Shown: positions 1 through 64,000 of the stretch, one piece after another | How positions within the stretch are numbered: position 1 is the stretch's first letter | Layout: each line of letters begins with the position of its first letter | Source: Cryobacterium sinapicolor | GTDB lineage: Bacteria > Actinomycetota > Actinomycetes > Actinomycetales > Microbacteriaceae | DNA: 64,000 nt | NCBI RefSeq assembly: GCF_004403465.1 | Contig: NZ_SOGQ01000086.1 | Coordinates: forward strand, 1-64,000 | Direction of reading: 5' to 3' | Translations under genes and position numbers: made by a program | Notes under the pieces: model-generated | Told to the model about the DNA's origin: nothing | What the model saw: the letters and a program-made list of their open reading frames with translations, nothing else | The model's database searches: none

Positions 1-15
1 CCAAGCCTCTCCCCC

Positions 16-167
16 GCCGAGCCACCCACCCGCCAAGCCGCCCACTCGCCAAGCCGCGCGCCCGCCGAGCCGCCCACTCGCCGAGCCGCCCACCCGCCGA
101 GCCACCCGCCCGCCAAGCCGCGCGCCCGCCGAGCCGCCCACTCGCCGAGCCGCCCACTCGCCGAGCG
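16..167. repeat. 16-bp tandem repeat, about 9.5 copies
   Basis: Nine consecutive 16-base units with consensus GCCGAGCCGCCCACTC run to a partial unit just before the ppsA stop codon. Units differ mainly at G/A position 4 and in the last four bases (ACTC, ACCC, GCCC). A degenerate unit also precedes position 16, so the array probably extends beyond the left edge. No open reading frame with coding character is seen here. Confidence 0.9.
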
Positions 168-174
168 CTCCGCG

Positions 175-2565
<2,391 letters not shown>

Positions 2566-2676
2566 TGTTCGTCTACCCCTCTGTGAAGGTCCGGCCCATA
2601 TCCCCGGGTCGTGCCACGTAGTGGGCAACCTACTCCCCCGACTGTGGCCCCGGTGAGTTGAGCCGCACCCCGAGCG

Positions 2677-2753
2677 AATTCGACGGAGATTTTGCCCAAA
2701 ACGACCCCGAGCAGGCTGAAAAGCCGCCTTTCCTCCAGAATCTCCGTCGAATT
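2677..2753. repeat. Inverted repeat, family A (AATTCGACGGAGATT)
   Basis: The arms AATTCGACGGAGATT (2677-2691) and its exact complement (2739-2753) are separated by 47 bases. The same arm sequence recurs as a longer perfect inverted repeat at 38624-38707. It lies between the divergent starts of ppsA and the VWA gene and does not look like a terminator because it has no T tract. Confidence 0.85.
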
Positions 2754-2760
2754 GGTTCGA

Positions 2761-2814
2761 CGCCGGGCATCCGTCCTGGCCGTGTGCCGCCGGGCATCCG
2801 TCCTGGCCGTGTGC
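2761..2814. repeat. 27-bp direct repeat, two copies
   Basis: Two identical 27-base units start CGCCGGGCATCCGTCCTGGC, followed by a partial third. Each contains the over-represented 8-mer GCATCCGT. With the adjoining family A inverted repeat this fills most of the 328-bp gap between ppsA and the VWA gene. Confidence 0.85.
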
Positions 2815-2893
2815 CGCCGGGCCGCCGCCAATGTCAGTGGCTCCTGAGACTCTGAAGTACTCCCCACGAGGGAGCCTCAACCAGGAGGTACAG

Positions 2894-3526
2894 ATGACTG
2901 ATCCCAACTACACCGCTCTGCTGCTCGTGATCGACCGGAGCGGCTCGATGTCGAGCATCCGTGACGACATGGTCGGCGGCCTGACCGCGATGCTTGCCGA
3001 GCAAGCCGCTGAGCCGGGCCTGCTCACCGTGGACGTCGTCACCTTCGACGACGAGATCGAGCACACCCACACCCTCGCCGCCCCGAACGAGATCACTATC
3101 GAACTCGACCCCCGTGGCATGACGGCCTTGCACGACGCGATCGGCATCGCCGTCACGGGGTTCGGCGAGACGCTTCGGGTGCTGCCCGAACACGCCCGCC
3201 CCGGCACCGTGCAGGTCGTGGTCGTGACCGACGGCGGCGAGAACTCGAGCAGCGAATACTCCGCGGCTGCCGTGCGCGCCCTGATCAACCGGCAGACCGA
3301 GACGTACAGCTGGGACTTTGTGTTCCTCGGCGCCAACCAGGACGCCGTGCTCACCGGTGCCACGCTCGGCTTCGACGCCGCCAGCTCCATGACGTTCGCC
3401 GCAGCTCCTGGCGAGGTCGCCGCGATGAGCGCGAACCTCGGTCGTTACGTGACGGATGTGCGCAAGAAGGACAAGCGCGGCTTCACCGTCGAGGAGCGCG
3501 CCGAAGCCGGCGGTGAGGCCGTGTAG
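2894..3526 (+). CDS. VWA-domain protein
   Basis: This 210-residue protein is essentially one von Willebrand factor A domain. The metal-ion-dependent adhesion site is visible as DRSGSMSS near residue 14 (DxSxS), a Thr in the GMTALHDAI segment and TDGGEN near residue 113. No signal peptide or membrane segment is seen, so it is probably cytoplasmic. Such stand-alone VWA proteins bind partner proteins through a divalent metal; the partner here is unknown. The start follows a strong AGGAGGT site at 2883-2889. It is divergent from ppsA and faces away from the chemosensory operon, so it is probably a single-gene unit. Confidence 0.85.
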   Translation: MTDPNYTALLLVIDRSGSMSSIRDDMVGGLTAMLAEQAAEPGLLTVDVVTFDDEIEHTHTLAAPNEITIELDPRGMTALHDAIGIAVTGFGETLRVLPEHARPGTVQVVVVTDGGENSSSEYSAAAVRALINRQTETYSWDFVFLGANQDAVLTGATLGFDAASSMTFAAAPGEVAAMSANLGRYVTDVRKKDKRGFTVEERAEAGGEAV

Positions 3527-3554
3527 ACAACGATTCCGCGTCTGAAGGAGCCCG

Positions 3555-3638
3555 GCGCAACTCAGCCGAGCGGCTCAGGCGGGCGCAACTCAGCCGAGCG
3601 GCTCCGGCGGGCGCAACTCAGCCGAGGGACTCAGGCGG
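3555..3638. repeat. 28-bp tandem repeat, three copies
   Basis: Units begin at 3555, 3583 and 3611 with consensus GCGCAACTCAGCCGAGCGGC plus eight more bases. The third unit lies inside the 3' end of the receiver-GGDEF gene and supplies its last codons and stop (TCA at 3618-3620 on the plus strand). The repeat has therefore formed the C-terminal tail of that protein. Confidence 0.85.
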
Positions 3639-4637
3639 GCGCGGCTCGGCCGACGCCTCGTCCAACTCCAACGCGAGGCCGAGCGGCGCGGCCGGAGCCA
3701 TGATGCGGTTGCGGCCGGCGGCCTTGGCGGCGTAGAGCTGGGCATCGGCGACGTCGACGAGTTGATCAGAACCACCGAGTGGTCCGGAAGCGCAGCCTCC
3801 GCTGACGGTGACAGCGATCCCCACGCCCGCCGCGACGATGGGCGTCGCCGCGACGACCCGACGGATGCGGTTGGCCACCGAGAGGGCGCCGGCCAGGTCG
3901 GTGCGCGGCAGCACCACGAGGAACTCCTCGCCGCCCCACCGTCCGGCCACGTCCCCATCGCGCAGCTCCTGCCGCAGCCTCTCGGCGAACACCGCGAGCA
4001 CGACATCGCCCGCGGGATGCCCGTAGCCGTCGTTGACGCGTTTGAAGTGGTCGATGTCCAGCAGCAGCACGCTCAACGGATCCCCGTGGCGCATGGCGCG
4101 CGAGTGGTGGTGGGCGAGTTCCTCCTCCAGGTGACGTCGATTGTGGAGGCCGGTGAGCACATCCGTGCGACTGAGCAGGTCGAGTTCGGTGTTGCGCTGG
4201 CGCAGCTGGTCCTGCAACTTCTTGACGTGCGCGGCCGCGGCGACCCGGGCTACGAGCTCGGCCGGCTCGAACGGCTTCTTGAGGTAGTCGTGGGCTCCGC
4301 CGCGCAGCCCCCGCAGCACACTCTTCATGTCGGTGAGTGTGGTCAGGAAGACCACCGGGAGGTCCCGAAGCAGCGGGTCGGCCTTGAGGATCGCCAGCAC
4401 CTCGTAGCCGTCGAGCCCCGGCATTTCGATGTCGAGCAGGATCACATCCGGCGGCGATTGTCGGCACCGGTCGAGCGCGTCCAGACCCTCCATGGCCTCG
4501 ACGACGGTGTAGCCCTCCAGTTCGAGGTGCGAACGCACGACGGCGCGGATCACGAGCGAATCGTCCGTGATCAGCACGGTGATCCCGGCCCCCGCCTCCC
4601 CGGTCACAGCACGGTCTGTCACAGCACCGCCGGTCAC
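3618..4637 (-). CDS. Receiver-GGDEF response regulator, diguanylate cyclase (WspR/PleD-like)
   Basis: Predicted to make c-di-GMP when phosphorylated by the operon's CheA. Residues 20-140 are a receiver domain with the acidic pair DD at 25-26, phosphoacceptor Asp69 (VILLDIEMPGLDG) and the conserved Lys of YLKKPF. A short coiled-coil linker (about 140-155) leads to a GGDEF domain with an intact active site GGEEF at 235-239. An RxxD inhibitory site (RDGD, 226-229) lies exactly five residues before it, so product inhibition is likely. The GTG start overlaps the CheW stop by four bases (GTGA). The tail after about residue 325 derives from a 28-bp tandem repeat. This is the expected output protein of a Wsp-type system. 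Confidence 0.92.
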   Translation of the reverse strand: MTGGAVTDRAVTGEAGAGITVLITDDSLVIRAVVRSHLELEGYTVVEAMEGLDALDRCRQSPPDVILLDIEMPGLDGYEVLAILKADPLLRDLPVVFLTTLTDMKSVLRGLRGGAHDYLKKPFEPAELVARVAAAAHVKKLQDQLRQRNTELDLLSRTDVLTGLHNRRHLEEELAHHHSRAMRHGDPLSVLLLDIDHFKRVNDGYGHPAGDVVLAVFAERLRQELRDGDVAGRWGGEEFLVVLPRTDLAGALSVANRIRRVVAATPIVAAGVGIAVTVSGGCASGPLGGSDQLVDVADAQLYAAKAAGRNRIMAPAAPLGLALELDEASAEPRPPESLG

Positions 4638-5014
4638 AGCCGCGCCGCCAGGGCCTGCGGGTCGGCGACGAGCATGAGTTCACCATCCGTGTCGAGCGAT
4701 CCCGAAACGAACGCACGCCCGTGGCCCGTCGGCAGCGGCCGGATCTCGGCTTCTTCGATGCGTCGTAGCCCGGAAACGCTGTCCACGAGCAGCCCAAACG
4801 TTGTCTCGGCGCTCTCGACGACGAGCACGTGGCTGCCGCCGTCGCCCAGCGCCGACATGACCGTCAAGGGCACGGCGCCAGGCAGAATTCCGACGATATC
4901 GAAGGCGGCACCCGGCAGAGAACGGATGCCGTCACTCGTGCGCACAGCGCGGGTGGACTCCACGGGAAGGCAGTACGCATCCCCGGCAGCCCGGAAACAG
5001 ACCATGGTCATCAT
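4634..5014 (-). CDS. CheW-like coupling protein (second in operon)
   Basis: This 126-residue CheW-domain protein should link the receptor to the kinase. It begins MMTMVCFRAAGDAYCLPVE, typical of a CheW first strand, and contains GILPGAVPLTVMS and FGLLVDSVSGLRRI from the second half of the fold. Its start is the ATG that shares one base with the CheR stop (TGATG), with AGGAG about ten bases upstream inside cheR. The frame is open further upstream, but that is the shadow of CheR. Wsp systems carry two CheW proteins (WspB and WspD). This one sits directly after CheR, as WspD does in Pseudomonas. Confidence 0.85.
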   Translation of the reverse strand: MMTMVCFRAAGDAYCLPVESTRAVRTSDGIRSLPGAAFDIVGILPGAVPLTVMSALGDGGSHVLVVESAETTFGLLVDSVSGLRRIEEAEIRPLPTGHGRAFVSGSLDTDGELMLVADPQALAARL

Positions 5015-6345
5015 CAGCTGAACTCCTGCTGTTTGTCGGGCCGCCAGGCGACGGACTGGCCGGTGGCGGAAGGCACCGCGTCGGAACGCGCGGTCTCGGA
5101 ACGCGCCGCGTCGGGCTGCCGGCCGTCGAGCAGCGCGCGCAGTTCGGCCGCGTCGTAGCCGCCGACGGCGGCGCTGATCTGAGCCGGATCCGACTCGAGC
5201 AGGGCACGGCGGGAGGCCCCGAATGCCCGGTGTGCGGAGGCCTGGTCGCCGACTGCTTCGAGGGCGAGGGCGAGATGCAAGTGGGCAAGCGCGTCGTCCT
5301 GGGCGAGGTACACCCATTTGCGGAAGAGCACGACGGCGGCCTGGTCGTTACGCGCCGCGAGGGCATCCTGCCCGTCCCGCACCAGTCGGGCGATCGCCGC
5401 GGAGTCGTCCGCAACGTCGGCCCCAGACCCGAACCCGGCCCGAGACCCGGTTTCAGGCTCACTCTCAGCGCCAGCCGCCGAGGGCAGCCTCAACACCGAT
5501 CCCGCCGCCACCGACCCGGCGGCCGGCATCGCCGACACCACCGCGGGAATGGCTCCCTCCTCAACCCGCGGCCGGTAGGCATACGCACCGCCGATCCGCA
5601 CGGTTTCGTAGCGGTCACCGATCGACCAGATCGTCTCGGCCGCCCCGAGGAACACCCACGCGGTGGGCAGGGCGTTCGCGATCCGGTCGAGGAAGATCCG
5701 GGCATGCTCGGTGGAGAAGTAGATCAGTACGTTGCGGCAGAACACGACCTGGCTCCCGCGCGCCTGATCGGGGACCGGTGCGATCAGGTTGTGGTGCAGC
5801 GTGCTGACCCGGTCCCGGAGCGACTGGTTGACCTGCCATTCCAGGCCGGCGCGGGTGAGGTGGCGCTTGATGCGTGTGGGTGTGAGGCCACTGATCTCTC
5901 GGTCCGAGTAGCGCGCGGCACTCGTGCGACGCAGCGCCGCGGTCGACACGTCCGTGGCGATCACCGAGCCGTCGATCCCGAGTTCCTCCAACAGCATCAC
6001 CAGGCTGAACGCCTCCTGGCCGTTGGCGCAACCGGCGCTCCAGATCGTGAGCGGCGGGGTCAGCGTGGGCAGGATCTCGCGCATGAGCACGTCGAAATGC
6101 TCGGGGTGACGGAAGAACCCCGTCTCCTGCACGGTGACCCGGTTGAGCAGGGCCTGGCGCAGCGTGGTGCTGGTCGTGAGCGCCTGAATGTACGTCTCGG
6201 CATCCACGGTCAGGCCGGCGGCCTCGTCACGGATGCACCGGCGCAGCCGGGCACGCAGGGTCGGCTCCGGCTTGAGCCCGACCGCGGTGCGGAGGAGTTC
6301 GGCCACCCGGTCCACGATGGTCTCCGACGGGTCGCCGCTGCTCAT
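5014..6345 (-). CDS. CheR methyltransferase with C-terminal TPR-like region (WspC-like)
   Basis: Predicted SAM-dependent methyltransferase that adds methyl groups to receptor glutamates. The CheR N-terminal helical domain is followed by the SAM-binding segment WSAGCANGQEAFSL, the TGFFR motif and the late motif VVFCRNVLIYF. After about residue 270 comes an Ala/Pro/Gly-rich linker and then a helical region (AALARNDQAAVVLFRKW, ALAHLHLALALEAVGD) that reads as one or two TPR repeats. WspC of Pseudomonas has the same CheR-plus-TPR architecture. The ATG at 6345 overlaps the CheB stop as ATGA; a GTG at 6351 is a possible alternative. 443 residues. Confidence 0.9.
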   Translation of the reverse strand: MSSGDPSETIVDRVAELLRTAVGLKPEPTLRARLRRCIRDEAAGLTVDAETYIQALTTSTTLRQALLNRVTVQETGFFRHPEHFDVLMREILPTLTPPLTIWSAGCANGQEAFSLVMLLEELGIDGSVIATDVSTAALRRTSAARYSDREISGLTPTRIKRHLTRAGLEWQVNQSLRDRVSTLHHNLIAPVPDQARGSQVVFCRNVLIYFSTEHARIFLDRIANALPTAWVFLGAAETIWSIGDRYETVRIGGAYAYRPRVEEGAIPAVVSAMPAAGSVAAGSVLRLPSAAGAESEPETGSRAGFGSGADVADDSAAIARLVRDGQDALAARNDQAAVVLFRKWVYLAQDDALAHLHLALALEAVGDQASAHRAFGASRRALLESDPAQISAAVGGYDAAELRALLDGRQPDAARSETARSDAVPSATGQSVAWRPDKQQEFS

Positions 6346-7451
6346 GACCACACCGGCGTCACGGCGCGCAGGATCTCGTCGGCGAGCTGATCGGGCGGCA
6401 ACAGACTGGTGACCGCGCCGAGGCGGTGGGCGGCCTGCGGCATCCCGAAGACCGCGCAGGAGGCCTGGTCCTGACCGAAGGTCTTACCACCACGGTTGCG
6501 CAGCTCGAGCAGCCCCCGGGCGCCGTCGTCGCCCATGCCGGTCAGGATCACGCCGACACCGGCCGGCCCGGCGTGCTGCGCCACCGAGCGAAAGAGCTCA
6601 TCGGCGGACGGCTGGTGGATCGAGACGGGAGTGCTCGCCAGCTCGAGGCGCAGGTTAGCGGCCAGCCTCAGGTGGGTTCCACCCGGAGCGAGATAGACGC
6701 ACCCGGCCCGGGCGATCTGGTTGTGCACGGCCATTTCCACCGGCAGCGCGGAATCGCGGCGCATCCAGTCGAAGAGTCCACCGGTGAAATCCGGATGCAG
6801 GTGCTGCACCACGAGCACCGGCGCGCGCAGTCCGCCGAGCCCGGCCAGCACCGTGGCCAGAGCCTTGGGGCCGCCGGTCGATGCGGCCAGCGCCACGACC
6901 GCGCGCTGCACTCCGCCGCGCGGCGGCGCATCCGAAGCGGTACCAGCCGAACCCGCAGCAGTAGCCGCAGCACCCGCACCCGGACCCGGACCCGGAACGC
7001 TCACACTCCGCAGTTGTCCTCCGCGCGGATGCCGGATCACATGCACCTTGCTGAGTTGGCGAACCGTGTGCCGCAGAGCGGCTTCGCGCTCGGCGTTCCA
7101 GACGCCCGGCAGCGGCAGGGCCTCGAGTGCCCCGGCGACGAGGGCCTCGGTGGCTGCCGCCGAGTGCCGATCCATGATCAGGGCGGAGAGCACCAGGATG
7201 GGTGTGGGAGCGTGTGCCATCACCTGCCCGATGAAGCACTGGCCGGCGGCGTCGGCCGTGCTGAGGCCGAGAATGATCACGTCGGGCATCTCACTGAGCA
7301 CCCGGGTGAGCACGGCGTCACCGGTCACGCTCTGGCCGAGCAGCACGATGTCTCCCTCGTGCTGCAGGGCGCGGGTGAGCGGACCGGCCTGGGTGGGAGA
7401 GTCCTCCACGAGCAGTACCCGGATCGGTGTGCCGGGCTGTGCCTTCATCAT
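6342..7451 (-). CDS. CheB-type methylesterase with degenerate receiver (WspF-like)
   Basis: Predicted to remove methyl groups from the receptor. The C-terminal esterase domain is intact: Ser191 in AASTGGP, His217 in VVQHLHP and Asp309 in LTGMGDDG. The N-terminal receiver keeps the acidic pair (VEDSP, residues 16-17). However, the phosphoacceptor position reads VIILGLS, with Gly62 where the family has Asp, and the conserved Lys before Pro is Leu (LPLP). The receiver should therefore not be phosphorylated, so the esterase is either always on or controlled another way. A Gly/Ala-rich linker (about 152-175) joins the domains. The start overlaps the CheA stop as ATGA. Confidence 0.92.
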   Translation of the reverse strand: MMKAQPGTPIRVLLVEDSPTQAGPLTRALQHEGDIVLLGQSVTGDAVLTRVLSEMPDVIILGLSTADAAGQCFIGQVMAHAPTPILVLSALIMDRHSAAATEALVAGALEALPLPGVWNAEREAALRHTVRQLSKVHVIRHPRGGQLRSVSVPGPGPGAGAAATAAGSAGTASDAPPRGGVQRAVVALAASTGGPKALATVLAGLGGLRAPVLVVQHLHPDFTGGLFDWMRRDSALPVEMAVHNQIARAGCVYLAPGGTHLRLAANLRLELASTPVSIHQPSADELFRSVAQHAGPAGVGVILTGMGDDGARGLLELRNRGGKTFGQDQASCAVFGMPQAAHRLGAVTSLLPPDQLADEILRAVTPVWS

Positions 7452-9547
7452 GTTCTCTGGCCAATCAGTCGGTTCACGGCGGTGAGCAGGCTTCCGGCAT
7501 CGAAGCCGCTCTTCGGGATCAGCCCGTCGGCGCCGGCGTCGAGGCCGCGCTGCCGGTCCGAGTCGCTCGAGCGGGAGCTGAGGATCAGCACCGGGATATT
7601 CGCCAGTGCCGGATGCGCGCGCACCGCCTCGGTCAGTTCGAACCCGTCCATGTTCGGCATTTCAATGTCCGTGAGGATCAGGTCGCTGGGTTCCTCGGCC
7701 AGGCGCGCCAGGGCATCCGTGCCATCGACCGCGACCCTGACCTGGAAACCGGCTCGTTCGAGGATGCTGCGCTGCAGTTCCCGGATGGTCAGGGCGTCGT
7801 CGACGACCAGGATGCGCTGGGCGCCGGTGCCGGCGGCCGCGGCATCCGGTTTCCGCGCGCTCGGGCCGCGGCCCGCCTGCCGGGCGCGTTGGATGAGGCC
7901 GGGCGGGTCGAGCACGATCAGAATGGAGCCGTCGGGTTCGACACTCGCGCCCGCGACCGCGGGAAAGTGCGCCAGCAGTCCGTTCAGGCCTTTGACCACC
8001 ACGTCACGCTGGCCGACCAGGCGATCCACCTGGAATCCGTGGCGCCTGGCGGTGTCGGCGAGCACCACGATCGGGCCGGTCCCGGGCCGTGTTCCCGCCT
8101 GTGTTCCAGCCGGCGTTTCCGCCTGCGTTCCCGGCTGTGTGGCAGGCAGGCCGACGGTGTCGGCGAGGATGGAGACCGGCACCGGCTGGTCCTCGACGAA
8201 GATCACGGTGCGCCCCTCGACGCTGGACTGGGTTGCCGGGTCGAAACGTCTGGAAAGCACTACGCGGTGAAAAGGCAACGCGAACCGCTGACCGCCCGCC
8301 TCCACGAGCAAGCAGCGCATCACGGCGAGGGTGATCGGCACGATGATCCGGAACTCGGTGCCGAGCCCCAGTTTGGAGCGCACCTCGACCCGGCCGTGCG
8401 CCGCCTCCACGTTGGCGCGCACGATATCGAGGCCGACCCCGCGACCCGAGACGTCCGTAACGAACGTGGTGGTCGACAGCCCCGGGTGGAACACCAGGTG
8501 CAGGAGGTCGTCCTCACTGAGCCCCGTCGTGTCGATCCCCTGGCGTTCGGCCTGCTCCCGCACGCGCAGGGTATCGATACCGTCACCGTCGTCGGTGACG
8601 GCGATTATCACCTCAGAGCCCAGCTGCATCGCGTGCAGACGGATGGTTCCGCCCACCGGTTCGCCGGCCTCCGCCCGCACCGCGTCGGCCTCGATGCCGT
8701 GGTCGACGGCGTTACGCACCAGGTGCAGCAGTGAGTCGGAGAGTTGCACCAGCACACCGCGGTCGAGTTCGGTGTCGGCGCCGCGCACCTCCCAGTGGAT
8801 GGTCTTCCCCTGCGCACGCGACAGGTCCCGCACCGCCCGCTGAAGCTTGTCGGTGATGGTGGACAGCGGAACCATGCGTGTGCGCAGGGCCCGATCCTGC
8901 AGTTCGTTGAGGGTGCGGGACAGGTCGTTGAACTCGGTGTTCAGGGTCGGGTCGACGCCGAATTTCTCGGTCAGCATCCGGCCGACGCGCAGGTGAGCGG
9001 ATGCCGACTCGCCGATCAAGCGCACCAGCTCATCGAGCCGTTCCATCGGCACCATGACGACACCGCCCACATCGCGGGCTCCGGCAGCCTCGGCGGCGGC
9101 CGCCCCGGGGGCGACGGGCGGAACGTCGGCGGCGGACGGCAGGAGGACCTCGAGCTGCACCAGCTCACTGCCGGCCGGCGGATCGGGCAGCGACTCGGGC
9201 TCCGCCGCGACCGGCAGGCCCGCGACCGGCAGGCCCGCGATCGCCTGGCCGAGCCGGTCGGCTCCGGCGAGCAGAGTGTCGATGATCACCGGCGTGACCA
9301 CCTGGGTTCCCGCACGAAGGCCCTCGACGATCTCCTCGAGCCCGTGCGCGATGGCGCTCACCTGGTCGAGGCCGGCCATGGCCGAGGACCCCTTCAGCGT
9401 GTGCAGTTCCCGGAAGATGGAGCGAATCAGGGTTTCGTCGTTGCGGGTCTGTTCGAGTTGCAGCAGCAGCCGGTCGAGGTGCGCGAGGCGCACCTCCGCT
9501 TCCTGGGAGAACAGCTCCCGGATCTGGTCCAGGCCGAGCACGCTCAT
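7448..9547 (-). CDS. Hybrid chemotaxis histidine kinase CheA with C-terminal receiver (WspE-like)
   Basis: The central kinase of the operon, 699 residues. Domain order is: HPt domain with phosphorylated His49 in FRELHTLKGSS; a variable linker; dimerisation helices (residues about 165-230); HATPase domain with HLVRNAVDHGIE (N box), DDGDGID and GRGVGLD; a CheW-like regulatory domain near 400-540; and a receiver at about 575-699 with Asp627 (LILTDIEMPNMDG) and Lys in LIPKSG. A CheA ending in a receiver matches WspE, FrzE and similar alternative-function systems rather than the standard flagellar CheA. An in-frame repeat (PGTQAETPAGTQAGTRPG) interrupts the CheW domain. The ATG overlaps the upstream CheW stop as ATGA. 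Confidence 0.93.
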   Translation of the reverse strand: MSVLGLDQIRELFSQEAEVRLAHLDRLLLQLEQTRNDETLIRSIFRELHTLKGSSAMAGLDQVSAIAHGLEEIVEGLRAGTQVVTPVIIDTLLAGADRLGQAIAGLPVAGLPVAAEPESLPDPPAGSELVQLEVLLPSAADVPPVAPGAAAAEAAGARDVGGVVMVPMERLDELVRLIGESASAHLRVGRMLTEKFGVDPTLNTEFNDLSRTLNELQDRALRTRMVPLSTITDKLQRAVRDLSRAQGKTIHWEVRGADTELDRGVLVQLSDSLLHLVRNAVDHGIEADAVRAEAGEPVGGTIRLHAMQLGSEVIIAVTDDGDGIDTLRVREQAERQGIDTTGLSEDDLLHLVFHPGLSTTTFVTDVSGRGVGLDIVRANVEAAHGRVEVRSKLGLGTEFRIIVPITLAVMRCLLVEAGGQRFALPFHRVVLSRRFDPATQSSVEGRTVIFVEDQPVPVSILADTVGLPATQPGTQAETPAGTQAGTRPGTGPIVVLADTARRHGFQVDRLVGQRDVVVKGLNGLLAHFPAVAGASVEPDGSILIVLDPPGLIQRARQAGRGPSARKPDAAAAGTGAQRILVVDDALTIRELQRSILERAGFQVRVAVDGTDALARLAEEPSDLILTDIEMPNMDGFELTEAVRAHPALANIPVLILSSRSSDSDRQRGLDAGADGLIPKSGFDAGSLLTAVNRLIGQRT

Positions 9548-9993
9548 GCGTCCACGCGGCTCGGGGCGACGATCTCACTGCTCGGGGCGCGCCCGAACCG
9601 TTCGGCGGCGAGCAGGGTGTCGGGGTCGAGGAGCACAGCCACCCGTTCCCCCACCCGGAAGGTTCCGGCGGTGCCGACGAGTTCCGACGGACCAATCAAC
9701 CCGTCGAGCATGGCCCGCCGGGGGAATCCCGTCACGGCCAGGCCGAGCAGACCGTGCCGGGTCTGCAGCACAACGGCGAAGGCGACCGCATCGATCACCG
9801 GCAGGCCGAGCAGGGCCGCCGTGTCGAGCAGCGGCACGATCTGGCCGCGCAGGTTGAACAGGCCGAGCACGAGCCTGGGTGCGGTGACCAGCCGGGTCAG
9901 CGGCGGGGCCGCCACGACTTCCCGGACCCGATCGATCGGAACGGCGAAGAGATCCGGTCCGACCGGGAGGAGCACGGCGTGCACGGATGTCAT
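9544..9993 (-). CDS. CheW coupling protein (first in operon, WspB-like)
   Basis: A 149-residue single CheW domain expected to bridge MCP and CheA. Typical features are [13 protein letters not shown] near the N-terminus, [16 protein letters not shown] in the middle (NLRGxIxPxxD is the family signature), and [11 protein letters not shown] charged tail of about 20 residues follows. It starts with ATG at 9993, overlapping the MCP stop (ATGA), and its own stop overlaps the CheA start, so expression is probably coupled. Confidence 0.93.
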
Positions 9994-11840
9994 CGGCTGC
10001 TGCTGCCGGCTCCTGCGGTGGACTCGAGATTGTGGGCAAGGTCGGCAAGGTCACCGGCGGAGTCCGCGATCTGCTGCGCCGTGATCGAAACCTGGCGGCT
10101 GGCATCCGTGAGCTGTTCCATGGTCTCGACGACCTGGGCGGTGGCACTGCGCTGCTGCTGGGTGGTCAGGCTGACCTGGCCGTTGGCATCCGTCACCGCT
10201 TCGAGCAGTTGCAGTCCCTGCTGCATCTGTTTGGCACCCTTTTCCATGGCCATCACGGTGGCGTTGGTTTCCCGCTGCACGGCCGTGACGATCACGGCGA
10301 TGTCGCCCGCAGAGGTCTTCGAACGTTCGGCCAGGCGGCGCACCTCGTCGGCGACCACCGCGAATCCGCGGCCGTGTTCGCCGGCGCGGGCCGCTTCGAT
10401 GGCGGCGTTGAGGGCCAGCAGGTTCGTCTGGTCGGCGATGTCATTGATCAGCACCAGCAGAATGTCGATGTCGTTGACCCGGCCGGCGAGGGCGAGGGTG
10501 CGTTCGCTCGACCGGATGAAATCGCCTTCGGCCCGCTGGAGGTTATGCCGGGTTTCCGTGGTCTGGCGGGCGACGGCGTCGACGGTGTCCGCGATGGCGA
10601 CCGACGAGCGGGCGAGTTCCTCGGTGGTTGCGGTTGCCTGGGTGACCGCGGCACTCTGCTGGGTGGTGATCGCCGCCAACTCGTCAGAGGATGCCGACAA
10701 TTGCGTGGCCGCAGCATTCACGTCGACCCCGGCCGAGCCGAGTTGGGCGATGAGCTGCTGGGAATTGGTGAGCATGGCGTTGAAGGATTCCGCCAGCATG
10801 CGCAGTTCCACGGACCCGGTGGGGGTGGCGCGAGCCGTGAGGTCACCCCGCTCGACCCTCCGGGCCACCGCGGTCAGCCGGTTGACGGAACGGGTGGTGC
10901 GCCAGGCGAGCCCGATCGACACGGCGACGGCGAGTGCGGCGCCGACCGCGACCAGGAGGATGGCCCGCTCGCGCTGGGCTTCGACGGGGGCCAGCACGCT
11001 ACTCGCGCGTTCCCGTACGATGAGCACCCAATCGAGGCCGTAGACGGTGTCAAAACCGCCGATCAGGTCGACGCCCTCCTGGTTGGTGTAGCGGGCGGAG
11101 CCGGGTTCACCACTTTTCGAGGCCAGTCGGATGGCGGCGTTGTCCACGACGGTGCTCAGCACCCCGCCGGCCAGCAGAGCCGCGTCATCGGTTGCCGCTG
11201 ACAGGCTCGCGTCGTAGATCAGCCGCTGGTCGGCATCCACGACGACCACGCCCTCCGTTGACCCGAGGTCAGGGTCGAGCAGGCCGGGCAGCATGCCCGG
11301 GTCGAGGTTGGCAACGACGACGGCCAGCACGGTTCCGTTGTTGCCGAGCACCGGCTGGGCTAGAACCCACTCGATGCGGTCGCCCCTGCGCAGCATGGAG
11401 GTGAGCACCCGGTCGCCGGCGAGCGCGGTGGCGAACCAGTCTTCGCCGACCGTGGCGAGGGCGCCGTCGGGGCGACTGGTCGACAGAACGGTGCCCGAGG
11501 GATCCACTATCTGAACCAGGGTGTAGCCGCCGAACGGTTTGTCAATGGCCGCCAGCCGGGCCGTGGTGGCCGGGGTGTCGAACTCGGTGACGGTTTGGGC
11601 GATCAGTTTCAGGTCGCTGTGGCGCTCGGCCACCCAGTCCTCGAGGCGCAGCGCGGCCGCGCGCGCGAGGGTGACGCCCTTGCGTTCGGCGGCCGTGGAC
11701 AGGCTCGCCGATGACTCGGTCGTCAGGAGCACCGCGAGCACGATCATGAGCGGCACCGAAACCAGCAGCATGGCCGAGACCATCTGCACGCCGAAGCGGC
11801 GGGGAAGGGAACGCCAGCGGCGCCTCGCGTGCGTTGCCAT
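9990..11840 (-). CDS. Methyl-accepting chemotaxis protein (WspA-like receptor)
   Basis: First gene of the operon, 616 residues. A transmembrane helix at about 17-40 is followed by an extracytoplasmic sensor of about 245 residues that resembles a dCache domain ([42 protein letters not shown]). A second helix lies near 292-315, then a HAMP domain ([20 protein letters not shown]) and the coiled-coil signalling domain. The hairpin tip is near-canonical: [19 protein letters not shown] then [18 protein letters not shown]. No C-terminal CheR-docking pentapeptide is seen. The ATG at 11840 is preceded by AGGACCGGTAAGAG. The ligand is unknown; in Pseudomonas WspA responds to surface contact. Confidence 0.93.
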
Positions 11841-12559
11841 GTTCTCTTACCGGTCCTTAATTCTGCGGCTGTGCAATTCCGTGCCTGCGTCGATGCAGTC
11901 GTTGAGGGCGGTGTTTCCGCGTGAATCCGACGTTCTAAAAGCTGTGGGCCGGGCACCTGCGCGCTGGCCGTTCAGAGGTGTGAAACAAGCATGCGATCGA
12001 GAACCGAACCCGAATCGATTCCCGATCGCAATGCCATATCAGGACAAGATCCCTAATCTTGCCCGGCTTCCACCGTTACAGTCGCGCGCCTACCCAAGGG
12101 GACGACGTGACGGAGGTTTTGTCCACCGCGCCACGAGGGGACAGAGCCAGGCCTGGACGGCCGCATCTCGTGTCGGCCTCGAGGGAGGTGAAGTTCATCT
12201 GGGGCGGTTCCTTCTCATTCGGTAGGCCGGCTAACCCGAGGGTTCCGTGCCTTTGCGACCCCGCCTCACGACGAGTGTGCCCTTGCGATTGACGTGAAAG
12301 TGACCGTCTCTCCAGCGACCAGTAGGTCACCTGAGAAAAACTTATCAGTCCGATTCGGCGCACAACCGCCCCGGCGAGAATAATCGCCTCCGAGAATCCC
12401 CCCAAATCGAGGGGCACGGCCACCAGCGCGAAAGATGATGCCTTCCGCGGCGCGATTTCTCCGAAAACGGCTTCTAGCACCAAACCTGGGCCCGGGCTAA
12501 CGTTGCAGACGTGGGTCAGCCGCTCGCACTGTTCCGTTCGTACTGCCAAGGGGGTCTCC
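11841..12559. other. Long intergenic region upstream of the chemosensory operon
   Basis: These 719 bases separate the divergent MCP and HD-domain genes and must hold both promoters. The part from about 12000 to 12480 is visibly more A/T-rich than its surroundings. A 61-codon frame (GTG 12107 to 12292, preceded by AAGGGGACGAC) is the only candidate small gene; its product resembles nothing I know and I do not call it. A small hairpin, CAAGAT-CCCTA-ATCTTG, lies near 12045-12061 without a T tract. I cannot recognise a c-di-GMP riboswitch or a clear -35/-10 pair. Confidence 0.5.
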
Positions 12560-12997
12560 ATGACAATCACCACCGACGATGCCTATGTCGCCACCGCACA
12601 AGCAATCGCCATAGCCGCACATGAAGGCCAGGTCGACAAGCTCGGCGCAGCGTACATCGACCATCCCCGTCGCGTTTCCGAGCGCCTCAACGACCCGCTC
12701 GAGCAGGCCACCGCCTGGCTGCACGACGTGCTCGAAGACTCGAGCATCACCCGCCACGACCTGCTCGAGGCCGGCATTCCCGGCGGCGTGGTCGAGGCTG
12801 TCACGGTGCTCACCAGAACGGATGCCGTCAGCGACGCCGATTACTACGCCGGCATCCGCGCCAACCCGATCGCTCTCGCCGTGAAGCGGGCGGACATCGC
12901 CGACAACCTGGAGCCCTGGCGCGTGGAGCAGCTGGACGCCAGCATGCAGGTGCGGCTCGCGGCGAAGTACGGGGCGGCGCTGGCCGCGCTCAGCTGA
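12560..12997 (+). CDS. HD-domain phosphohydrolase, (p)ppGpp hydrolase/MESH1-like
   Basis: A 145-residue protein consisting of one HD domain. Metal ligands are visible as AAHEGQVDK (His21), YIDHPRRV, WLHDVLEDSSIT (the HD pair plus the ED motif) and KRADIADNL (late Asp). This pattern matches the hydrolase half of RelA/SpoT and small alarmone hydrolases, which remove pyrophosphate from ppGpp using manganese. No synthetase, TGS or ACT domain is present. The substrate is an inference, since related HD proteins act on other nucleotides. The ATG follows AAGGGGGTCTCC. Confidence 0.7.
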   Translation: MTITTDDAYVATAQAIAIAAHEGQVDKLGAAYIDHPRRVSERLNDPLEQATAWLHDVLEDSSITRHDLLEAGIPGGVVEAVTVLTRTDAVSDADYYAGIRANPIALAVKRADIADNLEPWRVEQLDASMQVRLAAKYGAALAALS

Positions 12998-13019
12998 GGC
13001 CGCCTGGACGGCGGTGAGG

Positions 13020-13064
13020 CGACAGCTTTGGGGTGTGGCGGCATCCGTGCCCCCAAAGTTGTCG
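13020..13064. repeat. Inverted repeat between convergent genes
   Basis: The arms CGACAGCTTTGGGG and CCCCAAAGTTGTCG (13 of 14 complementary) enclose 17 bases that contain GCATCCGT. It lies between the 3' ends of the convergent HD and cupin genes. It could act as a bidirectional terminator, but no T tract follows on either side. Its design, long arms plus a GCATCCGT spacer, resembles the element at 37692. Confidence 0.75.
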
Positions 13065-13083
13065 GCTCGCGGCCGGGTGAGGG

Positions 13084-13467
13084 TCAGGACGAGTAGGTTA
13101 TGGGAACCGCGAAGGCCTCGGCGCTGGCGAACTCGATGCCGACGAACGGCTCGTCACCCACGACACGGGCGTTGTGGCCCGGCGGGATCGTGTATGAGTC
13201 TCCGGCCGAGATGGTGGCCGCAGTGCCGTCGTCCAGCACCGTCTCCAGCGTGCCGGAGACGCAAAAGCCCACGTGCAGCAGCTGGCAGGAATCCGTCTGG
13301 ACGATGGGCCTGATGCAGTCCGCCCAGGTCCAGCCGGGCTGCATCGTCAGGCGTCCGATCGTGTATTGCCCCAGTCGATTGAGATCGAGGTTGGTCTTCT
13401 GCGGCGTGCGGCGTTCGTCGGGTGAGTCGAGAGACTTGACCCGCAACTCGTGTTCTGTGGCAGACAT
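13084..13467 (-). CDS. Cupin-domain protein
   Basis: A 127-residue single-domain cupin. It contains TMQPGWTWADCIRPI, HVGFCVSGTLETVLDDG and GDSYTIPPGHNARVVGDEP, giving the two cupin motifs around a beta-barrel. The first-motif His/Glu ligands are only partly conserved, so metal binding is uncertain. No partner domain or signal peptide is present. The start at 13467 (MSATEHELRV) has AAGGAG six bases upstream. The function cannot be deduced from sequence; small cupins of this type are often annotated as binding or sensor proteins. Confidence 0.75.
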   Translation of the reverse strand: MSATEHELRVKSLDSPDERRTPQKTNLDLNRLGQYTIGRLTMQPGWTWADCIRPIVQTDSCQLLHVGFCVSGTLETVLDDGTAATISAGDSYTIPPGHNARVVGDEPFVGIEFASAEAFAVPITYSS

Positions 13468-13587
13468 GGGTACTCCTTCGTGCCTCTGGAGGGCCGATCG
13501 ACAGGGGCCCAGACGACGCGACTCTCCGAGCGTCAACGGTCTGTGCGCAGATCAGGGTAGCCCCGAAGAGGTGAGGGCGAAAGCGGT

Positions 13588-15540
13588 CTAGGCCTCCATG
13601 TCGTCGTGGGTGACGATGCGGCCCAGCTCGATGCCGCCATCCGGGAGCTGCCAGAAGTGCATGCGGCGCGCGGCAGGAGTGTTTTGCTCGATCGAGACGC
13701 GCATGCAGCGCGCGCCGTCCCAGCGCAGCAGGTGTGGGTCGGCCGGCCCGGCGCCCTGGCGCAGTGCGTGCAGGTGCCTGCCCTGGAGGGTCTTCACCCG
13801 GCCGGTCAGCACATCCACGGATGCCTTGAACGCCTTGGCCAGCTGGCCGTCGTCGAGCCCGGTGAGAGATTCGGCGAACCGCTCCCCCAGCACGTAACTC
13901 TGCGGCAACTTCCACTCCTCGCGGTCCGATTCCGGAACCCGGTCGACCCAGGCCAGGAGGATCTCGTGCCGCACCCAGCCGGACGGTTCCTCCCAGGCGC
14001 CTCGCCGCGACTCGTACTCACTGACCGCGGCATGGGCGGGGGCGGTGCGGCGGGATTCGCGCAGCATCCGTCGTTGGGCGCGCTGGTCGTCGCGCAGCTC
14101 CGCTACCGTGTGGCGCAGGGTGGCGAGTTCGACGAGGGTGTCCCGCAACTGCATCTGGGCGGAGCGGGCCTGCTCACGGAGCTTGGCGATGTCGGAATCG
14201 GTGGCGCCGGCCTCAACCAGCTGGGTCTCCAGCCGCACGATGCGTGACTTCGCCTCGGCGAGGGACAGTTGGGTGGACTGCAGCGCCGAATGCGGCGCGG
14301 GAGCCGGAGTCGGCGTGACCCGGAACGGGATGGCCCCCGTCGTGGCCGGGCGCAGGGCGTGCACGCGCCCGGGCCCGGGCGACGGGCGCGGGTGCAGGCG
14401 GTCCGATGTCGGTCCGGCGGTGATCAGGGCGGAGGCACCGGCAGCGCCCGCCGAACCGAAGAGCCCGGCAGCACCGGCAGCAGGGCCGGCCGCGACGAGG
14501 TCGACCACCACCCGATGGCCCGTCGATGCGGAGGCTCCCACGAGCGCGGGTTGGCCGTCGAGTTCGACGACCGCGGCGGCGCCTTCGTCCTCCTCGACCA
14601 GAGGCAGCAATGGACGGTTCTCCTGCAGCCAGGGCGGACCGTTCCGCACGGCGCAGAGCGGCGGCAGCACCGTTTCGTCGTCGTCGACGTCGCTCAGGCA
14701 CAGGTGCAGGGCACCGCTGGGCAGGTGGATGACCCGCGCCGCCACGACGTCGCCCTCGGAGAGGAGGGCGTCGACCTGGTCGAGCGGGTTTGCGGAGATG
14801 TCAGCCCGGGTGATCGTGAGGGCCAAGTGCGGGTGCAGGGCCAGAACCGCCCGCCGCGCGCTGACCTTCTGCACCAAAGCGAGGGTGATGCTGCCGTGCG
14901 GGTAGCGCCTCGCGATCGCGGCCACGGAGGGCGGCTTGATCTCGACATTGAGGCGATGGGTGGGCGCGTCGAGCGCACCCTGAATGCGCTGGCCGGGCTT
15001 CAGGGTCCAGTCGAGGGGAACCGGCGGGTAGGTCAGCTCCTGCCAGACGGTGGCCATGCCGCCGCCGTCGAGTTCGACGAGGGCGCGGGACCCACCCAAC
15101 ATGAACCCCTTGACGGTGCCGTTCACGGTGATGACGGATGCCGGGGCGAGCGCGAAGAGGCCTGCCTGATGCGCGTGGGCGAGGGCATCCGTCACCAGCT
15201 GATCGGTGGCATGCTGCGGGTCGCCGTGCGTGAACCGCAGCCGGGACCGGGAGAGTTCGGCGAACGCGTCGCCGACGGGGTAGGACCGGCCGGCGCTGCC
15301 GTAGACCTGGAACTGGGCCGGGAGCAGGTCGCCGAGTTGGCGGGTGAGCTCTCCGGTCCCGATCAGGAAGACGCGCGCGACGTCGCCGATCTGGCCGGCG
15401 AGCTGGTCGATGCCGATTTCGGGTACAGCAGTGCCGAACGGCGACGACACCACAACCCAGGGACGATCACGGCCCGCATGGTGCAGACCGTTAGCGAGTT
15501 GTTGCACCGCGACGCTGGTCTCAACGCGGGTATACACCAC
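13588..15540 (-). CDS. Uncharacterised 650-residue protein with S1-like segments and coiled coil
   Basis: I do not recognise a named family. Residues about 1-120 form an alpha/beta region (RPWVVVSSPFG, ARVFLIGTGELTRQLGDLL). Two segments near 180-290 read like S1/OB-fold repeats (LKPGQRIQGALDAPTHRLNV and DQVDALLSEGDVVAARVIHL). An Ala/Gly/Pro-rich linker follows, then a coiled coil near 425-490 with regular Leu/Ala heptads. The C-terminal domain is rich in Trp and charge (GWVRHEILLAWVDRVPESDR). It starts at GTG 15540 with GGAAGGGGAG just upstream. A nucleic-acid-binding role is possible but unproven. Confidence 0.7.
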   Translation of the reverse strand: MVYTRVETSVAVQQLANGLHHAGRDRPWVVVSSPFGTAVPEIGIDQLAGQIGDVARVFLIGTGELTRQLGDLLPAQFQVYGSAGRSYPVGDAFAELSRSRLRFTHGDPQHATDQLVTDALAHAHQAGLFALAPASVITVNGTVKGFMLGGSRALVELDGGGMATVWQELTYPPVPLDWTLKPGQRIQGALDAPTHRLNVEIKPPSVAAIARRYPHGSITLALVQKVSARRAVLALHPHLALTITRADISANPLDQVDALLSEGDVVAARVIHLPSGALHLCLSDVDDDETVLPPLCAVRNGPPWLQENRPLLPLVEEDEGAAAVVELDGQPALVGASASTGHRVVVDLVAAGPAAGAAGLFGSAGAAGASALITAGPTSDRLHPRPSPGPGRVHALRPATTGAIPFRVTPTPAPAPHSALQSTQLSLAEAKSRIVRLETQLVEAGATDSDIAKLREQARSAQMQLRDTLVELATLRHTVAELRDDQRAQRRMLRESRRTAPAHAAVSEYESRRGAWEEPSGWVRHEILLAWVDRVPESDREEWKLPQSYVLGERFAESLTGLDDGQLAKAFKASVDVLTGRVKTLQGRHLHALRQGAGPADPHLLRWDGARCMRVSIEQNTPAARRMHFWQLPDGGIELGRIVTHDDMEA

Positions 15541-15654
15541 TGACTCCCCTTCCAGCCTTCGTGACGGGCTGTGAATGAAGGGTACGCCTGTCGCCTGTGA
15601 GAATGACCCCGCGCGTTAAGGTTCAGGGTGTATGCAGCCCGACTCCCCGCTTCC

Positions 15655-16467
15655 TCACTGGGCTGCGAGTATCTCCACAACCATCGTCGTCGCCGCGTTG
15701 AGCACGATGAAGGCGGCCACGGCCGCCGCCGCCGTTTCGAGCGGCAAGAGCACCCTGCGCTGCAGGGCGGCGCCGCGCACCTCGGCGTCGAGACGGGTGA
15801 AACCCTCTATCAGGCCCTCGCCTGACCCCAGCGGAACGTCGATCCACATGTCCGGGTCGTCCAACAGTTCGATGATGCCCAGGCGATCCGCCGGTCCCAG
15901 CACGATCGGCAGCGCCGTCAGCCACGGAACGAGTTCCTCGGCGTCGAGAACCGTCACGGGAGCCGGCGACGAGCGCACGTGGATGCTGCGCGCCCCGACG
16001 AAGACGACGAGGCCGATCACGGGAGTGGACAGCGGGCGGCGCTCTTCCAGCAGTGTCGTGACCCGCTCCGCCTCGAATTTTGCGTGGCGCAAATAGGGCA
16101 CCGGCCGGGTGTCCACGAGAACGCTGCGTTGCTCCACGATCACGCGCTGGCGGCGGTGCTGCTTGGTGTTGACGGTGACGACCCCGCCGGGGCCCACCAG
16201 CACATGGTCGATGTCCCAGCCGTGCCCACCGATCGGCAGCGCGTGGAAGACCGCCCATTCCGGTGACAGTGCGGCCAGCTTCTGGCCCACCTCGATCTCA
16301 CCCTGGGCACCCAGGTACCAGCCCTCGCAGTTCATGCCGAGCGGGGAACGTCCCAGAAACCGGGCCCACAGGGTTCGCGGAGGTGTGCTGCCCTGCTCGC
16401 GCAGCAGCTTCTCGATCATGAACTGGGCCGCGAAGCGCCGGCGCATGGTGGTACTTTCCAACGTCAT
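15655..16467 (-). CDS. NERD-domain membrane-anchored protein (paralogue 1)
   Basis: A 270-residue protein with a nuclease-related (NERD) domain. The core GAQGEIEVGQKLA, DIDHVLVGPGGVVTVNTKQH matches the family pattern in which an Asp, a downstream Glu/Asp and a TxKxH strand form a restriction-endonuclease-like active site. A hydrophobic segment near the C-terminus (AAAAVAAFIVLNAATTMVV) should anchor it in the membrane. It is clearly homologous, end to end, to the protein at 16738-17538. AGGACAG lies just upstream of ATG 16467. Whether NERD proteins cut DNA in vivo is mostly unknown. Confidence 0.8.
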   Translation of the reverse strand: MTLESTTMRRRFAAQFMIEKLLREQGSTPPRTLWARFLGRSPLGMNCEGWYLGAQGEIEVGQKLAALSPEWAVFHALPIGGHGWDIDHVLVGPGGVVTVNTKQHRRQRVIVEQRSVLVDTRPVPYLRHAKFEAERVTTLLEERRPLSTPVIGLVVFVGARSIHVRSSPAPVTVLDAEELVPWLTALPIVLGPADRLGIIELLDDPDMWIDVPLGSGEGLIEGFTRLDAEVRGAALQRRVLLPLETAAAAVAAFIVLNAATTMVVEILAAQ

Positions 16468-16561
16468 CTGTCCTGGTCCCCCATCGTTGAGTGTAACGGC
16501 TCACCTCAACGGGTGGCACCCGCTCTGGGGCACGCCTGAACGCCCCCCCTACGATGGTGGG

Positions 16562-16732
16562 ATGGTCAACAACATGAGGGTCGTGCAGACGCAGCTCGGA
16601 CTGCTGGAAAGCCACATCAACACGATCAAAGAGGATGCCGCCGCACCCCGCGGGGTGGAGGAGTCACTCGTGGCCATCTGCACCGCACTCGACGCGCTGA
16701 CGGACGAGTTCCGCCGCCGACTGCCCGAGTAG
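16562..16732 (+). CDS. Small hypothetical protein (56 aa)
   Basis: A 56-residue acidic, probably all-helical protein (QLGLLESHINTIKEDAAAPRG, LVAICTALDALTDEFRRRL). No family is recognised. It sits between the two NERD paralogues on the opposite strand, and its stop lies six bases before the stop of paralogue 2. GGTGGG precedes ATG 16562; an ATG at 16574 is an alternative start. Regular third-position C/G use supports coding. Confidence 0.55.
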   Translation: MVNNMRVVQTQLGLLESHINTIKEDAAAPRGVEESLVAICTALDALTDEFRRRLPE

Positions 16733-16737
16733 GGATT

Positions 16738-17538
16738 TCAGGCGGTCGCGAGCGCCGCCTGGACGAGCTGGAACACCGCGTAACCGGCGAGGGCGGTTCC
16801 CGCCGCGGCGATCAGGCCCCACAGCATCCGTCGGCGGCCCACCGAGGGAACCCGCGGGTAGAGCGCCGGGAACGGCTCGCGCAGATCGTCGGGAGGGGTG
16901 TCGGGCAGTGCTCGCCAGACGTTGGGGCTGTCGAGAAGGTCGGCCACCTCCTGCACCTCACCGGCCGACAGCACCGGATGCAGCCGCACCAACCATCGGC
17001 GCAGGTCTTGGGCGTCGAGCACCTTGACCTGCTGGGGCTTCTGCTCGATGGTCAGCAGCCCGGGCTCCACGAACACGAGCACCGGCTGCACGGGCGCGAC
17101 CAGCGGCATCCGTTCTCGCACCAGGTTCGTGATGCGCTCGGCCTCGTATTCCGCGTTGCGCAGGTAGGGCACCGACTCGCCGTCGATCTGCAGGGAGTCG
17201 CGGGCGACACGGATGTCATGGATCGGGTGGCGCTTCGTGGTGATCGTGAAGATTCCGCCGGGGCCGATCACGAGGTGGTCGGTCGCGGCGTTCGGGCAGT
17301 CGATCGGCACCGCGTGCAACGCCGTCCACTCGGGCGGCAGCGACGCAAGGATGGTGCCCACCACGATCTCTCCTTCGGCCCCGCGGTACCAGGACATGCT
17401 GTCGACGCCGAGCGGGGGACGGCCGAAGAACCGAGCGAACAGCGGGCGGCGGGGCGCGCATCCCTGCACCCGCAGAAGCTGCTCGTCGACCGACTGCGCC
17501 TCGAAGCTCCCCTGCATCGTGGCACTGTCGAACGCCAT
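16738..17538 (-). CDS. NERD-domain membrane-anchored protein (paralogue 2)
   Basis: A 266-residue homologue of the 15655-16467 product with the same layout: N-terminal MQGSFEAQSVDEQLLRVQG, the NERD core GAEGEIVVGTILA, ATDHLVIGPGGIFTITTKRH, the shared SVPYLRNAEYEAERIT segment, and a C-terminal membrane helix (MLWGLIAAAGTALAGYAVF). The start at 17538 has AGGGGGG about seven bases upstream; an upstream in-frame extension lacks a ribosome site. The pair probably arose by local duplication, with the small plus-strand gene between them. Confidence 0.8.
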   Translation of the reverse strand: MAFDSATMQGSFEAQSVDEQLLRVQGCAPRRPLFARFFGRPPLGVDSMSWYRGAEGEIVVGTILASLPPEWTALHAVPIDCPNAATDHLVIGPGGIFTITTKRHPIHDIRVARDSLQIDGESVPYLRNAEYEAERITNLVRERMPLVAPVQPVLVFVEPGLLTIEQKPQQVKVLDAQDLRRWLVRLHPVLSAGEVQEVADLLDSPNVWRALPDTPPDDLREPFPALYPRVPSVGRRRMLWGLIAAAGTALAGYAVFQLVQAALATA

Positions 17539-17650
17539 CGCAAACCCCCCTTGCTGTCTCGAATCTAGCGACTGGGGCACGGGAGCACGCAGTCCCCGAA
17601 GGGGGGTATCCACGGCGTGGCGGCTGGCGCACCGCGTGCACGGAGCGACG

Positions 17651-17754
17651 GTGCGGGCACGGCTGCCGACACGGGTGCGGGCACGGGTCCGGGCACGGGT
17701 GCGGGCACGGCTGCCGACACGGGTGCGGGCACGGGTGCGGGCACGGGTGCGGGC
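17651..17754. repeat. 12-bp tandem repeat (GTGCGGGCACGG)
   Basis: About nine degenerate 12-base units, GTGCGGGCACGG alternating with CTGCCGACACGG, end six bases before the stop codon of the NmrA-like gene. They fill most of the gap between that gene and NERD paralogue 2. Confidence 0.85.
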
Positions 17755-17759
17755 CTCGC

Positions 17760-18617
17760 CTACAGCCAGACGTCCCGGTGGTCCGCGGCGAACTGCCGGA
17801 AGGTGGTTGCCGGCTCGCCCGTGAGCCGCCGGATCGCCCGGTTCGGGAACGCGGACACTCCGAGGCGAACTACCCGGTAGATCATCTTCTGCACGGCGAT
17901 GAAGTCGGCCGGAGCGCCCTGCTCGGCCAGCCGGGCCAGATAGTCGCCGGAACTTGGCCGCGCATAGGTGATGCGGCGCCCGAGCACCTCCGAGAGGATC
18001 TCCGCCACCTGGTCGTAGTTCAGCGACTGCTCGCCGGACAGCGTGTACGCCGTGCGGAGGTGCCCCGGCTCGGTGAATACCCGCGCGGCGACCCGACCGA
18101 TGTCGCGCGCATCGACGAATGCGGTGCGCGCCCGGGCGGCCGGCAGATAGATCTCGCCCTGCTCCCGGATGCCGTCGCGGTAGACGGTCGACAGGTTCTG
18201 CATGAAGAAGTTCGGCCGCAGAAACGTGTACGGGGCCCGCCGGAGCCGCAGGTGCTTCTCCACGGCGTGGTGCGGGGTGGCCGGGTTGAACTGGACGCCT
18301 TGCAGGGAGAGGAAGACGATCTGACGGATGCCGCGCTCCAGTGCCGTGTCGATCACCGGGATCAGGGTGTCCGCCACGTTCGCGATCGCGGGTGGGCGCA
18401 GCAGGAACAGCCGGTCGACCCCGGAGAACGCACCGTCCCAGCCGGTCGGGTCGGCGAAGTCGAAGGCGCGGGGCGTGCCGGCCGGAGGGTTCAGGGCGAA
18501 TTCGGAGCCGGCCGGATTCCGCACCGCGGAGACGACGCTCTCCCCGGCGGAGACGAGCGCGGCGGCCACGGCCCGGCCGACCGTACCGGACGCTCCGGTG
18601 ACGAGGATGGCGCCCAT
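17760..18617 (-). CDS. NmrA-like NAD(P)-binding protein
   Basis: A 285-residue atypical short-chain dehydrogenase of the NmrA/azoreductase-like group. The Rossmann motif ILVTGASGTVGRAV is at the N-terminus; the central VFLSLQGVQFNPATPHHAVE and TFLRPNFFMQNL match NAD(P)H:quinone reductase-like members (QorB/azoB type). Either NAD(P)-dependent reduction of small quinones or azo compounds, or cofactor sensing, is plausible. Its ATG shares one base with the MarR stop (TGATG), so the two genes form an operon and the regulator probably controls it. Confidence 0.85.
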   Translation of the reverse strand: MGAILVTGASGTVGRAVAAALVSAGESVVSAVRNPAGSEFALNPPAGTPRAFDFADPTGWDGAFSGVDRLFLLRPPAIANVADTLIPVIDTALERGIRQIVFLSLQGVQFNPATPHHAVEKHLRLRRAPYTFLRPNFFMQNLSTVYRDGIREQGEIYLPAARARTAFVDARDIGRVAARVFTEPGHLRTAYTLSGEQSLNYDQVAEILSEVLGRRITYARPSSGDYLARLAEQGAPADFIAVQKMIYRVVRLGVSAFPNRAIRRLTGEPATTFRQFAADHRDVWL

Positions 18618-19192
18618 CAGATGACCGTCCGGGACGAGACCTCGGCTGCCGCGGACTGCACCTTCCGCAAGAGCCGGCCGAGCTCGGTGATTTCGCCGAC
18701 GGTCAGGCAATCGAAGCGCGGTGCGAGGCTGCTCACGTAGTCCCGCCGGAAGTCCTCGAGTTCGTGCGCGGCGGCATCCGTCAGACGGATGATGCGGGCC
18801 CGACGGTCCGCCGGGTTGACCTCGCTCGTCACCCAACCGGCCGCACGCAGGGTGTCGACCAGCTGAGTGATCGCACCGCTGGTCACCCCGAGCGCGGCGG
18901 CGAGGCCGCCGACCCCGACGCCGGGGTCATCAGTGACGCCGGCATGGGCGGTGGCGGCGGCGTGGGCGGTAGCGGCAGTGGCGTCGGCGGCCTCCGAGAG
19001 CACGAACAGGATGTCCAGTTGGGACCGGCCCAGGGAGCGGCTCTTGAACGGGTAGTTGCCGCGCGCATTGAATTCCCGGGTGACGGAGCCCAGGGCCGCG
19101 AGCACCACGGCGAGACCCTGGTCGCGGCTTGCGGTGGAGTCGCCGCTTGCGGTGGAGTCACCGCGAGCCGCGGCGGACGAGAAGCCGGACAT
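18617..19192 (-). CDS. MarR-family transcriptional regulator
   Basis: A 191-residue winged-helix protein: SLGRSQLDILFVLSEAA, then GVGGLAAALGVTSGAITQLV as the recognition helix, then AGWVTSEVNPADRRARIIRL as the wing with the conserved DxR. An Ala/His-rich stretch before the recognition region (ATAATAHAAATAHAGVTDDP) and a repeated N-terminal SGDSTAS look like repeat-derived insertions. It is co-transcribed with the NmrA-like gene and probably autoregulates through the palindrome at 19217-19240. The inducer is unknown. Confidence 0.88.
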   Translation of the reverse strand: MSGFSSAAARGDSTASGDSTASRDQGLAVVLAALGSVTREFNARGNYPFKSRSLGRSQLDILFVLSEAADATAATAHAAATAHAGVTDDPGVGVGGLAAALGVTSGAITQLVDTLRAAGWVTSEVNPADRRARIIRLTDAAAHELEDFRRDYVSSLAPRFDCLTVGEITELGRLLRKVQSAAAEVSSRTVI

Positions 19193-19216
19193 GGGCCACG
19201 CCTTTCATCGATTTCA

Positions 19217-19240
19217 TTTAGTTTAGCTTCTAATGTAAAC
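19217..19240 (-). promoter_or_regulatory. Putative MarR operator and promoter
   Basis: An A/T-rich island in otherwise GC-rich DNA, 25-50 bases upstream of the marR start. It contains the palindrome TTAGCTTCTAA (19223-19233) and a second TTAG at 19218. On the minus strand TTTACA is followed after 17 bases by TGAAAT, a plausible -35/-10 pair overlapping the palindrome, as expected for autorepression. This is an inference from position and symmetry. Confidence 0.55.
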
Positions 19241-19320
19241 CGGCGGCGGAGGCTCGCGGTGAAGGCGCGTCGGAGACCGCCGTGGCATCGGGGCAGCCCG
19301 GAGTCCCCCAGACTGGGGGT

Positions 19321-19926
19321 GTGAATGCAATCAAGGTGCCCGGAATCCGAAAGTCGACTTGGATCGCGGCGGCCCTCGCCGCGACGGTGGCCGTGGGCGC
19401 CGGTGCCGCCGGAATCGCGGCCGCCGTGGGGCCGGGAGGCGAGACCACCCTGACCGACGCGGAAATGGCGCGCGCGAGCCGCGCGGCCCTGACCGAGGTC
19501 GGGCCTGGCACCGTGACGGATGCCCAGCGCGGCCCCGCCGCGCTTTCCGAGTCCGCGGAATCCGCCGGGTCCGCCGGGTCCTACACGGTCGACACCCGGC
19601 TGCCGAACGGGGTCGAGGTCGCGGTTCAGCTCGATGAGACTTTCACGGTCGTGTGGGTGAGCACACCCAGTTGGAGTGGCGACGCGGCATCCGTCGCCGA
19701 ACCCCGCGTGCTGACCACCGCGGAGACCGCGAGCGTCGAACGCACGACCGCCGGGCAGGCCGCCCTGGCCGAGGTCGGCAGCGGAACCGTCACCGACTTC
19801 CGCAGGAGCAAGGCGCTCGACCACGCTTTCGAGGTGGAGGTCACCCTCGAGAACGGCACAAGACGGATGGTCGAGCTCACCGAGCGCAGCCTGGTCGTGC
19901 GCTCCGACCGCCCGACGCTGCGCTGA
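19321..19926 (+). CDS. Membrane-anchored PepSY-like protein
   Basis: A 201-residue protein with one N-terminal membrane helix (WIAAALAATVAVGAGAAGIAAAV) and an extracytoplasmic part with two copies of a PepSY-like unit. Unit 1 has AALTEVGPGTVTDAQR then YTVDTRLPNGVEVAVQLDE; unit 2 has AALAEVGSGTVTDFRR then AFEVEVTLENGTRRMVEL. PepSY domains often act as peptidase propeptides or inhibitors outside the cell. The GTG at 19321 is the best start, although GGGGGT sits very close to it; GTG 19336 is an alternative. The gene stands alone. Confidence 0.75.
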   Translation: MNAIKVPGIRKSTWIAAALAATVAVGAGAAGIAAAVGPGGETTLTDAEMARASRAALTEVGPGTVTDAQRGPAALSESAESAGSAGSYTVDTRLPNGVEVAVQLDETFTVVWVSTPSWSGDAASVAEPRVLTTAETASVERTTAGQAALAEVGSGTVTDFRRSKALDHAFEVEVTLENGTRRMVELTERSLVVRSDRPTLR

Positions 19927-20210
19927 GCCGGCGCATCCGTCGCGGGCGCCGGGCCGCGACCGGTCGGCGCCAATCGTTAGCTCGCAGGTGATGACAAGCG
20001 GACCGGTGACAAAGTAACGTGGAGCAGTGGGACCGAAACAATGCCGGATTTACGAGTATCGGTTGCACGACTAGCGTCCACACGAACAACAATGACGTTG
20101 GACACACGCACCAGCGGCTCCACCTGAGTGAGCTCCCTCGGGTGGCGCCGCGCGTCCTGGTCGCGGCGTCGGCTGCGAGGCAGATGCAGCTCATCACCAC
20201 GCGCAGCCCG

Positions 20211-20675
20211 TCACCGCTCGACGAGGATCCCGTCCTCGTCGCAGAAGATCGTGCGCCCGGGAGTGAACGTCACTCCGGCGAACCGGACGACGGCATCCGT
20301 GACGCCCTCGCCTGCTTTCGAACTCTTGCGCGGATTGCTGCCGAGGGCCTTCACGCCCAGCGGCATCTCCTGAATGGCCACCCGGTCGCGGATCGCGCCG
20401 TTGATCACCACGCCGGCCCAGCCGTTCTGCACCGCGAGCTCGGCGATCATGTCGCCCATCAGCGCCGTGTTCAGCGAGCCGCCACCGTCGATCACGAGCA
20501 CCTCGCCGGCGGCGGGCGTCGACAGCACCGACTTGAGCAGGGCGTTGTCCTCGAAGCAGGTCACGGTGCGGATCGGTCCGCTGAAGCGGGCGCGGCCGCC
20601 CAGGTTCAGGAACTGAAGCGGCACGGATTGCAGGTCTTCACCGCGCTGGTCGTACAGGTCGGCGGTCAACAGCAT
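20211..20675 (-). CDS. RraA-family protein (HMG aldolase/RNase E-inhibitor-like)
   Basis: A 154-residue member of the RraA/HMG-aldolase family. The signature [20 protein letters not shown] followed by AIRD carries the conserved Gly and Arg-Asp pair that bind metal and substrate in 4-hydroxy-4-methyl-2-oxoglutarate aldolases. [15 protein letters not shown] and the C-terminal FCDEDGILV are also typical. Actinobacterial members may be aldolases or oxaloacetate decarboxylases; RNase E inhibition is known from E. coli RraA. GGAGGACACC precedes ATG 20675. It lies 106 bases downstream of the enolase-superfamily gene on the same strand and may be co-transcribed. Confidence 0.88.
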
Positions 20676-20781
20676 TGGTGTCCTCCAGAGTTCGGTGTGG
20701 TGGCTCGTCTCCCTCAGGCTAGCGGCACGGCCGGCGAGTGGCACAGGCATCCGTCGCCCGTCATGGTCGGGAAGCAGCCGA

Positions 20782-21891
20782 CTAGAACCTGATCTCAGTG
20801 ACGGATGCCGTCACGCCGGCCAGCACGTCGGGCAGCACCTCCACGCCGATGCCCGGGCCCGTGGGCACGCGCAGGTGCCCGTTCTCTAGCACGAACGGCG
20901 CGGTCAGGTCCTCGGCGTAGTACCGGTTGGAGGCGGAGGTGTCTCCGGGCAGCACGAAGTTCGGCAGCCCGGCCAGGGCGACGTTCGCGGCCCGGCCGAT
21001 GCCGGTCTCGAGCATCCCGCCGCACCAGACCGGCACGCCGTGCGCGGCCGCCACATCGTGGATGCGACGGGCCTCCAGGTAGCCGCCCACCCGCGACGGC
21101 TTGACGTTGATGATGCTGCAGGCGCCGAGGGTGATGGCCGTGGCCGCGTCCCGGGCGGACTCGATCGACTCGTCGAGGCAGATCGGGGTCGTGATCCGCC
21201 GCGCCAGGTGGGCGTGACCCAGCAGGTCGTCCTCCGTGAGCGGCTGCTCCATCAGGAGCAGGTCGAAGGGATCGAGCCGGGCGAGGTGGCGGGCATCCGC
21301 GAGGGTGTACGCGGTGTTCGCGTCGACCTGGAGGAGCAACTCGTCGCCGAAGCGCTCGCGCACGGCCCGCACGGGCTCGAGGTCCCAGCCGGGCTCGATC
21401 TTGAGCTTGATCCTGAGGTAGCCCTCCTCCAGGTAGCCGGCCACGGCCTCGAGCAGCTCGTCGATCGAGTCCATGATGCCCACCGAGACCCCGGCCGGAA
21501 CCGTGTCGTGCACGGCACCGAGGTAGCCGCCGAACGAGACGCCGGTCTCCTTCAGCTGCGCGTCCAGGATGGCCGTTTCCAGCACGGCCTTGGACATCGT
21601 GTGCCCCTTCACCGGTTCCAGGGCGCCGGCGACGCGCTCGGCGGTGAGCCGGTCGCCGAGGGCCTGCAGCCGTGGGATCAGATGGTCGCGGATGACAAGA
21701 TCACTGCCGTCAAGGAACTCCGAGCTGTAGAGCGGGCGCGTGTCGGCGGCGCACTCGGCCCAGCCCTCGGCATCCGCGGTTTTCACCCGCACGATCGTGA
21801 TCTCCCGGGCGATCGATGTGCCGAACGAGGTGCGAAAGGGCCGCACGAGGGGAATATGCACGCGCCGCAGCTCGATGTTCTCGATTTTCAT
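20782..21891 (-). CDS. o-Succinylbenzoate synthase / N-succinylamino-acid racemase-like enzyme
   Basis: A 369-residue enolase-superfamily enzyme. The capping domain is N-terminal ([19 protein letters not shown]). The barrel carries the catalytic set of the MenC/NAAAR group: the KxK motif IKLKIEP (Lys162, Lys164), metal ligands Asp190 (QVDANTAY), Glu215 (MEQPL) and Asp240 (LDES), and the opposite-face base Lys264 ([10 protein letters not shown]). Members of this group make o-succinylbenzoate for menaquinone, racemise N-acylamino acids, or do both. No men genes are next to it, so the reaction is not settled. AAGGAAC precedes ATG 21891. Confidence 0.88.
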
Positions 21892-22056
21892 GGGAGTTCC
21901 TTCTTCGCGGGTGCTTCGGTGCGAGGCTGCTGCTTCGCTGAGGGTACTGCCCCGGTGCCGGTTTTCGGCGCCGCGACCCGGCCGCAACCGGGCGCAACCT
22001 GCCACGACCTAGCCTCTAACCCACGGACATAGACGTTCGTCAAAGGAGGATCCACC

Positions 22057-23127
22057 ATGACATCCACCACGCAGACAGACACCACCGTCGACGCCCAGTG
22101 CGTCGAAACGGCGACCATGCGTGCCGTCGTCGTCACGACATTCGGTCAGAAACTGACCATCGAAGAGGTGCCGGTTCCGCAGCCCGGACACGGCCAGGCA
22201 CTCGTCAAGCTGATCAGCTCGGGCGTGTGCCACTCCGACCTGCACGCGGTCGAGGGCGATTGGCCGGTCAAGCCCAGCCCGCCGTTCATCCCGGGCCACG
22301 AGGGCGTCGGCCGGGTCGTCGCGCTCGGTGACGGCGTCACCGACGTCGCGGTCGGAGACCTGGTCGGCAACGCCTGGCTCTGGTCGGCGTGCGGCAACTG
22401 CCAGTACTGCCGCACCGGCTGGGAGACCCTGTGCGAGGAGCACCAGAACGGCGGCTACAGCGTTGACGGCTCGTTCGGCCAGTACCTGCTGGTCGACGCC
22501 CGCTAGGCGGTGCGCCTTCCCGACGGCGTGGACCCGGTCGAGGTCGCCCCGGTGCTGTGCGCCGGAGTCACCGTCTACAAGGGTCTGAAGATGACCGAGG
22601 CCCGGCCGGGCCAGTGGGTCGTCATCTCCGGCATCGGCGGCCTCGGCCACCTGGCCGTGCAGTATGCCCGGGCCATGGGGCTGCGCGTCGCCGCCGTCGA
22701 CGTGGCCGACGACAAGCTCGAGCTGGCCCGGAAGCACGGGGCCGAGCTGACCGTGAACGCCATGAACGAGGATCCGATCGAGGTCATCCAACGGGAGATC
22801 GGCGGCGCCCACGCGGTGCTCGTCACGGCTGTGCACCCTCGGGCGTTCGGGCATGCGATCGGCGAGGCGTGCCGCGGCGGCACCATCGTCTTCAACGGAC
22901 TGCCGCCGGGCGACTTCCCCGCGCCCATCTTCGATATCGTGCTCAAGGCGCTCACCATCCGCGGCTCCATCGTGGGCACCCGGCAGGACATGGTCGAGGC
23001 CATGGACTTCTACGCCCGCGGCCTCATCCACCCCACCGTGCACACCCGCACGCTCGACGAGGTCAACGAGGTGCTCGACGAGATGAAGCAGGGCAAGATC
23101 GACGGCCGCGTCGTCATCGAGTACTGA
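22057..23127 (+). pseudogene. Zinc alcohol dehydrogenase (AdhP-type) with an in-frame amber stop
   Basis: The reading frame encodes a 356-residue medium-chain alcohol dehydrogenase but is interrupted at codon 150 by TAG (22504-22506). Before the stop are catalytic zinc ligands Cys58 (GVCHSDLH) and His81-Glu82 (GHEG), plus the four structural-zinc Cys of CGNCQYCRTGWETLC. After it, in the same frame, come LPDGVDPVEVAPVLCAGVT, the Rossmann motif GIGGLGHLA and a normal C-terminus. Homologues have an aromatic residue here (for example ADANYVV), so TAC to TAG, one base, would explain it. The start has an excellent AAAGGAGG site. GTG 22510 could restart the second half. Possible explanations are true inactivation, readthrough or a sequencing error. 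Confidence 0.85.
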
Positions 23128-23153
23128 CCGAGGGAGTTGAGCGGGCGACGGCA

Positions 23154-24147
23154 CGGGGGTGGTGCCGGCGCTGGAGGGGTACCGGCGCGAAAGGGGTGCC
23201 AGCGCGAGAGGGGTGCCAGCGCGGGGGTGGTGCCAGCGCGAGAGGGGTGCCAGCGCGGGGGTGGTGCCAGCGCGAGAGGGGTGCCAGCGCGGGGGTGGTG
23301 CCAGCGCGAGAGGGGTGCCAGCGCGGGGGTGGTGCCAGCGCGAGAGGGGTGCCAGCGCGGGGGTGGTGCCAGCGCGAGAGGGGTGCCAGCGCGGGGGTGG
23401 TGCCAGCGCGAGAGGGGTGCCAGCGCGGGGGTGGTGCCAGCGCGAGAGGGGTGCCAGCGCGGGGGTGGTGCCAGCGCGAGAGGGGTGCCAGCGCGGGGGT
23501 GGTGCCAGCGCGAGAGGGGTGCCAGCGCGGGGGTGGTGCCAGCGCGAGAGGGGTGCCAGCGCGGGGGTGGTGCCAGCGCGAGAGGGGTGCCAGCGCGGGG
23601 GTGGTGCCAGCGCGAGAGGGGTGCCAGCGCGGGGGTGGTGCCAGCGCGAGAGGGGTGCCAGCGCGGGGGTGGTGCCAGCGCGAGAGGGGTGCCAGCGCGG
23701 GGGTGGTGCCAGCGCGAGAGGGGTGCCAGCGCGGGGGTGGTGCCAGCGCGAGAGGGGTGCCAGCGCGGGGGTGGTGCCAGCGCGAGAGGGGTGCCAGCGC
23801 GGGGGTGGTGCCAGCGCGAGAGGGGTGCCAGCGCGGGGGTGGTGCCAGCGCGCGAGGGGTGCCAGCGCGGGGGTGGTGCCAGCGCGCGAGGGGTGCCAGC
23901 GCGGGGGTGGTGCCAGCGCGAGAGGGGTGCCAGCGCGGGGGTGGTGCCAGCGCGAGAGGGGTGCCAGCGCGGGGGTGGTGCCAGCGCGAGAGGGGTGCCA
24001 GCGCGGGGGTGGTGCCAGCGCGCGAGGGGTGCCAGCGCGGGGGTGGTGCCAGCGCGCGAGGGGTGCCAGCGCGGGGGTGGTGCCAGCGCGCGAGGGGTGC
24101 CAGCGCGGGGGTGGTGCCAGCGCGAGAGGGGTGCCAGCGCGGGGGTG
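23154..24147. repeat. 34-bp minisatellite, about 29 copies
   Basis: Nearly 1 kb of head-to-tail 34-base units, each made of two 17-base halves: GGTGCCAGCGCGAGAGG and GGTGCCAGCGCGGGGGT. The first 50 bases are degenerate; later units differ almost only by GAGAGG versus GCGAGG. Because 34 is not a multiple of 3 and the unit has no stop in any frame, all six frames stay open across the array and give large artefactual reading frames. I see no promoter, ribosome site or conserved protein here and do not call a gene. Confidence 0.95.
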
Positions 24148-24165
24148 GGCATCCGTCGCCGGTGG

Positions 24166-24192
24166 CGAGGTCGACCCTCGCGGTCGACCTCG
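24166..24192. repeat. Perfect 11-bp hairpin
   Basis: CGAGGTCGACC, a five-base loop CTCGC, then GGTCGACCTCG. It lies 19 bases after the minisatellite and immediately after a GCATCCGT motif. It could be a terminator for plus-strand transcription from the adh locus, although it lacks a T tract. Confidence 0.75.
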
Positions 24193-24285
24193 TGCCAATC
24201 GATCGCTCGATCGCCAAACTCGACCGGAACAGTCGAACTCGGCGACCGGGGCGCCGGACAGCCTCGGCCGATGCGGCCAACGTTC

Positions 24286-24338
24286 GCCGACAATCGCCGT
24301 TTTCGCCGAGCGACGCCGCTGCACGGGCGATTATCGGC
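24286..24338. repeat. Imperfect inverted repeat
   Basis: The arms GCCGACAATCGCC (24286-24298) and GGCGATTATCGGC (24326-24338) match at 12 of 13 positions around a 27-base spacer. The design resembles the other intergenic inverted repeats, but no second copy is seen in the window. Confidence 0.6.
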
Positions 24339-24363
24339 AGAATCGGCGACACTCGGCGCAATG

Positions 24364-24490
24364 ACGGCCGACGCGACGGCCGACGCGACGGCCGACGCGA
24401 CGGTCGGCGGACGGGATGGGGGGACGTGGACGGGGGGACGTGGACGGGGGGGGACGTGGACGGGCAACGGGCAACGGGCAAGGGGCAACG
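24364..24490. repeat. Short tandem repeats (12-bp and 13-bp units)
   Basis: Three to four copies of ACGGCCGACGCG are followed by copies of GGGGGACGTGGAC and then GGGCAAC repeats. Together with the minisatellite and hairpins these fill the 1.4 kb between adh and the GH36 gene; nothing there looks coding. Confidence 0.8.
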
Positions 24491-24536
24491 GATGCTGCAG
24501 CAACGGACGCGTGAGCAGCGACTCCTCGACAGGATG

Positions 24537-27008
24537 CTAGTCGACCGCGTCGACCGTGAAGAGCGCGGCCTGCTCCGGAGCGAGCAGCGGCGCGGGCAAC
24601 CCGACGAGAGCGAGCACCGCACCGGTCAACGTGACGGAGCCACCGGCAGCACCAGCAACGGCACCACCAGCAACGGCACCACCAGCGCCACCAGCAGCAC
24701 CAGCAACGGCACCACCAGCAGCACCAGCAACGGCACCACCAGCGCCAGCAGCAGCACCAGCACCGGCAGCACCAGCACCGGCACCACCAGCACCACCAGC
24801 ACCGGCAGCACCAGCGACGGCAGCAGCAGCACCAGCACCGGGCGAGCCCGGCTCCGCCAGCCAGGCCGGCGGGGCATCCTGAATCGTGCGCGGGGGCGCG
24901 CCCAGCGGCAGTGACGCCACGCGGTAGCGCCGGTCGGGCGCGAGACCGGGGAACCGCATCCGCTCCGGGAGTGCCGCGCGCGGGGCGGCCAGCGACACCT
25001 GGGCGAAGAGGGCCGAGTTCTGGTCGGGGGCGACGACGCCGTGCAGCTCGAGAGCCGGGTCGCTGGGGTCGGCCCGCACGACGACGCCGGAGTGCAACAG
25101 GGGCCGCAGCCGCTTGTAGCAGGCGATCCAGTCGGCGATCTGAATCAGCTCGGCCTCGTTCGCACGCGTCAGGTCCCACTCGATGCCGGCACTGCCGAAT
25201 AGGGCGGTGGCCAGCCGGAAGCTGAGCTCCGAGGTGCGCCCGGTGGTGTGCGCCGTGGCCGCGCCGAGGTGCCCGCCGAGGTATTCCGGCGGCAGCAGCA
25301 CGCTCGAGTACCGCTGGATCTGCTGCCGTTCGAGCGGGTCGTTGGTGTCGCTGGTCCAGACCCGATCCACGCGCTCGAGGATGCCGAGGTCGATCCGGGC
25401 TCCCCCCGACGCGCAGGACTCGATCTCGATGCCCGGGTGAGCGGCGCGCACGGCGTCGATGAGCCGGTACAATGCCACCGTCTGCCGGTGGGCTGAACCG
25501 GCCAGCAGGTCACGGTTGTGGTCCCACTTCAGGTAGGCGATGGGGTACTCGGTGAGCAGAGCGTTAAGCCGGGCGAACACCCAGTCGAAGGCATCCGGGT
25601 TGCCGAGGTCGAGCACCCGCTGGAACCGCCAGGTCAGCGCAGCCGAGGCAACACCAGCACCGGCACCGGCACCAGCACCAGCACCAGCACCAACACCAAC
25701 ACCAACCCCAGCCGAGTCCTCCCCCACCCCGCCGAGCACCCAGTCCGGGTGCGCGCGGGCCACATCGGAGTCGAGGCTGAGCATCTCGGGCTCGACCCAG
25801 AGGCCGAAATCCATCCCGGCCGCGTGCACGTGCTCGATCAGCGGGTGCAGTCCGCCGGGCCAGGTCACGGGATCCACGAACCAGTCGCCCAGGGCCCGCC
25901 GGTCGTCCGAGCGGCCGGTGAACCAGCCGTCGTCGAGCACGAAGCGTTCCACGCCGACCGTGGCCGCGGCGTCCGCCAGGCGGGCCAGGGTGGGCAGGTC
26001 GTGGTCGAAGTACACGGCCTCCCAGGTGTTCAGCACGACCGGGCGGGGGCCGGTGATGGTCGACCAGCTCCGGATCCACGGATGCAGCCGCGCCGACAGC
26101 CCGTCGAGTCCGGCAGCCGAGTACACGGCCACGGTCCACGGGGTGGTGTGGCTCGCAGCATTGGCCACGCTCAGCTCACCCGGGGCCAGAAGTTCGCCGC
26201 TGCCCAGCGCCGAGTAGCCCAGCGCACTGTTCTCGGCCCAGGCGCGCTTGTCGCCGCTCCAGGCCAGGTGGGTGGCCCACACCTCGCCGGTGCGGAAACC
26301 GAACCCGGGCGTGCCGACCGCCATCAGGTAGGAGTCGTCGTGGCCGGGGCGGCCGTGGCGGGACTCGCGGCTCCAGACGCCGTGGCCGAGCGTGCTGCGC
26401 TGCGGCCGGCGTTCGTGGGTCCACAGCCCGGTGAAGTCGAGCAGTTCCCCGGCCCGGTCCGGCACCGGGAGGATCACGTCGAGCGAGCCGAGCTCGAACG
26501 CCGCGAGGTGAGGGTCGGTGCCGGTGTTGGTGAGGGTGTGGCGCAGTCGCAGCACACCCTCGACCGAGAGTTCGAGGTCGGTGCGCACGGCCACCCGGGC
26601 CGCGGCATCCGTCAGAAAGATCGCCAGGGACTGCGTGCCGCCCAGCACGCGGCCGGAGCCGGAGCCCCGGCCTGCCTGCACCTCGGCAAGGCGCAGCTCG
26701 AGGGCCCCGCCACCGCGCCCGCCGGGCCGGAACCCGCTCACCCCCGGACGTCCACTCCAGCCCTCCGCGAGGGTGGGCAGCAGCGAGAGCCGCAGGGGCA
26801 CGTCGATCGAGCTCGGCGAGATCGCCGGCACGGATGCGTCGGCCAACGCGGTCAGCAGCTCACCGTTCAGGTCACCCAGGTCGGCACCCCAGTGCACGAT
26901 GACGGGCACACCCGTGCCGCGGGCATCCAGCACGAGGCTGGTGCCCGCGGCACGGAGGTAGGGAATCGACACGGGGTCGGTCGGCGACGGGGCCGGGACT
27001 GGGTGCAT
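24537..27008 (-). CDS. Alpha-galactosidase, GH36 family
   Basis: Cleaves terminal alpha-galactosyl residues (melibiose, raffinose type). 823 residues. After an N-terminal beta-sandwich (about 1-320) the TIM barrel shows VLDDGWFTGR, FGLWVEPEM, the nucleophile Asp494 in YLKWDHNRD and the acid/base Asp552 in VWTSDTNDPLER, with ESCASGGARID between them. Two low-complexity insertions are present: a Gly/Val/Ala repeat near residues 433-450 and a long Gly/Ala repeat near 705-785, encoded by GGTGCTGCT-like triplet repeats. Catalytic residues are intact, so activity is expected if the insertions are tolerated. It is last in the galactoside operon. ATG 27008 follows a TTG that could also be used; no signal peptide is seen. 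Confidence 0.92.
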   Translation of the reverse strand: MHPVPAPSPTDPVSIPYLRAAGTSLVLDARGTGVPVIVHWGADLGDLNGELLTALADASVPAISPSSIDVPLRLSLLPTLAEGWSGRPGVSGFRPGGRGGGALELRLAEVQAGRGSGSGRVLGGTQSLAIFLTDAAARVAVRTDLELSVEGVLRLRHTLTNTGTDPHLAAFELGSLDVILPVPDRAGELLDFTGLWTHERRPQRSTLGHGVWSRESRHGRPGHDDSYLMAVGTPGFGFRTGEVWATHLAWSGDKRAWAENSALGYSALGSGELLAPGELSVANAASHTTPWTVAVYSAAGLDGLSARLHPWIRSWSTITGPRPVVLNTWEAVYFDHDLPTLARLADAAATVGVERFVLDDGWFTGRSDDRRALGDWFVDPVTWPGGLHPLIEHVHAAGMDFGLWVEPEMLSLDSDVARAHPDWVLGGVGEDSAGVGVGVGAGAGAGAGAGAGVASAALTWRFQRVLDLGNPDAFDWVFARLNALLTEYPIAYLKWDHNRDLLAGSAHRQTVALYRLIDAVRAAHPGIEIESCASGGARIDLGILERVDRVWTSDTNDPLERQQIQRYSSVLLPPEYLGGHLGAATAHTTGRTSELSFRLATALFGSAGIEWDLTRANEAELIQIADWIACYKRLRPLLHSGVVVRADPSDPALELHGVVAPDQNSALFAQVSLAAPRAALPERMRFPGLAPDRRYRVASLPLGAPPRTIQDAPPAWLAEPGSPGAGAAAAVAGAAGAGGAGGAGAGAAGAGAAAGAGGAVAGAAGGAVAGAAGGAGGAVAGGAVAGAAGGSVTLTGAVLALVGLPAPLLAPEQAALFTVDAVD

Positions 27009-27076
27009 CAATTCCGTTACTGCTCACTTCTCATCGTTCACTGCGGTGATGTTGCGGTACTGCCGTGACGCTGATG

Positions 27077-28408
27077 CTACTTGTTGACCGGGATCGACTG
27101 AGCCTCGAGTGCGTCGATCGTGCTCTTCTGGGCGCTCGTGAGAGCATCCGACAGAGTTCCGTTGCCGGTGACCGCACCCTTGAAACCGTCGGAGGTGTCG
27201 TTGTACACCTGCGTCATGGTCGGGCCCCAGATGAAGTCGGGCGAGACGTGACCGGATGCCTCGGCGAACACGTCGTAGATGGCCTGGCCGCCGTAGAACT
27301 CGACGCCTTCCTTGAGGGCCGGCAGTTCGAGGCCGCTTTTGGCGGCCGGGTACAGGTTGGCCGACTTATTCAGCATCGTGAGCGCCTCGTCGGAGGTGTT
27401 CAGCCACAGCGCGAACTGGGCAGCCTCGTAGGGGTGCTTGGAGCCAGTGAACACCGCGGTGGACGAGCCACCCCAGTTACCGGCGGCGTTGTCGCCGGCA
27501 GCCCACTGCGGGGAGAGGGCGACGGACCAGTTGCCGGAGGTGTCCGGAGCGCCGCTGGCGATGGAGTTGGCACCCCAGGCTGCGGAGTTCCAGGTCCAGT
27601 TGGAGCCGGTGTTGTAGGCGTTGTTCCACTCGTCGGTCCACGGCGGGTTGGTCGAGACGAGGTCGCGGTCGATCAGGTCCTGCCAGTAGTCGGCGACCTT
27701 GACGGACTCGGGGCTGGTCAGGTCGATGGTCCAGTTGTCGCCGTCGTTCTCGAACCAGCTTCCGCCGGCCTGCCAGACGAATCCGGCGAACTGGTTGATG
27801 TCGCTCTGCGAGAAGTTGGTGATGTACCCGCCGGTGGCGCGCACGGCCTCGGCGGCAACCGCATACTCTTCCCAGGTGGTGGGGATCGCGATGTTGTTGG
27901 CCTCGAAGAGGTCGGCGCGGTAGAACATGGCCATGGGCCCGGCGTCCTGAGGCACCGCGTACACGGCGTCGTCTTCACCGAAGTTGACCTGACCCCAGGT
28001 CCAGTCCACGAAGTCGGCCTTGGCGTCGAGAACACCCTCACAGGCGGCGAGGTTCATCAGACCGTCCTGCACGCGGAAGTTCGGGAGCGCGTCGTATTCG
28101 ATCTGGCCGAGGTCGGGCGCGTTGCCGGCCTTGAGCTGGTTGAAGAAGTTCTGGTAGGTGCCGCCGTTGCCGTTCGGCCCGGTCTGCACCTTCACCTGAA
28201 CGTCGGGGTTCTCCTCGTTCCAGACGGCAACGACCTCTTCCATGCCGGGGATCCAGGTGGTGAACGTGAGGTCGACCTTGCCCTCGGAGGGCTCGCAGGC
28301 GGCGGCGTCGCCGCCGGACGACGTGGTCGAACCCGACGCGCAACCGGTCAGCACGACCGTGGCCGCGGTGAGCAAGGCGACGGCGGCTGCTCTCTTCTTG
28401 ATCTGCAT
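27077..28408 (-). CDS. Sugar ABC transporter substrate-binding lipoprotein
   Basis: A 443-residue family-1 extracellular solute-binding protein. The signal peptide MQIKKRAAAVALLTAATVV ends in the lipobox LTGC, so it is anchored to the membrane outer face. The mature part reads KVDLTFTTWIPGMEEVVAVW, then NQLKAGNAPDLGQIEYDALP and VPQDAGPMAMFYRADLFE, all typical of oligosaccharide-binding proteins. It follows the two permease genes after 72 bases, and the substrate is probably a beta- or alpha-galactoside. The ATP-binding subunit is not in the operon, as is usual for actinobacteria that share an MsiK-type ATPase. Confidence 0.93.
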   Translation of the reverse strand: MQIKKRAAAVALLTAATVVLTGCASGSTTSSGGDAAACEPSEGKVDLTFTTWIPGMEEVVAVWNEENPDVQVKVQTGPNGNGGTYQNFFNQLKAGNAPDLGQIEYDALPNFRVQDGLMNLAACEGVLDAKADFVDWTWGQVNFGEDDAVYAVPQDAGPMAMFYRADLFEANNIAIPTTWEEYAVAAEAVRATGGYITNFSQSDINQFAGFVWQAGGSWFENDGDNWTIDLTSPESVKVADYWQDLIDRDLVSTNPPWTDEWNNAYNTGSNWTWNSAAWGANSIASGAPDTSGNWSVALSPQWAAGDNAAGNWGGSSTAVFTGSKHPYEAAQFALWLNTSDEALTMLNKSANLYPAAKSGLELPALKEGVEFYGGQAIYDVFAEASGHVSPDFIWGPTMTQVYNDTSDGFKGAVTGNGTLSDALTSAQKSTIDALEAQSIPVNK

Positions 28409-28426
28409 TGTTCTTCTTTTCTCTTG

Positions 28427-28446
28427 GTGGGGTGGGGTGGGGTGGT
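28427..28446 (+). other. G-tract motif in the permease-binding-protein gap
   Basis: GGTGGGGTGGGGTGGGGTGG lies on the plus strand, 19-38 bases upstream of the binding-protein start, so the mRNA carries the C-rich complement. The three GGGG runs fit a G-quadruplex pattern in DNA. It could also be a simple pentamer microsatellite. No regulatory role is shown. Confidence 0.45.
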
Positions 28447-28480
28447 GCAGCTTGAGGGGGTGCTACGTCACGGTAACCGG

Positions 28481-29398
28481 CTACTTCACGGAACCGGCGC
28501 TGAGGCCGTTCCGCCAGAAGCGCTGGAGTAGCAGGAAGATGATGATCAGCGGGATGATCGACAGCAGCGCACCGATCAGTACGTAGTCGCGCAGCACGGG
28601 GATCTGGTTGACCTGCGAGTTCCAGGCGTAGAGGCCGAGCGTGACCGGGAACAGAGTCTCGTCGCGCAGCATGATCAGCGGCAGGAAGAAGTTGTTCCAG
28701 ATGGCGACGAACTGGAAGAGGAAGACGGTGACCAGGGCCGGCACCATCATCCGTACCGAGACGGTGAAGAAGGTGCGCAGTTCGCCGGCACCGTCCAAGC
28801 GGGCGGCCTCGATCAACTCGTCGGGCACGCTGGCGGAGGCGTAGATGCGGGCGAGGTAGACCCCGAACGGGCTGACCAGGCTGGGCAGGAACACAGACCA
28901 GAACGTGTTGGTCAGGCTGATCTGGCTGAAGATCAGGAACAACGGCAGCGCCAGGGCCGTGGCAGGCACGAGCACCCCGCCGAGCACGACGTTGAAGATC
29001 AGTTCCCGACCCGGGAAGTTGTACTTCGCCAGCGCGTACCCGCACATGCCGGCGATGATGGTGCCCACGAGGGCGCCGCCACCGGCATACAGCGCGCTGT
29101 TGAGCATCCACTTGAGGTAGACGCCGTCGCGGTACGCCATCAGGTTGCCGATGTTCTCGAACAGGGAGAAGTCGGCGAACCAGAGCGGGTTCGTGCTGTT
29201 GAACTGGGAGCGGCTCTTCGAGGCCGCCACCAGCAGCCACCAGATCGGCACCAGGAAGTAGAGCGTGAAGACGCCCATCACGATCATGGCGCTGACCCGG
29301 GCGAACGGGCTCTCGCGCTGGGCGCGCGGCGCCTTCGCCTCGGTGGAACGGATGCCGCGGGTCGGCTTGGCGGGGGTGGTGGGGGTCAGGGTGCTCAC
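28481..29398 (-). CDS. Sugar ABC transporter permease (MalG-type)
   Basis: A 305-residue inner-membrane permease. Six membrane helices can be picked out, for example MIVMGVFTLYFLVPIWWLLV and YVLIGALLSIIPLIIIFLLL. The EAA loop that contacts the ATPase is ELIEAARLDGAGELRTFF. It starts at GTG 29398, overlapping the stop of the upstream permease by four bases (GTGA). Together with that permease it forms the translocation channel. Confidence 0.92.
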   Translation of the reverse strand: MSTLTPTTPAKPTRGIRSTEAKAPRAQRESPFARVSAMIVMGVFTLYFLVPIWWLLVAASKSRSQFNSTNPLWFADFSLFENIGNLMAYRDGVYLKWMLNSALYAGGGALVGTIIAGMCGYALAKYNFPGRELIFNVVLGGVLVPATALALPLFLIFSQISLTNTFWSVFLPSLVSPFGVYLARIYASASVPDELIEAARLDGAGELRTFFTVSVRMMVPALVTVFLFQFVAIWNNFFLPLIMLRDETLFPVTLGLYAWNSQVNQIPVLRDYVLIGALLSIIPLIIIFLLLQRFWRNGLSAGSVK

Positions 29399-30333
29399 TT
29401 GGCTTCCTTCCGCTGCGTGAACTTCAGGAACGTGAAGGAGAGGATGAACGTGGCCAGGGCCAGCACCACGGAGAATGCGGCGGCCAGGTTGAAGTTCGGG
29501 ATCGATGAGGTGGAGTACACCGTCAGGTTCGGGGTGAACGTGCTGGTCACGGCCGAGCTGAAGCTGCGGAACACCTGGGGTTCGGCGAGCAGCTGCAGGG
29601 TGCCGATGATCGAGAAGATCGCCGTCAGGATGATCGCCGGCATGATCAGCGGGATCTTGACCGACCACGCGATGCGCAGCTGCCCGGCGCCGTCGAGGCG
29701 GGCGGCCTCGTAGAGCTCCGTCGGGATCGCCAGCAGGGCCGAGTAGATGATCAGCATGTTGTAGCCCACGAACACCCAGGTGACGACGTTGGCGATGGCC
29801 CAGAGCACCAGGTCGGCCGAGAGGAAGTTGATGTTCTCGGTGACGGCGCTGAATGGCGACAGGTTGGGTGAGTAGAGGTAGCCCCACATGATCGCGGCGA
29901 TGACGCCCGGCACCGCATAGGGAACGAAGAACGCCAGCCGGAAGAACTTCTTGCCTCGCACGAGCGGCGAGTCCAGCAGCAGCGCGAACAGCAGTGCGAG
30001 GCCGAGCATGATCGGCACCTGCACGGCGCCGAAGGCGAGTACCCGGCCGATCGACTGCCAGAACGGGCCGTTCTGGAACACCAGGATGTACTGGGTCAGC
30101 CCGCCGAACACCTCGGTGGCCTGACCGAAGGTGCCTTCGCGCTCGATCACGAGCAGCGACTGGTAGATCGCGTAGCCGATCGGCACGAGGTAGAACAGGG
30201 CGAACAGGGTGCCGAACGGCAGCACGAACGCGAGGATCGCGCCTCTGTGCTGCACGCGGGGCCTGGCGGCGCGGGGCCTCTTCCGGGCAGCGCTGCCCGG
30301 GGCATCCGTCATGGGGACGGCTGGTGCGCTCAT
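29395..30333 (-). CDS. Sugar ABC transporter permease (MalF-type)
   Basis: A 312-residue permease with about six helices (ILAFVLPFGTLFALFYLVP near residue 33) and the EAA loop ELYEAARLDGAGQLRIAW. The GH42 gene ends within its start codon (ATGA overlap at 30330-30333), so translation is probably coupled to the enzyme. It pairs with the MalG-type permease that follows. Confidence 0.92.
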   Translation of the reverse strand: MSAPAVPMTDAPGSAARKRPRAARPRVQHRGAILAFVLPFGTLFALFYLVPIGYAIYQSLLVIEREGTFGQATEVFGGLTQYILVFQNGPFWQSIGRVLAFGAVQVPIMLGLALLFALLLDSPLVRGKKFFRLAFFVPYAVPGVIAAIMWGYLYSPNLSPFSAVTENINFLSADLVLWAIANVVTWVFVGYNMLIIYSALLAIPTELYEAARLDGAGQLRIAWSVKIPLIMPAIILTAIFSIIGTLQLLAEPQVFRSFSSAVTSTFTPNLTVYSTSSIPNFNLAAAFSVVLALATFILSFTFLKFTQRKEAK

Positions 30334-32432
30334 GATGCGGGGTCCTCTCTAATCACGCGGACGGCTCCGGCCGGCACGCGCACAATTCGACCGACGGGTT
30401 CGTCGGTGACGAGCTCGTGGCCGGCGGCCGCAAGCTCGACGTCGCCGTGACCGTGGTTGATGATGAACAGATAGCTGTGGGTGGCACCCACGCGGCGCAC
30501 GACCTCGATGCTGCCGGAGCGCTGCGTGGTTGCGGTGCGCTCCGGGGCGTCCGTGCGTTCCGGGGTTGCAATACGCTCCGGGCCGACGGCGGTGACGCGG
30601 GCCTCCTGGGCCACGGTGCGCACGAGGTCGCGCAGGGCGCCGGCCTCCAGCGCGGTCGCGACGTACCAGGCGGTGCCGCGTTCGTGCCGGTTGCGGGTGA
30701 TGGCGGGGATGCCGGGCAGCGGCCCGTCAAGGTAGCTGGCGAACACCTCGGCGGTGTCGACGCGCAGGCGTTCGCTCCACAGGCTCGCGGCGGCGCCGGA
30801 GTCGAGGGCGAGCAGATGGCCGGGCAGCAGCGGGGAGAATTCCTCCACCGTGATGCCGAGGATCTCGCGGAACGCGCCGGGGTAGCCGCCGGTGCGCACC
30901 CGGTCGTCTTCGTCGACGATGCCGCTGAAAAAGGTGATCAGGGCGTGGCCGCCGGCCGCGACGTAGGAGCGCAGGTTCTCGGCCTGCGCGTCCGAGACGA
31001 GGTAGAGATTCGGGGCGACGACGAGGCGGTAGCCCGAGAGGTCGGCATCCGGGGAGACGATGTCGACGGTGACGCCGAGGTCGTGCAGGGCCGTGTACGC
31101 GGCATGCACCTGGTCGAGGTAGCGCACCGCGTGGGAGGGACGGGATTCTCCGTCGCCGGCCCACCAGGATTCCCAGCTGAAGATGAGCGCAGCATCCGCC
31201 ACGACCCGGCTGCCGGTGACCTCGGCGAGCCGGTCGAGGGTCGCGCCCAGGGCCACGACCTCCCGCCAGAGCACGGTGTCGGTGCCGGCGTGGGGCACCA
31301 GCGCCGAATGGAATTTCTCCGACCCCTGCAGGGAGGCGCGCCACTGGAAGAAGCAGATGCCGTCGGCGCCGCGGGCGACATGGGCGAGGGAGTTGCGGGT
31401 CATCTCGCCGGGCGCCTTGGCCAGGTTGTGCGGCTGCCAGTTGACCGCGCCTGCGGCCTGTTCCATCAGCAGCCAGGGCTCGCCCTGGGCGAGCCCGCGG
31501 GTGAGGTCGGCGGCGAAGGCGAGCTCGGTGGCCGGGTCGGCGAGACGGTGGTCGAGGTAGTGGTCGTTGGCGACGATGTCCATGTCGCCGGCCCAGGACC
31601 AGTAGTCGAGGTTACGGATGTGCGCGGTGACCATGAAGTTCGTGGTCACCGCCACGTCCGAGTGGCGGCGCAACACCGCGGCCTCCAACCGGTAGTAGTC
31701 GAGCAGCTCGGCGGAGCTGAACCGGTGGAAGTCGAGCACCTGGCCGGGGTTCTGGCTGGACAGGGTGAGCCGCGGGGTGAGGATCTCGGCCCACTGGCCG
31801 TAGCGCTGGCTCCAGAACGAGGTGCCCCAGGCGGCGTTCAGGGCATCGATGGTTCCGTACCGCGCCTGCAGCCAGAGACGGAATGCGGCCGCGGTGTCGT
31901 CGCAGTAGCACAGCGCGTTGTGGCAACCCAGTTCGTTGGACACATGCCAGAGGGCGATGGCCGGGTGGTGGCCGTACCGCTTCGCGACCTGCTCGACCAG
32001 GGCGAGCGCGTGCTCGCGGAACACGGCCGAGCTCGGGCACCAGGCCTGACGGCCGCCCGGGAAGCGGGTGGTGCCGTCGTCGGTCACCGGAAGGATCTCC
32101 GGGTGGAGCGTGGTCAGCCACGGCGGCGGCGATGAGGTACCGGTGCCGAGGTTGACTCGGATGCCGTTGGCGTGCAGCAGCTCAATAATCGTGTCGAGGG
32201 TGGCGAAGTCGTACTCGCCCGGCCGCGGCTCGAGGTGCGACCAGCCGAAGATGTTGATGGCGACGAGATCGACGCCCGCCTCCCGCATGAGGCGCACGTC
32301 TTCGGCCCAGACGTCGGGACCCCACTGCTCGGGGTTGTAGTCGCAGCCGTAGGCGATGCCCTCGTGCACGAACGGGCTGGCCGAGGCCGAGGCCGTGGCC
32401 TTCCCGTCCGAAGTGGCTGCTCGCGAATTCAT
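30330..32432 (-). CDS. Beta-galactosidase, GH42 family
   Basis: First gene of the galactoside operon, 700 residues. It hydrolyses terminal beta-galactosides inside the cell. GYDYNPEQW-like residues (YGCDYNPEQWGPDVW) open the barrel; the acid/base is Glu167 in LWHVSNELGCHN and the nucleophile Glu324 in LLMEQAAGAVNW. A Cys pair follows the acid/base (ALCYCDD), as in zinc-binding GH42 members. A trimerisation domain (VVAPNLYLVSD) and a small C-terminal beta domain follow; between them lies an in-frame repeat (ERIATPERTDAPERTA). ATG 32432 is preceded by GGGAGCAC, and two LacI operators lie 58-126 bases upstream. Confidence 0.94.
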   Translation of the reverse strand: MNSRAATSDGKATASASASPFVHEGIAYGCDYNPEQWGPDVWAEDVRLMREAGVDLVAINIFGWSHLEPRPGEYDFATLDTIIELLHANGIRVNLGTGTSSPPPWLTTLHPEILPVTDDGTTRFPGGRQAWCPSSAVFREHALALVEQVAKRYGHHPAIALWHVSNELGCHNALCYCDDTAAAFRLWLQARYGTIDALNAAWGTSFWSQRYGQWAEILTPRLTLSSQNPGQVLDFHRFSSAELLDYYRLEAAVLRRHSDVAVTTNFMVTAHIRNLDYWSWAGDMDIVANDHYLDHRLADPATELAFAADLTRGLAQGEPWLLMEQAAGAVNWQPHNLAKAPGEMTRNSLAHVARGADGICFFQWRASLQGSEKFHSALVPHAGTDTVLWREVVALGATLDRLAEVTGSRVVADAALIFSWESWWAGDGESRPSHAVRYLDQVHAAYTALHDLGVTVDIVSPDADLSGYRLVVAPNLYLVSDAQAENLRSYVAAGGHALITFFSGIVDEDDRVRTGGYPGAFREILGITVEEFSPLLPGHLLALDSGAAASLWSERLRVDTAEVFASYLDGPLPGIPAITRNRHERGTAWYVATALEAGALRDLVRTVAQEARVTAVGPERIATPERTDAPERTATTQRSGSIEVVRRVGATHSYLFIINHGHGDVELAAAGHELVTDEPVGRIVRVPAGAVRVIREDPAS

Positions 32433-32489
32433 GTGCTCCCTGACTGTGGCTTCCCGGTTCCGCTGCCCTGCGGCAACCGGGATGTCGAC

Positions 32490-32513
32490 GACTCTGTGAA
32501 CGTGCACAGAGTC
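32490..32513. promoter_or_regulatory. LacI-type operator 1 (galactoside operon)
   Basis: Palindrome GACTCTGTG-AACGTG-CACAGAGTC with perfect 9-bp arms. It lies between the divergent GH42 and lacI genes and shares its core CTGTGAACGT with operator 2. It is most likely bound by the adjacent LacI protein. Confidence 0.85.
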
Positions 32514-32537
32514 GAGAGCAAAACACACCGTCGGGCT

Positions 32538-32558
32538 TTCTGTGAACGTACACAGAGT
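32538..32558. promoter_or_regulatory. LacI-type operator 2 (galactoside operon)
   Basis: TTCTGTG-AACGTA-CACAGAGT has the same core as operator 1 with a slightly shorter perfect palindrome, CTGTGAACGTACACAG. The centres of the two operators are about 46 bases apart, so looping or cooperative binding by a LacI dimer pair is possible. Confidence 0.83.
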
Positions 32559-32618
32559 AGGTAGGTTTCGGCGGCCGTGTCAAGCGCGGAGTCTGTTCGG
32601 GGGCGTTACAGTTATCAA

Positions 32619-33641
32619 ATGGTGACCATCCCGTCTCGACGCAAACGTGCGACGATCCACGACGTCGCCGTCGAAGCCGGAGTGTCCCGCGGCACGGTCA
32701 GCCGGGTCGTGAACGACGAGCCCTACGTCTCGGCGGCGGCCCGCATCGCCATCGAGGCCGCCATCGAGAAGGTCGGCTACGTGCCGAACAATGCCGCCCG
32801 CAGCCTGGTCATGCAGCGCTCGGAGGCCGTCGGTTTCATCGTGCACGAGCCGCACTCCCTGTTCCTGGACGACCCCAACATCGGCGGTATCCTGCTCGGT
32901 GCCAACACCGTGCTCTCCCGCGCCGACTACCAGATGGTCAGCCTCGTCATCGACTCCCAGCGCGACACCGACCGCGTCGCCCGTTATCTCAGCGGCGGCT
33001 TCGTCGACGGCGTCATCATCGTCTCCGCCCGGCAGGAAGACCCGATCATCCGCGTGATCGAGAAGCTGCGCCTTCCGGCCGCCTTCGTCGGACATCCGCC
33101 CGACCTGCGTCAGCTTCCCTTCGTGGGCATCGACAACCGGGCCTCGGCGCGCGCCATCACGGAACGCCTGATGCAGACCGGCCGCCGGCGCATCGGCATG
33201 GTCGCGGCGGCCCTCGACCGCGATTCCGGCGCCGACCGCCTGGCCGGCTTCACGGATGCCCTCGGCGACCGTTTCGACCCGGCCCTGGTCGCCCGAGTAC
33301 CGCTCTACACGTTCACCGACGGGGCCCTGGGTATGCGCGATTTGCTCGACCGCGACCCGCTGATCGATGGTGTGTTCGCCGCTTCCGACGCGGTCGCGGC
33401 CGGAGCCCTGGAGGCTCTCCGCGAGGCCGGGCGCAGCGTGCCCGGCGATGTCGGCATCGTCGGCTTCGACGACAGCTCCTGGGCGCTCCGCACCCAGCCG
33501 CACCTGTCCACCGTCCACCAGCCGGCCTTCGGCCTCGGCGCGGCGGCGGCGCAGTGCGTGCTCGGCCAGCTGCGCGGCGAGGAGCAGCCGGCCGGCGGCA
33601 TCCTGCTGGAGACTCCGATCGTCTGGCGCGACTCCGCCTGA
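32619..33641 (+). CDS. LacI-family regulator of the galactoside operon
   Basis: A 340-residue regulator. The N-terminal helix-turn-helix ATIHDVAVEAGVSRGTVSRV and hinge helix (NNAARSLVMQRSEAV) are followed by a periplasmic-binding-protein-like effector domain (VGFIVHEPHSLFLDDPN, GVFAASDAVAAGALEAL, IVGFDDSSWALRTQPHLSTV). It is divergent from GH42 across two palindromic operators and probably represses the operon until a galactoside binds. ATG 32619 fits the usual start a few residues before the helix-turn-helix. No clear ribosome site is seen, so the mRNA may be leaderless. Confidence 0.93.
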   Translation: MVTIPSRRKRATIHDVAVEAGVSRGTVSRVVNDEPYVSAAARIAIEAAIEKVGYVPNNAARSLVMQRSEAVGFIVHEPHSLFLDDPNIGGILLGANTVLSRADYQMVSLVIDSQRDTDRVARYLSGGFVDGVIIVSARQEDPIIRVIEKLRLPAAFVGHPPDLRQLPFVGIDNRASARAITERLMQTGRRRIGMVAAALDRDSGADRLAGFTDALGDRFDPALVARVPLYTFTDGALGMRDLLDRDPLIDGVFAASDAVAAGALEALREAGRSVPGDVGIVGFDDSSWALRTQPHLSTVHQPAFGLGAAAAQCVLGQLRGEEQPAGGILLETPIVWRDSA

Positions 33642-33755
33642 GCCGGGTGTGCGTTGCTGTCCGGCCAGGCGCACAGCGGGTACGGGCGGGCCCACGGCGA
33701 GGCCGGCAACGGGTCTGACGAGCATTCCGGCCGTGTCTCCCCGCCCCGTGCGGCT

Positions 33756-33849
33756 AACTCAGGAGAATGCTCCCGCCGGCTACGCGCATCCGCATAGACC
33801 CGCGTATTTCCGGGGGCGAAACGGATGCCCGCGCCGGATCTCCTGAGTT
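33756..33849. repeat. Inverted repeat family B, copy 1
   Basis: The arms AACTCAGGAGA (33756-33766) and TCTCCTGAGTT (33839-33849) enclose an internal inverted pair GCATCCG/CGGATGC. The surrounding 120 bases are repeated almost exactly 192 bases downstream. No open frame is meaningful here. Confidence 0.85.
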
Positions 33850-33947
33850 CGCCACCCCGCAGACGGGCAAACAGGTGGGCAGGCACGCAGTCTGACGTGG
33901 AGCCCCGCCGAGCACTGATCTGCCGAGTCTCCCCGCCCCGTGCGGCT

Positions 33948-34041
33948 AACTCAGGAGAATGCTCCCGCCGGCTACGCGCATCCGCATGGACCCGCGTATT
34001 TCCGGGGGCGAAACGGATGCCCGCGCCGGATCTCCTGAGTT
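33948..34041. repeat. Inverted repeat family B, copy 2
   Basis: Same 94-bp element as copy 1 with the same arms; the flanks also match (about 33926-34048 versus 33734-33856). The only clear internal difference is CATGGAC for CATAGAC. The two copies and the tetranucleotide repeat fill the 600 bases between lacI and the acylphosphatase gene. Confidence 0.85.
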
Positions 34042-34049
34042 CGCCACCG

Positions 34050-34173
34050 CGCAGACGGGCGCGCAGGCGGGCAGACAGACGGGCGGGCAGGCGGGCGGGC
34101 AGGCGGGCAGACAGACGGGCAGGCAGGCGCGCAGAGAGGCAAGCAAGCAAGCAGGCAGGCGGGTGGGCAGGCG
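34050..34173. repeat. Tetranucleotide-type microsatellite (GGCA/GACA/GGCG)
   Basis: Mixed runs of GGCA, GACA, GGCG and AAGC (for example GCAGACAGACGGGCGGGCAG) extend for about 120 bases directly after the second family B element. No gene is seen. Confidence 0.8.
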
Positions 34174-34244
34174 ACGGGGGCGGGTGGCGTGCGGGCCGGG
34201 CGACGACCGGTGCGGGTGGGCCGGGGGCCGGGCACACTGGAGGA

Positions 34245-34514
34245 ATGGTTCGCAAACAGGCGGTCGTGCGTGGGATGGTGCAGGGAGTGGGGTTCCGCTA
34301 CTACACCCAGGTCGAGGCACGCCGCCTCGGTCTCGCGGGGTTCGTGCGCAACCGGACGGATGGCGCGGTGGACGCGGAGCTGGAGGGCGACGCGGCATCC
34401 GTCTGGGCGATGCTCGCGTGGTTGCAACACGGCCCGCCGTCGGCCCGGGTGGAGGCGGTCGAGGTCACCACTATTCCGCCGATCGGCGAGACCGGGTTCC
34501 AGATCGGCTTCTGA
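34245..34514 (+). CDS. acyP: Acylphosphatase
   Basis: Hydrolyses acyl phosphates such as 1,3-bisphosphoglycerate or carbamoyl phosphate. The 89-residue length and single domain are typical. The signature GMVQGVGFRYYTQVEARRLG holds the phosphate-binding loop and catalytic Arg; the catalytic Asn is in VRNRTDGAVDAELEG. GGAGG sits very close to ATG 34245, so initiation may be weak or leaderless. The gene lies between two blocks of microsatellite DNA. Confidence 0.93.
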   Translation: MVRKQAVVRGMVQGVGFRYYTQVEARRLGLAGFVRNRTDGAVDAELEGDAASVWAMLAWLQHGPPSARVEAVEVTTIPPIGETGFQIGF

Positions 34515-34515
34515 C

Positions 34516-34655
34516 CGACGACGCACGACGCACGACCCACGGCCCACGACCCACGACCCACGACCCACGACCCACGACCCACGACACACGGCCCACGACA
34601 CACGGCCCACGGCCCACGGCCCACGGCCCACGACGCACGACTCACGACTCACGGC
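34516..34655. repeat. Heptamer tandem repeat (CCCACGA)
   Basis: About 20 degenerate copies of a 7-base unit, CCCACGA with variants CCCACGG, GCACGAC and CACACGG, start directly after the acylphosphatase stop codon and run up to the ribosome site of the next gene. Confidence 0.9.
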
Positions 34656-34677
34656 GAGGCTGGCGTAGCGTGGAAGC

Positions 34678-35472
34678 ATGTGCGCGCGAGCAGCCGATCC
34701 CGCTCGGACGGAAAGAACGAAGCGCGTCCTCGCGCCGGCGACGGATCCGGGCATGCGCGCACTCCCTGCGGCTGCCACCCATCCGGCCCTGGTCGCCCGA
34801 GCCCCCCGGACCTTCCCCGTGCACACGGTGCGCCGCGGGTTCGGCATCGGCCGCCTGCTGCTCGCGTTCCTGGGCGTCGTGGCCCTGGCCGGCTACTTCG
34901 ACTACGTGCTCGGTTTCGCCACCTTCCAGATCGCCAACTACTTCAGCTATTTCACCGTGCTGAGCGGCATGGCCGCGGTCGTCGCCTTCGTCGTTGCCGC
35001 GATCGTCGCCTTCCGGCACGCGACCGACCCACCGTGGCTGGACTGGTTCCGGCTGTTGGTCACGACCTACATCACCGTCTCGGGGATCGTGTTCCTGACC
35101 ATCGTCATCCAGTCCTCAACCCGCGATTACACGATCGAGGTGCCCTGGTCGAGCCAGTTGTTGCACTTCTGGATTCCCGCGATCGCGCTGCTCGACTGGC
35201 TGACGGATGCCGGCAAGGCCCGGCTGCCCTGGAAAATTTTGGCCTGGATTCTCGTGGTGCCCTCGATCTGGGGAGTGTTCACGCTTATCCGCGGGTCGGT
35301 CGTGGGCTGGTACCCGTACTTCTTCCTGGACCCGGTGCAGGTGCGCGGACCGCTCGAGACCGCGGTCTACTGCCTGGCGGCTCTGCTGCTCTTCACCGCG
35401 ATCGCAGCCGTACTCACGGCCACGTCGCGGCTGCCCCAGCCGGCATTGCGGCGCGAGCCTATAGCGGCGTGA
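34678..35472 (+). CDS. Pr6Pr-type polytopic membrane protein
   Basis: A 264-residue membrane protein with a 50-residue basic N-terminus and about six helices: LLLAFLGVVALAGYFDYVLG, YFTVLSGMAAVVAFVVAAIV, YITVSGIVFLTIVIQSS, LLHFWIPAIALLDWL, ILAWILVVPSIWGVF and TAVYCLAALLLFTAIAAVL. The patterns NYFSYFTVLS, HFWIPAIALLDWL and WYPYFFLDP match the Pr6Pr/FAR-17a-like family of unknown function in actinobacteria. GGAAGC precedes ATG 34678. Its last 14 bases overlap the convergent Cys-rich gene. Confidence 0.82.
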   Translation: MCARAADPARTERTKRVLAPATDPGMRALPAAATHPALVARAPRTFPVHTVRRGFGIGRLLLAFLGVVALAGYFDYVLGFATFQIANYFSYFTVLSGMAAVVAFVVAAIVAFRHATDPPWLDWFRLLVTTYITVSGIVFLTIVIQSSTRDYTIEVPWSSQLLHFWIPAIALLDWLTDAGKARLPWKILAWILVVPSIWGVFTLIRGSVVGWYPYFFLDPVQVRGPLETAVYCLAALLLFTAIAAVLTATSRLPQPALRREPIAA

Positions 35473-35728
35473 AGGTGTATTCGCTGGTCAGATGCTCGCC
35501 CTGGCAGGCGCCGCAGTAGAGCACACCGGATGCCTGCATCGCGAGGACCCGGGGAGTGCACTGCACGACCTTGGGTCCGCAGCAGGGCGAGACCACCATG
35601 AAGGAGCCGGGGGCGGTGGGCTGATGTCCGCTCAGTCCGCGAATGTGGTGGGTGCCCTCGCAGGGCAGGTCAGGGTCGAAGTCCAGAAGGACGACTGATT
35701 CGAGGTCGATGTCGAGGAGGGTATCCAT
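35459..35728 (-). CDS. Small Cys-rich, probably zinc-binding protein
   Basis: An 89-residue protein with a run of possible metal ligands: CEGTHHIRG, SPCCGPKVVQC and YCGACQGEH. I do not recognise the family; the spacing suggests one or two zinc ribbons. The start at 35728 (MDTLLDIDLESVV) is chosen because the upstream extension reads through poorly biased sequence; no good ribosome site is visible. It is convergent with the Pr6Pr gene, and their 3' ends overlap. Confidence 0.55.
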   Translation of the reverse strand: MDTLLDIDLESVVLLDFDPDLPCEGTHHIRGLSGHQPTAPGSFMVVSPCCGPKVVQCTPRVLAMQASGVLYCGACQGEHLTSEYTFTPL

Positions 35729-36093
35729 GGGGAGCACAGCAATCACGCGGTAAAGCAGAAGAGTGAAGCAGTCGCGGGCGGAGGTGGTGCATCCCGGTGG
35801 CGACCGCACCGGGATGGCCGGCGGAACGAGCCCGGTCTGGACCGGGGGTATTCACCCCTCAGGAATCCGTCGGCAGAGCCAGTCAGGGTAACGACTGGAC
35901 CTCTGGGCGCTGCACCACGACGGGCTGCGCCTGCATGAAAAAGTGCCCTGAATGGGGGCCAGAATTCACCGACTGGACGTTGGAAGGAGCGTACACCACG
36001 AATCTTGGAATAGCGAAGGGTTGACTTTTGCGAGGCGCTGGACAGGTGTTTTGGCGGTGGGAGGCGTGTGAGTACCGCGTGCGGGTGCCGCGC
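35729..36093. other. Intergenic region without a recognised gene
   Basis: 365 bases between the Cys-rich gene and the 3' end of the amine oxidase gene, less GC-rich than the rest. It includes a small hairpin CCAGTC-AGGGTAAC-GACTGG near 35879-35898. A 75-codon plus-strand frame ending at 36024 has poor codon bias and no family likeness. Promoter sequence for the Cys-rich gene is expected here, but I cannot place it. Confidence 0.45.
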
Positions 36094-37542
36094 TTACTCC
36101 GGGGCCGGCGTGGCCGTCGGCACGGTCGAGTTGAACGGCTCGAGGCTGCTCAGGGCGGCGGCCAGGAACTCGTCGTCGTCGACCTCGGCGAGGCGCAGAG
36201 CGGTCTCCGCGGCAACCAGGCCCACCAGAACCGGTTCGCCGGTGATCGGAACCATGTTGATCCAGACGCGGAAGTCGTCGTCGCCGCCGACCGTGGCCCA
36301 GAGCGGCGCATCCGTGTCCCAGAACGGCTCGTCGAACTGGAGCCAGATCTTGTCGAGCGCGCCCATGCCGAGGGCGGAGATGGCGCCGCGGTGCGTGAAG
36401 GGCAGCGGTGGGTCGAACTCCATCACCTTGGTCTTCAGCACCCCCAACGGCACGGTGACGATGACCCGGTCGGCGGACAGGGACTCGCCGTTGCCGAGGC
36501 GGAGGCTCGCGCCGGCGTCGCTGTAGGCGATCCTGGTGACCACGCTGGACCCGAGCACGTCGATGCCCTCGCTGAGGTCGGTGAGCAGGGTGGCGAAGCC
36601 GCCCAGCACGATGCGGTCCTCGCCGGGGTCGGCGTCAGGGTCGGCCTGGGCGTCTGCTTCCGAGTACCAGGAGGACTGCTCGGCGACGGGGGCACCGCAC
36701 TTCGGGTCGAGCACCACGGTGATCTGGTAATCGAGCCAGTCGGCGTCGGAAACGCCGGTGTCGGCATCCGTCGTCGAAAGCTTGGACGCACCCGAGTCGG
36801 CGAGGGCCTGCGCGATGGACACGTCGGCGGGCTGGTCGGCGGCCCAGGCCAGCGCCGTGCCGACCGCCTGCGAGCCGGTGCCGGGCACCTGCAGAACCGT
36901 GCCGGCAGTCGTGCGAACCTCGGGCACAGCGGTGAAGGGGGCCGTGGCGACCCCGCGGTCGGTGAGGTCCTCGTCGAGGGTGGTCTGCCCGGTGCGCCAG
37001 ACGAACGACGCGCCGAGCTCGATCGGGAACGGCCAGTCCTTGTCGGTGACGGTGTCGATGCGGCCGCCGATGCGGTCGCGGGCCTCGACCAGGACCACGT
37101 CGTAGCCGGCGTCTGCCAGGTCGCGGGCCGCCGCGAGCCCGGCGATTCCGGCACCGATCACGGCGATGCGCTCCCCCGGATTCGCGGCGGCGAGCACGTC
37201 ACGGGCGGCGCGCTCCCCGGAGTCGCGGGCGCCCTGCACCGTGCCGAATGCGTCTGTGGACGTGGCCTCCCCGGCGAAGAACAGGCGGTCGTCGACGGGC
37301 TCGCTGAGCGCGGCGCGCTGCTCGGGCGTGGCGCCGACCGCAGGAAAGCTGAAGGATCCGCGGGCGAACGGGTCGGCCGACCAGGACGTGCGGCGCATGG
37401 CCGCCGGCTTCGGCACGAGCGAGGTCGTCGTCGGTGTGGGCGTGACGGATGCCGTGGGCCGCGGCGTCGGCGCCACGCACGCGGTGAGCGCGACCAGGCT
37501 CAGGCCGGAGACCGAGCCGATCAGAAAGGTTCGTCGTTTCAT
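36094..37542 (-). CDS. Exported flavin amine oxidase, apparently circularly permuted
   Basis: A 482-residue FAD-dependent oxidase of the monoamine/polyamine oxidase family. The N-terminus MKRRTFLIGSVSGLSLVALTAC combines a twin-arginine motif and a lipobox (Cys22), so it is probably a Tat-exported lipoprotein. Residues about 50-118 read WSADPFARGSFSF, then LFFAGEATSTDAFGTVQGA, SGERAA: this is the segment that normally closes the FAD site at the C-terminus of the family. Only after it comes the dinucleotide motif IAVIGAGIAGLAAARDL (about 126-142) and RIGGR, normally N-terminal. The protein then ends where the usual C-terminal segment would begin (EFLAAALSSLEPF). All parts are present but in rotated order. 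Confidence 0.88.
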   Translation of the reverse strand: MKRRTFLIGSVSGLSLVALTACVAPTPRPTASVTPTPTTTSLVPKPAAMRRTSWSADPFARGSFSFPAVGATPEQRAALSEPVDDRLFFAGEATSTDAFGTVQGARDSGERAARDVLAAANPGERIAVIGAGIAGLAAARDLADAGYDVVLVEARDRIGGRIDTVTDKDWPFPIELGASFVWRTGQTTLDEDLTDRGVATAPFTAVPEVRTTAGTVLQVPGTGSQAVGTALAWAADQPADVSIAQALADSGASKLSTTDADTGVSDADWLDYQITVVLDPKCGAPVAEQSSWYSEADAQADPDADPGEDRIVLGGFATLLTDLSEGIDVLGSSVVTRIAYSDAGASLRLGNGESLSADRVIVTVPLGVLKTKVMEFDPPLPFTHRGAISALGMGALDKIWLQFDEPFWDTDAPLWATVGGDDDFRVWINMVPITGEPVLVGLVAAETALRLAEVDDDEFLAAALSSLEPFNSTVPTATPAPE

Positions 37543-37691
37543 TGCTGTGTCCGCGCCACGGGTGGCGCCGGCGTACTCCTTTCCGAGCGGGGCCGGGCAG
37601 TACGACCAAGTTACCTCAGCGGAGGGTGAAGTGGCTGGTCGGGGCAGGGGCGCGAGGGGCGAGGGGCGCGCGTGGGGCGGAGGGGGCGCGC

Positions 37692-37770
37692 ACGTAACTG
37701 CGGAGATTTCCGCGACACCCGGCATCCGTCGCCGAATCACGACGTGTCGCGAAAATCTCCGGGTTTACGT
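37692..37770. repeat. Long inverted repeat with GGAGATTT arms
   Basis: The 27-base arms (37692-37718 and 37744-37770) match at 23 positions; the shared core is CGGAGATTT-CGCGACAC. The spacer contains GCATCCGT. The GGAGATTT segment is also found in family A arms. It lies between the amine oxidase start and the 3' end of the methyltransferase gene. Confidence 0.82.
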
Positions 37771-37799
37771 TCGCCGGCGGCGGGCGCGTGGGCGGGCGT

Positions 37800-37835
37800 C
37801 TGGGCTGACGCGTGGGCTGACGCGTGGGCTGACGG
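37800..37835. repeat. 13-bp tandem repeat (GGGCTGACGCGTG)
   Basis: Almost three units of GGGCTGACGCGTG lie in the gap downstream of the methyltransferase gene. Nothing coding is seen in the surrounding 329 bases. Confidence 0.8.
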
Positions 37836-37871
37836 GCGGGCGATGCCGCGAGCGCAACCGGCGACCAAACG

Positions 37872-39734
37872 TCAGTCGAGCGGATGCTGCAGGAAGCCAT
37901 CGTCGAGCAGCTCCCGCACGCGCGGGAGCAGGTCCGCGGCGAGCTCGCCCTCGTCGACGGTGAGCAGCTGGGCCAGCGCGGCGACGATCGAGCCCACGTC
38001 GAGCTCACCGTCGCAGGCTCCGACCAGCGCGGCGAGGCCGGTGTCCAGCGCGATCGAACGGCCGAAGCCGCTGCCCTGGTGCAGCGTCATCAGGGTGGGG
38101 TCCTCCAGGCCGGGCCAGTAGTGCCGTTCCTCAGTGACATCGGATGCGGCGGCGAGCCGCGCGCGGGCGAGGCGGGCGTCATCCGTCGCCGCGTGCCAGT
38201 CGTGGGCGGCGAGGCAGGCGGCGAGGTGGCTGCCCATGCCCCCCGGATTGTGGCCGAGGGCTCCGGGGATGCGTTCGAGGCGGCGAAGGGTCGGGGTGCC
38301 GGCGGCCGGGCGGCGCAGCAGCATGTAGCCGAAGCCGACCTGGCTCACGCCGCGCGCCTCGAAGTCGTCGAGCCAGGCGCCGTAGAGGCGCTCAAAGTCG
38401 GCCGTGTCGGCGCGGGTGCCGCCGTCGCGGATCCACGTTTCGGCGTAGAGCGTGGGGGCCTGCACCTCACGTTCGATGATCCAGGCGTCGAGTGCCGCGT
38501 CATCCGTGGCCTCTGCAGCCGAGGCAGCCGCGAGCTCGACCCCGACCCCGGCCCCGGCTTCGGCCCCGACTTCGGCTTCGACCCCAGCCCCGACTTCGGC
38601 TTCGGCCCCAGCCCCGGCTGCGAACGAATTCGACGGAGATTTTGCTCCCAGAGGGGGCGTCGGAGTCGAATTCGGGGTGTTTCGGGCAAAATCTCCGTCG
38701 AATTCGTCAGGGCTCACGGGGGCGGAAGCGGGGACAGAAGTCGGGACGGAAGCCGGGGCAGAAGTCGGGACGGAAGCCGGCGCAGAAGCCGGGACAGAAG
38801 CCGGGACGTCGAGCCAGCCGGTCAGGCGCTCGAAGGCGTCCTGCCCGGCGTGGTACTCCCAGTTGCCCAGCAGCTGGGCGATGCCGCCGGGGGTCAGATG
38901 GCCGGCCGCACCGCGCACCACCGCCTCGACCAGGGCATCGCCGACCAGGCCGCCGTCGCGATACTCGTAGGCGGGCACACCCGGCACCCGCGGGGTGATC
39001 ACGAACGGCGGGTTGGAGATGATGTGGTCGAAACGCTCCCCCACGACGGGTTCGAACAGGCTGCCGAGGCGGAACTCGATGTTGTCGATCTCGTTCAGCT
39101 CGGCGTTCACCGCGGCGAGCTCGAGCGCCCGCGCAGAGATATCCGTGGCGATCACCCGGTCGGCATGCCGGGACGCGTGCATCGCCTGGATGCCGCAGCC
39201 GGTTCCCAGATCGAGGGCGCTGGCCACCGGCGTCGGGATCAGCAGCCCGCTCAGGGTGAGGGATGCCCCGCCCACGCCGAGCACATGGCTTTCGCCGAGC
39301 GGGTGGCCGAGTGCGAGTTCGCCCAGGTCGGACAGGATCCACCAGCTTCCCGCGCCGTGAGCGTCGACGAAGCTGTAGGGCCGCAGTTCGAGCAGCGGGC
39401 GGACGGCGCCGCCCTGATCGGGTTCAGGGAAGGCGACGACGGATGCGGCGAGGCCGAGCTCCTCGGCCCCGGCGGCGCCCAGTGCGGGGAGGGCGGCATC
39501 GAGATCCGCACGGTCAACGGGCAGGCCGAGCACGAACAGTCGGGCCAGCGTAATGCAGGGCTCGGTGTGCCCGAGCCTCTCCCGGAGACCGTCGAGCGCA
39601 CGCAGCGCCGGGACCCGCTGGTTGCGGCGCAGCGCGGCATCCGCTTCGCTCCCCCACAGCCCGGTGAGGGCCGAAACCGAAAAGTTGGCGGTGGCGAGGT
39701 CGGAGCGAAGCCGGGCGATCAGGGCAGAAGTCAC
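37872..39734 (-). CDS. Class I SAM-dependent methyltransferase with large repeat-derived insertion
   Basis: A 620-residue methyltransferase of the RlmG/HemK-like group. SAM binding is by DLGTGCGIQAMHASRHA (175-190) and ATDISARALELA; the catalytic NPPF is at 241-244 (IISNPPFVITP), typical of enzymes that methylate amino groups of rRNA bases or glutamine. Residues about 311-410 are low complexity: PASVPASAPASVPTS repeats, then DEFDGDFARNTPNS encoded by a family A inverted repeat, then AEAEVGAGVEAEVG repeats. After them the fold resumes (DAWIIEREVQAPTLYAETWI). The start is probably GTG 39734; the upstream open frame is only a 12-bp tandem repeat. The target is unknown. Confidence 0.82.
   Translation of the reverse strand: MTSALIARLRSDLATANFSVSALTGLWGSEADAALRRNQRVPALRALDGLRERLGHTEPCITLARLFVLGLPVDRADLDAALPALGAAGAEELGLAASVVAFPEPDQGGAVRPLLELRPYSFVDAHGAGSWWILSDLGELALGHPLGESHVLGVGGASLTLSGLLIPTPVASALDLGTGCGIQAMHASRHADRVIATDISARALELAAVNAELNEIDNIEFRLGSLFEPVVGERFDHIISNPPFVITPRVPGVPAYEYRDGGLVGDALVEAVVRGAAGHLTPGGIAQLLGNWEYHAGQDAFERLTGWLDVPASVPASAPASVPTSAPASVPTSVPASAPVSPDEFDGDFARNTPNSTPTPPLGAKSPSNSFAAGAGAEAEVGAGVEAEVGAEAGAGVGVELAAASAAEATDDAALDAWIIEREVQAPTLYAETWIRDGGTRADTADFERLYGAWLDDFEARGVSQVGFGYMLLRRPAAGTPTLRRLERIPGALGHNPGGMGSHLAACLAAHDWHAATDDARLARARLAAASDVTEERHYWPGLEDPTLMTLHQGSGFGRSIALDTGLAALVGACDGELDVGSIVAALAQLLTVDEGELAADLLPRVRELLDDGFLQHPLD
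38624..38707. repeat. Inverted repeat family A inside a coding sequence
   Basis: Perfect 22-bp arms with core AATTCGACGGAGATTTTG (38624-38645 and 38686-38707) around 40 bases. The arm core is the same as at 2677-2753. The element is 84 bp (28 codons) and lies in frame inside the methyltransferase gene, coding for DEFDGDFARNTPNS and following residues. It is flanked on both sides by other repeats. Confidence 0.92.
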
Positions 39735-39748
39735 CCGTCTATTCAACT

Positions 39749-39798
39749 GCACCGGCCGCTGCACCGGCCGCCGCACCGGCCGCCGCACCGGCCGCCGG
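39749..39798. repeat. 12-bp tandem repeat (GCACCGGCCGCC)
   Basis: About four units of GCACCGGCCGCC occupy nearly all of the 67-bp gap between the SDR stop and the methyltransferase start. Confidence 0.88.
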
Positions 39799-39801
39799 CC
39801 C

Positions 39802-40683
39802 CTACCGGCGCTCCTCGGCCACACTGTTGCCGCCGTCGACGACGATGGTCTGACCGGTGACGTAGGACGCGCCCGGCGAGGCCAGCCAGGCGATCACGGA
39901 TGCCACTTCCGCAGCGGTCCCGCTGCGCCCGACCGGCACGAGCGCGCCCTCGACCACCTCGCTCTCCAGCTGTGACCCGGTCTCGATCCAGCCCGGCGCG
40001 ACCGCGTTGGCGGTGATGCCGAGCCAGGCCTCATCCACGGCGAGCGCTCGGGTGAGCCCGGCCAGACCGGCCTTCGCGGCCGCATAGGTCAGGTCCCCGC
40101 GCGACGCCATCACCGGCCCCGAGACGCTCGACACCGTGACGATGCGCCCCCACGTCGCCGCGTGCATGAAGCCGATCACGGTGCGGGTGGCGTGGAACGC
40201 GGTCGACAGGTTGATTGCGAGGCCACGGTCCCACTCCTCCGGCGACGTGGTGCTCACGTCGCCGTGCAGCATCTCGGGGTCGCCGACCGCGACCATGCCC
40301 GCGTTGTTCACCAGAATCGTCGGGGCCAGGCCCGCGTCGGCGAGGGCGTCGGCGAGCACCAGGGCGCCGGCCTCGGTGTCGAGGGTGCAGACGATTCCGG
40401 ATGCCGCGATGCCCAGTTCCGTCAGCTCGGCCGCGCGCTCGTGCACGCGTTCGGTCGTGGCGGTGAGCACGACGTCCGCACCGAGCTCACCCAGCATCCG
40501 TGCCGCGGCGAAACCGATCCCGGAGGCGCTGCCGGCCCCGGTGACCAAGGCGGTGCGGCCGGCGAGATTCCACGCGAGGGGCAGGGCGAAAGCGACAGGC
40601 ACGGGGAGACCGGCAGAACCCGGGAGCCCGACGGAATCGGGGGCACCGACAACCGGGGCACCGACAACCTCAGGCAACGTCAT
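39802..40683 (-). CDS. Short-chain dehydrogenase/reductase
   Basis: A 293-residue classical SDR. The cofactor loop is TGAGSASGIG (about 48-57), then NNAGMV, the catalytic Ser in VTVSSVSG and Tyr-Lys in YAAAKAG, followed by NAVAPGWIETG and TGQTIVVDGG. A 38-residue N-terminal extension of near-repeats (VVGAPDSVGLPGSAGLPVPV) precedes the fold and may be repeat-derived. Its gene starts 16 bases after the lacI stop and is probably co-transcribed with it. The substrate is unknown; a sugar or polyol is a fair guess from context. Confidence 0.9.
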   Translation of the reverse strand: MTLPEVVGAPVVGAPDSVGLPGSAGLPVPVAFALPLAWNLAGRTALVTGAGSASGIGFAAARMLGELGADVVLTATTERVHERAAELTELGIAASGIVCTLDTEAGALVLADALADAGLAPTILVNNAGMVAVGDPEMLHGDVSTTSPEEWDRGLAINLSTAFHATRTVIGFMHAATWGRIVTVSSVSGPVMASRGDLTYAAAKAGLAGLTRALAVDEAWLGITANAVAPGWIETGSQLESEVVEGALVPVGRSGTAAEVASVIAWLASPGASYVTGQTIVVDGGNSVAEERR

Positions 40684-40699
40684 GGCGCCATGCTAGCGG

Positions 40700-41749
40700 C
40701 TACCGGGCCACGTCCATCGGGATGGCGGCGAACTCCCGAACGACCAGCCGGGGAGTGATCAACCGGTGCCGAGGTTCGTCCGACTCGGGGGCCCCGTGCA
40801 CCTTGCCGCCGAACTCTCCGGTCAGCAGTTCGAGCACCCCGGCGGCCACCTCGTCGACGGCCTGATCGACGCTGGAGAGCCCGACCGCGGCGGCGACAGG
40901 CGTGTTGTCGTAGCCGGTGACCGGCACGCGCTCCGGGTTGGCGATCATGGCCCCGAGGGCGAGGGAGTCGCTCGCGCAGAGCACCCCGTCGACCAGGCCG
41001 GCCTGCTGCCGCAGCCGCTGCATGGCGGCGGTGCCCTGGCTGACGCCGTCGGTGGTGACGACCTCGAGCCGGGCGAGTTCCTCGCCCGAGACCTCCCCGC
41101 GCTCCATCATCGCGTCGTACCAGCCCCGTCGGCGCTCGTCACCGGTGCCCGACGGGCTGGGCCAGCCGATGTAGGCGATCCGCCGGGCTCCGGCCTCCTG
41201 CTGCGCCCGGGTGGCCTCGTGCAGGCCGGACCAGCCGTCCACGTCCACCCACAGGTGCTGCGGGTCGTTCATGTCGTCGGCTCCCCACGGCCGACCGAAG
41301 GTGACGAAGGAGATGCCGTTCTCGATCAGCCAGCGGGTTCGCGGGTCACCGGCGAATGTCGACGTGAGCACGAAACCGTCGACATCCGCGCCGTCGTTCA
41401 GGCGCCGGAACTGGGTGATCTCGTCTTCGGGGCTCGTGGCCGTGAAGAGCAGCACGCGTAGCCCCTGCGCGTCGGCCTGCTCAGTCAGGGCGTGCAGGAA
41501 CCGGTCGAGCACCGAACCGGAGATGCCGTCGATCATGGGGTCCAGACGGATGCCGATGGTCGAGCTGCGCCGCGTCCGCAGCCGGCGGGCGGAGGCGTGC
41601 GGCCGGTATCCGAGCTCCTTGATGGCAGCCTCGACCCGCTGGCGGGTGTCGGCGCGCACGATGCCGGGCGAATTCATCACATTCGAGACCGTCTGGCGGG
41701 AGACGCCGGCCGCGAGCGCGACATCCGTCACCGTGGGGAAACCACCCAT
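40700..41749 (-). CDS. LacI-family regulator of the second sugar operon
   Basis: A 349-residue LacI-type repressor. Helix-turn-helix: TVTDVALAAGVSRQTVSNVM; hinge helix: PHASARRLRTRRSSTIG; effector domain with GVLCASDSLALGAMI and VTGYDNTPVAAAVGLSSVDQ. It is divergent from a binding-protein/permease operon across 292 bases that contain three palindromes of the TTGATCGATCAA type. ATG 41749 is preceded by GGAGCGG. The effector is probably an alpha-glucoside or maltodextrin. Confidence 0.92.
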   Translation of the reverse strand: MGGFPTVTDVALAAGVSRQTVSNVMNSPGIVRADTRQRVEAAIKELGYRPHASARRLRTRRSSTIGIRLDPMIDGISGSVLDRFLHALTEQADAQGLRVLLFTATSPEDEITQFRRLNDGADVDGFVLTSTFAGDPRTRWLIENGISFVTFGRPWGADDMNDPQHLWVDVDGWSGLHEATRAQQEAGARRIAYIGWPSPSGTGDERRRGWYDAMMERGEVSGEELARLEVVTTDGVSQGTAAMQRLRQQAGLVDGVLCASDSLALGAMIANPERVPVTGYDNTPVAAAVGLSSVDQAVDEVAAGVLELLTGEFGGKVHGAPESDEPRHRLITPRLVVREFAAIPMDVAR

Positions 41750-41795
41750 AGCCGCTCCTGCCCCAAGCCTCTGCCGGACGCGCCTGCCCCCGTGG

Positions 41796-41810
41796 ATTGA
41801 ACGATCAAAT
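41796..41810. promoter_or_regulatory. LacI-type operator, proximal to lacI
   Basis: ATTGAACGATCAAAT, an imperfect palindrome of the TTGATCGATCAA kind, lies 47 bases upstream of the lacI start. It is well placed for autorepression. Confidence 0.7.
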
Positions 41811-41939
41811 ACTGTTCTGCCGAGACTACCCCGTCCCGTCGGATCGCAGGGAATGAGGGCGCCGCGTCCGATCCGCCTGCCGGTCAGGGCATTTCCCGCT
41901 TACCTCCCCGGCCAACCCGGATCCCCGGAAACACGCGGA

Positions 41940-41953
41940 TTGGATCGATCCAA
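41940..41953. promoter_or_regulatory. LacI-type operator, middle
   Basis: Perfect palindrome TTGGATCGATCCAA, 88 bases upstream of the binding-protein start. It shares the GATCGATC core with the next operator. Confidence 0.8.
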
Positions 41954-41960
41954 AGAAAAG

Positions 41961-41974
41961 TTTGATCGATCAAA
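41961..41974. promoter_or_regulatory. LacI-type operator, proximal to the ABC operon
   Basis: Perfect palindrome TTTGATCGATCAAA. Its centre lies 21 bases, two helical turns, from that of the middle operator, so dimers could bind side by side on one DNA face. TAAATT just after it may be part of the promoter. Confidence 0.82.
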
Positions 41975-42041
41975 TAAATTCAGCTATCGTGACCTCTACA
42001 CAAGCAAACGCGCATCGATGCGCGACTCAAGGAGAAAAACG

Positions 42042-43298
42042 ATGCAACGACGCAACTCCCGCTGGTTGATCGGAACCGGGCTCGCCGTGGCCGGCGCCCT
42101 CACGCTCAGCGCCTGCGGTTCCGGATCCGGCTTCGGCGACACCGCCGACGCCGGCGGTGAACTCACCAGCGACTCCGCCCAGGGACTCAACGTCCTGATC
42201 GGTTCCAGCGGCGACGCCGAGACCGCCTCCGTCAACGCGGCCGTCGCCGCCTGGTCCGAGAAAACCGGCACCGACGCCAAGGTCAGCGTCGCCAGCGACC
42301 TCAACCAGCAGCTCGCCCAGGGCTTCGCGGCCCAGAAGCCCGCCGACGTCTTCTACCTGTCGACGGATGCCCTCGCCGGCTACGCGTCGAACGGCTCGCT
42401 TCTGGCCTACGGCGACGAGCTGGCCAACAAGGATGACTTCTACCCGAGCCTGGTCAACTCCTTCACCTACGACGGCGAGTTCTACTGCGCGCCGAAGGAC
42501 TTCTCGACCCTGGGTCTGGTCATCAACACCGACCTCTGGGCCCAGGCCGGGCTGACGGACGCCGACATTCCCACTACCTGGGACGAGCTCGCGGCCGTCA
42601 GCAAGACCCTCACCACCGACACCCAGGTCGGACTCGCCCTCGGCGGCGAGTACGCCCGGCTGGGCGCGTTCATGGCCCAGGCCGGGGGCAGCCTGATGAA
42701 CGAGGACAACACCGAGGCCACCGCGAACAGCGCGGAGAGCGTCGCGGGCCTCGAATACGCGCAAACGCTCCTCAACGACGGAGTGATGAGCTATGCCAGC
42801 GAAATCGGCGCCGGCTGGGGTGGCGAGGCGTTCGGCAAGCAGCTCTCGGCCATGACCATCGAGGGCAACTGGATCACGGGCGCGATGAAGAGCGACTTCC
42901 CCGCGGTCAACTACACGGTCGCCGAGCTGCCCGCGGGCCCGGAGGGCCAGGGCACCCTGCAGTTCACCAACTGCTGGGGAATCGCCGCCGACAGCCCCAA
43001 CCAGGCTGCCGCCCTCAAGCTGGTGGAACAGCTCACCAGCAAGGACGCCCAGCTCACCTTCTCCGAAGATTTCGGCCCGATGCCCTCGATCCAGTCGGCC
43101 GCCGACGAGTGGAAGAACGCCAACCCCACCCTCGTGGCGTTCCTGGACGGCGCCGACTACGCCCAGGGCGTACCCAATGTGAAGGGCGCCGCTGACGTCA
43201 CGAGCGACCTGAACGCGCAGCTCGAGTCGCTGAAGACCGGGGACGCTCAGGCGATCCTCGATTCGGTGCAGAAGAACCTCGAAGCACTGCTGAAGTAG
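42042..43298 (+). CDS. Sugar ABC transporter substrate-binding lipoprotein
   Basis: A 418-residue family-1 solute-binding lipoprotein: signal peptide WLIGTGLAVAGALTL with lipobox LSAC, then LNVLIGSSGDAETASVNAAV, VFYLSTDALAGYASNGSL and YDGEFYCAPKDFSTLGLVIN. AAGGAG lies nine bases before ATG 42042. It heads the second sugar operon, directly after two operators. The downstream glycosidase suggests an alpha-glucan fragment as ligand. The ATPase must come from elsewhere. Confidence 0.93.
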   Translation: MQRRNSRWLIGTGLAVAGALTLSACGSGSGFGDTADAGGELTSDSAQGLNVLIGSSGDAETASVNAAVAAWSEKTGTDAKVSVASDLNQQLAQGFAAQKPADVFYLSTDALAGYASNGSLLAYGDELANKDDFYPSLVNSFTYDGEFYCAPKDFSTLGLVINTDLWAQAGLTDADIPTTWDELAAVSKTLTTDTQVGLALGGEYARLGAFMAQAGGSLMNEDNTEATANSAESVAGLEYAQTLLNDGVMSYASEIGAGWGGEAFGKQLSAMTIEGNWITGAMKSDFPAVNYTVAELPAGPEGQGTLQFTNCWGIAADSPNQAAALKLVEQLTSKDAQLTFSEDFGPMPSIQSAADEWKNANPTLVAFLDGADYAQGVPNVKGAADVTSDLNAQLESLKTGDAQAILDSVQKNLEALLK

Positions 43299-43304
43299 TC
43301 CACC

Positions 43305-44399
43305 ATGTCGACGCCTGCACGCACGCCTCGCCGCTCCGGTATCCGGGGCGGCGAGACCGCCTCGGGGTGGCTCTTCACCGCCCCGATGATCATCCTGCTC
43401 GGCCTGTTCCTGGTCATCCCGGTGCTGATGGCCCTCTGGGTCAGCTTCTCCGACTGGAACGGCCGCGGCAGCCCCTTCGGCGGCACGGTGTCGTTCGTGG
43501 GCCTCGACAATTATTCCGCCCTGGTCGGCGGCGGCGGCCTGGCCGAACAGGACTTCGGCACTGCTCTGCGGAACAACGCCTGGTACGTCCTCCTGGTCGT
43601 GCCGATCCAGACCATGCTGTCGCTGCTGCTGGCCGTGCTGGTCAACCGGCAGATCCTGCGCGGCCGCGGCTTCTTCCGCACCGCGTTCTACTTTCCGTCG
43701 GTGACCAGCTCGGTGGCCATCACCGTGCTCTGGCTGTTCCTGTTCAGTGCCAGCGGCGCCGTCAACAAACTGCTCGCGTTCATCGGCGTCAACGGACCGA
43801 ACTGGTTCAACGACCCGAGCGGCGTGCTGCACAACCTCCTGGGAGCGTTCGGTGTCGAGACCGGCCCGGCCGCACTCACCGGCAACACGTTCCTCGGCAT
43901 CTCCTTCTGGGAGTGGCTCGCCGGGCCATCCGTGGCCATGAGCGCCTTCATCCTGATGGCCGTGTTCACCACCAGCGGCACGTTCATGCTGCTGTTCATC
44001 GCCGCGCTGCAGAACCTCAGCGGCGACGTCGTCGAGGCCGCCATGATGGACGGCGCCAATGGCTGGCAGCGGTTCTGGCGGGTCACCCTCCCCCAGCTGC
44101 GGCCGACGCTCTTCACCGTGCTCACCCTCGGCCTGATCGGTGCCTGGCAGGTCTTCGACCAGATCTACACCGGCACCCAGGGTGGGCCCGGCAAGACCAC
44201 GCTCACCCCGGCCTATCTCTCCTACCAGGCCGCGTTCACCAACCAGGCCTGGGGCCAGGGCGCCGCGATCGCCTTCATTTTGTTCGTGATCATCGTGGTC
44301 TTCACCCTGCTTCAGCGTTGGCTGCTGGCCGAACGCGGGGTCTCAGCCCGGCGGATGCGTCCGTATCTGCCGATCCCGACATCCGGAGGTTCGAAATGA
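43305..44399 (+). CDS. Sugar ABC transporter permease (MalF-type)
   Basis: A 364-residue permease starting six bases after the binding-protein stop. Helices include LFTAPMIILLGLFLVIPVLM and GAAIAFILFVIIVVFTLLQ. The EAA loop is VVEAAMMDGANGWQRFW, followed by RVTLPQLRPTLF. A long extracytoplasmic loop near residues 140-195 is typical of MalF-like subunits. Confidence 0.92.
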   Translation: MSTPARTPRRSGIRGGETASGWLFTAPMIILLGLFLVIPVLMALWVSFSDWNGRGSPFGGTVSFVGLDNYSALVGGGGLAEQDFGTALRNNAWYVLLVVPIQTMLSLLLAVLVNRQILRGRGFFRTAFYFPSVTSSVAITVLWLFLFSASGAVNKLLAFIGVNGPNWFNDPSGVLHNLLGAFGVETGPAALTGNTFLGISFWEWLAGPSVAMSAFILMAVFTTSGTFMLLFIAALQNLSGDVVEAAMMDGANGWQRFWRVTLPQLRPTLFTVLTLGLIGAWQVFDQIYTGTQGGPGKTTLTPAYLSYQAAFTNQAWGQGAAIAFILFVIIVVFTLLQRWLLAERGVSARRMRPYLPIPTSGGSK

Positions 44400-45304
44400 G
44401 CAGCACGGTGAAAACCCGCGAGCGCACCGTCTCCCCCTCCCGGCGCCTGCGCGCCCTGAGCCGGGAACAGCTGCCGAACCGCCAGGTCGCCGGCCGGTCG
44501 CTGCTCTACGCGATCCTGATCGTGCTCGCGGCCATCTACATCGCCCCGTTCCTGATTCAGGTTGCCACCTCGTTCAAGACGGATGGCGATGCCGCCAGCA
44601 ATCCCATGTCGCTTCTGCCGCAGACCTGGTCCACGGCCGCGTACGAGAGGTTGTTCCTCAACTCGGACTTCCCGGTCTGGTTCCAGAACTCCGCCATCGT
44701 CACGGTCTTCGTCACCCTCGGCCGTGTCTTCTTTAACTCCCTGGCCGGGTACGCCCTGGCCCGGTTGCATTTCCGGGGCCGCAATGTGATCTTCGCGCTG
44801 CTCATCGCCGTGATGAGCGTGCCCGGCGTCGTGCTCCTGATCCCCAAGTTCCTGGTGATCAACCAGCTCGGCATCTACGACACCTACGTGGCCATGATCG
44901 TGCCGTTGCTCACGGATGCCGCGGGCGTCTTCATCATGAAGAACTTCTTCGAGTCGATTCCGGCGAGTGTGGAGGAGCAGGCCCGCATCGACGGGGCCGG
45001 CACCTTCCGCGTGTTCTGGTCGATCGTGCTGCCGATGGCCCGGCCTGCCCTGGTAACCATCATCATCCTGTCGTTCCAGGGGTCGTGGAACGAGCTGTCG
45101 CACTTCATCGTCGCCACGCAGTCCCCCGAGTTGACGACGCTGACCAAGGGCGTGGCGTCACTGGCCTCCGGGCAGCTCAGCCAGGGCACGCAATACCCGC
45201 TCAAGCTGGCCGCGGCGGCGATCATGACCATCCCGGTCGCGGTGATGTTCTTCATCTTCCAGAAACGCATCATGAACACCACCGACGGGGCGGTGAAGGA
45301 GTAG
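44396..45304 (+). CDS. Sugar ABC transporter permease (MalG-type)
   Basis: A 302-residue permease whose ATG overlaps the preceding stop (ATGA) and has CCGGAGG eight bases upstream. Helices include LLYAILIVLAAIYIAPFLI and VIFALLIAVMSVPGVVLLI; the EAA loop is SVEEQARIDGAGTFRVFW. It completes the channel with the MalF-type partner. Confidence 0.92.
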   Translation: MSSTVKTRERTVSPSRRLRALSREQLPNRQVAGRSLLYAILIVLAAIYIAPFLIQVATSFKTDGDAASNPMSLLPQTWSTAAYERLFLNSDFPVWFQNSAIVTVFVTLGRVFFNSLAGYALARLHFRGRNVIFALLIAVMSVPGVVLLIPKFLVINQLGIYDTYVAMIVPLLTDAAGVFIMKNFFESIPASVEEQARIDGAGTFRVFWSIVLPMARPALVTIIILSFQGSWNELSHFIVATQSPELTTLTKGVASLASGQLSQGTQYPLKLAAAAIMTIPVAVMFFIFQKRIMNTTDGAVKE

Positions 45305-45395
45305 CCGGCCACGCCGGCGCCTCCCGTACCCCCGCTTTCCCTGTCCTTCTTTCCGCAGATCCGCACCACAACACCTCTGGAGTCCCACCTCACTC

Positions 45396-47528
45396 ATGCT
45401 CTCTCACCCCGTCCAGCCCTTGCTCCATGACTCCGCCATCGTTCTGGCGGCCCCCACCCAGGCCTGGTCGCGGTTTGACGGGCGGACGGACAAACCCATC
45501 CACGGGCTGTACCACGCGGACACCCGCGTTCTCTCCGGCTGGTCCCTGCTGATCGGCGGCCGGGCCGGCGAGCCGATCGGACACGCCCAGCGCGGAGTGG
45601 GAGCGGTCACCTTCACGTCGCTGCTGCGCCACCTCGACGACCGCACCGCCGACCCGCGGCTGCGGCTCGAGGTCACCCGCACGGTCACCGCGGGGCGCCT
45701 CTCCGAGCGGATCGTGATCAGCTCGGGACTGGGGCAGGCGCTCGACACGACCGTGTCCGTGCGCCTGACGCCCGATTTCGCCGATATGCAGACCGTGAAG
45801 GCCGGCCTCGCGGGGGCGGCCGAGCGCGTGGCTTTCGGGGGCGCGGGCCTGCCCGCGGCACCGGATGTCGCCGTCACGGAGGCGAGCGGCGGCATCCGTC
45901 TGTCGACTGCCACCGTGTCGGCGCTGGTGGCTGTCAGCGGCGACGGGGTGCTGGCCGGGTCGGCCACCTCTGGGGCAGTCGACCCCGAGGTCACCGGCAC
46001 CGAGGACACCGGCACCGAGGACACCGGCACCGAGGACACCGGCACCGAGGTCGCCGGCACCGAGGTCACCGGCACCTGGTCGGTCACGGTGCCCGCGAAG
46101 GGCAGCGTCGCCGTGGAGTGGTCCGTCGAGATCGCGCACGCGGCGACCGTGGTGCAGGGCGCGTCCGGGCTGCCGGAGTGGTCGGGCGTGTCGGTTCGCT
46201 CCGGCGACGCGCGCCTCGGCCGCTGGGTGGCGCGCGCGCTCGACGACCTGACCGGCCTGCGGATGGCCACCCGCGAGAGTCCGGACGAGCCGTTCCTGGC
46301 CGCCGGCGCACCCTGGTTCTTCACCCTTTTCGGCCGGGATTCGCTGTGGGCGGCGCGCTTCCTGCTGCCCCTCGGCACCGAGATCGCGGGCTCCACGCTG
46401 CGCCTGCTCGCGCAGCTGCAGGGCACCAAGAGCGACACCGAGACGGCTGAGCAGCCCGGCAAGATCATGCACGAGTTGCGTCCCGACGTGTTCTCGATGC
46501 CGGGCGAGAGCCTGTCGCTGCCGCCGCTGTACTACGGAACCGTCGACGCCACCCCGCTCTGGATCTGCCTGCTGCGCGACGCCTACCGGTGGGGTCTGGC
46601 CACCGACGAGGTCGAGGCCCTGCTGCCTGCGCTCGAGGCGGCCCTCGGCTGGATGCGCGACTTCGGCGACAGTGACGGCGACGGGTTCCTCGAATACGTC
46701 GACATCACCGGCCACGGCCTCGCGAACCAGGGCTGGAAGGACTCCGGCGACTCCATCCAGTGGCGCGACGGCAGCCTCGCCGACGGCCCGATCGCCCTCT
46801 GCGAGGTGCAGGCGTACGCCTACGAGGCGTATATCGGCGGTGCCGACCTGCTCGACGCGTTCAACCGGCCCGGCGGCGACACCTGGCGTGCCCGGGCGGA
46901 AGCCCTCCAGACCCGGTTCCGGGAGTCGTTCTGGATCGACTCGCCGGCCGGCCGCTACCCGGCCGTCGCCCTCGACGCCTTCAAGCGTCCCATCGACACC
47001 GTGACCAGCAACATCGGCCACCTGCTCGGAACCGGGCTGCTCTCCGCGGAGGAGTCCGCCCTCGTCGCCGCCCGGCTCGTGTCCCCGGAACTGAACTCCG
47101 GCTACGGCCTCCGCACCATGTCGACGGACTCGGTCGGCTACTGGCCGCTGAGCTACCACGGCGGCTCGGTCTGGACCCACGACACCGCGATCGCGATCGC
47201 CGGACTGGGACGCGCCGGATTCGGCGCCGAGGCCGGCAGCCTGATCGAGGGGCTGCTCGCCGCGGCCGAATCGTTCGACTACCGCCTGCCGGAGCTGCAC
47301 TCCGGCGACGCGTCCGGCCTGGTCGCGGCGGCGGTGCCCTACCCGGCCGCCTGCCGCCCGCAGGCCTGGTCCGCGGCGGCGGCCGTGTCCGTGCTCGGCA
47401 CCGTGCTCGGTCTGGAACCCGATCCGGTCACCGGCCGTGTCACCTCCACCCCGATCACCCCCGCCGTCGTCGGCGACGTCACCGTGCGCGGCCTCCACAC
47501 CCCGCTGGTCTCGGCCCCGGTCCGCTAG
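45396..47528 (+). CDS. Glycogen-debranching-type glycosidase (amylo-alpha-1,6-glucosidase-like)
   Basis: A 710-residue protein. The N-terminal beta domain (HGLYHADTRVLSGWSLLIGG) matches the debranching-enzyme N-terminal family; the C-terminal part is an (alpha/alpha)6 barrel with APWFFTLFGRDSLWAARFLL, DGDGFLEYVD, LANQGWKDSGDSIQWRDG and YWPLSYHGGSVWTHDTAIAI. The GRDS and GWKDS motifs supply likely acidic residues. No signal peptide is seen, so it should act on imported oligosaccharides. A 15-bp in-frame repeat codes for GTEDTGTEDTGTED between the domains. The gene is 91 bases after the permease and probably belongs to its operon. The exact bond cut is uncertain. Confidence 0.85.
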   Translation: MLSHPVQPLLHDSAIVLAAPTQAWSRFDGRTDKPIHGLYHADTRVLSGWSLLIGGRAGEPIGHAQRGVGAVTFTSLLRHLDDRTADPRLRLEVTRTVTAGRLSERIVISSGLGQALDTTVSVRLTPDFADMQTVKAGLAGAAERVAFGGAGLPAAPDVAVTEASGGIRLSTATVSALVAVSGDGVLAGSATSGAVDPEVTGTEDTGTEDTGTEDTGTEVAGTEVTGTWSVTVPAKGSVAVEWSVEIAHAATVVQGASGLPEWSGVSVRSGDARLGRWVARALDDLTGLRMATRESPDEPFLAAGAPWFFTLFGRDSLWAARFLLPLGTEIAGSTLRLLAQLQGTKSDTETAEQPGKIMHELRPDVFSMPGESLSLPPLYYGTVDATPLWICLLRDAYRWGLATDEVEALLPALEAALGWMRDFGDSDGDGFLEYVDITGHGLANQGWKDSGDSIQWRDGSLADGPIALCEVQAYAYEAYIGGADLLDAFNRPGGDTWRARAEALQTRFRESFWIDSPAGRYPAVALDAFKRPIDTVTSNIGHLLGTGLLSAEESALVAARLVSPELNSGYGLRTMSTDSVGYWPLSYHGGSVWTHDTAIAIAGLGRAGFGAEAGSLIEGLLAAAESFDYRLPELHSGDASGLVAAAVPYPAACRPQAWSAAAAVSVLGTVLGLEPDPVTGRVTSTPITPAVVGDVTVRGLHTPLVSAPVR
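45986..46077 (+). repeat. 15-bp in-frame tandem repeat in the debranching-type gene
   Basis: Six units of ACCGGCACCGAGGAC code for (T)GTED/GTEV repeats, probably in a surface loop between the N-terminal beta domain and the catalytic barrel. Confidence 0.9.
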
Positions 47529-47585
47529 CTGTACCCGGCCAGGGGGCTGGCAGCCTGGCTACCGCTGACTGACCGGCCACGTGTG

Positions 47586-47711
47586 TGGCCAACTCAGGAG
47601 ATTCCGGGGAGCGGTGGCTGCGCCCCCGCAGAGTTCCGCGTGTTCCTGCGGAGTTCTGCGGAGTTCTGCGGGGGCTGCCGCACCATCCGCAGGATTCTCC
47701 TGAATTGGCCC
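47586..47711. repeat. Inverted repeat family B, diverged copy 3
   Basis: The arms GGCCAACTCAGGAGA and TCTCCTGAATTGGCC match at 14 of 15 positions; the AACTCAGGAGA core is that of the copies at 33756 and 33948. The spacer is different and contains its own repeats (TGCGGAGTTC). It lies between two convergent genes. Confidence 0.83.
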
Positions 47712-47719
47712 CCGATGAG

Positions 47720-47765
47720 CGAACCAACCGAACCAACCGAACCGACCGAACCGACCGAGCCGAGC
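47720..47765. repeat. 9-bp tandem repeat (CGAACCAAC/CGAACCGAC)
   Basis: About five copies of a nonamer, first CGAACCAAC then CGAACCGAC, follow the family B element and end before the monooxygenase stop codon. Confidence 0.85.
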
Positions 47766-47802
47766 GCGCACCCCGACCGAGCCCGGTCGGACCGGCGGCG
47801 GA

Positions 47803-49821
47803 CTACAGCCAGCGCATGGTGAAGGCCCGGGCGAGCACGGCGCTGGCGGGCGGCACCGCCAGGGTGCGCACGAGCCCGTTCCGCGCGCGCAGCCGCAGCC
47901 CCTCCACCGGACCGCCCATCGCCATGTTGAAACCGGCCTGCCGGGCGGCCATCCGGGCGCTGCGCCGACGGCGGCGGTCGTAGTCCCGGAGCACGCTGGT
48001 AGCGGCATCCGGTTCCCGCAGCGCCCGTTCCAGCGCCGGGGCCAGCTGCAGGGCGTCGAGCCAGCCGAGGTTCATCCCCTGCCCGCCGATCGGGCTGATC
48101 TGGTGCCCCGCATCGCCGACGAGCACGACCCGTCCGGCCACGAGACTGGTCGCGAGGCGCTGCTGCACCGAGAAGGCGCTGGCCGCGGCGGTCGTCGGAG
48201 GCAGCTGCGTGCCGGTGCGGGCACGGATGAGCGCAGCCAGGTCGCCGGACGTCGCATCCGTCAGCAGGGTCGGAGTCATGGCCACCCAGCGGCGCCGGCC
48301 TCCGGGCAGCGGGAAGGACTCGACCACTCCGTCCCGCTCGAAGTAGAGCACGGCCTCCCCGAGATACTCCCCCGTGTCGGGGTAGTCACTCATCAGATAC
48401 GTCTCACCGCCAGTGCGCGCCGTGCAGCGGATGCCGAGCAGGTCGCGCACGAGACTGCGGGCGCCGTCCGCTGCCACCACATAGCGAGCTTCGAGAGTCT
48501 CGCCGGACGGCATGCCGTCCGCGACCGTCTCGACCGCGACCCGATCGCCCCGGTCGGACACCCCGGTCACGGTGATGCCGCCGCGCAGCCGACCGGGTGC
48601 GAGTTCGGCGAGCCGCGCGCGCAGCACGGCCTCGGTCTCGGACTGCGGCAGCGAGATCACGCTTTGCATCCGGTCGGTGGTCGCGCTGAACGCCAGCCGG
48701 CCCAGCGTGCGCCCATCCGAGCGCACCACACCGCCGCGGATCCGGACCGCCCGGTCGAGCACCTCTTCCGCCACCCCGAGCTGCTCCAACGCCCGCAAGG
48801 ACGGCGGGTGGATGCCGATGGCCCGAGACCGCAGCGAGGGCTCGGCCCGCTGCTCGAGCACCTCCACGTCGACGCCGCGCACCGCGAGAAGCCCGGCGAG
48901 CAAGATGCCCACCGGTCCCCCGCCGACCACGATCACCTCCCGCATCCGCGGCCCCGAGCCAAGCGGATTGTTGGCCGCTGCTTCCCACGTCCGCTCCCGC
49001 TCCCGTCCGTGCCCGTGCCCGTGCCCGTGCCCGCCAGCATCCGCCTCGGCAGGGACAGAAGCATCGGACACCGCGGCCGTCCGCGCCTCCCAGCGCAGCA
49101 CGAGGCGCGACGGATGCTCACGCGTCACCTGCCACCCGGGCGGCACCGCAGCGCGAAGCTCCCGGGCCGTGAAACTGCGGCGAATGGAGGTGAGCCCGTC
49201 GTCGCGGATGAACGACCGGCGAAAGAACGGCCAGGTGCCGAGCCCGAACCCGAGGTACCCGAACCGGCTGCGTTCGATGTCGGCGTGCAGCACCCGCCGC
49301 GCAGCGAGCCGCTCCGAGTCGGCGAGCAGCCCGCCGAGCTGTTCGCCGGTGAGGTGGTGCAGCACATGGTTGGAGACGACGAAGTCGAATCGATGCCCCT
49401 CGTCGACGAGGTCCGAGCTGAGCGCCCGCCGAAACCGGAGTCCGGGCAGCGGAGGCAGGCCGGTCGCGTAGGCGTGCGCGCGGGCATCCGGGTCGACGGC
49501 CGTGATGTTCAGGCGCAGGCCGTCCCGGGCGGCCCAGCGGGCCAGCGACCGCGCCACGTCCCCGCCGCCGCAGCCGACGTCGAGCAGCGTGCTCTCCCTG
49601 GTGCTCGACAGTGCCGGCCGGATGTCACGGCGGTACATCCCGCGCCACCCCGACACCACGGCGTTCACAAACCGGAAGTTCGCGTAGGTGCTGGCGAGTT
49701 TGCCGGGGTCGCAGTCGGGGTCGTCCATGAGTTCGACGGCGTCGATCGCGCGCCGGTCCAGTGACGGCAAGCGCGGTGACGGCAGACGCGGTGACTTGCC
49801 ACGCAGCGACGGGATGCCCAC
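47803..49821 (-). CDS. Fusion of a class I methyltransferase and a FAD monooxygenase
   Basis: One uninterrupted 672-residue frame holds two enzymes. Residues about 1-240 are a SAM methyltransferase (ELMDDPDCD, LLDVGCGGGDVARSLA, DFVVSNHVLHHLTGEQL). Residues about 295-672 are a group A flavin monooxygenase (VIVVGGGPVGILLAGLLA, the second FAD site VVLVGDAGHQISPIGGQGMN, and the DG motif in YVVAADGARSLVRDLLG). The linker is repeat-derived (GGHGHGHGHGRERER). The gene begins five bases after the type III PKS stop, so both activities probably tailor the PKS product by methylation and ring hydroxylation. These are usually separate genes next to type III PKS. The start is GTG 49821. Confidence 0.87.
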   Translation of the reverse strand: MGIPSLRGKSPRLPSPRLPSLDRRAIDAVELMDDPDCDPGKLASTYANFRFVNAVVSGWRGMYRRDIRPALSSTRESTLLDVGCGGGDVARSLARWAARDGLRLNITAVDPDARAHAYATGLPPLPGLRFRRALSSDLVDEGHRFDFVVSNHVLHHLTGEQLGGLLADSERLAARRVLHADIERSRFGYLGFGLGTWPFFRRSFIRDDGLTSIRRSFTARELRAAVPPGWQVTREHPSRLVLRWEARTAAVSDASVPAEADAGGHGHGHGHGRERERTWEAAANNPLGSGPRMREVIVVGGGPVGILLAGLLAVRGVDVEVLEQRAEPSLRSRAIGIHPPSLRALEQLGVAEEVLDRAVRIRGGVVRSDGRTLGRLAFSATTDRMQSVISLPQSETEAVLRARLAELAPGRLRGGITVTGVSDRGDRVAVETVADGMPSGETLEARYVVAADGARSLVRDLLGIRCTARTGGETYLMSDYPDTGEYLGEAVLYFERDGVVESFPLPGGRRRWVAMTPTLLTDATSGDLAALIRARTGTQLPPTTAAASAFSVQQRLATSLVAGRVVLVGDAGHQISPIGGQGMNLGWLDALQLAPALERALREPDAATSVLRDYDRRRRRSARMAARQAGFNMAMGGPVEGLRLRARNGLVRTLAVPPASAVLARAFTMRWL

Positions 49822-49826
49822 GCCCG

Positions 49827-51107
49827 CTACCCGGCGGCGACGGTCATCAGCCCGGTTTCGACCGTGAGCCCCGGGCCGAACGCCATCGCGCAGACCCGCT
49901 CGCCGTCATCCGTGGCCGGGGCGTCGAGGATCGCCTTGAGCACGAACAGGATCGTCGCGCTGCTCATGTTGCCGTAGTTGCGCAGGGTCTCCCGCGAGGG
50001 CACCAGCTGCGCCTCACTGAGTCCGAGTTTCGCCTCGGTCTTGTCCAGGATGCTGCGTCCGCCCGGGTGGATCGCCCAGTGCGCGATCGCGGTCGCCGGT
50101 GTCGCCGGCGGGGTCGGGGCCGCAACCGGTGCGACCAGGGTCGCGACCGACCCGGCCGACACACCCGCCGACACACCCGCCGGCACTCCGGCGGAAACGA
50201 GCGGCGCCACCCCGGCCTGCACTCCGGGCGGTGCCGGCGACGGAGCCAGTGCGGCGGTGAGCGCGGCGTCCCGGGCGAAGAGCGGGGCGAGCGCCCCCTC
50301 GATGTGCTGGTCGATGATGTGCGGCACGTAGGTGCTGAGGATCATCTCGAACCCCTCGTCGCCGATCTTCCACGCCATGTCCCCCTCGCCGATGGGGGTG
50401 ATCACGGTCTCGAACAGGTCGAGGTTGAGGGCCTTCTCGTCTGCCGCGGGGGCGCGGGAGCTCACGATGCCGGCGGCCGCGCCATCCGAGAACAGCGAGG
50501 AGGCCACGATGGTGTCGGGGTCGTCCGAGGTACGCAGATGCAGGGAACACAGCTCGGCGCTCACGACCAGCACGACGGCGTTCGGGTCGGCGTCGACGAA
50601 CTGCTTCGCCGTTCGCAGGGCGGGCATCGACGCGTAGCAGCCCATGAATCCCAGGTGATAGCGCTGGGTCGCGGGGTTCAGGCCCAGCTCGCGCACCAAC
50701 ATGTAATCCGGCCCCGGTGCGTAGAACCCGGTGCACGACACGGTCACCACATGCGTGATGTCCGCCGCCGCGATACCGGGGCACGCCGCGAGGGCCCGCC
50801 GCCCGGCCTCGACGAACAGCTTCGTCGCCTCAACGATGTAGAGCTCGTTGCGCACCCGGGTGCTCGGCTTGAGCAGCTCCTGCGTGGCGGCGTCGAAGAA
50901 CTGGGGATCGGGCGACGCCCCGTCGAGGGTGAGCTCGTCGATGACGGTGTGCCGGGTGTCGATCCCGGACAGGTTGAACGACGCGTTCACCAGACGTTGG
51001 GCCAGACGGCTGAGTCCCGGCTGGGCGGCGAAGACGTCGCGCACCTGATCCTGGATCAGTACTGTCGGGGGGACCACGGTCTGGAGCGCTCTGAGAGTGA
51101 CGGACAT
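49827..51107 (-). CDS. Type III polyketide synthase
   Basis: A 426-residue chalcone-synthase-like enzyme that extends an acyl starter with malonyl units and cyclises it. The catalytic triad is intact: Cys125 (VSCTGFYAPGPDY), His347 (WAIHPGGRSILD) and Asn380 (RNYGNMSSAT). FSDGAAAGIV and GFMGCYASMPALRTA are family-typical. A 50-residue Ala/Pro/Gly/Val insertion (about 289-340, VSAGVPAGVSAGVSAGS) precedes the catalytic His. With the downstream methyltransferase-monooxygenase it recalls Streptomyces srsABC, which makes methylated alkylresorcinol quinones; the product here is inferred. ATG 51107 is chosen for MSVTLRALQTVVPP and GGGGG upstream. Confidence 0.92.
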   Translation of the reverse strand: MSVTLRALQTVVPPTVLIQDQVRDVFAAQPGLSRLAQRLVNASFNLSGIDTRHTVIDELTLDGASPDPQFFDAATQELLKPSTRVRNELYIVEATKLFVEAGRRALAACPGIAAADITHVVTVSCTGFYAPGPDYMLVRELGLNPATQRYHLGFMGCYASMPALRTAKQFVDADPNAVVLVVSAELCSLHLRTSDDPDTIVASSLFSDGAAAGIVSSRAPAADEKALNLDLFETVITPIGEGDMAWKIGDEGFEMILSTYVPHIIDQHIEGALAPLFARDAALTAALAPSPAPPGVQAGVAPLVSAGVPAGVSAGVSAGSVATLVAPVAAPTPPATPATAIAHWAIHPGGRSILDKTEAKLGLSEAQLVPSRETLRNYGNMSSATILFVLKAILDAPATDDGERVCAMAFGPGLTVETGLMTVAAG

Positions 51108-51162
51108 AGCCCCCAGTGTTACACGCGGGCCCGGCCCGGCACACCCTGAAAACACCGTCAGA

Positions 51163-52029
51163 TCAGGGCAGCGGGGCAAACAGACGGATGCCCGTGAGCC
51201 CGATTCCGAGCCCCGCGGCGACGATCGCGGTGACGCCGCCGATGTAGGCGATGAGGGTTCCCGGGGTGTCCCCGAACGCGCGGAAGTAGGTGACCAGGAA
51301 CGCGGCGACTGCGACCACGGCGAATGGAATCAGGATACGCAGCTGCAGACGGTCGACCCCGGGCGGGCGCGCGTTCTTCCCACCGAGCGATGCGACGCCT
51401 CTGGACCACGGCCCGCGGGTCAGCACAAGCCCGGCCACGCAGCCCCAGAGCGCCACGACGAGCAGCGCCGCGATGACGTCACTGGGACGATGCCAGCCGT
51501 TCGCGAGCGTGGCCACCCCGGCCAGGATGGCGAACCCGGATCCGCCGAGGGCTGCGAGACCGCGCGTGCGGGGACTCGCGACCAGGAATACAGCGAGAGC
51601 GGATGCCGCCGCCACCGTTGTATGCCCCGAGGGGAATGAATTGCCGTCGTAGCCCTCCACGCCGAGGTCCGGCCGGGTCAGGAGAATCATTTTCAACAGT
51701 TGCGTGCTCACGACGGCGGCTAGAGCCGCCCCGAAGGCCACGATCAGGGTCTTGCCGTTGCGCCGCACGACGGTCACGACCCCGGTGAGCAGCAACCCGA
51801 CGATGACGGAGACCAGCGGAACGGCATCCAACAGCTCCTGTGCGAGCGGCGTGACGCTGCGGCGTCCGAACTCGGCGCCGTCGAAGGCGAGCTGGTCCAT
51901 CGCCTGGCCGGAGAGGGTGCGCACGAAGTAAAGGTAGAGCCCGGCGAAGAGAATGATCGCGGCGAACGCCGCCACCAGATAGCGAACGGGGCTGATCGTC
52001 GAAGAGGTGCGCACGGTATAGCTTCGCAC
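51163..52029 (-). CDS. PAP2-family membrane phosphatase
   Basis: A 288-residue polytopic membrane protein. The three phosphatase motifs are KMILLTRPD, NSFPSGHTT and GWHRPSDVIAA, so it should dephosphorylate a lipid phosphate or pyrophosphate at the membrane. Helices include YLVAAFAAIILFAGLYLYFV and VSVIVGLLLTGVVTVV. GTG 52029 (VRSYTVRTSS) is the likely start; GTG 52014 is an alternative, and a longer frame to 52140 would run into the divergent small gene. It is 55 bases upstream of the PKS on the same strand and could be part of that transcript. Confidence 0.82.
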   Translation of the reverse strand: MRSYTVRTSSTISPVRYLVAAFAAIILFAGLYLYFVRTLSGQAMDQLAFDGAEFGRRSVTPLAQELLDAVPLVSVIVGLLLTGVVTVVRRNGKTLIVAFGAALAAVVSTQLLKMILLTRPDLGVEGYDGNSFPSGHTTVAAASALAVFLVASPRTRGLAALGGSGFAILAGVATLANGWHRPSDVIAALLVVALWGCVAGLVLTRGPWSRGVASLGGKNARPPGVDRLQLRILIPFAVVAVAAFLVTYFRAFGDTPGTLIAYIGGVTAIVAAGLGIGLTGIRLFAPLP

Positions 52030-52076
52030 GCGACGGCACGGTTGACTCCGTTCGGCATCGGCGTAGCTTTTCGAGA

Positions 52077-52292
52077 ATGGTCGCAAGAAAGCGTGGGCAG
52101 GCACGGGCCGCCCGAAAAGAGCGTCGGCAGCGTGAGGCACAGATCGGTGGTTTCACCGGTCTGGAGGGAGACTTCGAGGCGGAACGGCGTCGCGCCGCCG
52201 CGGCGGCCCATGAGCAGACCGAGCCCTACGAGGACGACAGCCTCGACAAGCCGGTCTTCCCCGATTCGACCTCTGGGCTGACTCACCCGTAG
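52077..52292 (+). CDS. Small charged hypothetical protein (71 aa)
   Basis: A 71-residue protein with a very basic N-terminal half ([20 protein letters not shown]) and an acidic C-terminal half ([14 protein letters not shown]). No family is recognised. It is divergent from the PAP2 gene. The ribosome site is weak (GAGA). A minus-strand frame over 52153-52416 competes with it, so confidence is modest. Confidence 0.45.
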
Positions 52293-52590
52293 TGATTTTC
52301 GCCTCTTCGCTGAGCGCGAACACATCGGTACCGTCAGCCGATTGCAGAGCGGGGCGGGCGCGCCGGACCGGGGTCAAGGCCTCGACCGTGCAGCCGTTGC
52401 AGGTGAAGGAGAGCACGACGAGGATCCAGTCCTGATCAGCGATGAGGGCGGGCCCGGAGGGTACCCCCCGTGCGACCCTTCACTGTGTTCGCCTGCCATT
52501 CACCCACGGTTCAGCCCCTGCTGCTCAAATAATCAGAGTAGAGTCAGCGAACTCATCGAAGAGTTCTTAGCCCCAACGAATGGATGCTCC
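52293..52590. other. Intergenic region with no firm gene
   Basis: About 300 bases upstream of the phosphoesterase. The last 60 bases are A/T-richer (CTCAAATAATCAGAGTAGAG) and probably contain its promoter. A minus-strand frame here begins with a CxxC pattern (FTCNGC) but has no other support. Confidence 0.4.
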
Positions 52591-53529
52591 GTGAACATTC
52601 GAACGGCCGAATACCCCAGGCCGGATCATTTTCTGCTCCACCTCAGCGACACCCACCTGCTTGCGAACGGCGGTCGCCTGTACGACCAGGTCGACAGCAC
52701 CGCCCATCTCGCGCAGCTGTTCGCGGAGGTCGAGGCCTCCTCCGGACGACCTGACGCCATCATCATCACAGGTGACCTGGCCGACAAGGGCGAACCGGAG
52801 GCTTACCGTGCCCTGCAGAAGATCGTCGAGCCGGCCGCCGCACGGCTCGGCGCCCGCGTTTTCTGGGTGATGGGCAATCACGACGATCGGGCGTCGTTCC
52901 GCAGCACCCTTCTGAACGAACCGGCGACCACCGAGCCGATCGACCACGTCGACTACATCGGCGGCCTGCGCCTGATCACGCTGGACACCTCCGTTCCCGG
53001 CCACCACCACGGCGCCGTGACCGACGATCAACTGAGCTGGCTGGCCGACCAGCTGAGTGTTCCCGCGCCGGACGGCACCATCCTCGCCATGCACCACCCG
53101 CCCGTGCCGAGCGTGCTCGACCTGGCTGTGTCGGTCGAGTTGCGCGACCAGACCCGCCTGGCCCAGGTGCTCCGTGGCACGGATGTGCGCAGCATCCTCG
53201 CCGGGCATCTGCACTACTCCTCGATGGCGACGTTCGCGGGCATTCCGGTGTCGGTGGCGTCGGCCACCTGCTACACGCAGGACCTGAACGTGCCGGTCGG
53301 CGGAACGCGCGGCCGCGACGGGGCCCGCACCTTCAACCTCGTGCACGTCTTCGCGGACACGGTTCTGCACTCGGTCGTTCCGCTGGGCGACTTCCCGGCA
53401 CTGGACTACATCGACGCGACGGAGAGCGCGCGCCGGTTGGCCGGCGACGGCATCCGGATCATGCCCGCGGGTACTCTGCCAGCGTTCCGCGAACCCCCGA
53501 TGACCACGCCGATCCCGGTTCTGCACTAG
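52591..53529 (+). CDS. Class III metallophosphoesterase, CpdA-like
   Basis: A 312-residue calcineurin-like phosphoesterase. All metal-binding blocks are present: [30 protein letters not shown] and AGHLHYSS. The order and length match the 3',5'-cyclic nucleotide phosphodiesterases of the CpdA/Rv0805 group, so cAMP hydrolysis is likely but not certain. GTG 52591 is the best start; no strong ribosome site is visible. Its last 71 bases overlap the 3' end of the convergent Stealth gene. Confidence 0.85.
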
Positions 53530-55189
53530 ACGGCAGGGTATGGGCGGCCTGACCGGGGCCGACCTGGTTCTCGCGCTCCCACGGGGCGACGATCGGGAAG
53601 TACCGTTCGAGGAAGTCGGTCACGGCCGCGCGGCGCACCTCGTCGGAAATCTCCGGATTGCTGCCGTCGTTGAGGCAGAACATGTCCTGGTCGCGGCGCT
53701 TGCGCAGGGCGTTCATCTGACGCAGCGCGAGCTTGAGCGTGGTTTCGATGTAGAGCGAGCGCGCCTGGGTCTGCTCGACCGCGCGCCCCGTCATCAGTGC
53801 GTAGTAGTGGAACAGCGAGTTCGTGACCGAGATGTCGGTCGCCGAGCGGAACTGGCTGGCCGCGGTGCGGGCGAAATCGTCGGGGAACTCGGCCTCGAGT
53901 TCCTGCATCACGCTCTTGCGGAGCGGCGCCGCGGTGTGCTCGAGGTGCCGCGTGGTGACCTTGCCGAACCGGTCCCGCAGCAGGGCGCGGTTGACGCGGG
54001 CCCCGTTCTCGAAACCGCTGCGGCTGGTGTTGTTCTCACCGAGACCGATCCGGGTGGACGCCTCGATGAACTTCGTCACGCCGCCGGGAGAGAAGAACAG
54101 CTCCGGTCCGACGGGGCGACCGAAGAACATGTCGTCATTGGAATAGAGGAAATGCTCGGCCAGCCCGGGGATGCGGTGCAGCTGGCTCTCGACGGCGTGC
54201 GAGTTATGCGTGGGCAGAACGCTCAGGTCGGGGAAGAAATCCTCGCTGCGCATGATCGTGACGCGCGGGTGCTCGGCCAGCCACGCCGGGGCAGGCGAAT
54301 CCGTGGCGATGAAGATGCGGCGCACCCAGGGCGCGAACATGTACACGCTGCGGAGGGCGTACTTGAGCTCGTCGATCTGGCGGAAACGGGCATCCGAATC
54401 GTCGCCGTCACCGACGACGTAGGACTTCATGCGCTTGGCCCGTTCACGCTGGAAGTCGCTCGACGACCCGTCGACCCAGGAGAAGACCATGTCGATGTCG
54501 AAGCTGATGTCGCTGGCCAAGTCGTCGAACATGTGCTGCAGGGTGCGCCAGCTGCGCCCGAAGAGGTCGATCGTGGTCTCGCGGGCCTCGGAACGCGGCA
54601 GCCGGGCCCGCATCAGCGAATTCTCGACCGGCGCGACTATCTCGTCGTCGCCGAAGTGCCAGAGCTCGAACTGGAACGCCGTCTCGGCGCCGTAGCGCAG
54701 GCGGCCGATCGGCTCGATGCGAGGGCGGTAGACCCGGAAGACGGATGACTTGCGCAGCGTGGTCAGGGCGCCGTCGGCCAGCAGCAGGGCCGGAGTCAGG
54801 TTCCCGTCGAGGGGTTTGGCGTAGAAGGGCTCGTTCGCGAAGGCCTCCGCGAGGATGCGGGTGAGGTTCTTGCGACATTTTCGGTCGACCGCGATCACTG
54901 GACGGTCCCCGTCGCCGCGCACGAGCAGGAAGTCGATGCCCGCCCGTTCGAGCGCGTCGCGCACCGCGAGGAGGTCCTTGACCATCGACTCGTGGGGGGT
55001 GAAGTGGCCGTTGATCAAGTTGATCTCGCCCTTGCGCACGACCACGTCGTCGCGGTCGAACCGGCGGGTGCGCGGGTCGGGCGAGAGCAGCACGAGCTCG
55101 GGTTCCGGACTCAGCGTCAGCACGGGCAGGTTGCCTGCCGGGTCGTTCGAGGAGCGACGCTCGGTTTCCGGGCGATCGAACGTGGTCAT
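53459..55189 (-). CDS. Stealth-family sugar-phosphate transferase
   Basis: A 576-residue Stealth protein. Conserved region 1 is [16 protein letters not shown]; region 2 runs from [20 protein letters not shown] through [30 protein letters not shown] and [14 protein letters not shown]; regions 3 and 4 follow ([33 protein letters not shown]). Family members link hexose-1-phosphate units in capsules or cell-wall polymers. The first 200 residues are an extra domain found in actinobacterial members. ATG 55189 has GAGGAGG just upstream. The C-terminal 35 residues are low-complexity and overlap the phosphoesterase gene. Confidence 0.9.
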
Positions 55190-55379
55190 GGTCCTCCTCG
55201 AGAAGAATTGGGAACACTCGTTCACGAGGCAACCACATGCAATGCCGGGGAGAGTGCGTCCGTTGATGCCGGACAGCGACGACCGGTTCAGAGCCCGGGA
55301 GCAGCCGGTGGAACGCGGTGGCGCCGTCCTCATTCTATGCCGCCCGCACCCCGGCCCGGACTCCCGCCCCGGCGGCACT

Positions 55380-55437
55380 GTGCCCGTTTCGGTCGAGAGT
55401 GCCCGTTGCGCCGGTCACTCTCGACCGGAACGGCCAC
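55380..55437. repeat. Inverted repeat family C, copy 1
   Basis: The 22-bp arms match at 20 positions; the common core is CGGTCGAGAGTG and its complement CACTCTCGACCG, around the 14-base spacer CCCGTTGCGCCGGT. It is followed by ACTCTCGCGCGGCATC, as at copy 2. It lies upstream of the Stealth gene and directly downstream of the DUF1761 gene. Confidence 0.88.
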
Positions 55438-55453
55438 TCTCGCGCGGCATCCG

Positions 55454-55882
55454 TTACCCGGCGTTGATCCCGAATAGGCCGATGATCAGAGCCATCAGGA
55501 GCAGGGTGACCAGCTCGTGGGCAATATTGAGCACGGTGAGTCCGGACGGCCGGCGGTCGAAGGCGTCGTGGGTGACCATGCGAGCGGCGGTGAAGCCGGC
55601 CCAGAGGATCACGGCCGTCAGCAGGGTGTTGACCAGGAAATTCCCGCCGTAGAACGCCTGGGCGATCGCAGCGGCACCGGCGAGAACCCAGGCGGTGATG
55701 AAGCTGACGACGACGGTGACGACGAGCGGCGCGGTCGCTCCCGTGCGCATGCTTTCCTCGTCGTGACCGACGGCTTTCATCCAGTAGGCACCGAACACCC
55801 GGCGGGAATACCAGATCGCGCCGACGATCATGCTGGACGCTGTGGCCAGGAGCACGGCCCAGATGTTGATTTCGGGAACCAT
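55454..55882 (-). CDS. DUF1761 membrane protein
   Basis: A 142-residue protein with four predicted membrane helices (IWAVLLATASSMIVGAIWYS, VVTVVVSFITAWVLAGAAA, LLTAVILWAGFTAA, LVTLLLMALIIGLFG). The INIWAVLLATxxxFxxGxxWY-like start and the pattern around YWMKAVGH match DUF1761. The function is unknown. AAGGACTCC precedes ATG 55882. Family C inverted repeats flank this gene and the next one. Confidence 0.85.
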   Translation of the reverse strand: MVPEINIWAVLLATASSMIVGAIWYSRRVFGAYWMKAVGHDEESMRTGATAPLVVTVVVSFITAWVLAGAAAIAQAFYGGNFLVNTLLTAVILWAGFTAARMVTHDAFDRRPSGLTVLNIAHELVTLLLMALIIGLFGINAG

Positions 55883-55999
55883 CGCAGGAGTCCTTTCGGT
55901 CGGCGGCGCCGCCCGGTGAGGTCGGCTGGATTGAGGTTACTGCGGTGGCCGGGCAGCCGGCCCGATTTTTCGTTCCGGGGTCACGTCGGGCCGGACCGG

Positions 56000-56374
56000 T
56001 CAGGCCCCGCCGATCACATACTCGGCCAGGATTGCGGCATGGTTGACCTTCGGGTCGCGAGCGCCGTAGAGCAGCGTGGTGGTCGTCTTCGTCCTCTCGT
56101 CGCAGGTGATCAGCGTGCGAAGCTCCTGCACGGCCGCCGCCGTCTCGGGTTCGGTGTCGAGCTCGGCCCGGTAGCGCGCCCCGAACTCCTCCAGGCGGGC
56201 CGGGTCGTGGTCCCACCACCGGCGCAGGTCCGGGCTGGGCGCAACCTGCTTGAGCCAGGCGTCGAGCCGGGCATCCTCCTTCGAGACGCCCCGCGGCCAC
56301 AGCCGGTCGACCAGAACCCGGGTCCCGTCGCTCGAGGATGGTTCGTCGTAGACCCGCTTGATCTGAATGCCCAT
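56000..56374 (-). CDS. DUF488 family protein (YeaO-like)
   Basis: A 124-residue protein: IQIKRVYDEPSSSDGTRVLV, DRLWPRGVSKEDARLDAWLK, then RRWWDHDPARLEEFGARYRA and TTLLYGARDPKVNHAAILAE. These segments are strongly typical of the DUF488 family. The biochemical role is unknown. ATG 56374 is preceded by a run of G residues. Confidence 0.9.
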   Translation of the reverse strand: MGIQIKRVYDEPSSSDGTRVLVDRLWPRGVSKEDARLDAWLKQVAPSPDLRRWWDHDPARLEEFGARYRAELDTEPETAAAVQELRTLITCDERTKTTTTLLYGARDPKVNHAAILAEYVIGGA

Positions 56375-56430
56375 CCCCCCATTCTGTTCCCGGCGCGGCC
56401 ACCGTTCGACCAGCCCCGGGACCACGCTGG

Positions 56431-56488
56431 GTGCCCGTTCCGGTCGAGAGTGCCCGTTGCGCCGGTCACTCTCGACCGGAACGGGCAC
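56431..56488. repeat. Inverted repeat family C, copy 2
   Basis: Perfect 22-bp arms (56431-56452 and 56467-56488) with core CGTTCCGGTCGAGAGTG and the same 14-base spacer and right flank (TCTCGCGCGGCATC) as copy 1. It is in the same orientation as copy 1, so the two could recombine and remove the DUF1761-DUF488 segment. Confidence 0.92.
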
Positions 56489-56513
56489 TCTCGCGCGGCA
56501 TCAGTGGCCGGGT

Positions 56514-56573
56514 TCCGGTTCGGGTGCGGGTTCGGGTGCGGGTGCGGGTTCGGGTTCAGGTTCAGGTTCGGGC

Positions 56574-56578
<5 letters not shown>
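56514..56578. repeat. Hexamer-type microsatellite (GGTTCG/GGTGCG)
   Basis: About ten hexamer units, mixing GGTTCG, GGTGCG and GGTTCA, end at the stop codon of the DUF255 gene and fill the space after the family C repeat. Confidence 0.88.
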
Positions 56579-58643
<2,065 letters not shown>

Positions 58644-58689
58644 GCCTCCATTGTGCCGCTGTCCCCTGGGGCGGCGGATCAGAGGCGGC

Positions 58690-59373
58690 TTAGAGCCGGG
58701 CGGCCGCCAGGTCGACGGTCAGGGCCCCGCGGGCGCGGCGCTGCACGCGCATCCAGATGAAGAAGCCGGCGAGGGTGAACGCGCCGTAGAAGAGGTAGAG
58801 AACGGCGGAGGCGTAGTAGCCGGCGCTGAGCAGCAGCGGCACCCCGACGATGTCGACGGCCACCCAGATCAGCCAGAACTCGGTCCAGCCCTTGGCCATG
58901 CCGTAGGTGGCCAGCAACGAGCCGGTGAAGATCCAGGCATCGGCCCAGACCGGCTCGAACGAGCCGAGAGCACGGAAGACAGGGGTGAGCACCAGGGTGC
59001 CCGCGACGAGTCCGAGTCCGAGCAGGATACGCGCACGAGCACCGGCCCAGTGCGGGGCCACGGCGTTTTGCGTGAGCCCCCGCCGATGGTTGGACCACTG
59101 GATCCAGCCGAAGACCGACACGATGATGAACATGATCTGCCGCCCGGCCTGGCCGAGCAGGTTGACCGGGTTGGGGGTGCCGAAGACGGCACCGAGGAAC
59201 ACCGTGAACAACAGCACGTTGCCGACGATCCCGACCGGCCAGGCCCACACCTTGCGGCGCATTCCGCCGACGGCGCTCAGGATGCCGAAAACGTTGCCGA
59301 TGATCTCGCGCCAGAGAATCGTCTGGGTTCCGATCTGCAGCTGTGCGTCGAACAGCCACTCGATCGGGTTCAT
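58690..59373 (-). CDS. pnuC: Nicotinamide riboside transporter PnuC-like
   Basis: A 227-residue membrane protein with about seven helices, from EIIGNVFGILSAVGGMRRKV and WAWPVGIVGNVLLFTVFLG to VLYLFYGAFTLAGFFIW. WPVGIVGN, GLLGQAGRQ-like residues (NLLGQAGRQIMFI) and EFWLIWVAVDIVGVPLLL, ending near YLFYG, are PnuC signatures. Facilitated uptake of nicotinamide riboside or a related vitamin is expected. The gene stands alone, 46 bases after the DUF255 start. Confidence 0.9.
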   Translation of the reverse strand: MNPIEWLFDAQLQIGTQTILWREIIGNVFGILSAVGGMRRKVWAWPVGIVGNVLLFTVFLGAVFGTPNPVNLLGQAGRQIMFIIVSVFGWIQWSNHRRGLTQNAVAPHWAGARARILLGLGLVAGTLVLTPVFRALGSFEPVWADAWIFTGSLLATYGMAKGWTEFWLIWVAVDIVGVPLLLSAGYYASAVLYLFYGAFTLAGFFIWMRVQRRARGALTVDLAAARL

Positions 59374-59472
59374 CCGTCATCTTCCTCGCCGGGCGCTTCC
59401 CGCCCTCCCCAACCTAACGCCACTGCCGGGCCGCCCGGTCCGAAGGCGGCCCCGCGGGGCAGGGCGGAACGG

Positions 59473-60315
<843 letters not shown>

Positions 60316-60370
60316 CTAGGTCGGGGCATCGACCTGCCCCTGAACGGCCGCTGAACGGGAGACTGCTGCT

Positions 60371-61144
60371 CTACTGCTGAGTCGTTTCCGGAACCGGACC
60401 CGGCCCCGGAGCTGCCCAACCGCTCCCGAGGCTCAGGTAGCAGAGCTCGGGCTCCACGAAGGGGCGCAGCCCGACCTGGTCCGGGTCGTGGCCCAGCTCG
60501 CGCGCCACCCCGCGCACGAGACCCAGGTGCACGGAGCAGATGACATCGGGGGCGTCGCGCGCATCGGCCCGGAACGGGCAGGCGAGCAGGCTGATCACGG
60601 GAGCGGCTGCGACACCCTCGGCGGCGGCGGCGACACCGTCAGCGTCACCCTCGGTCGCAGCGGAGTCGGGTTCGAGCGCCGACTCCTCCAGTTGGGGATC
60701 GAAACCGAGCCGGTCGAGGATGCGCAGCAGCGGCGCGGTGCCGTCGTCGGCGCTCCCCCGCAGCTCGTCGGCGTAGTTCTCGGCCCAGGTCTCGCCGGCA
60801 CGGACGGCCCGGGCCCGTCCGCTGTCGGCGTCCTCGGCGAGCGCCGTGGCCAACACCCGGCTCAGATCGTGCTGGGCGCCGACTTCCCGGGCGGCGGGCC
60901 CCGCGGTGAACAGAATCCGCGGGCGGCCGCGCGTTCCGGCACGACCGACGGCGCGCCGGATCAGGCCGGCATTCTCAAGCTGATCGAGATGGAACCGGGC
61001 GGTCGTCACGTGCAAGCCGATGCGCGCCGCGACCGCGGCGGCGTCGAGCGGGATGGCGGATCCCATCAGGAGGTCGAGCACCTGGCGCCGGGCGTCGGAG
61101 GCAAGGGCGGCGTGCCGGTCCCCTGACCCTTCGTCATTGATCAT
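60371..61144 (-). CDS. Helix-turn-helix (ArsR/SufR-like) regulator
   Basis: A 257-residue regulator. The N-terminal winged helix is ASDARRQVLDLLM, AAVAARIGLHVTTARFHLDQ, RGRPRILFT. The C-terminal part carries LLACPFRADARDAPDVICSV-H, a Cys-x13-Cys-x2-His pattern that may bind a metal or iron-sulfur cluster, as in SufR-like proteins. A linker of EGDADGVAAAAEGVAAA looks repeat-derived. It is upstream of the aldo/keto reductase on the same strand, with a 64-base gap, and divergent from the helicase gene. Target genes are unknown. Confidence 0.82.
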   Translation of the reverse strand: MINDEGSGDRHAALASDARRQVLDLLMGSAIPLDAAAVAARIGLHVTTARFHLDQLENAGLIRRAVGRAGTRGRPRILFTAGPAAREVGAQHDLSRVLATALAEDADSGRARAVRAGETWAENYADELRGSADDGTAPLLRILDRLGFDPQLEESALEPDSAATEGDADGVAAAAEGVAAAPVISLLACPFRADARDAPDVICSVHLGLVRGVARELGHDPDQVGLRPFVEPELCYLSLGSGWAAPGPGPVPETTQQ

Positions 61145-61284
61145 TCTTTGATGCTAACATCGTGCGGTTAAAAGCGCGCCGGGCCGGCCGCGGTACTCGT
61201 CCCGCCGCGACGTTTCGAGCCCGACACCGGGTGAACCGGGGCAGCATCCGTCGATCACCGCGTTTGTCATACGATAGAAGGCTC

Positions 61285-64000
61285 ATGATCCCCGTCGAAA
61301 TCACCTTCCCGCCCGAACTTCCGGTCAGCCAGCGCCGGGAGGACATCGCCCGCGCCATCCGGGACAACCAGGTGGTTATCGTCGCCGGCGCGACGGGTTC
61401 CGGCAAGACCACCCAGCTGCCGAAGATCTGCCTCGAGCTGGGCCGGGAGAACATCGGCCACACCCAGCCCCGCCGGCTCGCCGCGCGCACGATCGCGGAG
61501 CGCATTGCCGAGGAGCTCGGCCAGGAGGTCGGGCAGACGGTCGGCTACCAGGTGCGGTTCACCGACCAGGTCGGACCGGATACCCGGATCAAGCTGATGA
61601 CCGACGGCATCCTGCTCAATGAGATGCACCGCGACCGCCTGCTCCGCAAGTACGACACGATCATCATCGACGAGGCGCACGAGCGCAGCCTCAACATCGA
61701 CTTCCTGCTCGGATACCTGCGGCAACTGCTTCCGCAGCGCCCCGACCTCAAACTCATCATCACCTCCGCGACGATCGACCCGCAGAGTTTCGCCGAGCAC
61801 TTCGCCACGCCCGACGGCACGCCGGCCCCGATCATCGAGGTCTCCGGGCGCACCTACCCGGTGGAGATCCGCTACCGCCCGCTGGTCGCCGAGGCGATGG
61901 ACGCCGACGACGACGAGACGACGGATGCCGCTCCCACCGTCGACCGGGATTACATCGAGGGGATCTCCGCCGCGCTCGACGAGCTCGACCGGGAGTCCAG
62001 CGGCGACGTGCTGGTCTTCCTCAGCGGCGAGACCGAGATCCGGGACGCCGCCGACGCGCTGCAGGGCAAGTACGCCTCCTCGGGGCGCACCAGCCCCACG
62101 GAGATCCTGCCGCTGTACGGGCGGCTCTCCTCCGCCGACCAGCACAAGGTGTTCCAGCCATCGAAGGTCGCCGGTGTGCGGCGGCGCATCGTGCTGGCGA
62201 CGAACGTGGCGGAGACCAGCCTGACCGTGCCGGGCATCCGTTACGTCATCGACGCCGGAACCGCCCGGATCAGCCGGTACAGCGTGCGCTCGAAGGTGCA
62301 GCGCCTGCCGATCGAGGCTATCTCGCAGGCCTCCGCGAACCAGCGCTCGGGCCGAAGCGGCCGCACCAGCGACGGCATCGCCATCCGCCTCTATTCGGAG
62401 GAGGACTTCACCCGCCGGCCCGAGTACACCGAGCCGGAGGTGCTGCGGACGAACCTGGCCGCGGTCATCCTGCAGATGATCTCGCTCGGCCTCGGCGACA
62501 TCGCCGCGTTCCCGTTCCTCACGCCCCCCGACTCGCGCGGCATCAAGGACGGCCTCGACCTGCTCGCCGAGCTCGGGGCGGTGGCCCCCGACACGGCCGG
62601 CCACACGACCGGCTCCAAGGCCGGCGGCTCCAAACCCGGCGTCTCCAAACTGACGCGCATCGGCCAGCAGCTCGCGAAGCTGCCGATCGACCCTCGGTTC
62701 GGGCGGATGGTGATCGAGTCCAAGACGCAGGCCGTGAGCCGCGAAGTGATGGTGATCGTCTCCGGGCTCACCATTCAGGACCCCCGCGAACGCCCGCTCG
62801 AGCGCCGCGCGCAGGCCGACCAGCAGCACGCCCGTTTCACCGACCCGACGAGCGATTTCCTCAGCCTGCTGAACCTCTGGAACTACCTCGAGACGCAACA
62901 GAAGGAGCTCGGCTCCAGCGCGTTCCGGCGACTCTGCAAGAACGAGTTCCTCAACTACCTGCGGGTGCGCGAGTGGCAGGACGTATACAAGCAGCTGCGC
63001 CAGATGGCCAAGCCGCTCGGCCTGCACATCGGTGATCCCAGCGTGAATCCCGACGGCATCCACCGTTCGCTCCTGGCCGGCCTGCTCTCCCATATCGGCC
63101 TCAAGGACACCATCAAGAAGGACTACATCGGCGCCCGTCAGCAACGGTTCGTGATCTTCCCGGGCTCGGCGCTGGCGAAGAAGCAACCGAACGCCGTGAT
63201 GAGCGCCGAACTGGTCGAGACCAGTCGACTGTTCGCCCGGATGAACGCGGTCGTCGACCCGGCCTGGGCCGAGCCGCTCGCCGGGGACCTCTGCAAGCGC
63301 AGCTACTCCGAGCCGCACTGGGAGAAGAAGCAGGGCGCGGTCGTCGCCTACGAGCGGGTCACCCTCTACGGGGTGCCGATCGTGCCGCGCCGCCGGATCC
63401 AGTTCTCGCGGGTCGACCCCGCGTATGCCCGCGACCTGTTCATCCGGCACGCGCTGGTTGAGGGCGAGTGGGACCTCGACCGCATCGACCAGCGGGTCAC
63501 CGCCTTCGACCGGGCCAACACGAGCCTGCGCAAGGAACTCGCCGAGCTCGAGGAGCGCACGCGGCGCCGGGACATCCTCTTCGACGACGAGGCCGTGTTC
63601 GAGTTCTACCAGAAACGCATTCCGGCCGACGTATGCTCCACCCGCACGTTCGAGACTTGGTGGCGCCAGGCGCGCGTGACAACGCCCGACCTGCTCACGA
63701 TGACCGCCGAGGCGCTGGTGCCCGACGACGCACCGGAGATCGACGAGGCCGTGTTCCCGCCGATCTGGCGGCAGGGCGACCAGAAGTTCGCCCTCAGCTA
63801 CCGCTTTGAGCCCGGCGCGGATGACGATGGCGTGGCCGTGCAGATCCCGCTGGCCCTGCTCGCCCGGCTCTCCCCCACCGGCTTCGACTGGCAGGTGCCG
63901 GGACTCCGTGCCGACCTGGTCACGGCGCTGATCAAATCGCTGCCCAAGAGCATCCGTCGCAACGTGGTGCCTGCCGGCGACTGGGCCAAGCGACTGCTGA
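61285..64000 (+). CDS. hrpA: ATP-dependent RNA helicase HrpA (incomplete at right edge)
   Basis: A DEAH-box helicase with 905 codons in the window and no stop; the family is about 1300 residues. Motifs: Walker A AGATGSGKTT (34-43), motif Ia TQPRRLAA, DEAH at 129-132 (TIIIDEAHERSLN), motif III ITSATID, motif V ATNVAETSLTVPGIRYVID and motif VI NQRSGRSGRTSDG (QRxGRxGR). The HA2/OB-like region follows (LTRIGQQLAKLPIDPRFGRM, FLSLLNLWNYL). It matches bacterial HrpA, which frees stalled ribosomes. ATG 61285 has GAAGG a few bases upstream. The frame is open and well biased to base 64000. Confidence 0.93.
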   Translation, partial: MIPVEITFPPELPVSQRREDIARAIRDNQVVIVAGATGSGKTTQLPKICLELGRENIGHTQPRRLAARTIAERIAEELGQEVGQTVGYQVRFTDQVGPDTRIKLMTDGILLNEMHRDRLLRKYDTIIIDEAHERSLNIDFLLGYLRQLLPQRPDLKLIITSATIDPQSFAEHFATPDGTPAPIIEVSGRTYPVEIRYRPLVAEAMDADDDETTDAAPTVDRDYIEGISAALDELDRESSGDVLVFLSGETEIRDAADALQGKYASSGRTSPTEILPLYGRLSSADQHKVFQPSKVAGVRRRIVLATNVAETSLTVPGIRYVIDAGTARISRYSVRSKVQRLPIEAISQASANQRSGRSGRTSDGIAIRLYSEEDFTRRPEYTEPEVLRTNLAAVILQMISLGLGDIAAFPFLTPPDSRGIKDGLDLLAELGAVAPDTAGHTTGSKAGGSKPGVSKLTRIGQQLAKLPIDPRFGRMVIESKTQAVSREVMVIVSGLTIQDPRERPLERRAQADQQHARFTDPTSDFLSLLNLWNYLETQQKELGSSAFRRLCKNEFLNYLRVREWQDVYKQLRQMAKPLGLHIGDPSVNPDGIHRSLLAGLLSHIGLKDTIKKDYIGARQQRFVIFPGSALAKKQPNAVMSAELVETSRLFARMNAVVDPAWAEPLAGDLCKRSYSEPHWEKKQGAVVAYERVTLYGVPIVPRRRIQFSRVDPAYARDLFIRHALVEGEWDLDRIDQRVTAFDRANTSLRKELAELEERTRRRDILFDDEAVFEFYQKRIPADVCSTRTFETWWRQARVTTPDLLTMTAEALVPDDAPEIDEAVFPPIWRQGDQKFALSYRFEPGADDDGVAVQIPLALLARLSPTGFDWQVPGLRADLVTALIKSLPKSIRRNVVPAGDWAKRLL

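Follow-up and report, generated by a model that had tools for sequence, protein, structure and literature searches.

A probable natural circular permutant of the flavin amine-oxidase fold in Cryobacterium and its association with a six-helix membrane protein

The window analysed here, a stretch of 64,000 nucleotides from Cryobacterium sinapicolor, encodes a 482-residue protein that, as far as sequence comparison can tell, is almost certainly a naturally occurring, circularly permuted form of the PAO/LSD1-like flavin amine-oxidase fold. The protein is a permuted variant within a known superfamily. In Microbacteriaceae its gene lies beside one for a Pr6Pr-family membrane protein, which is a new observation. 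The overall picture that we favour, and consider probable, is that of an exported, permuted flavin oxidase that would work together with Pr6Pr at the membrane.

Large two-domain flavoenzymes that are circularly permuted in nature are, to our knowledge, rare. Among the papers listed by full-text searches, with most subscription journals outside their scope, there was no description of a permuted flavin or amine oxidase of this kind, in agreement with the original prediction, which knew of no well-described permuted member of the family. LucY, a flavoprotein met in connection with circular permutation, is a MurB and belongs to another family; the accessible part of that paper discusses alternative termini for fusions (PMC4408115). 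We set it aside as a natural precedent on account of its different family and a permutation that, going by this part of the source, we take to be engineered. The permuted oxidase provides a naturally tolerated cut point for the engineering of flavin amine oxidases.

The gene and its export signal

The oxidase, a lipoprotein by its signal, is read from the minus strand at positions 36094-37542 (open reading frames and translation of the window) and was assigned by its reading frame, Pfam and mapping onto a canonical-order HMM. Its N terminus, MKRRTFLIGSVSGLSLVALTAC, is a twin-arginine signal with a lipobox at the end, followed by a Pro/Thr-rich stretch. The Tat signal peptide MKRRTFLIG...LTAC, defined by sequence and conservation, spans residues 1-22 (37477-37542) and ends in the lipobox cysteine C22; the Pro/Thr-rich tether covers residues 23-42 (37417-37476) and coincides with the low-confidence start of the AlphaFold2 model. 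Next comes the segment found at the C terminus of canonical relatives (residues 43-117; 37192-37416), with W54, F64, GEAT at 91-94 and T101. An 8-residue junction of the old C and N termini (residues 118-125; 37168-37191) leads to the Rossmann and substrate parts, with which canonical relatives begin (residues 126-476; 36115-37167). A longer version of the reading frame opens at an upstream GTG, but the signal begins at the ATG at 37542 and relatives align from there, which makes this ATG the preferred start. By eye, no Shine-Dalgarno-like motif lies near this ATG (37537-37610), and an AGGAG ends 33 nt upstream.

The predicted twin-arginine lipoprotein signal is borne out by the relatives: RR.F is found in 54 of 55 loci, the exception (L016) reading TRRTLL, and the lipobox in all 55, while R3, R4 and C22 are invariant in the 29 rows of alignment A1. 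Export by Tat is very likely. By eye, two permuted proteins (L190, L111) have a twin-arginine signal without a lipobox. Four bacterial relatives of canonical order (L079, L091, L094 and L117) share the fold and, again by eye, a Tat-lipoprotein-like signal, which in them, unlike in the permuted oxidase, runs directly into the GxGxxG strand. Since such canonical relatives carry these signals, export may predate the permutation.

Order and completeness of the fold

It had been predicted that the segment closing the FAD site, normally C-terminal, precedes the dinucleotide motif. This order holds: WSADPFARGSFSF begins at residue 54, the end of LFFAGEATSTDAFGTVQGA is reached at 105, and GAGIAGL follows at 130-136. 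Pfam PF01593 (Amino_oxidase) matches the protein in three stretches (E 2.7e-63; 215.3 bits, above the curated cut-off of 19.8), and 50 of 50 members of alignment A3 match it at E <= 1e-5. The family order, dinucleotide motif N-terminal and FAD-closing segment C-terminal, is reversed here. Among solved structures, phmmer aligns residues 124-162, 306-468 and 43-117 with residues 337-375, 523-692 and 700-774 of LSD2, that is, in rotated order.

The clearest view comes from an HMM of 420 columns built solely from canonical-order relatives. Residues 43-117 correspond to its columns 345-419 (99.2 bits) and residues 126-476 to columns 2-347 (243.9 bits); after rotation in silico the sequence gives one match over columns 2-419 (347.3 bits). 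Whole-protein scores are almost equal for the native and the rotated sequence (339.0 vs 347.6 bits) because the two pieces are summed, and the difference is in the order. As the two complementary blocks overlap by 3 columns, the fold is complete, with nothing large doubled or missing. The further claims, that the whole fold is present in rotated order and that the chain ends where its missing C-terminal part would start, thus stand: residues 126-476 stop at column 347 and the moved segment starts at 345. Both blocks are complete and complementary and join into a single match upon rotation, as in a circular permutant. For all 103 permuted loci together, which hold 94 distinct sequences, the longest collinear span has a median of 338 columns in native order and 418 after rotation, compared with 419 in 86 canonical reading frames. 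In seven loci (L068, L069, L071, L072, L073, L075 and L076) the match to the permuted HMM is split in two by an insertion near columns 409-433.

The original prediction had proposed structure prediction and a search for homologues of the same order. The latter yielded the 94 distinct sequences above, and the AlphaFold2 model is confident (pLDDT 94.2). Its closest structural matches are LSD1 and LSD2. The flavin amine-oxidase fold is supported, and the nearest solved relatives are LSD1/LSD2 and polyamine oxidases, not monoamine oxidases. The amine-oxidase domain of LSD1/LSD2 (KDM1A/KDM1B) gives the best matches in both sequence and structure and shares the lysine column of K398. Unlike the permuted oxidase, LSD1 and LSD2 are of canonical order, nuclear and equipped with extra domains. 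Plant polyamine oxidase (1b37) and other PF01593 enzymes likewise share family and fold and differ in their canonical order, the window protein being permuted and carrying a Tat lipoprotein signal.

The leading segment would take its usual C-terminal place in three dimensions, an arrangement that the confident model fits. The linker between the segments is short, 8 residues in the window protein with a range of 5-13 among 20 rows listed by clade, and so short a junction before the Rossmann strand would suit a domain-swapped dimer, in which each chain would lend its leading segment to complete the FAD site of its partner. We regard such a swap as very improbable given the confident monomer model (pTM 0.90), although modelling a single chain may return a swapped segment to its own fold. 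Closure of the FAD site within one chain remains the preferred reading.

Distribution and origin of the permutation

All 36 further genomes of the genus that were searched carry the permuted oxidase (best E 6.4e-139 or better); one of them (G021) has its match broken into two pieces, and in another (G003) a single TAG lies inside the matched stretch. The C. cheniae record (L099) encodes a protein of 88% identity, and its gene neighbours are the same. At family level 79 of 249 genomes match at 1e-40, and 78 are permuted by collinear match; G270, being canonical, was left out of the 79. An assembly error, named at the outset as what could undo the claim, or an error of frame or annotation might be suspected in a draft genome of 96 contigs (G000), but the same order recurs in these other genomes and in the 94 distinct sequences, including those from single-contig genomes (G022, G023 and G030). 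We reject this explanation as having a negligible probability.

Beyond the family, an order-level sample of 396 genomes (E <= 1e-50, four candidates scored per genome) contains the permuted order in two genomes, G473 and G396, neither of which shows a signal by eye, and a phylum-level sample of 396 contains it in G750, G846, G975 and G801 from other classes. Among the matches listed (80 of 344 relatives), further carriers are Candidatus Microthrix, Acidimicrobiaceae, Naasia, Leifsonia and Microbacterium, as well as Pseudomonas citronellolis and proteobacterial MAGs. Few Pseudomonadota carry the protein (4 genomes out of 299 at E <= 1e-20, the source genome of the query included); three matches are full-length, and the fourth, L190, is permuted by its reading frame. 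A permuted oxidase of a Rhodobacteraceae MAG (L105, 6040-7118) has its coding sequence spread over two frames; it was dropped before the counts, together with 7 reading frames that the sorting script could not place. Spread by plasmids was considered and rejected: tblastn of the P0002 and L112 proteins against 72,556 plasmid records returned one Haloarcula record each, neither covering 80%.

How often did the permutation arise? For tree building, permuted sequences were cut and put in canonical order. In the second tree, which kept 67 of 124 rows, the Microbacteriaceae proteins, their sister group L086-L088 and L104/L115 form one clade (99/95), a signal-less clade of L077, L112, L122 and L125 is separate (100/99), and L089, L108/L110, L111 and L190 are without a resolved placement. 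This tree needs four order changes, and 0% of 200 bootstrap trees need just one; a quicker 124-row tree needs six and groups L104/L115 with L108/L110 instead. Trees that force all 25 permuted rows into one clade (p-AU 0.134), or the 21 rows left without the signal-less clade (p-AU 0.129), are not rejected either. A single origin is neither shown nor rejected by these trees, and one or several origins are possible. The cut point is nearly constant, the leading segment starting at columns 338-350 and the last match reaching 337-349 in the 20 rows listed by clade. This common cut point agrees with one origin; alternatively, it may mark a site where the fold tolerates a break.

Active site and likely chemistry

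The window protein has the amine-oxidase lysine K398 (codon at 36349-36351, minus strand, placed by the lysine column of the alignment), which we take to be K661 of LSD1, and the aromatic residue F64; S63, F64 and T101 are likewise presumed to have their equivalents in the active sites of LSD1 and MAO-B. Canonical relatives have the lysine in 81 of 86 sequences, and in 84 of 86 their cage column is aromatic. In the main Microbacteriaceae clade the lysine is present in 39 of 77 distinct sequences, and these are unevenly distributed: 32/32 in Cryobacterium, counting the loci of the genus plus three named records, against 7/45 elsewhere in the clade, a loss in 38/45. The aromatic column follows suit, with F or Y in 31/32 and 14/45, respectively. 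E92, E153, R161 and G177, presumably conserved flavin-site residues, are invariant in 94 of 94 distinct permuted sequences, and dN/dS amounts to 0.10-0.30 in seven pairs, 5 of which lack the lysine. Taken together, these data indicate a fold under selection while the amine-oxidase signature decays outside Cryobacterium.

Given the lysine losses, amine oxidation is not assured. It would be likeliest in Cryobacterium, where lysine and aromatic residue are retained; there, amine oxidation with release of H2O2 is the leading candidate chemistry, a tentative assignment that we place a shade below an even chance. In most other sampled genera the flavin chemistry has probably changed after loss of these residues. 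The same decay, next to invariant flavin-site residues and purifying selection, would also suit a protein that kept its FAD-binding fold, lost oxidase activity and became a structural, sensor or electron-carrying subunit of Pr6Pr. With both signature residues so well kept in Cryobacterium and in canonical relatives, we consider this rather unlikely and retain an active flavin oxidase as the preferred reading. A tryptophan, W427 (36262-36264), is invariant in 94 of 94 distinct permuted sequences and present in 40 of 86 canonical ones.

A membrane protein next door

Convergent with the oxidase, on the plus strand at 34678-35472, lies the gene for the six-helix membrane protein of the Pr6Pr family (NF038065, E 2.5e-32), singled out by adjacency and co-occurrence. 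In Microbacteriaceae the two genes lie within 1.04 kb of each other in 75 of 75 same-contig pairs. Might this be inherited synteny with no functional link? The convergent genes share no promoter, genome relatedness inflates the pair counts, and other permuted clades are without a Pr6Pr neighbour. Yet Pr6Pr is the sole neighbour common to the window and five Microbacteriaceae loci outside Cryobacterium (L101, L103, L106, L107 and L109; 6 kb flanks, antisense shadows of the oxidase aside), it is inverted in L103 and still adjoins the oxidase, and both genes are present or absent together within 8 genera. Synteny alone is thus improbable, and a functional pair is the likely interpretation of this genomic pattern. 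At 12 loci of the other permuted clades no conserved neighbour was found besides the oxidase itself, save one weak match between L112 and L125; this is a weak negative, as the crude GC3 rule for picking reading frames missed the L112 oxidase and gave just 3 frames in L110.

As a lead only, Pr6Pr may resemble acyl enzymes of the TMEM164 and AIG1/ADTRP type. In a search of its own genome at E <= 1, PF04750 (AIG1) did not match the window Pr6Pr and scored below its cut-off on two paralogues (22.3 and 14.5 bits vs 24.5). Among the matches listed for the Pr6Pr alignment A4 (25 of 35 families), PF04750 is absent and Pfam matches are scattered and weak. Against PDB sequences the alignment returned one unrelated chain (E 1.9) and a paralogue none; Pr6Pr is not named in the full-text literature searched, most subscription journals being outside its scope. 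Its link to the oxidase offers a first handle on this membrane family, which may be a bacterial side of the AIG1/TMEM164 acyl enzymes.

A Microbacterium MAG (L117, 4777-6237) encodes a canonical-order, Tat-lipoprotein-like amine oxidase with weak Pr6Pr-like matches on both sides (E 7e-7 and 3e-4), possibly a picture of the state before permutation.

How the two proteins might work together

In the scheme that we propose, the oxidase chain would fold around FAD in the cytoplasm, with the leading segment closing the FAD site from the position of the usual C terminus. The folded protein would then leave the cytoplasm through Tat and, once lipidated at C22, stay attached to the outer face of the membrane, where it could oxidise a substrate reached from the membrane together with Pr6Pr, itself a putative acyl-chain hydrolase or transferase of the AIG1/TMEM164 kind. 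A lipid-linked substrate is conceivable, though we would lean against it. More speculative, and in our estimate unlikely, is the idea that permutation took the lipid anchor away from the FAD-binding edge and put it on the enzyme's other side. The active site would then face the membrane, and a two-protein, lipid-modifying system on the outer face, composed of a flavin oxidase and an AIG1/TMEM164-like acyl enzyme, would have become possible. We know of no like pair.

Other features of the locus

The next same-strand gene upstream of the oxidase (37872-39824) encodes a methyltransferase-like protein with DUF7059/DUF7782 and internal low-complexity SVPASAP and GAEVGAGVEAE stretches. The window also contains, immediately ahead of the Pr6Pr gene, a 156-nt direct repeat in two copies of 95% identity (33730-34077), a GCAGGCGGGCAG-like array (34051-34172) and an array of 20 copies of the 7-nt unit GACCCAC (34513-34653).
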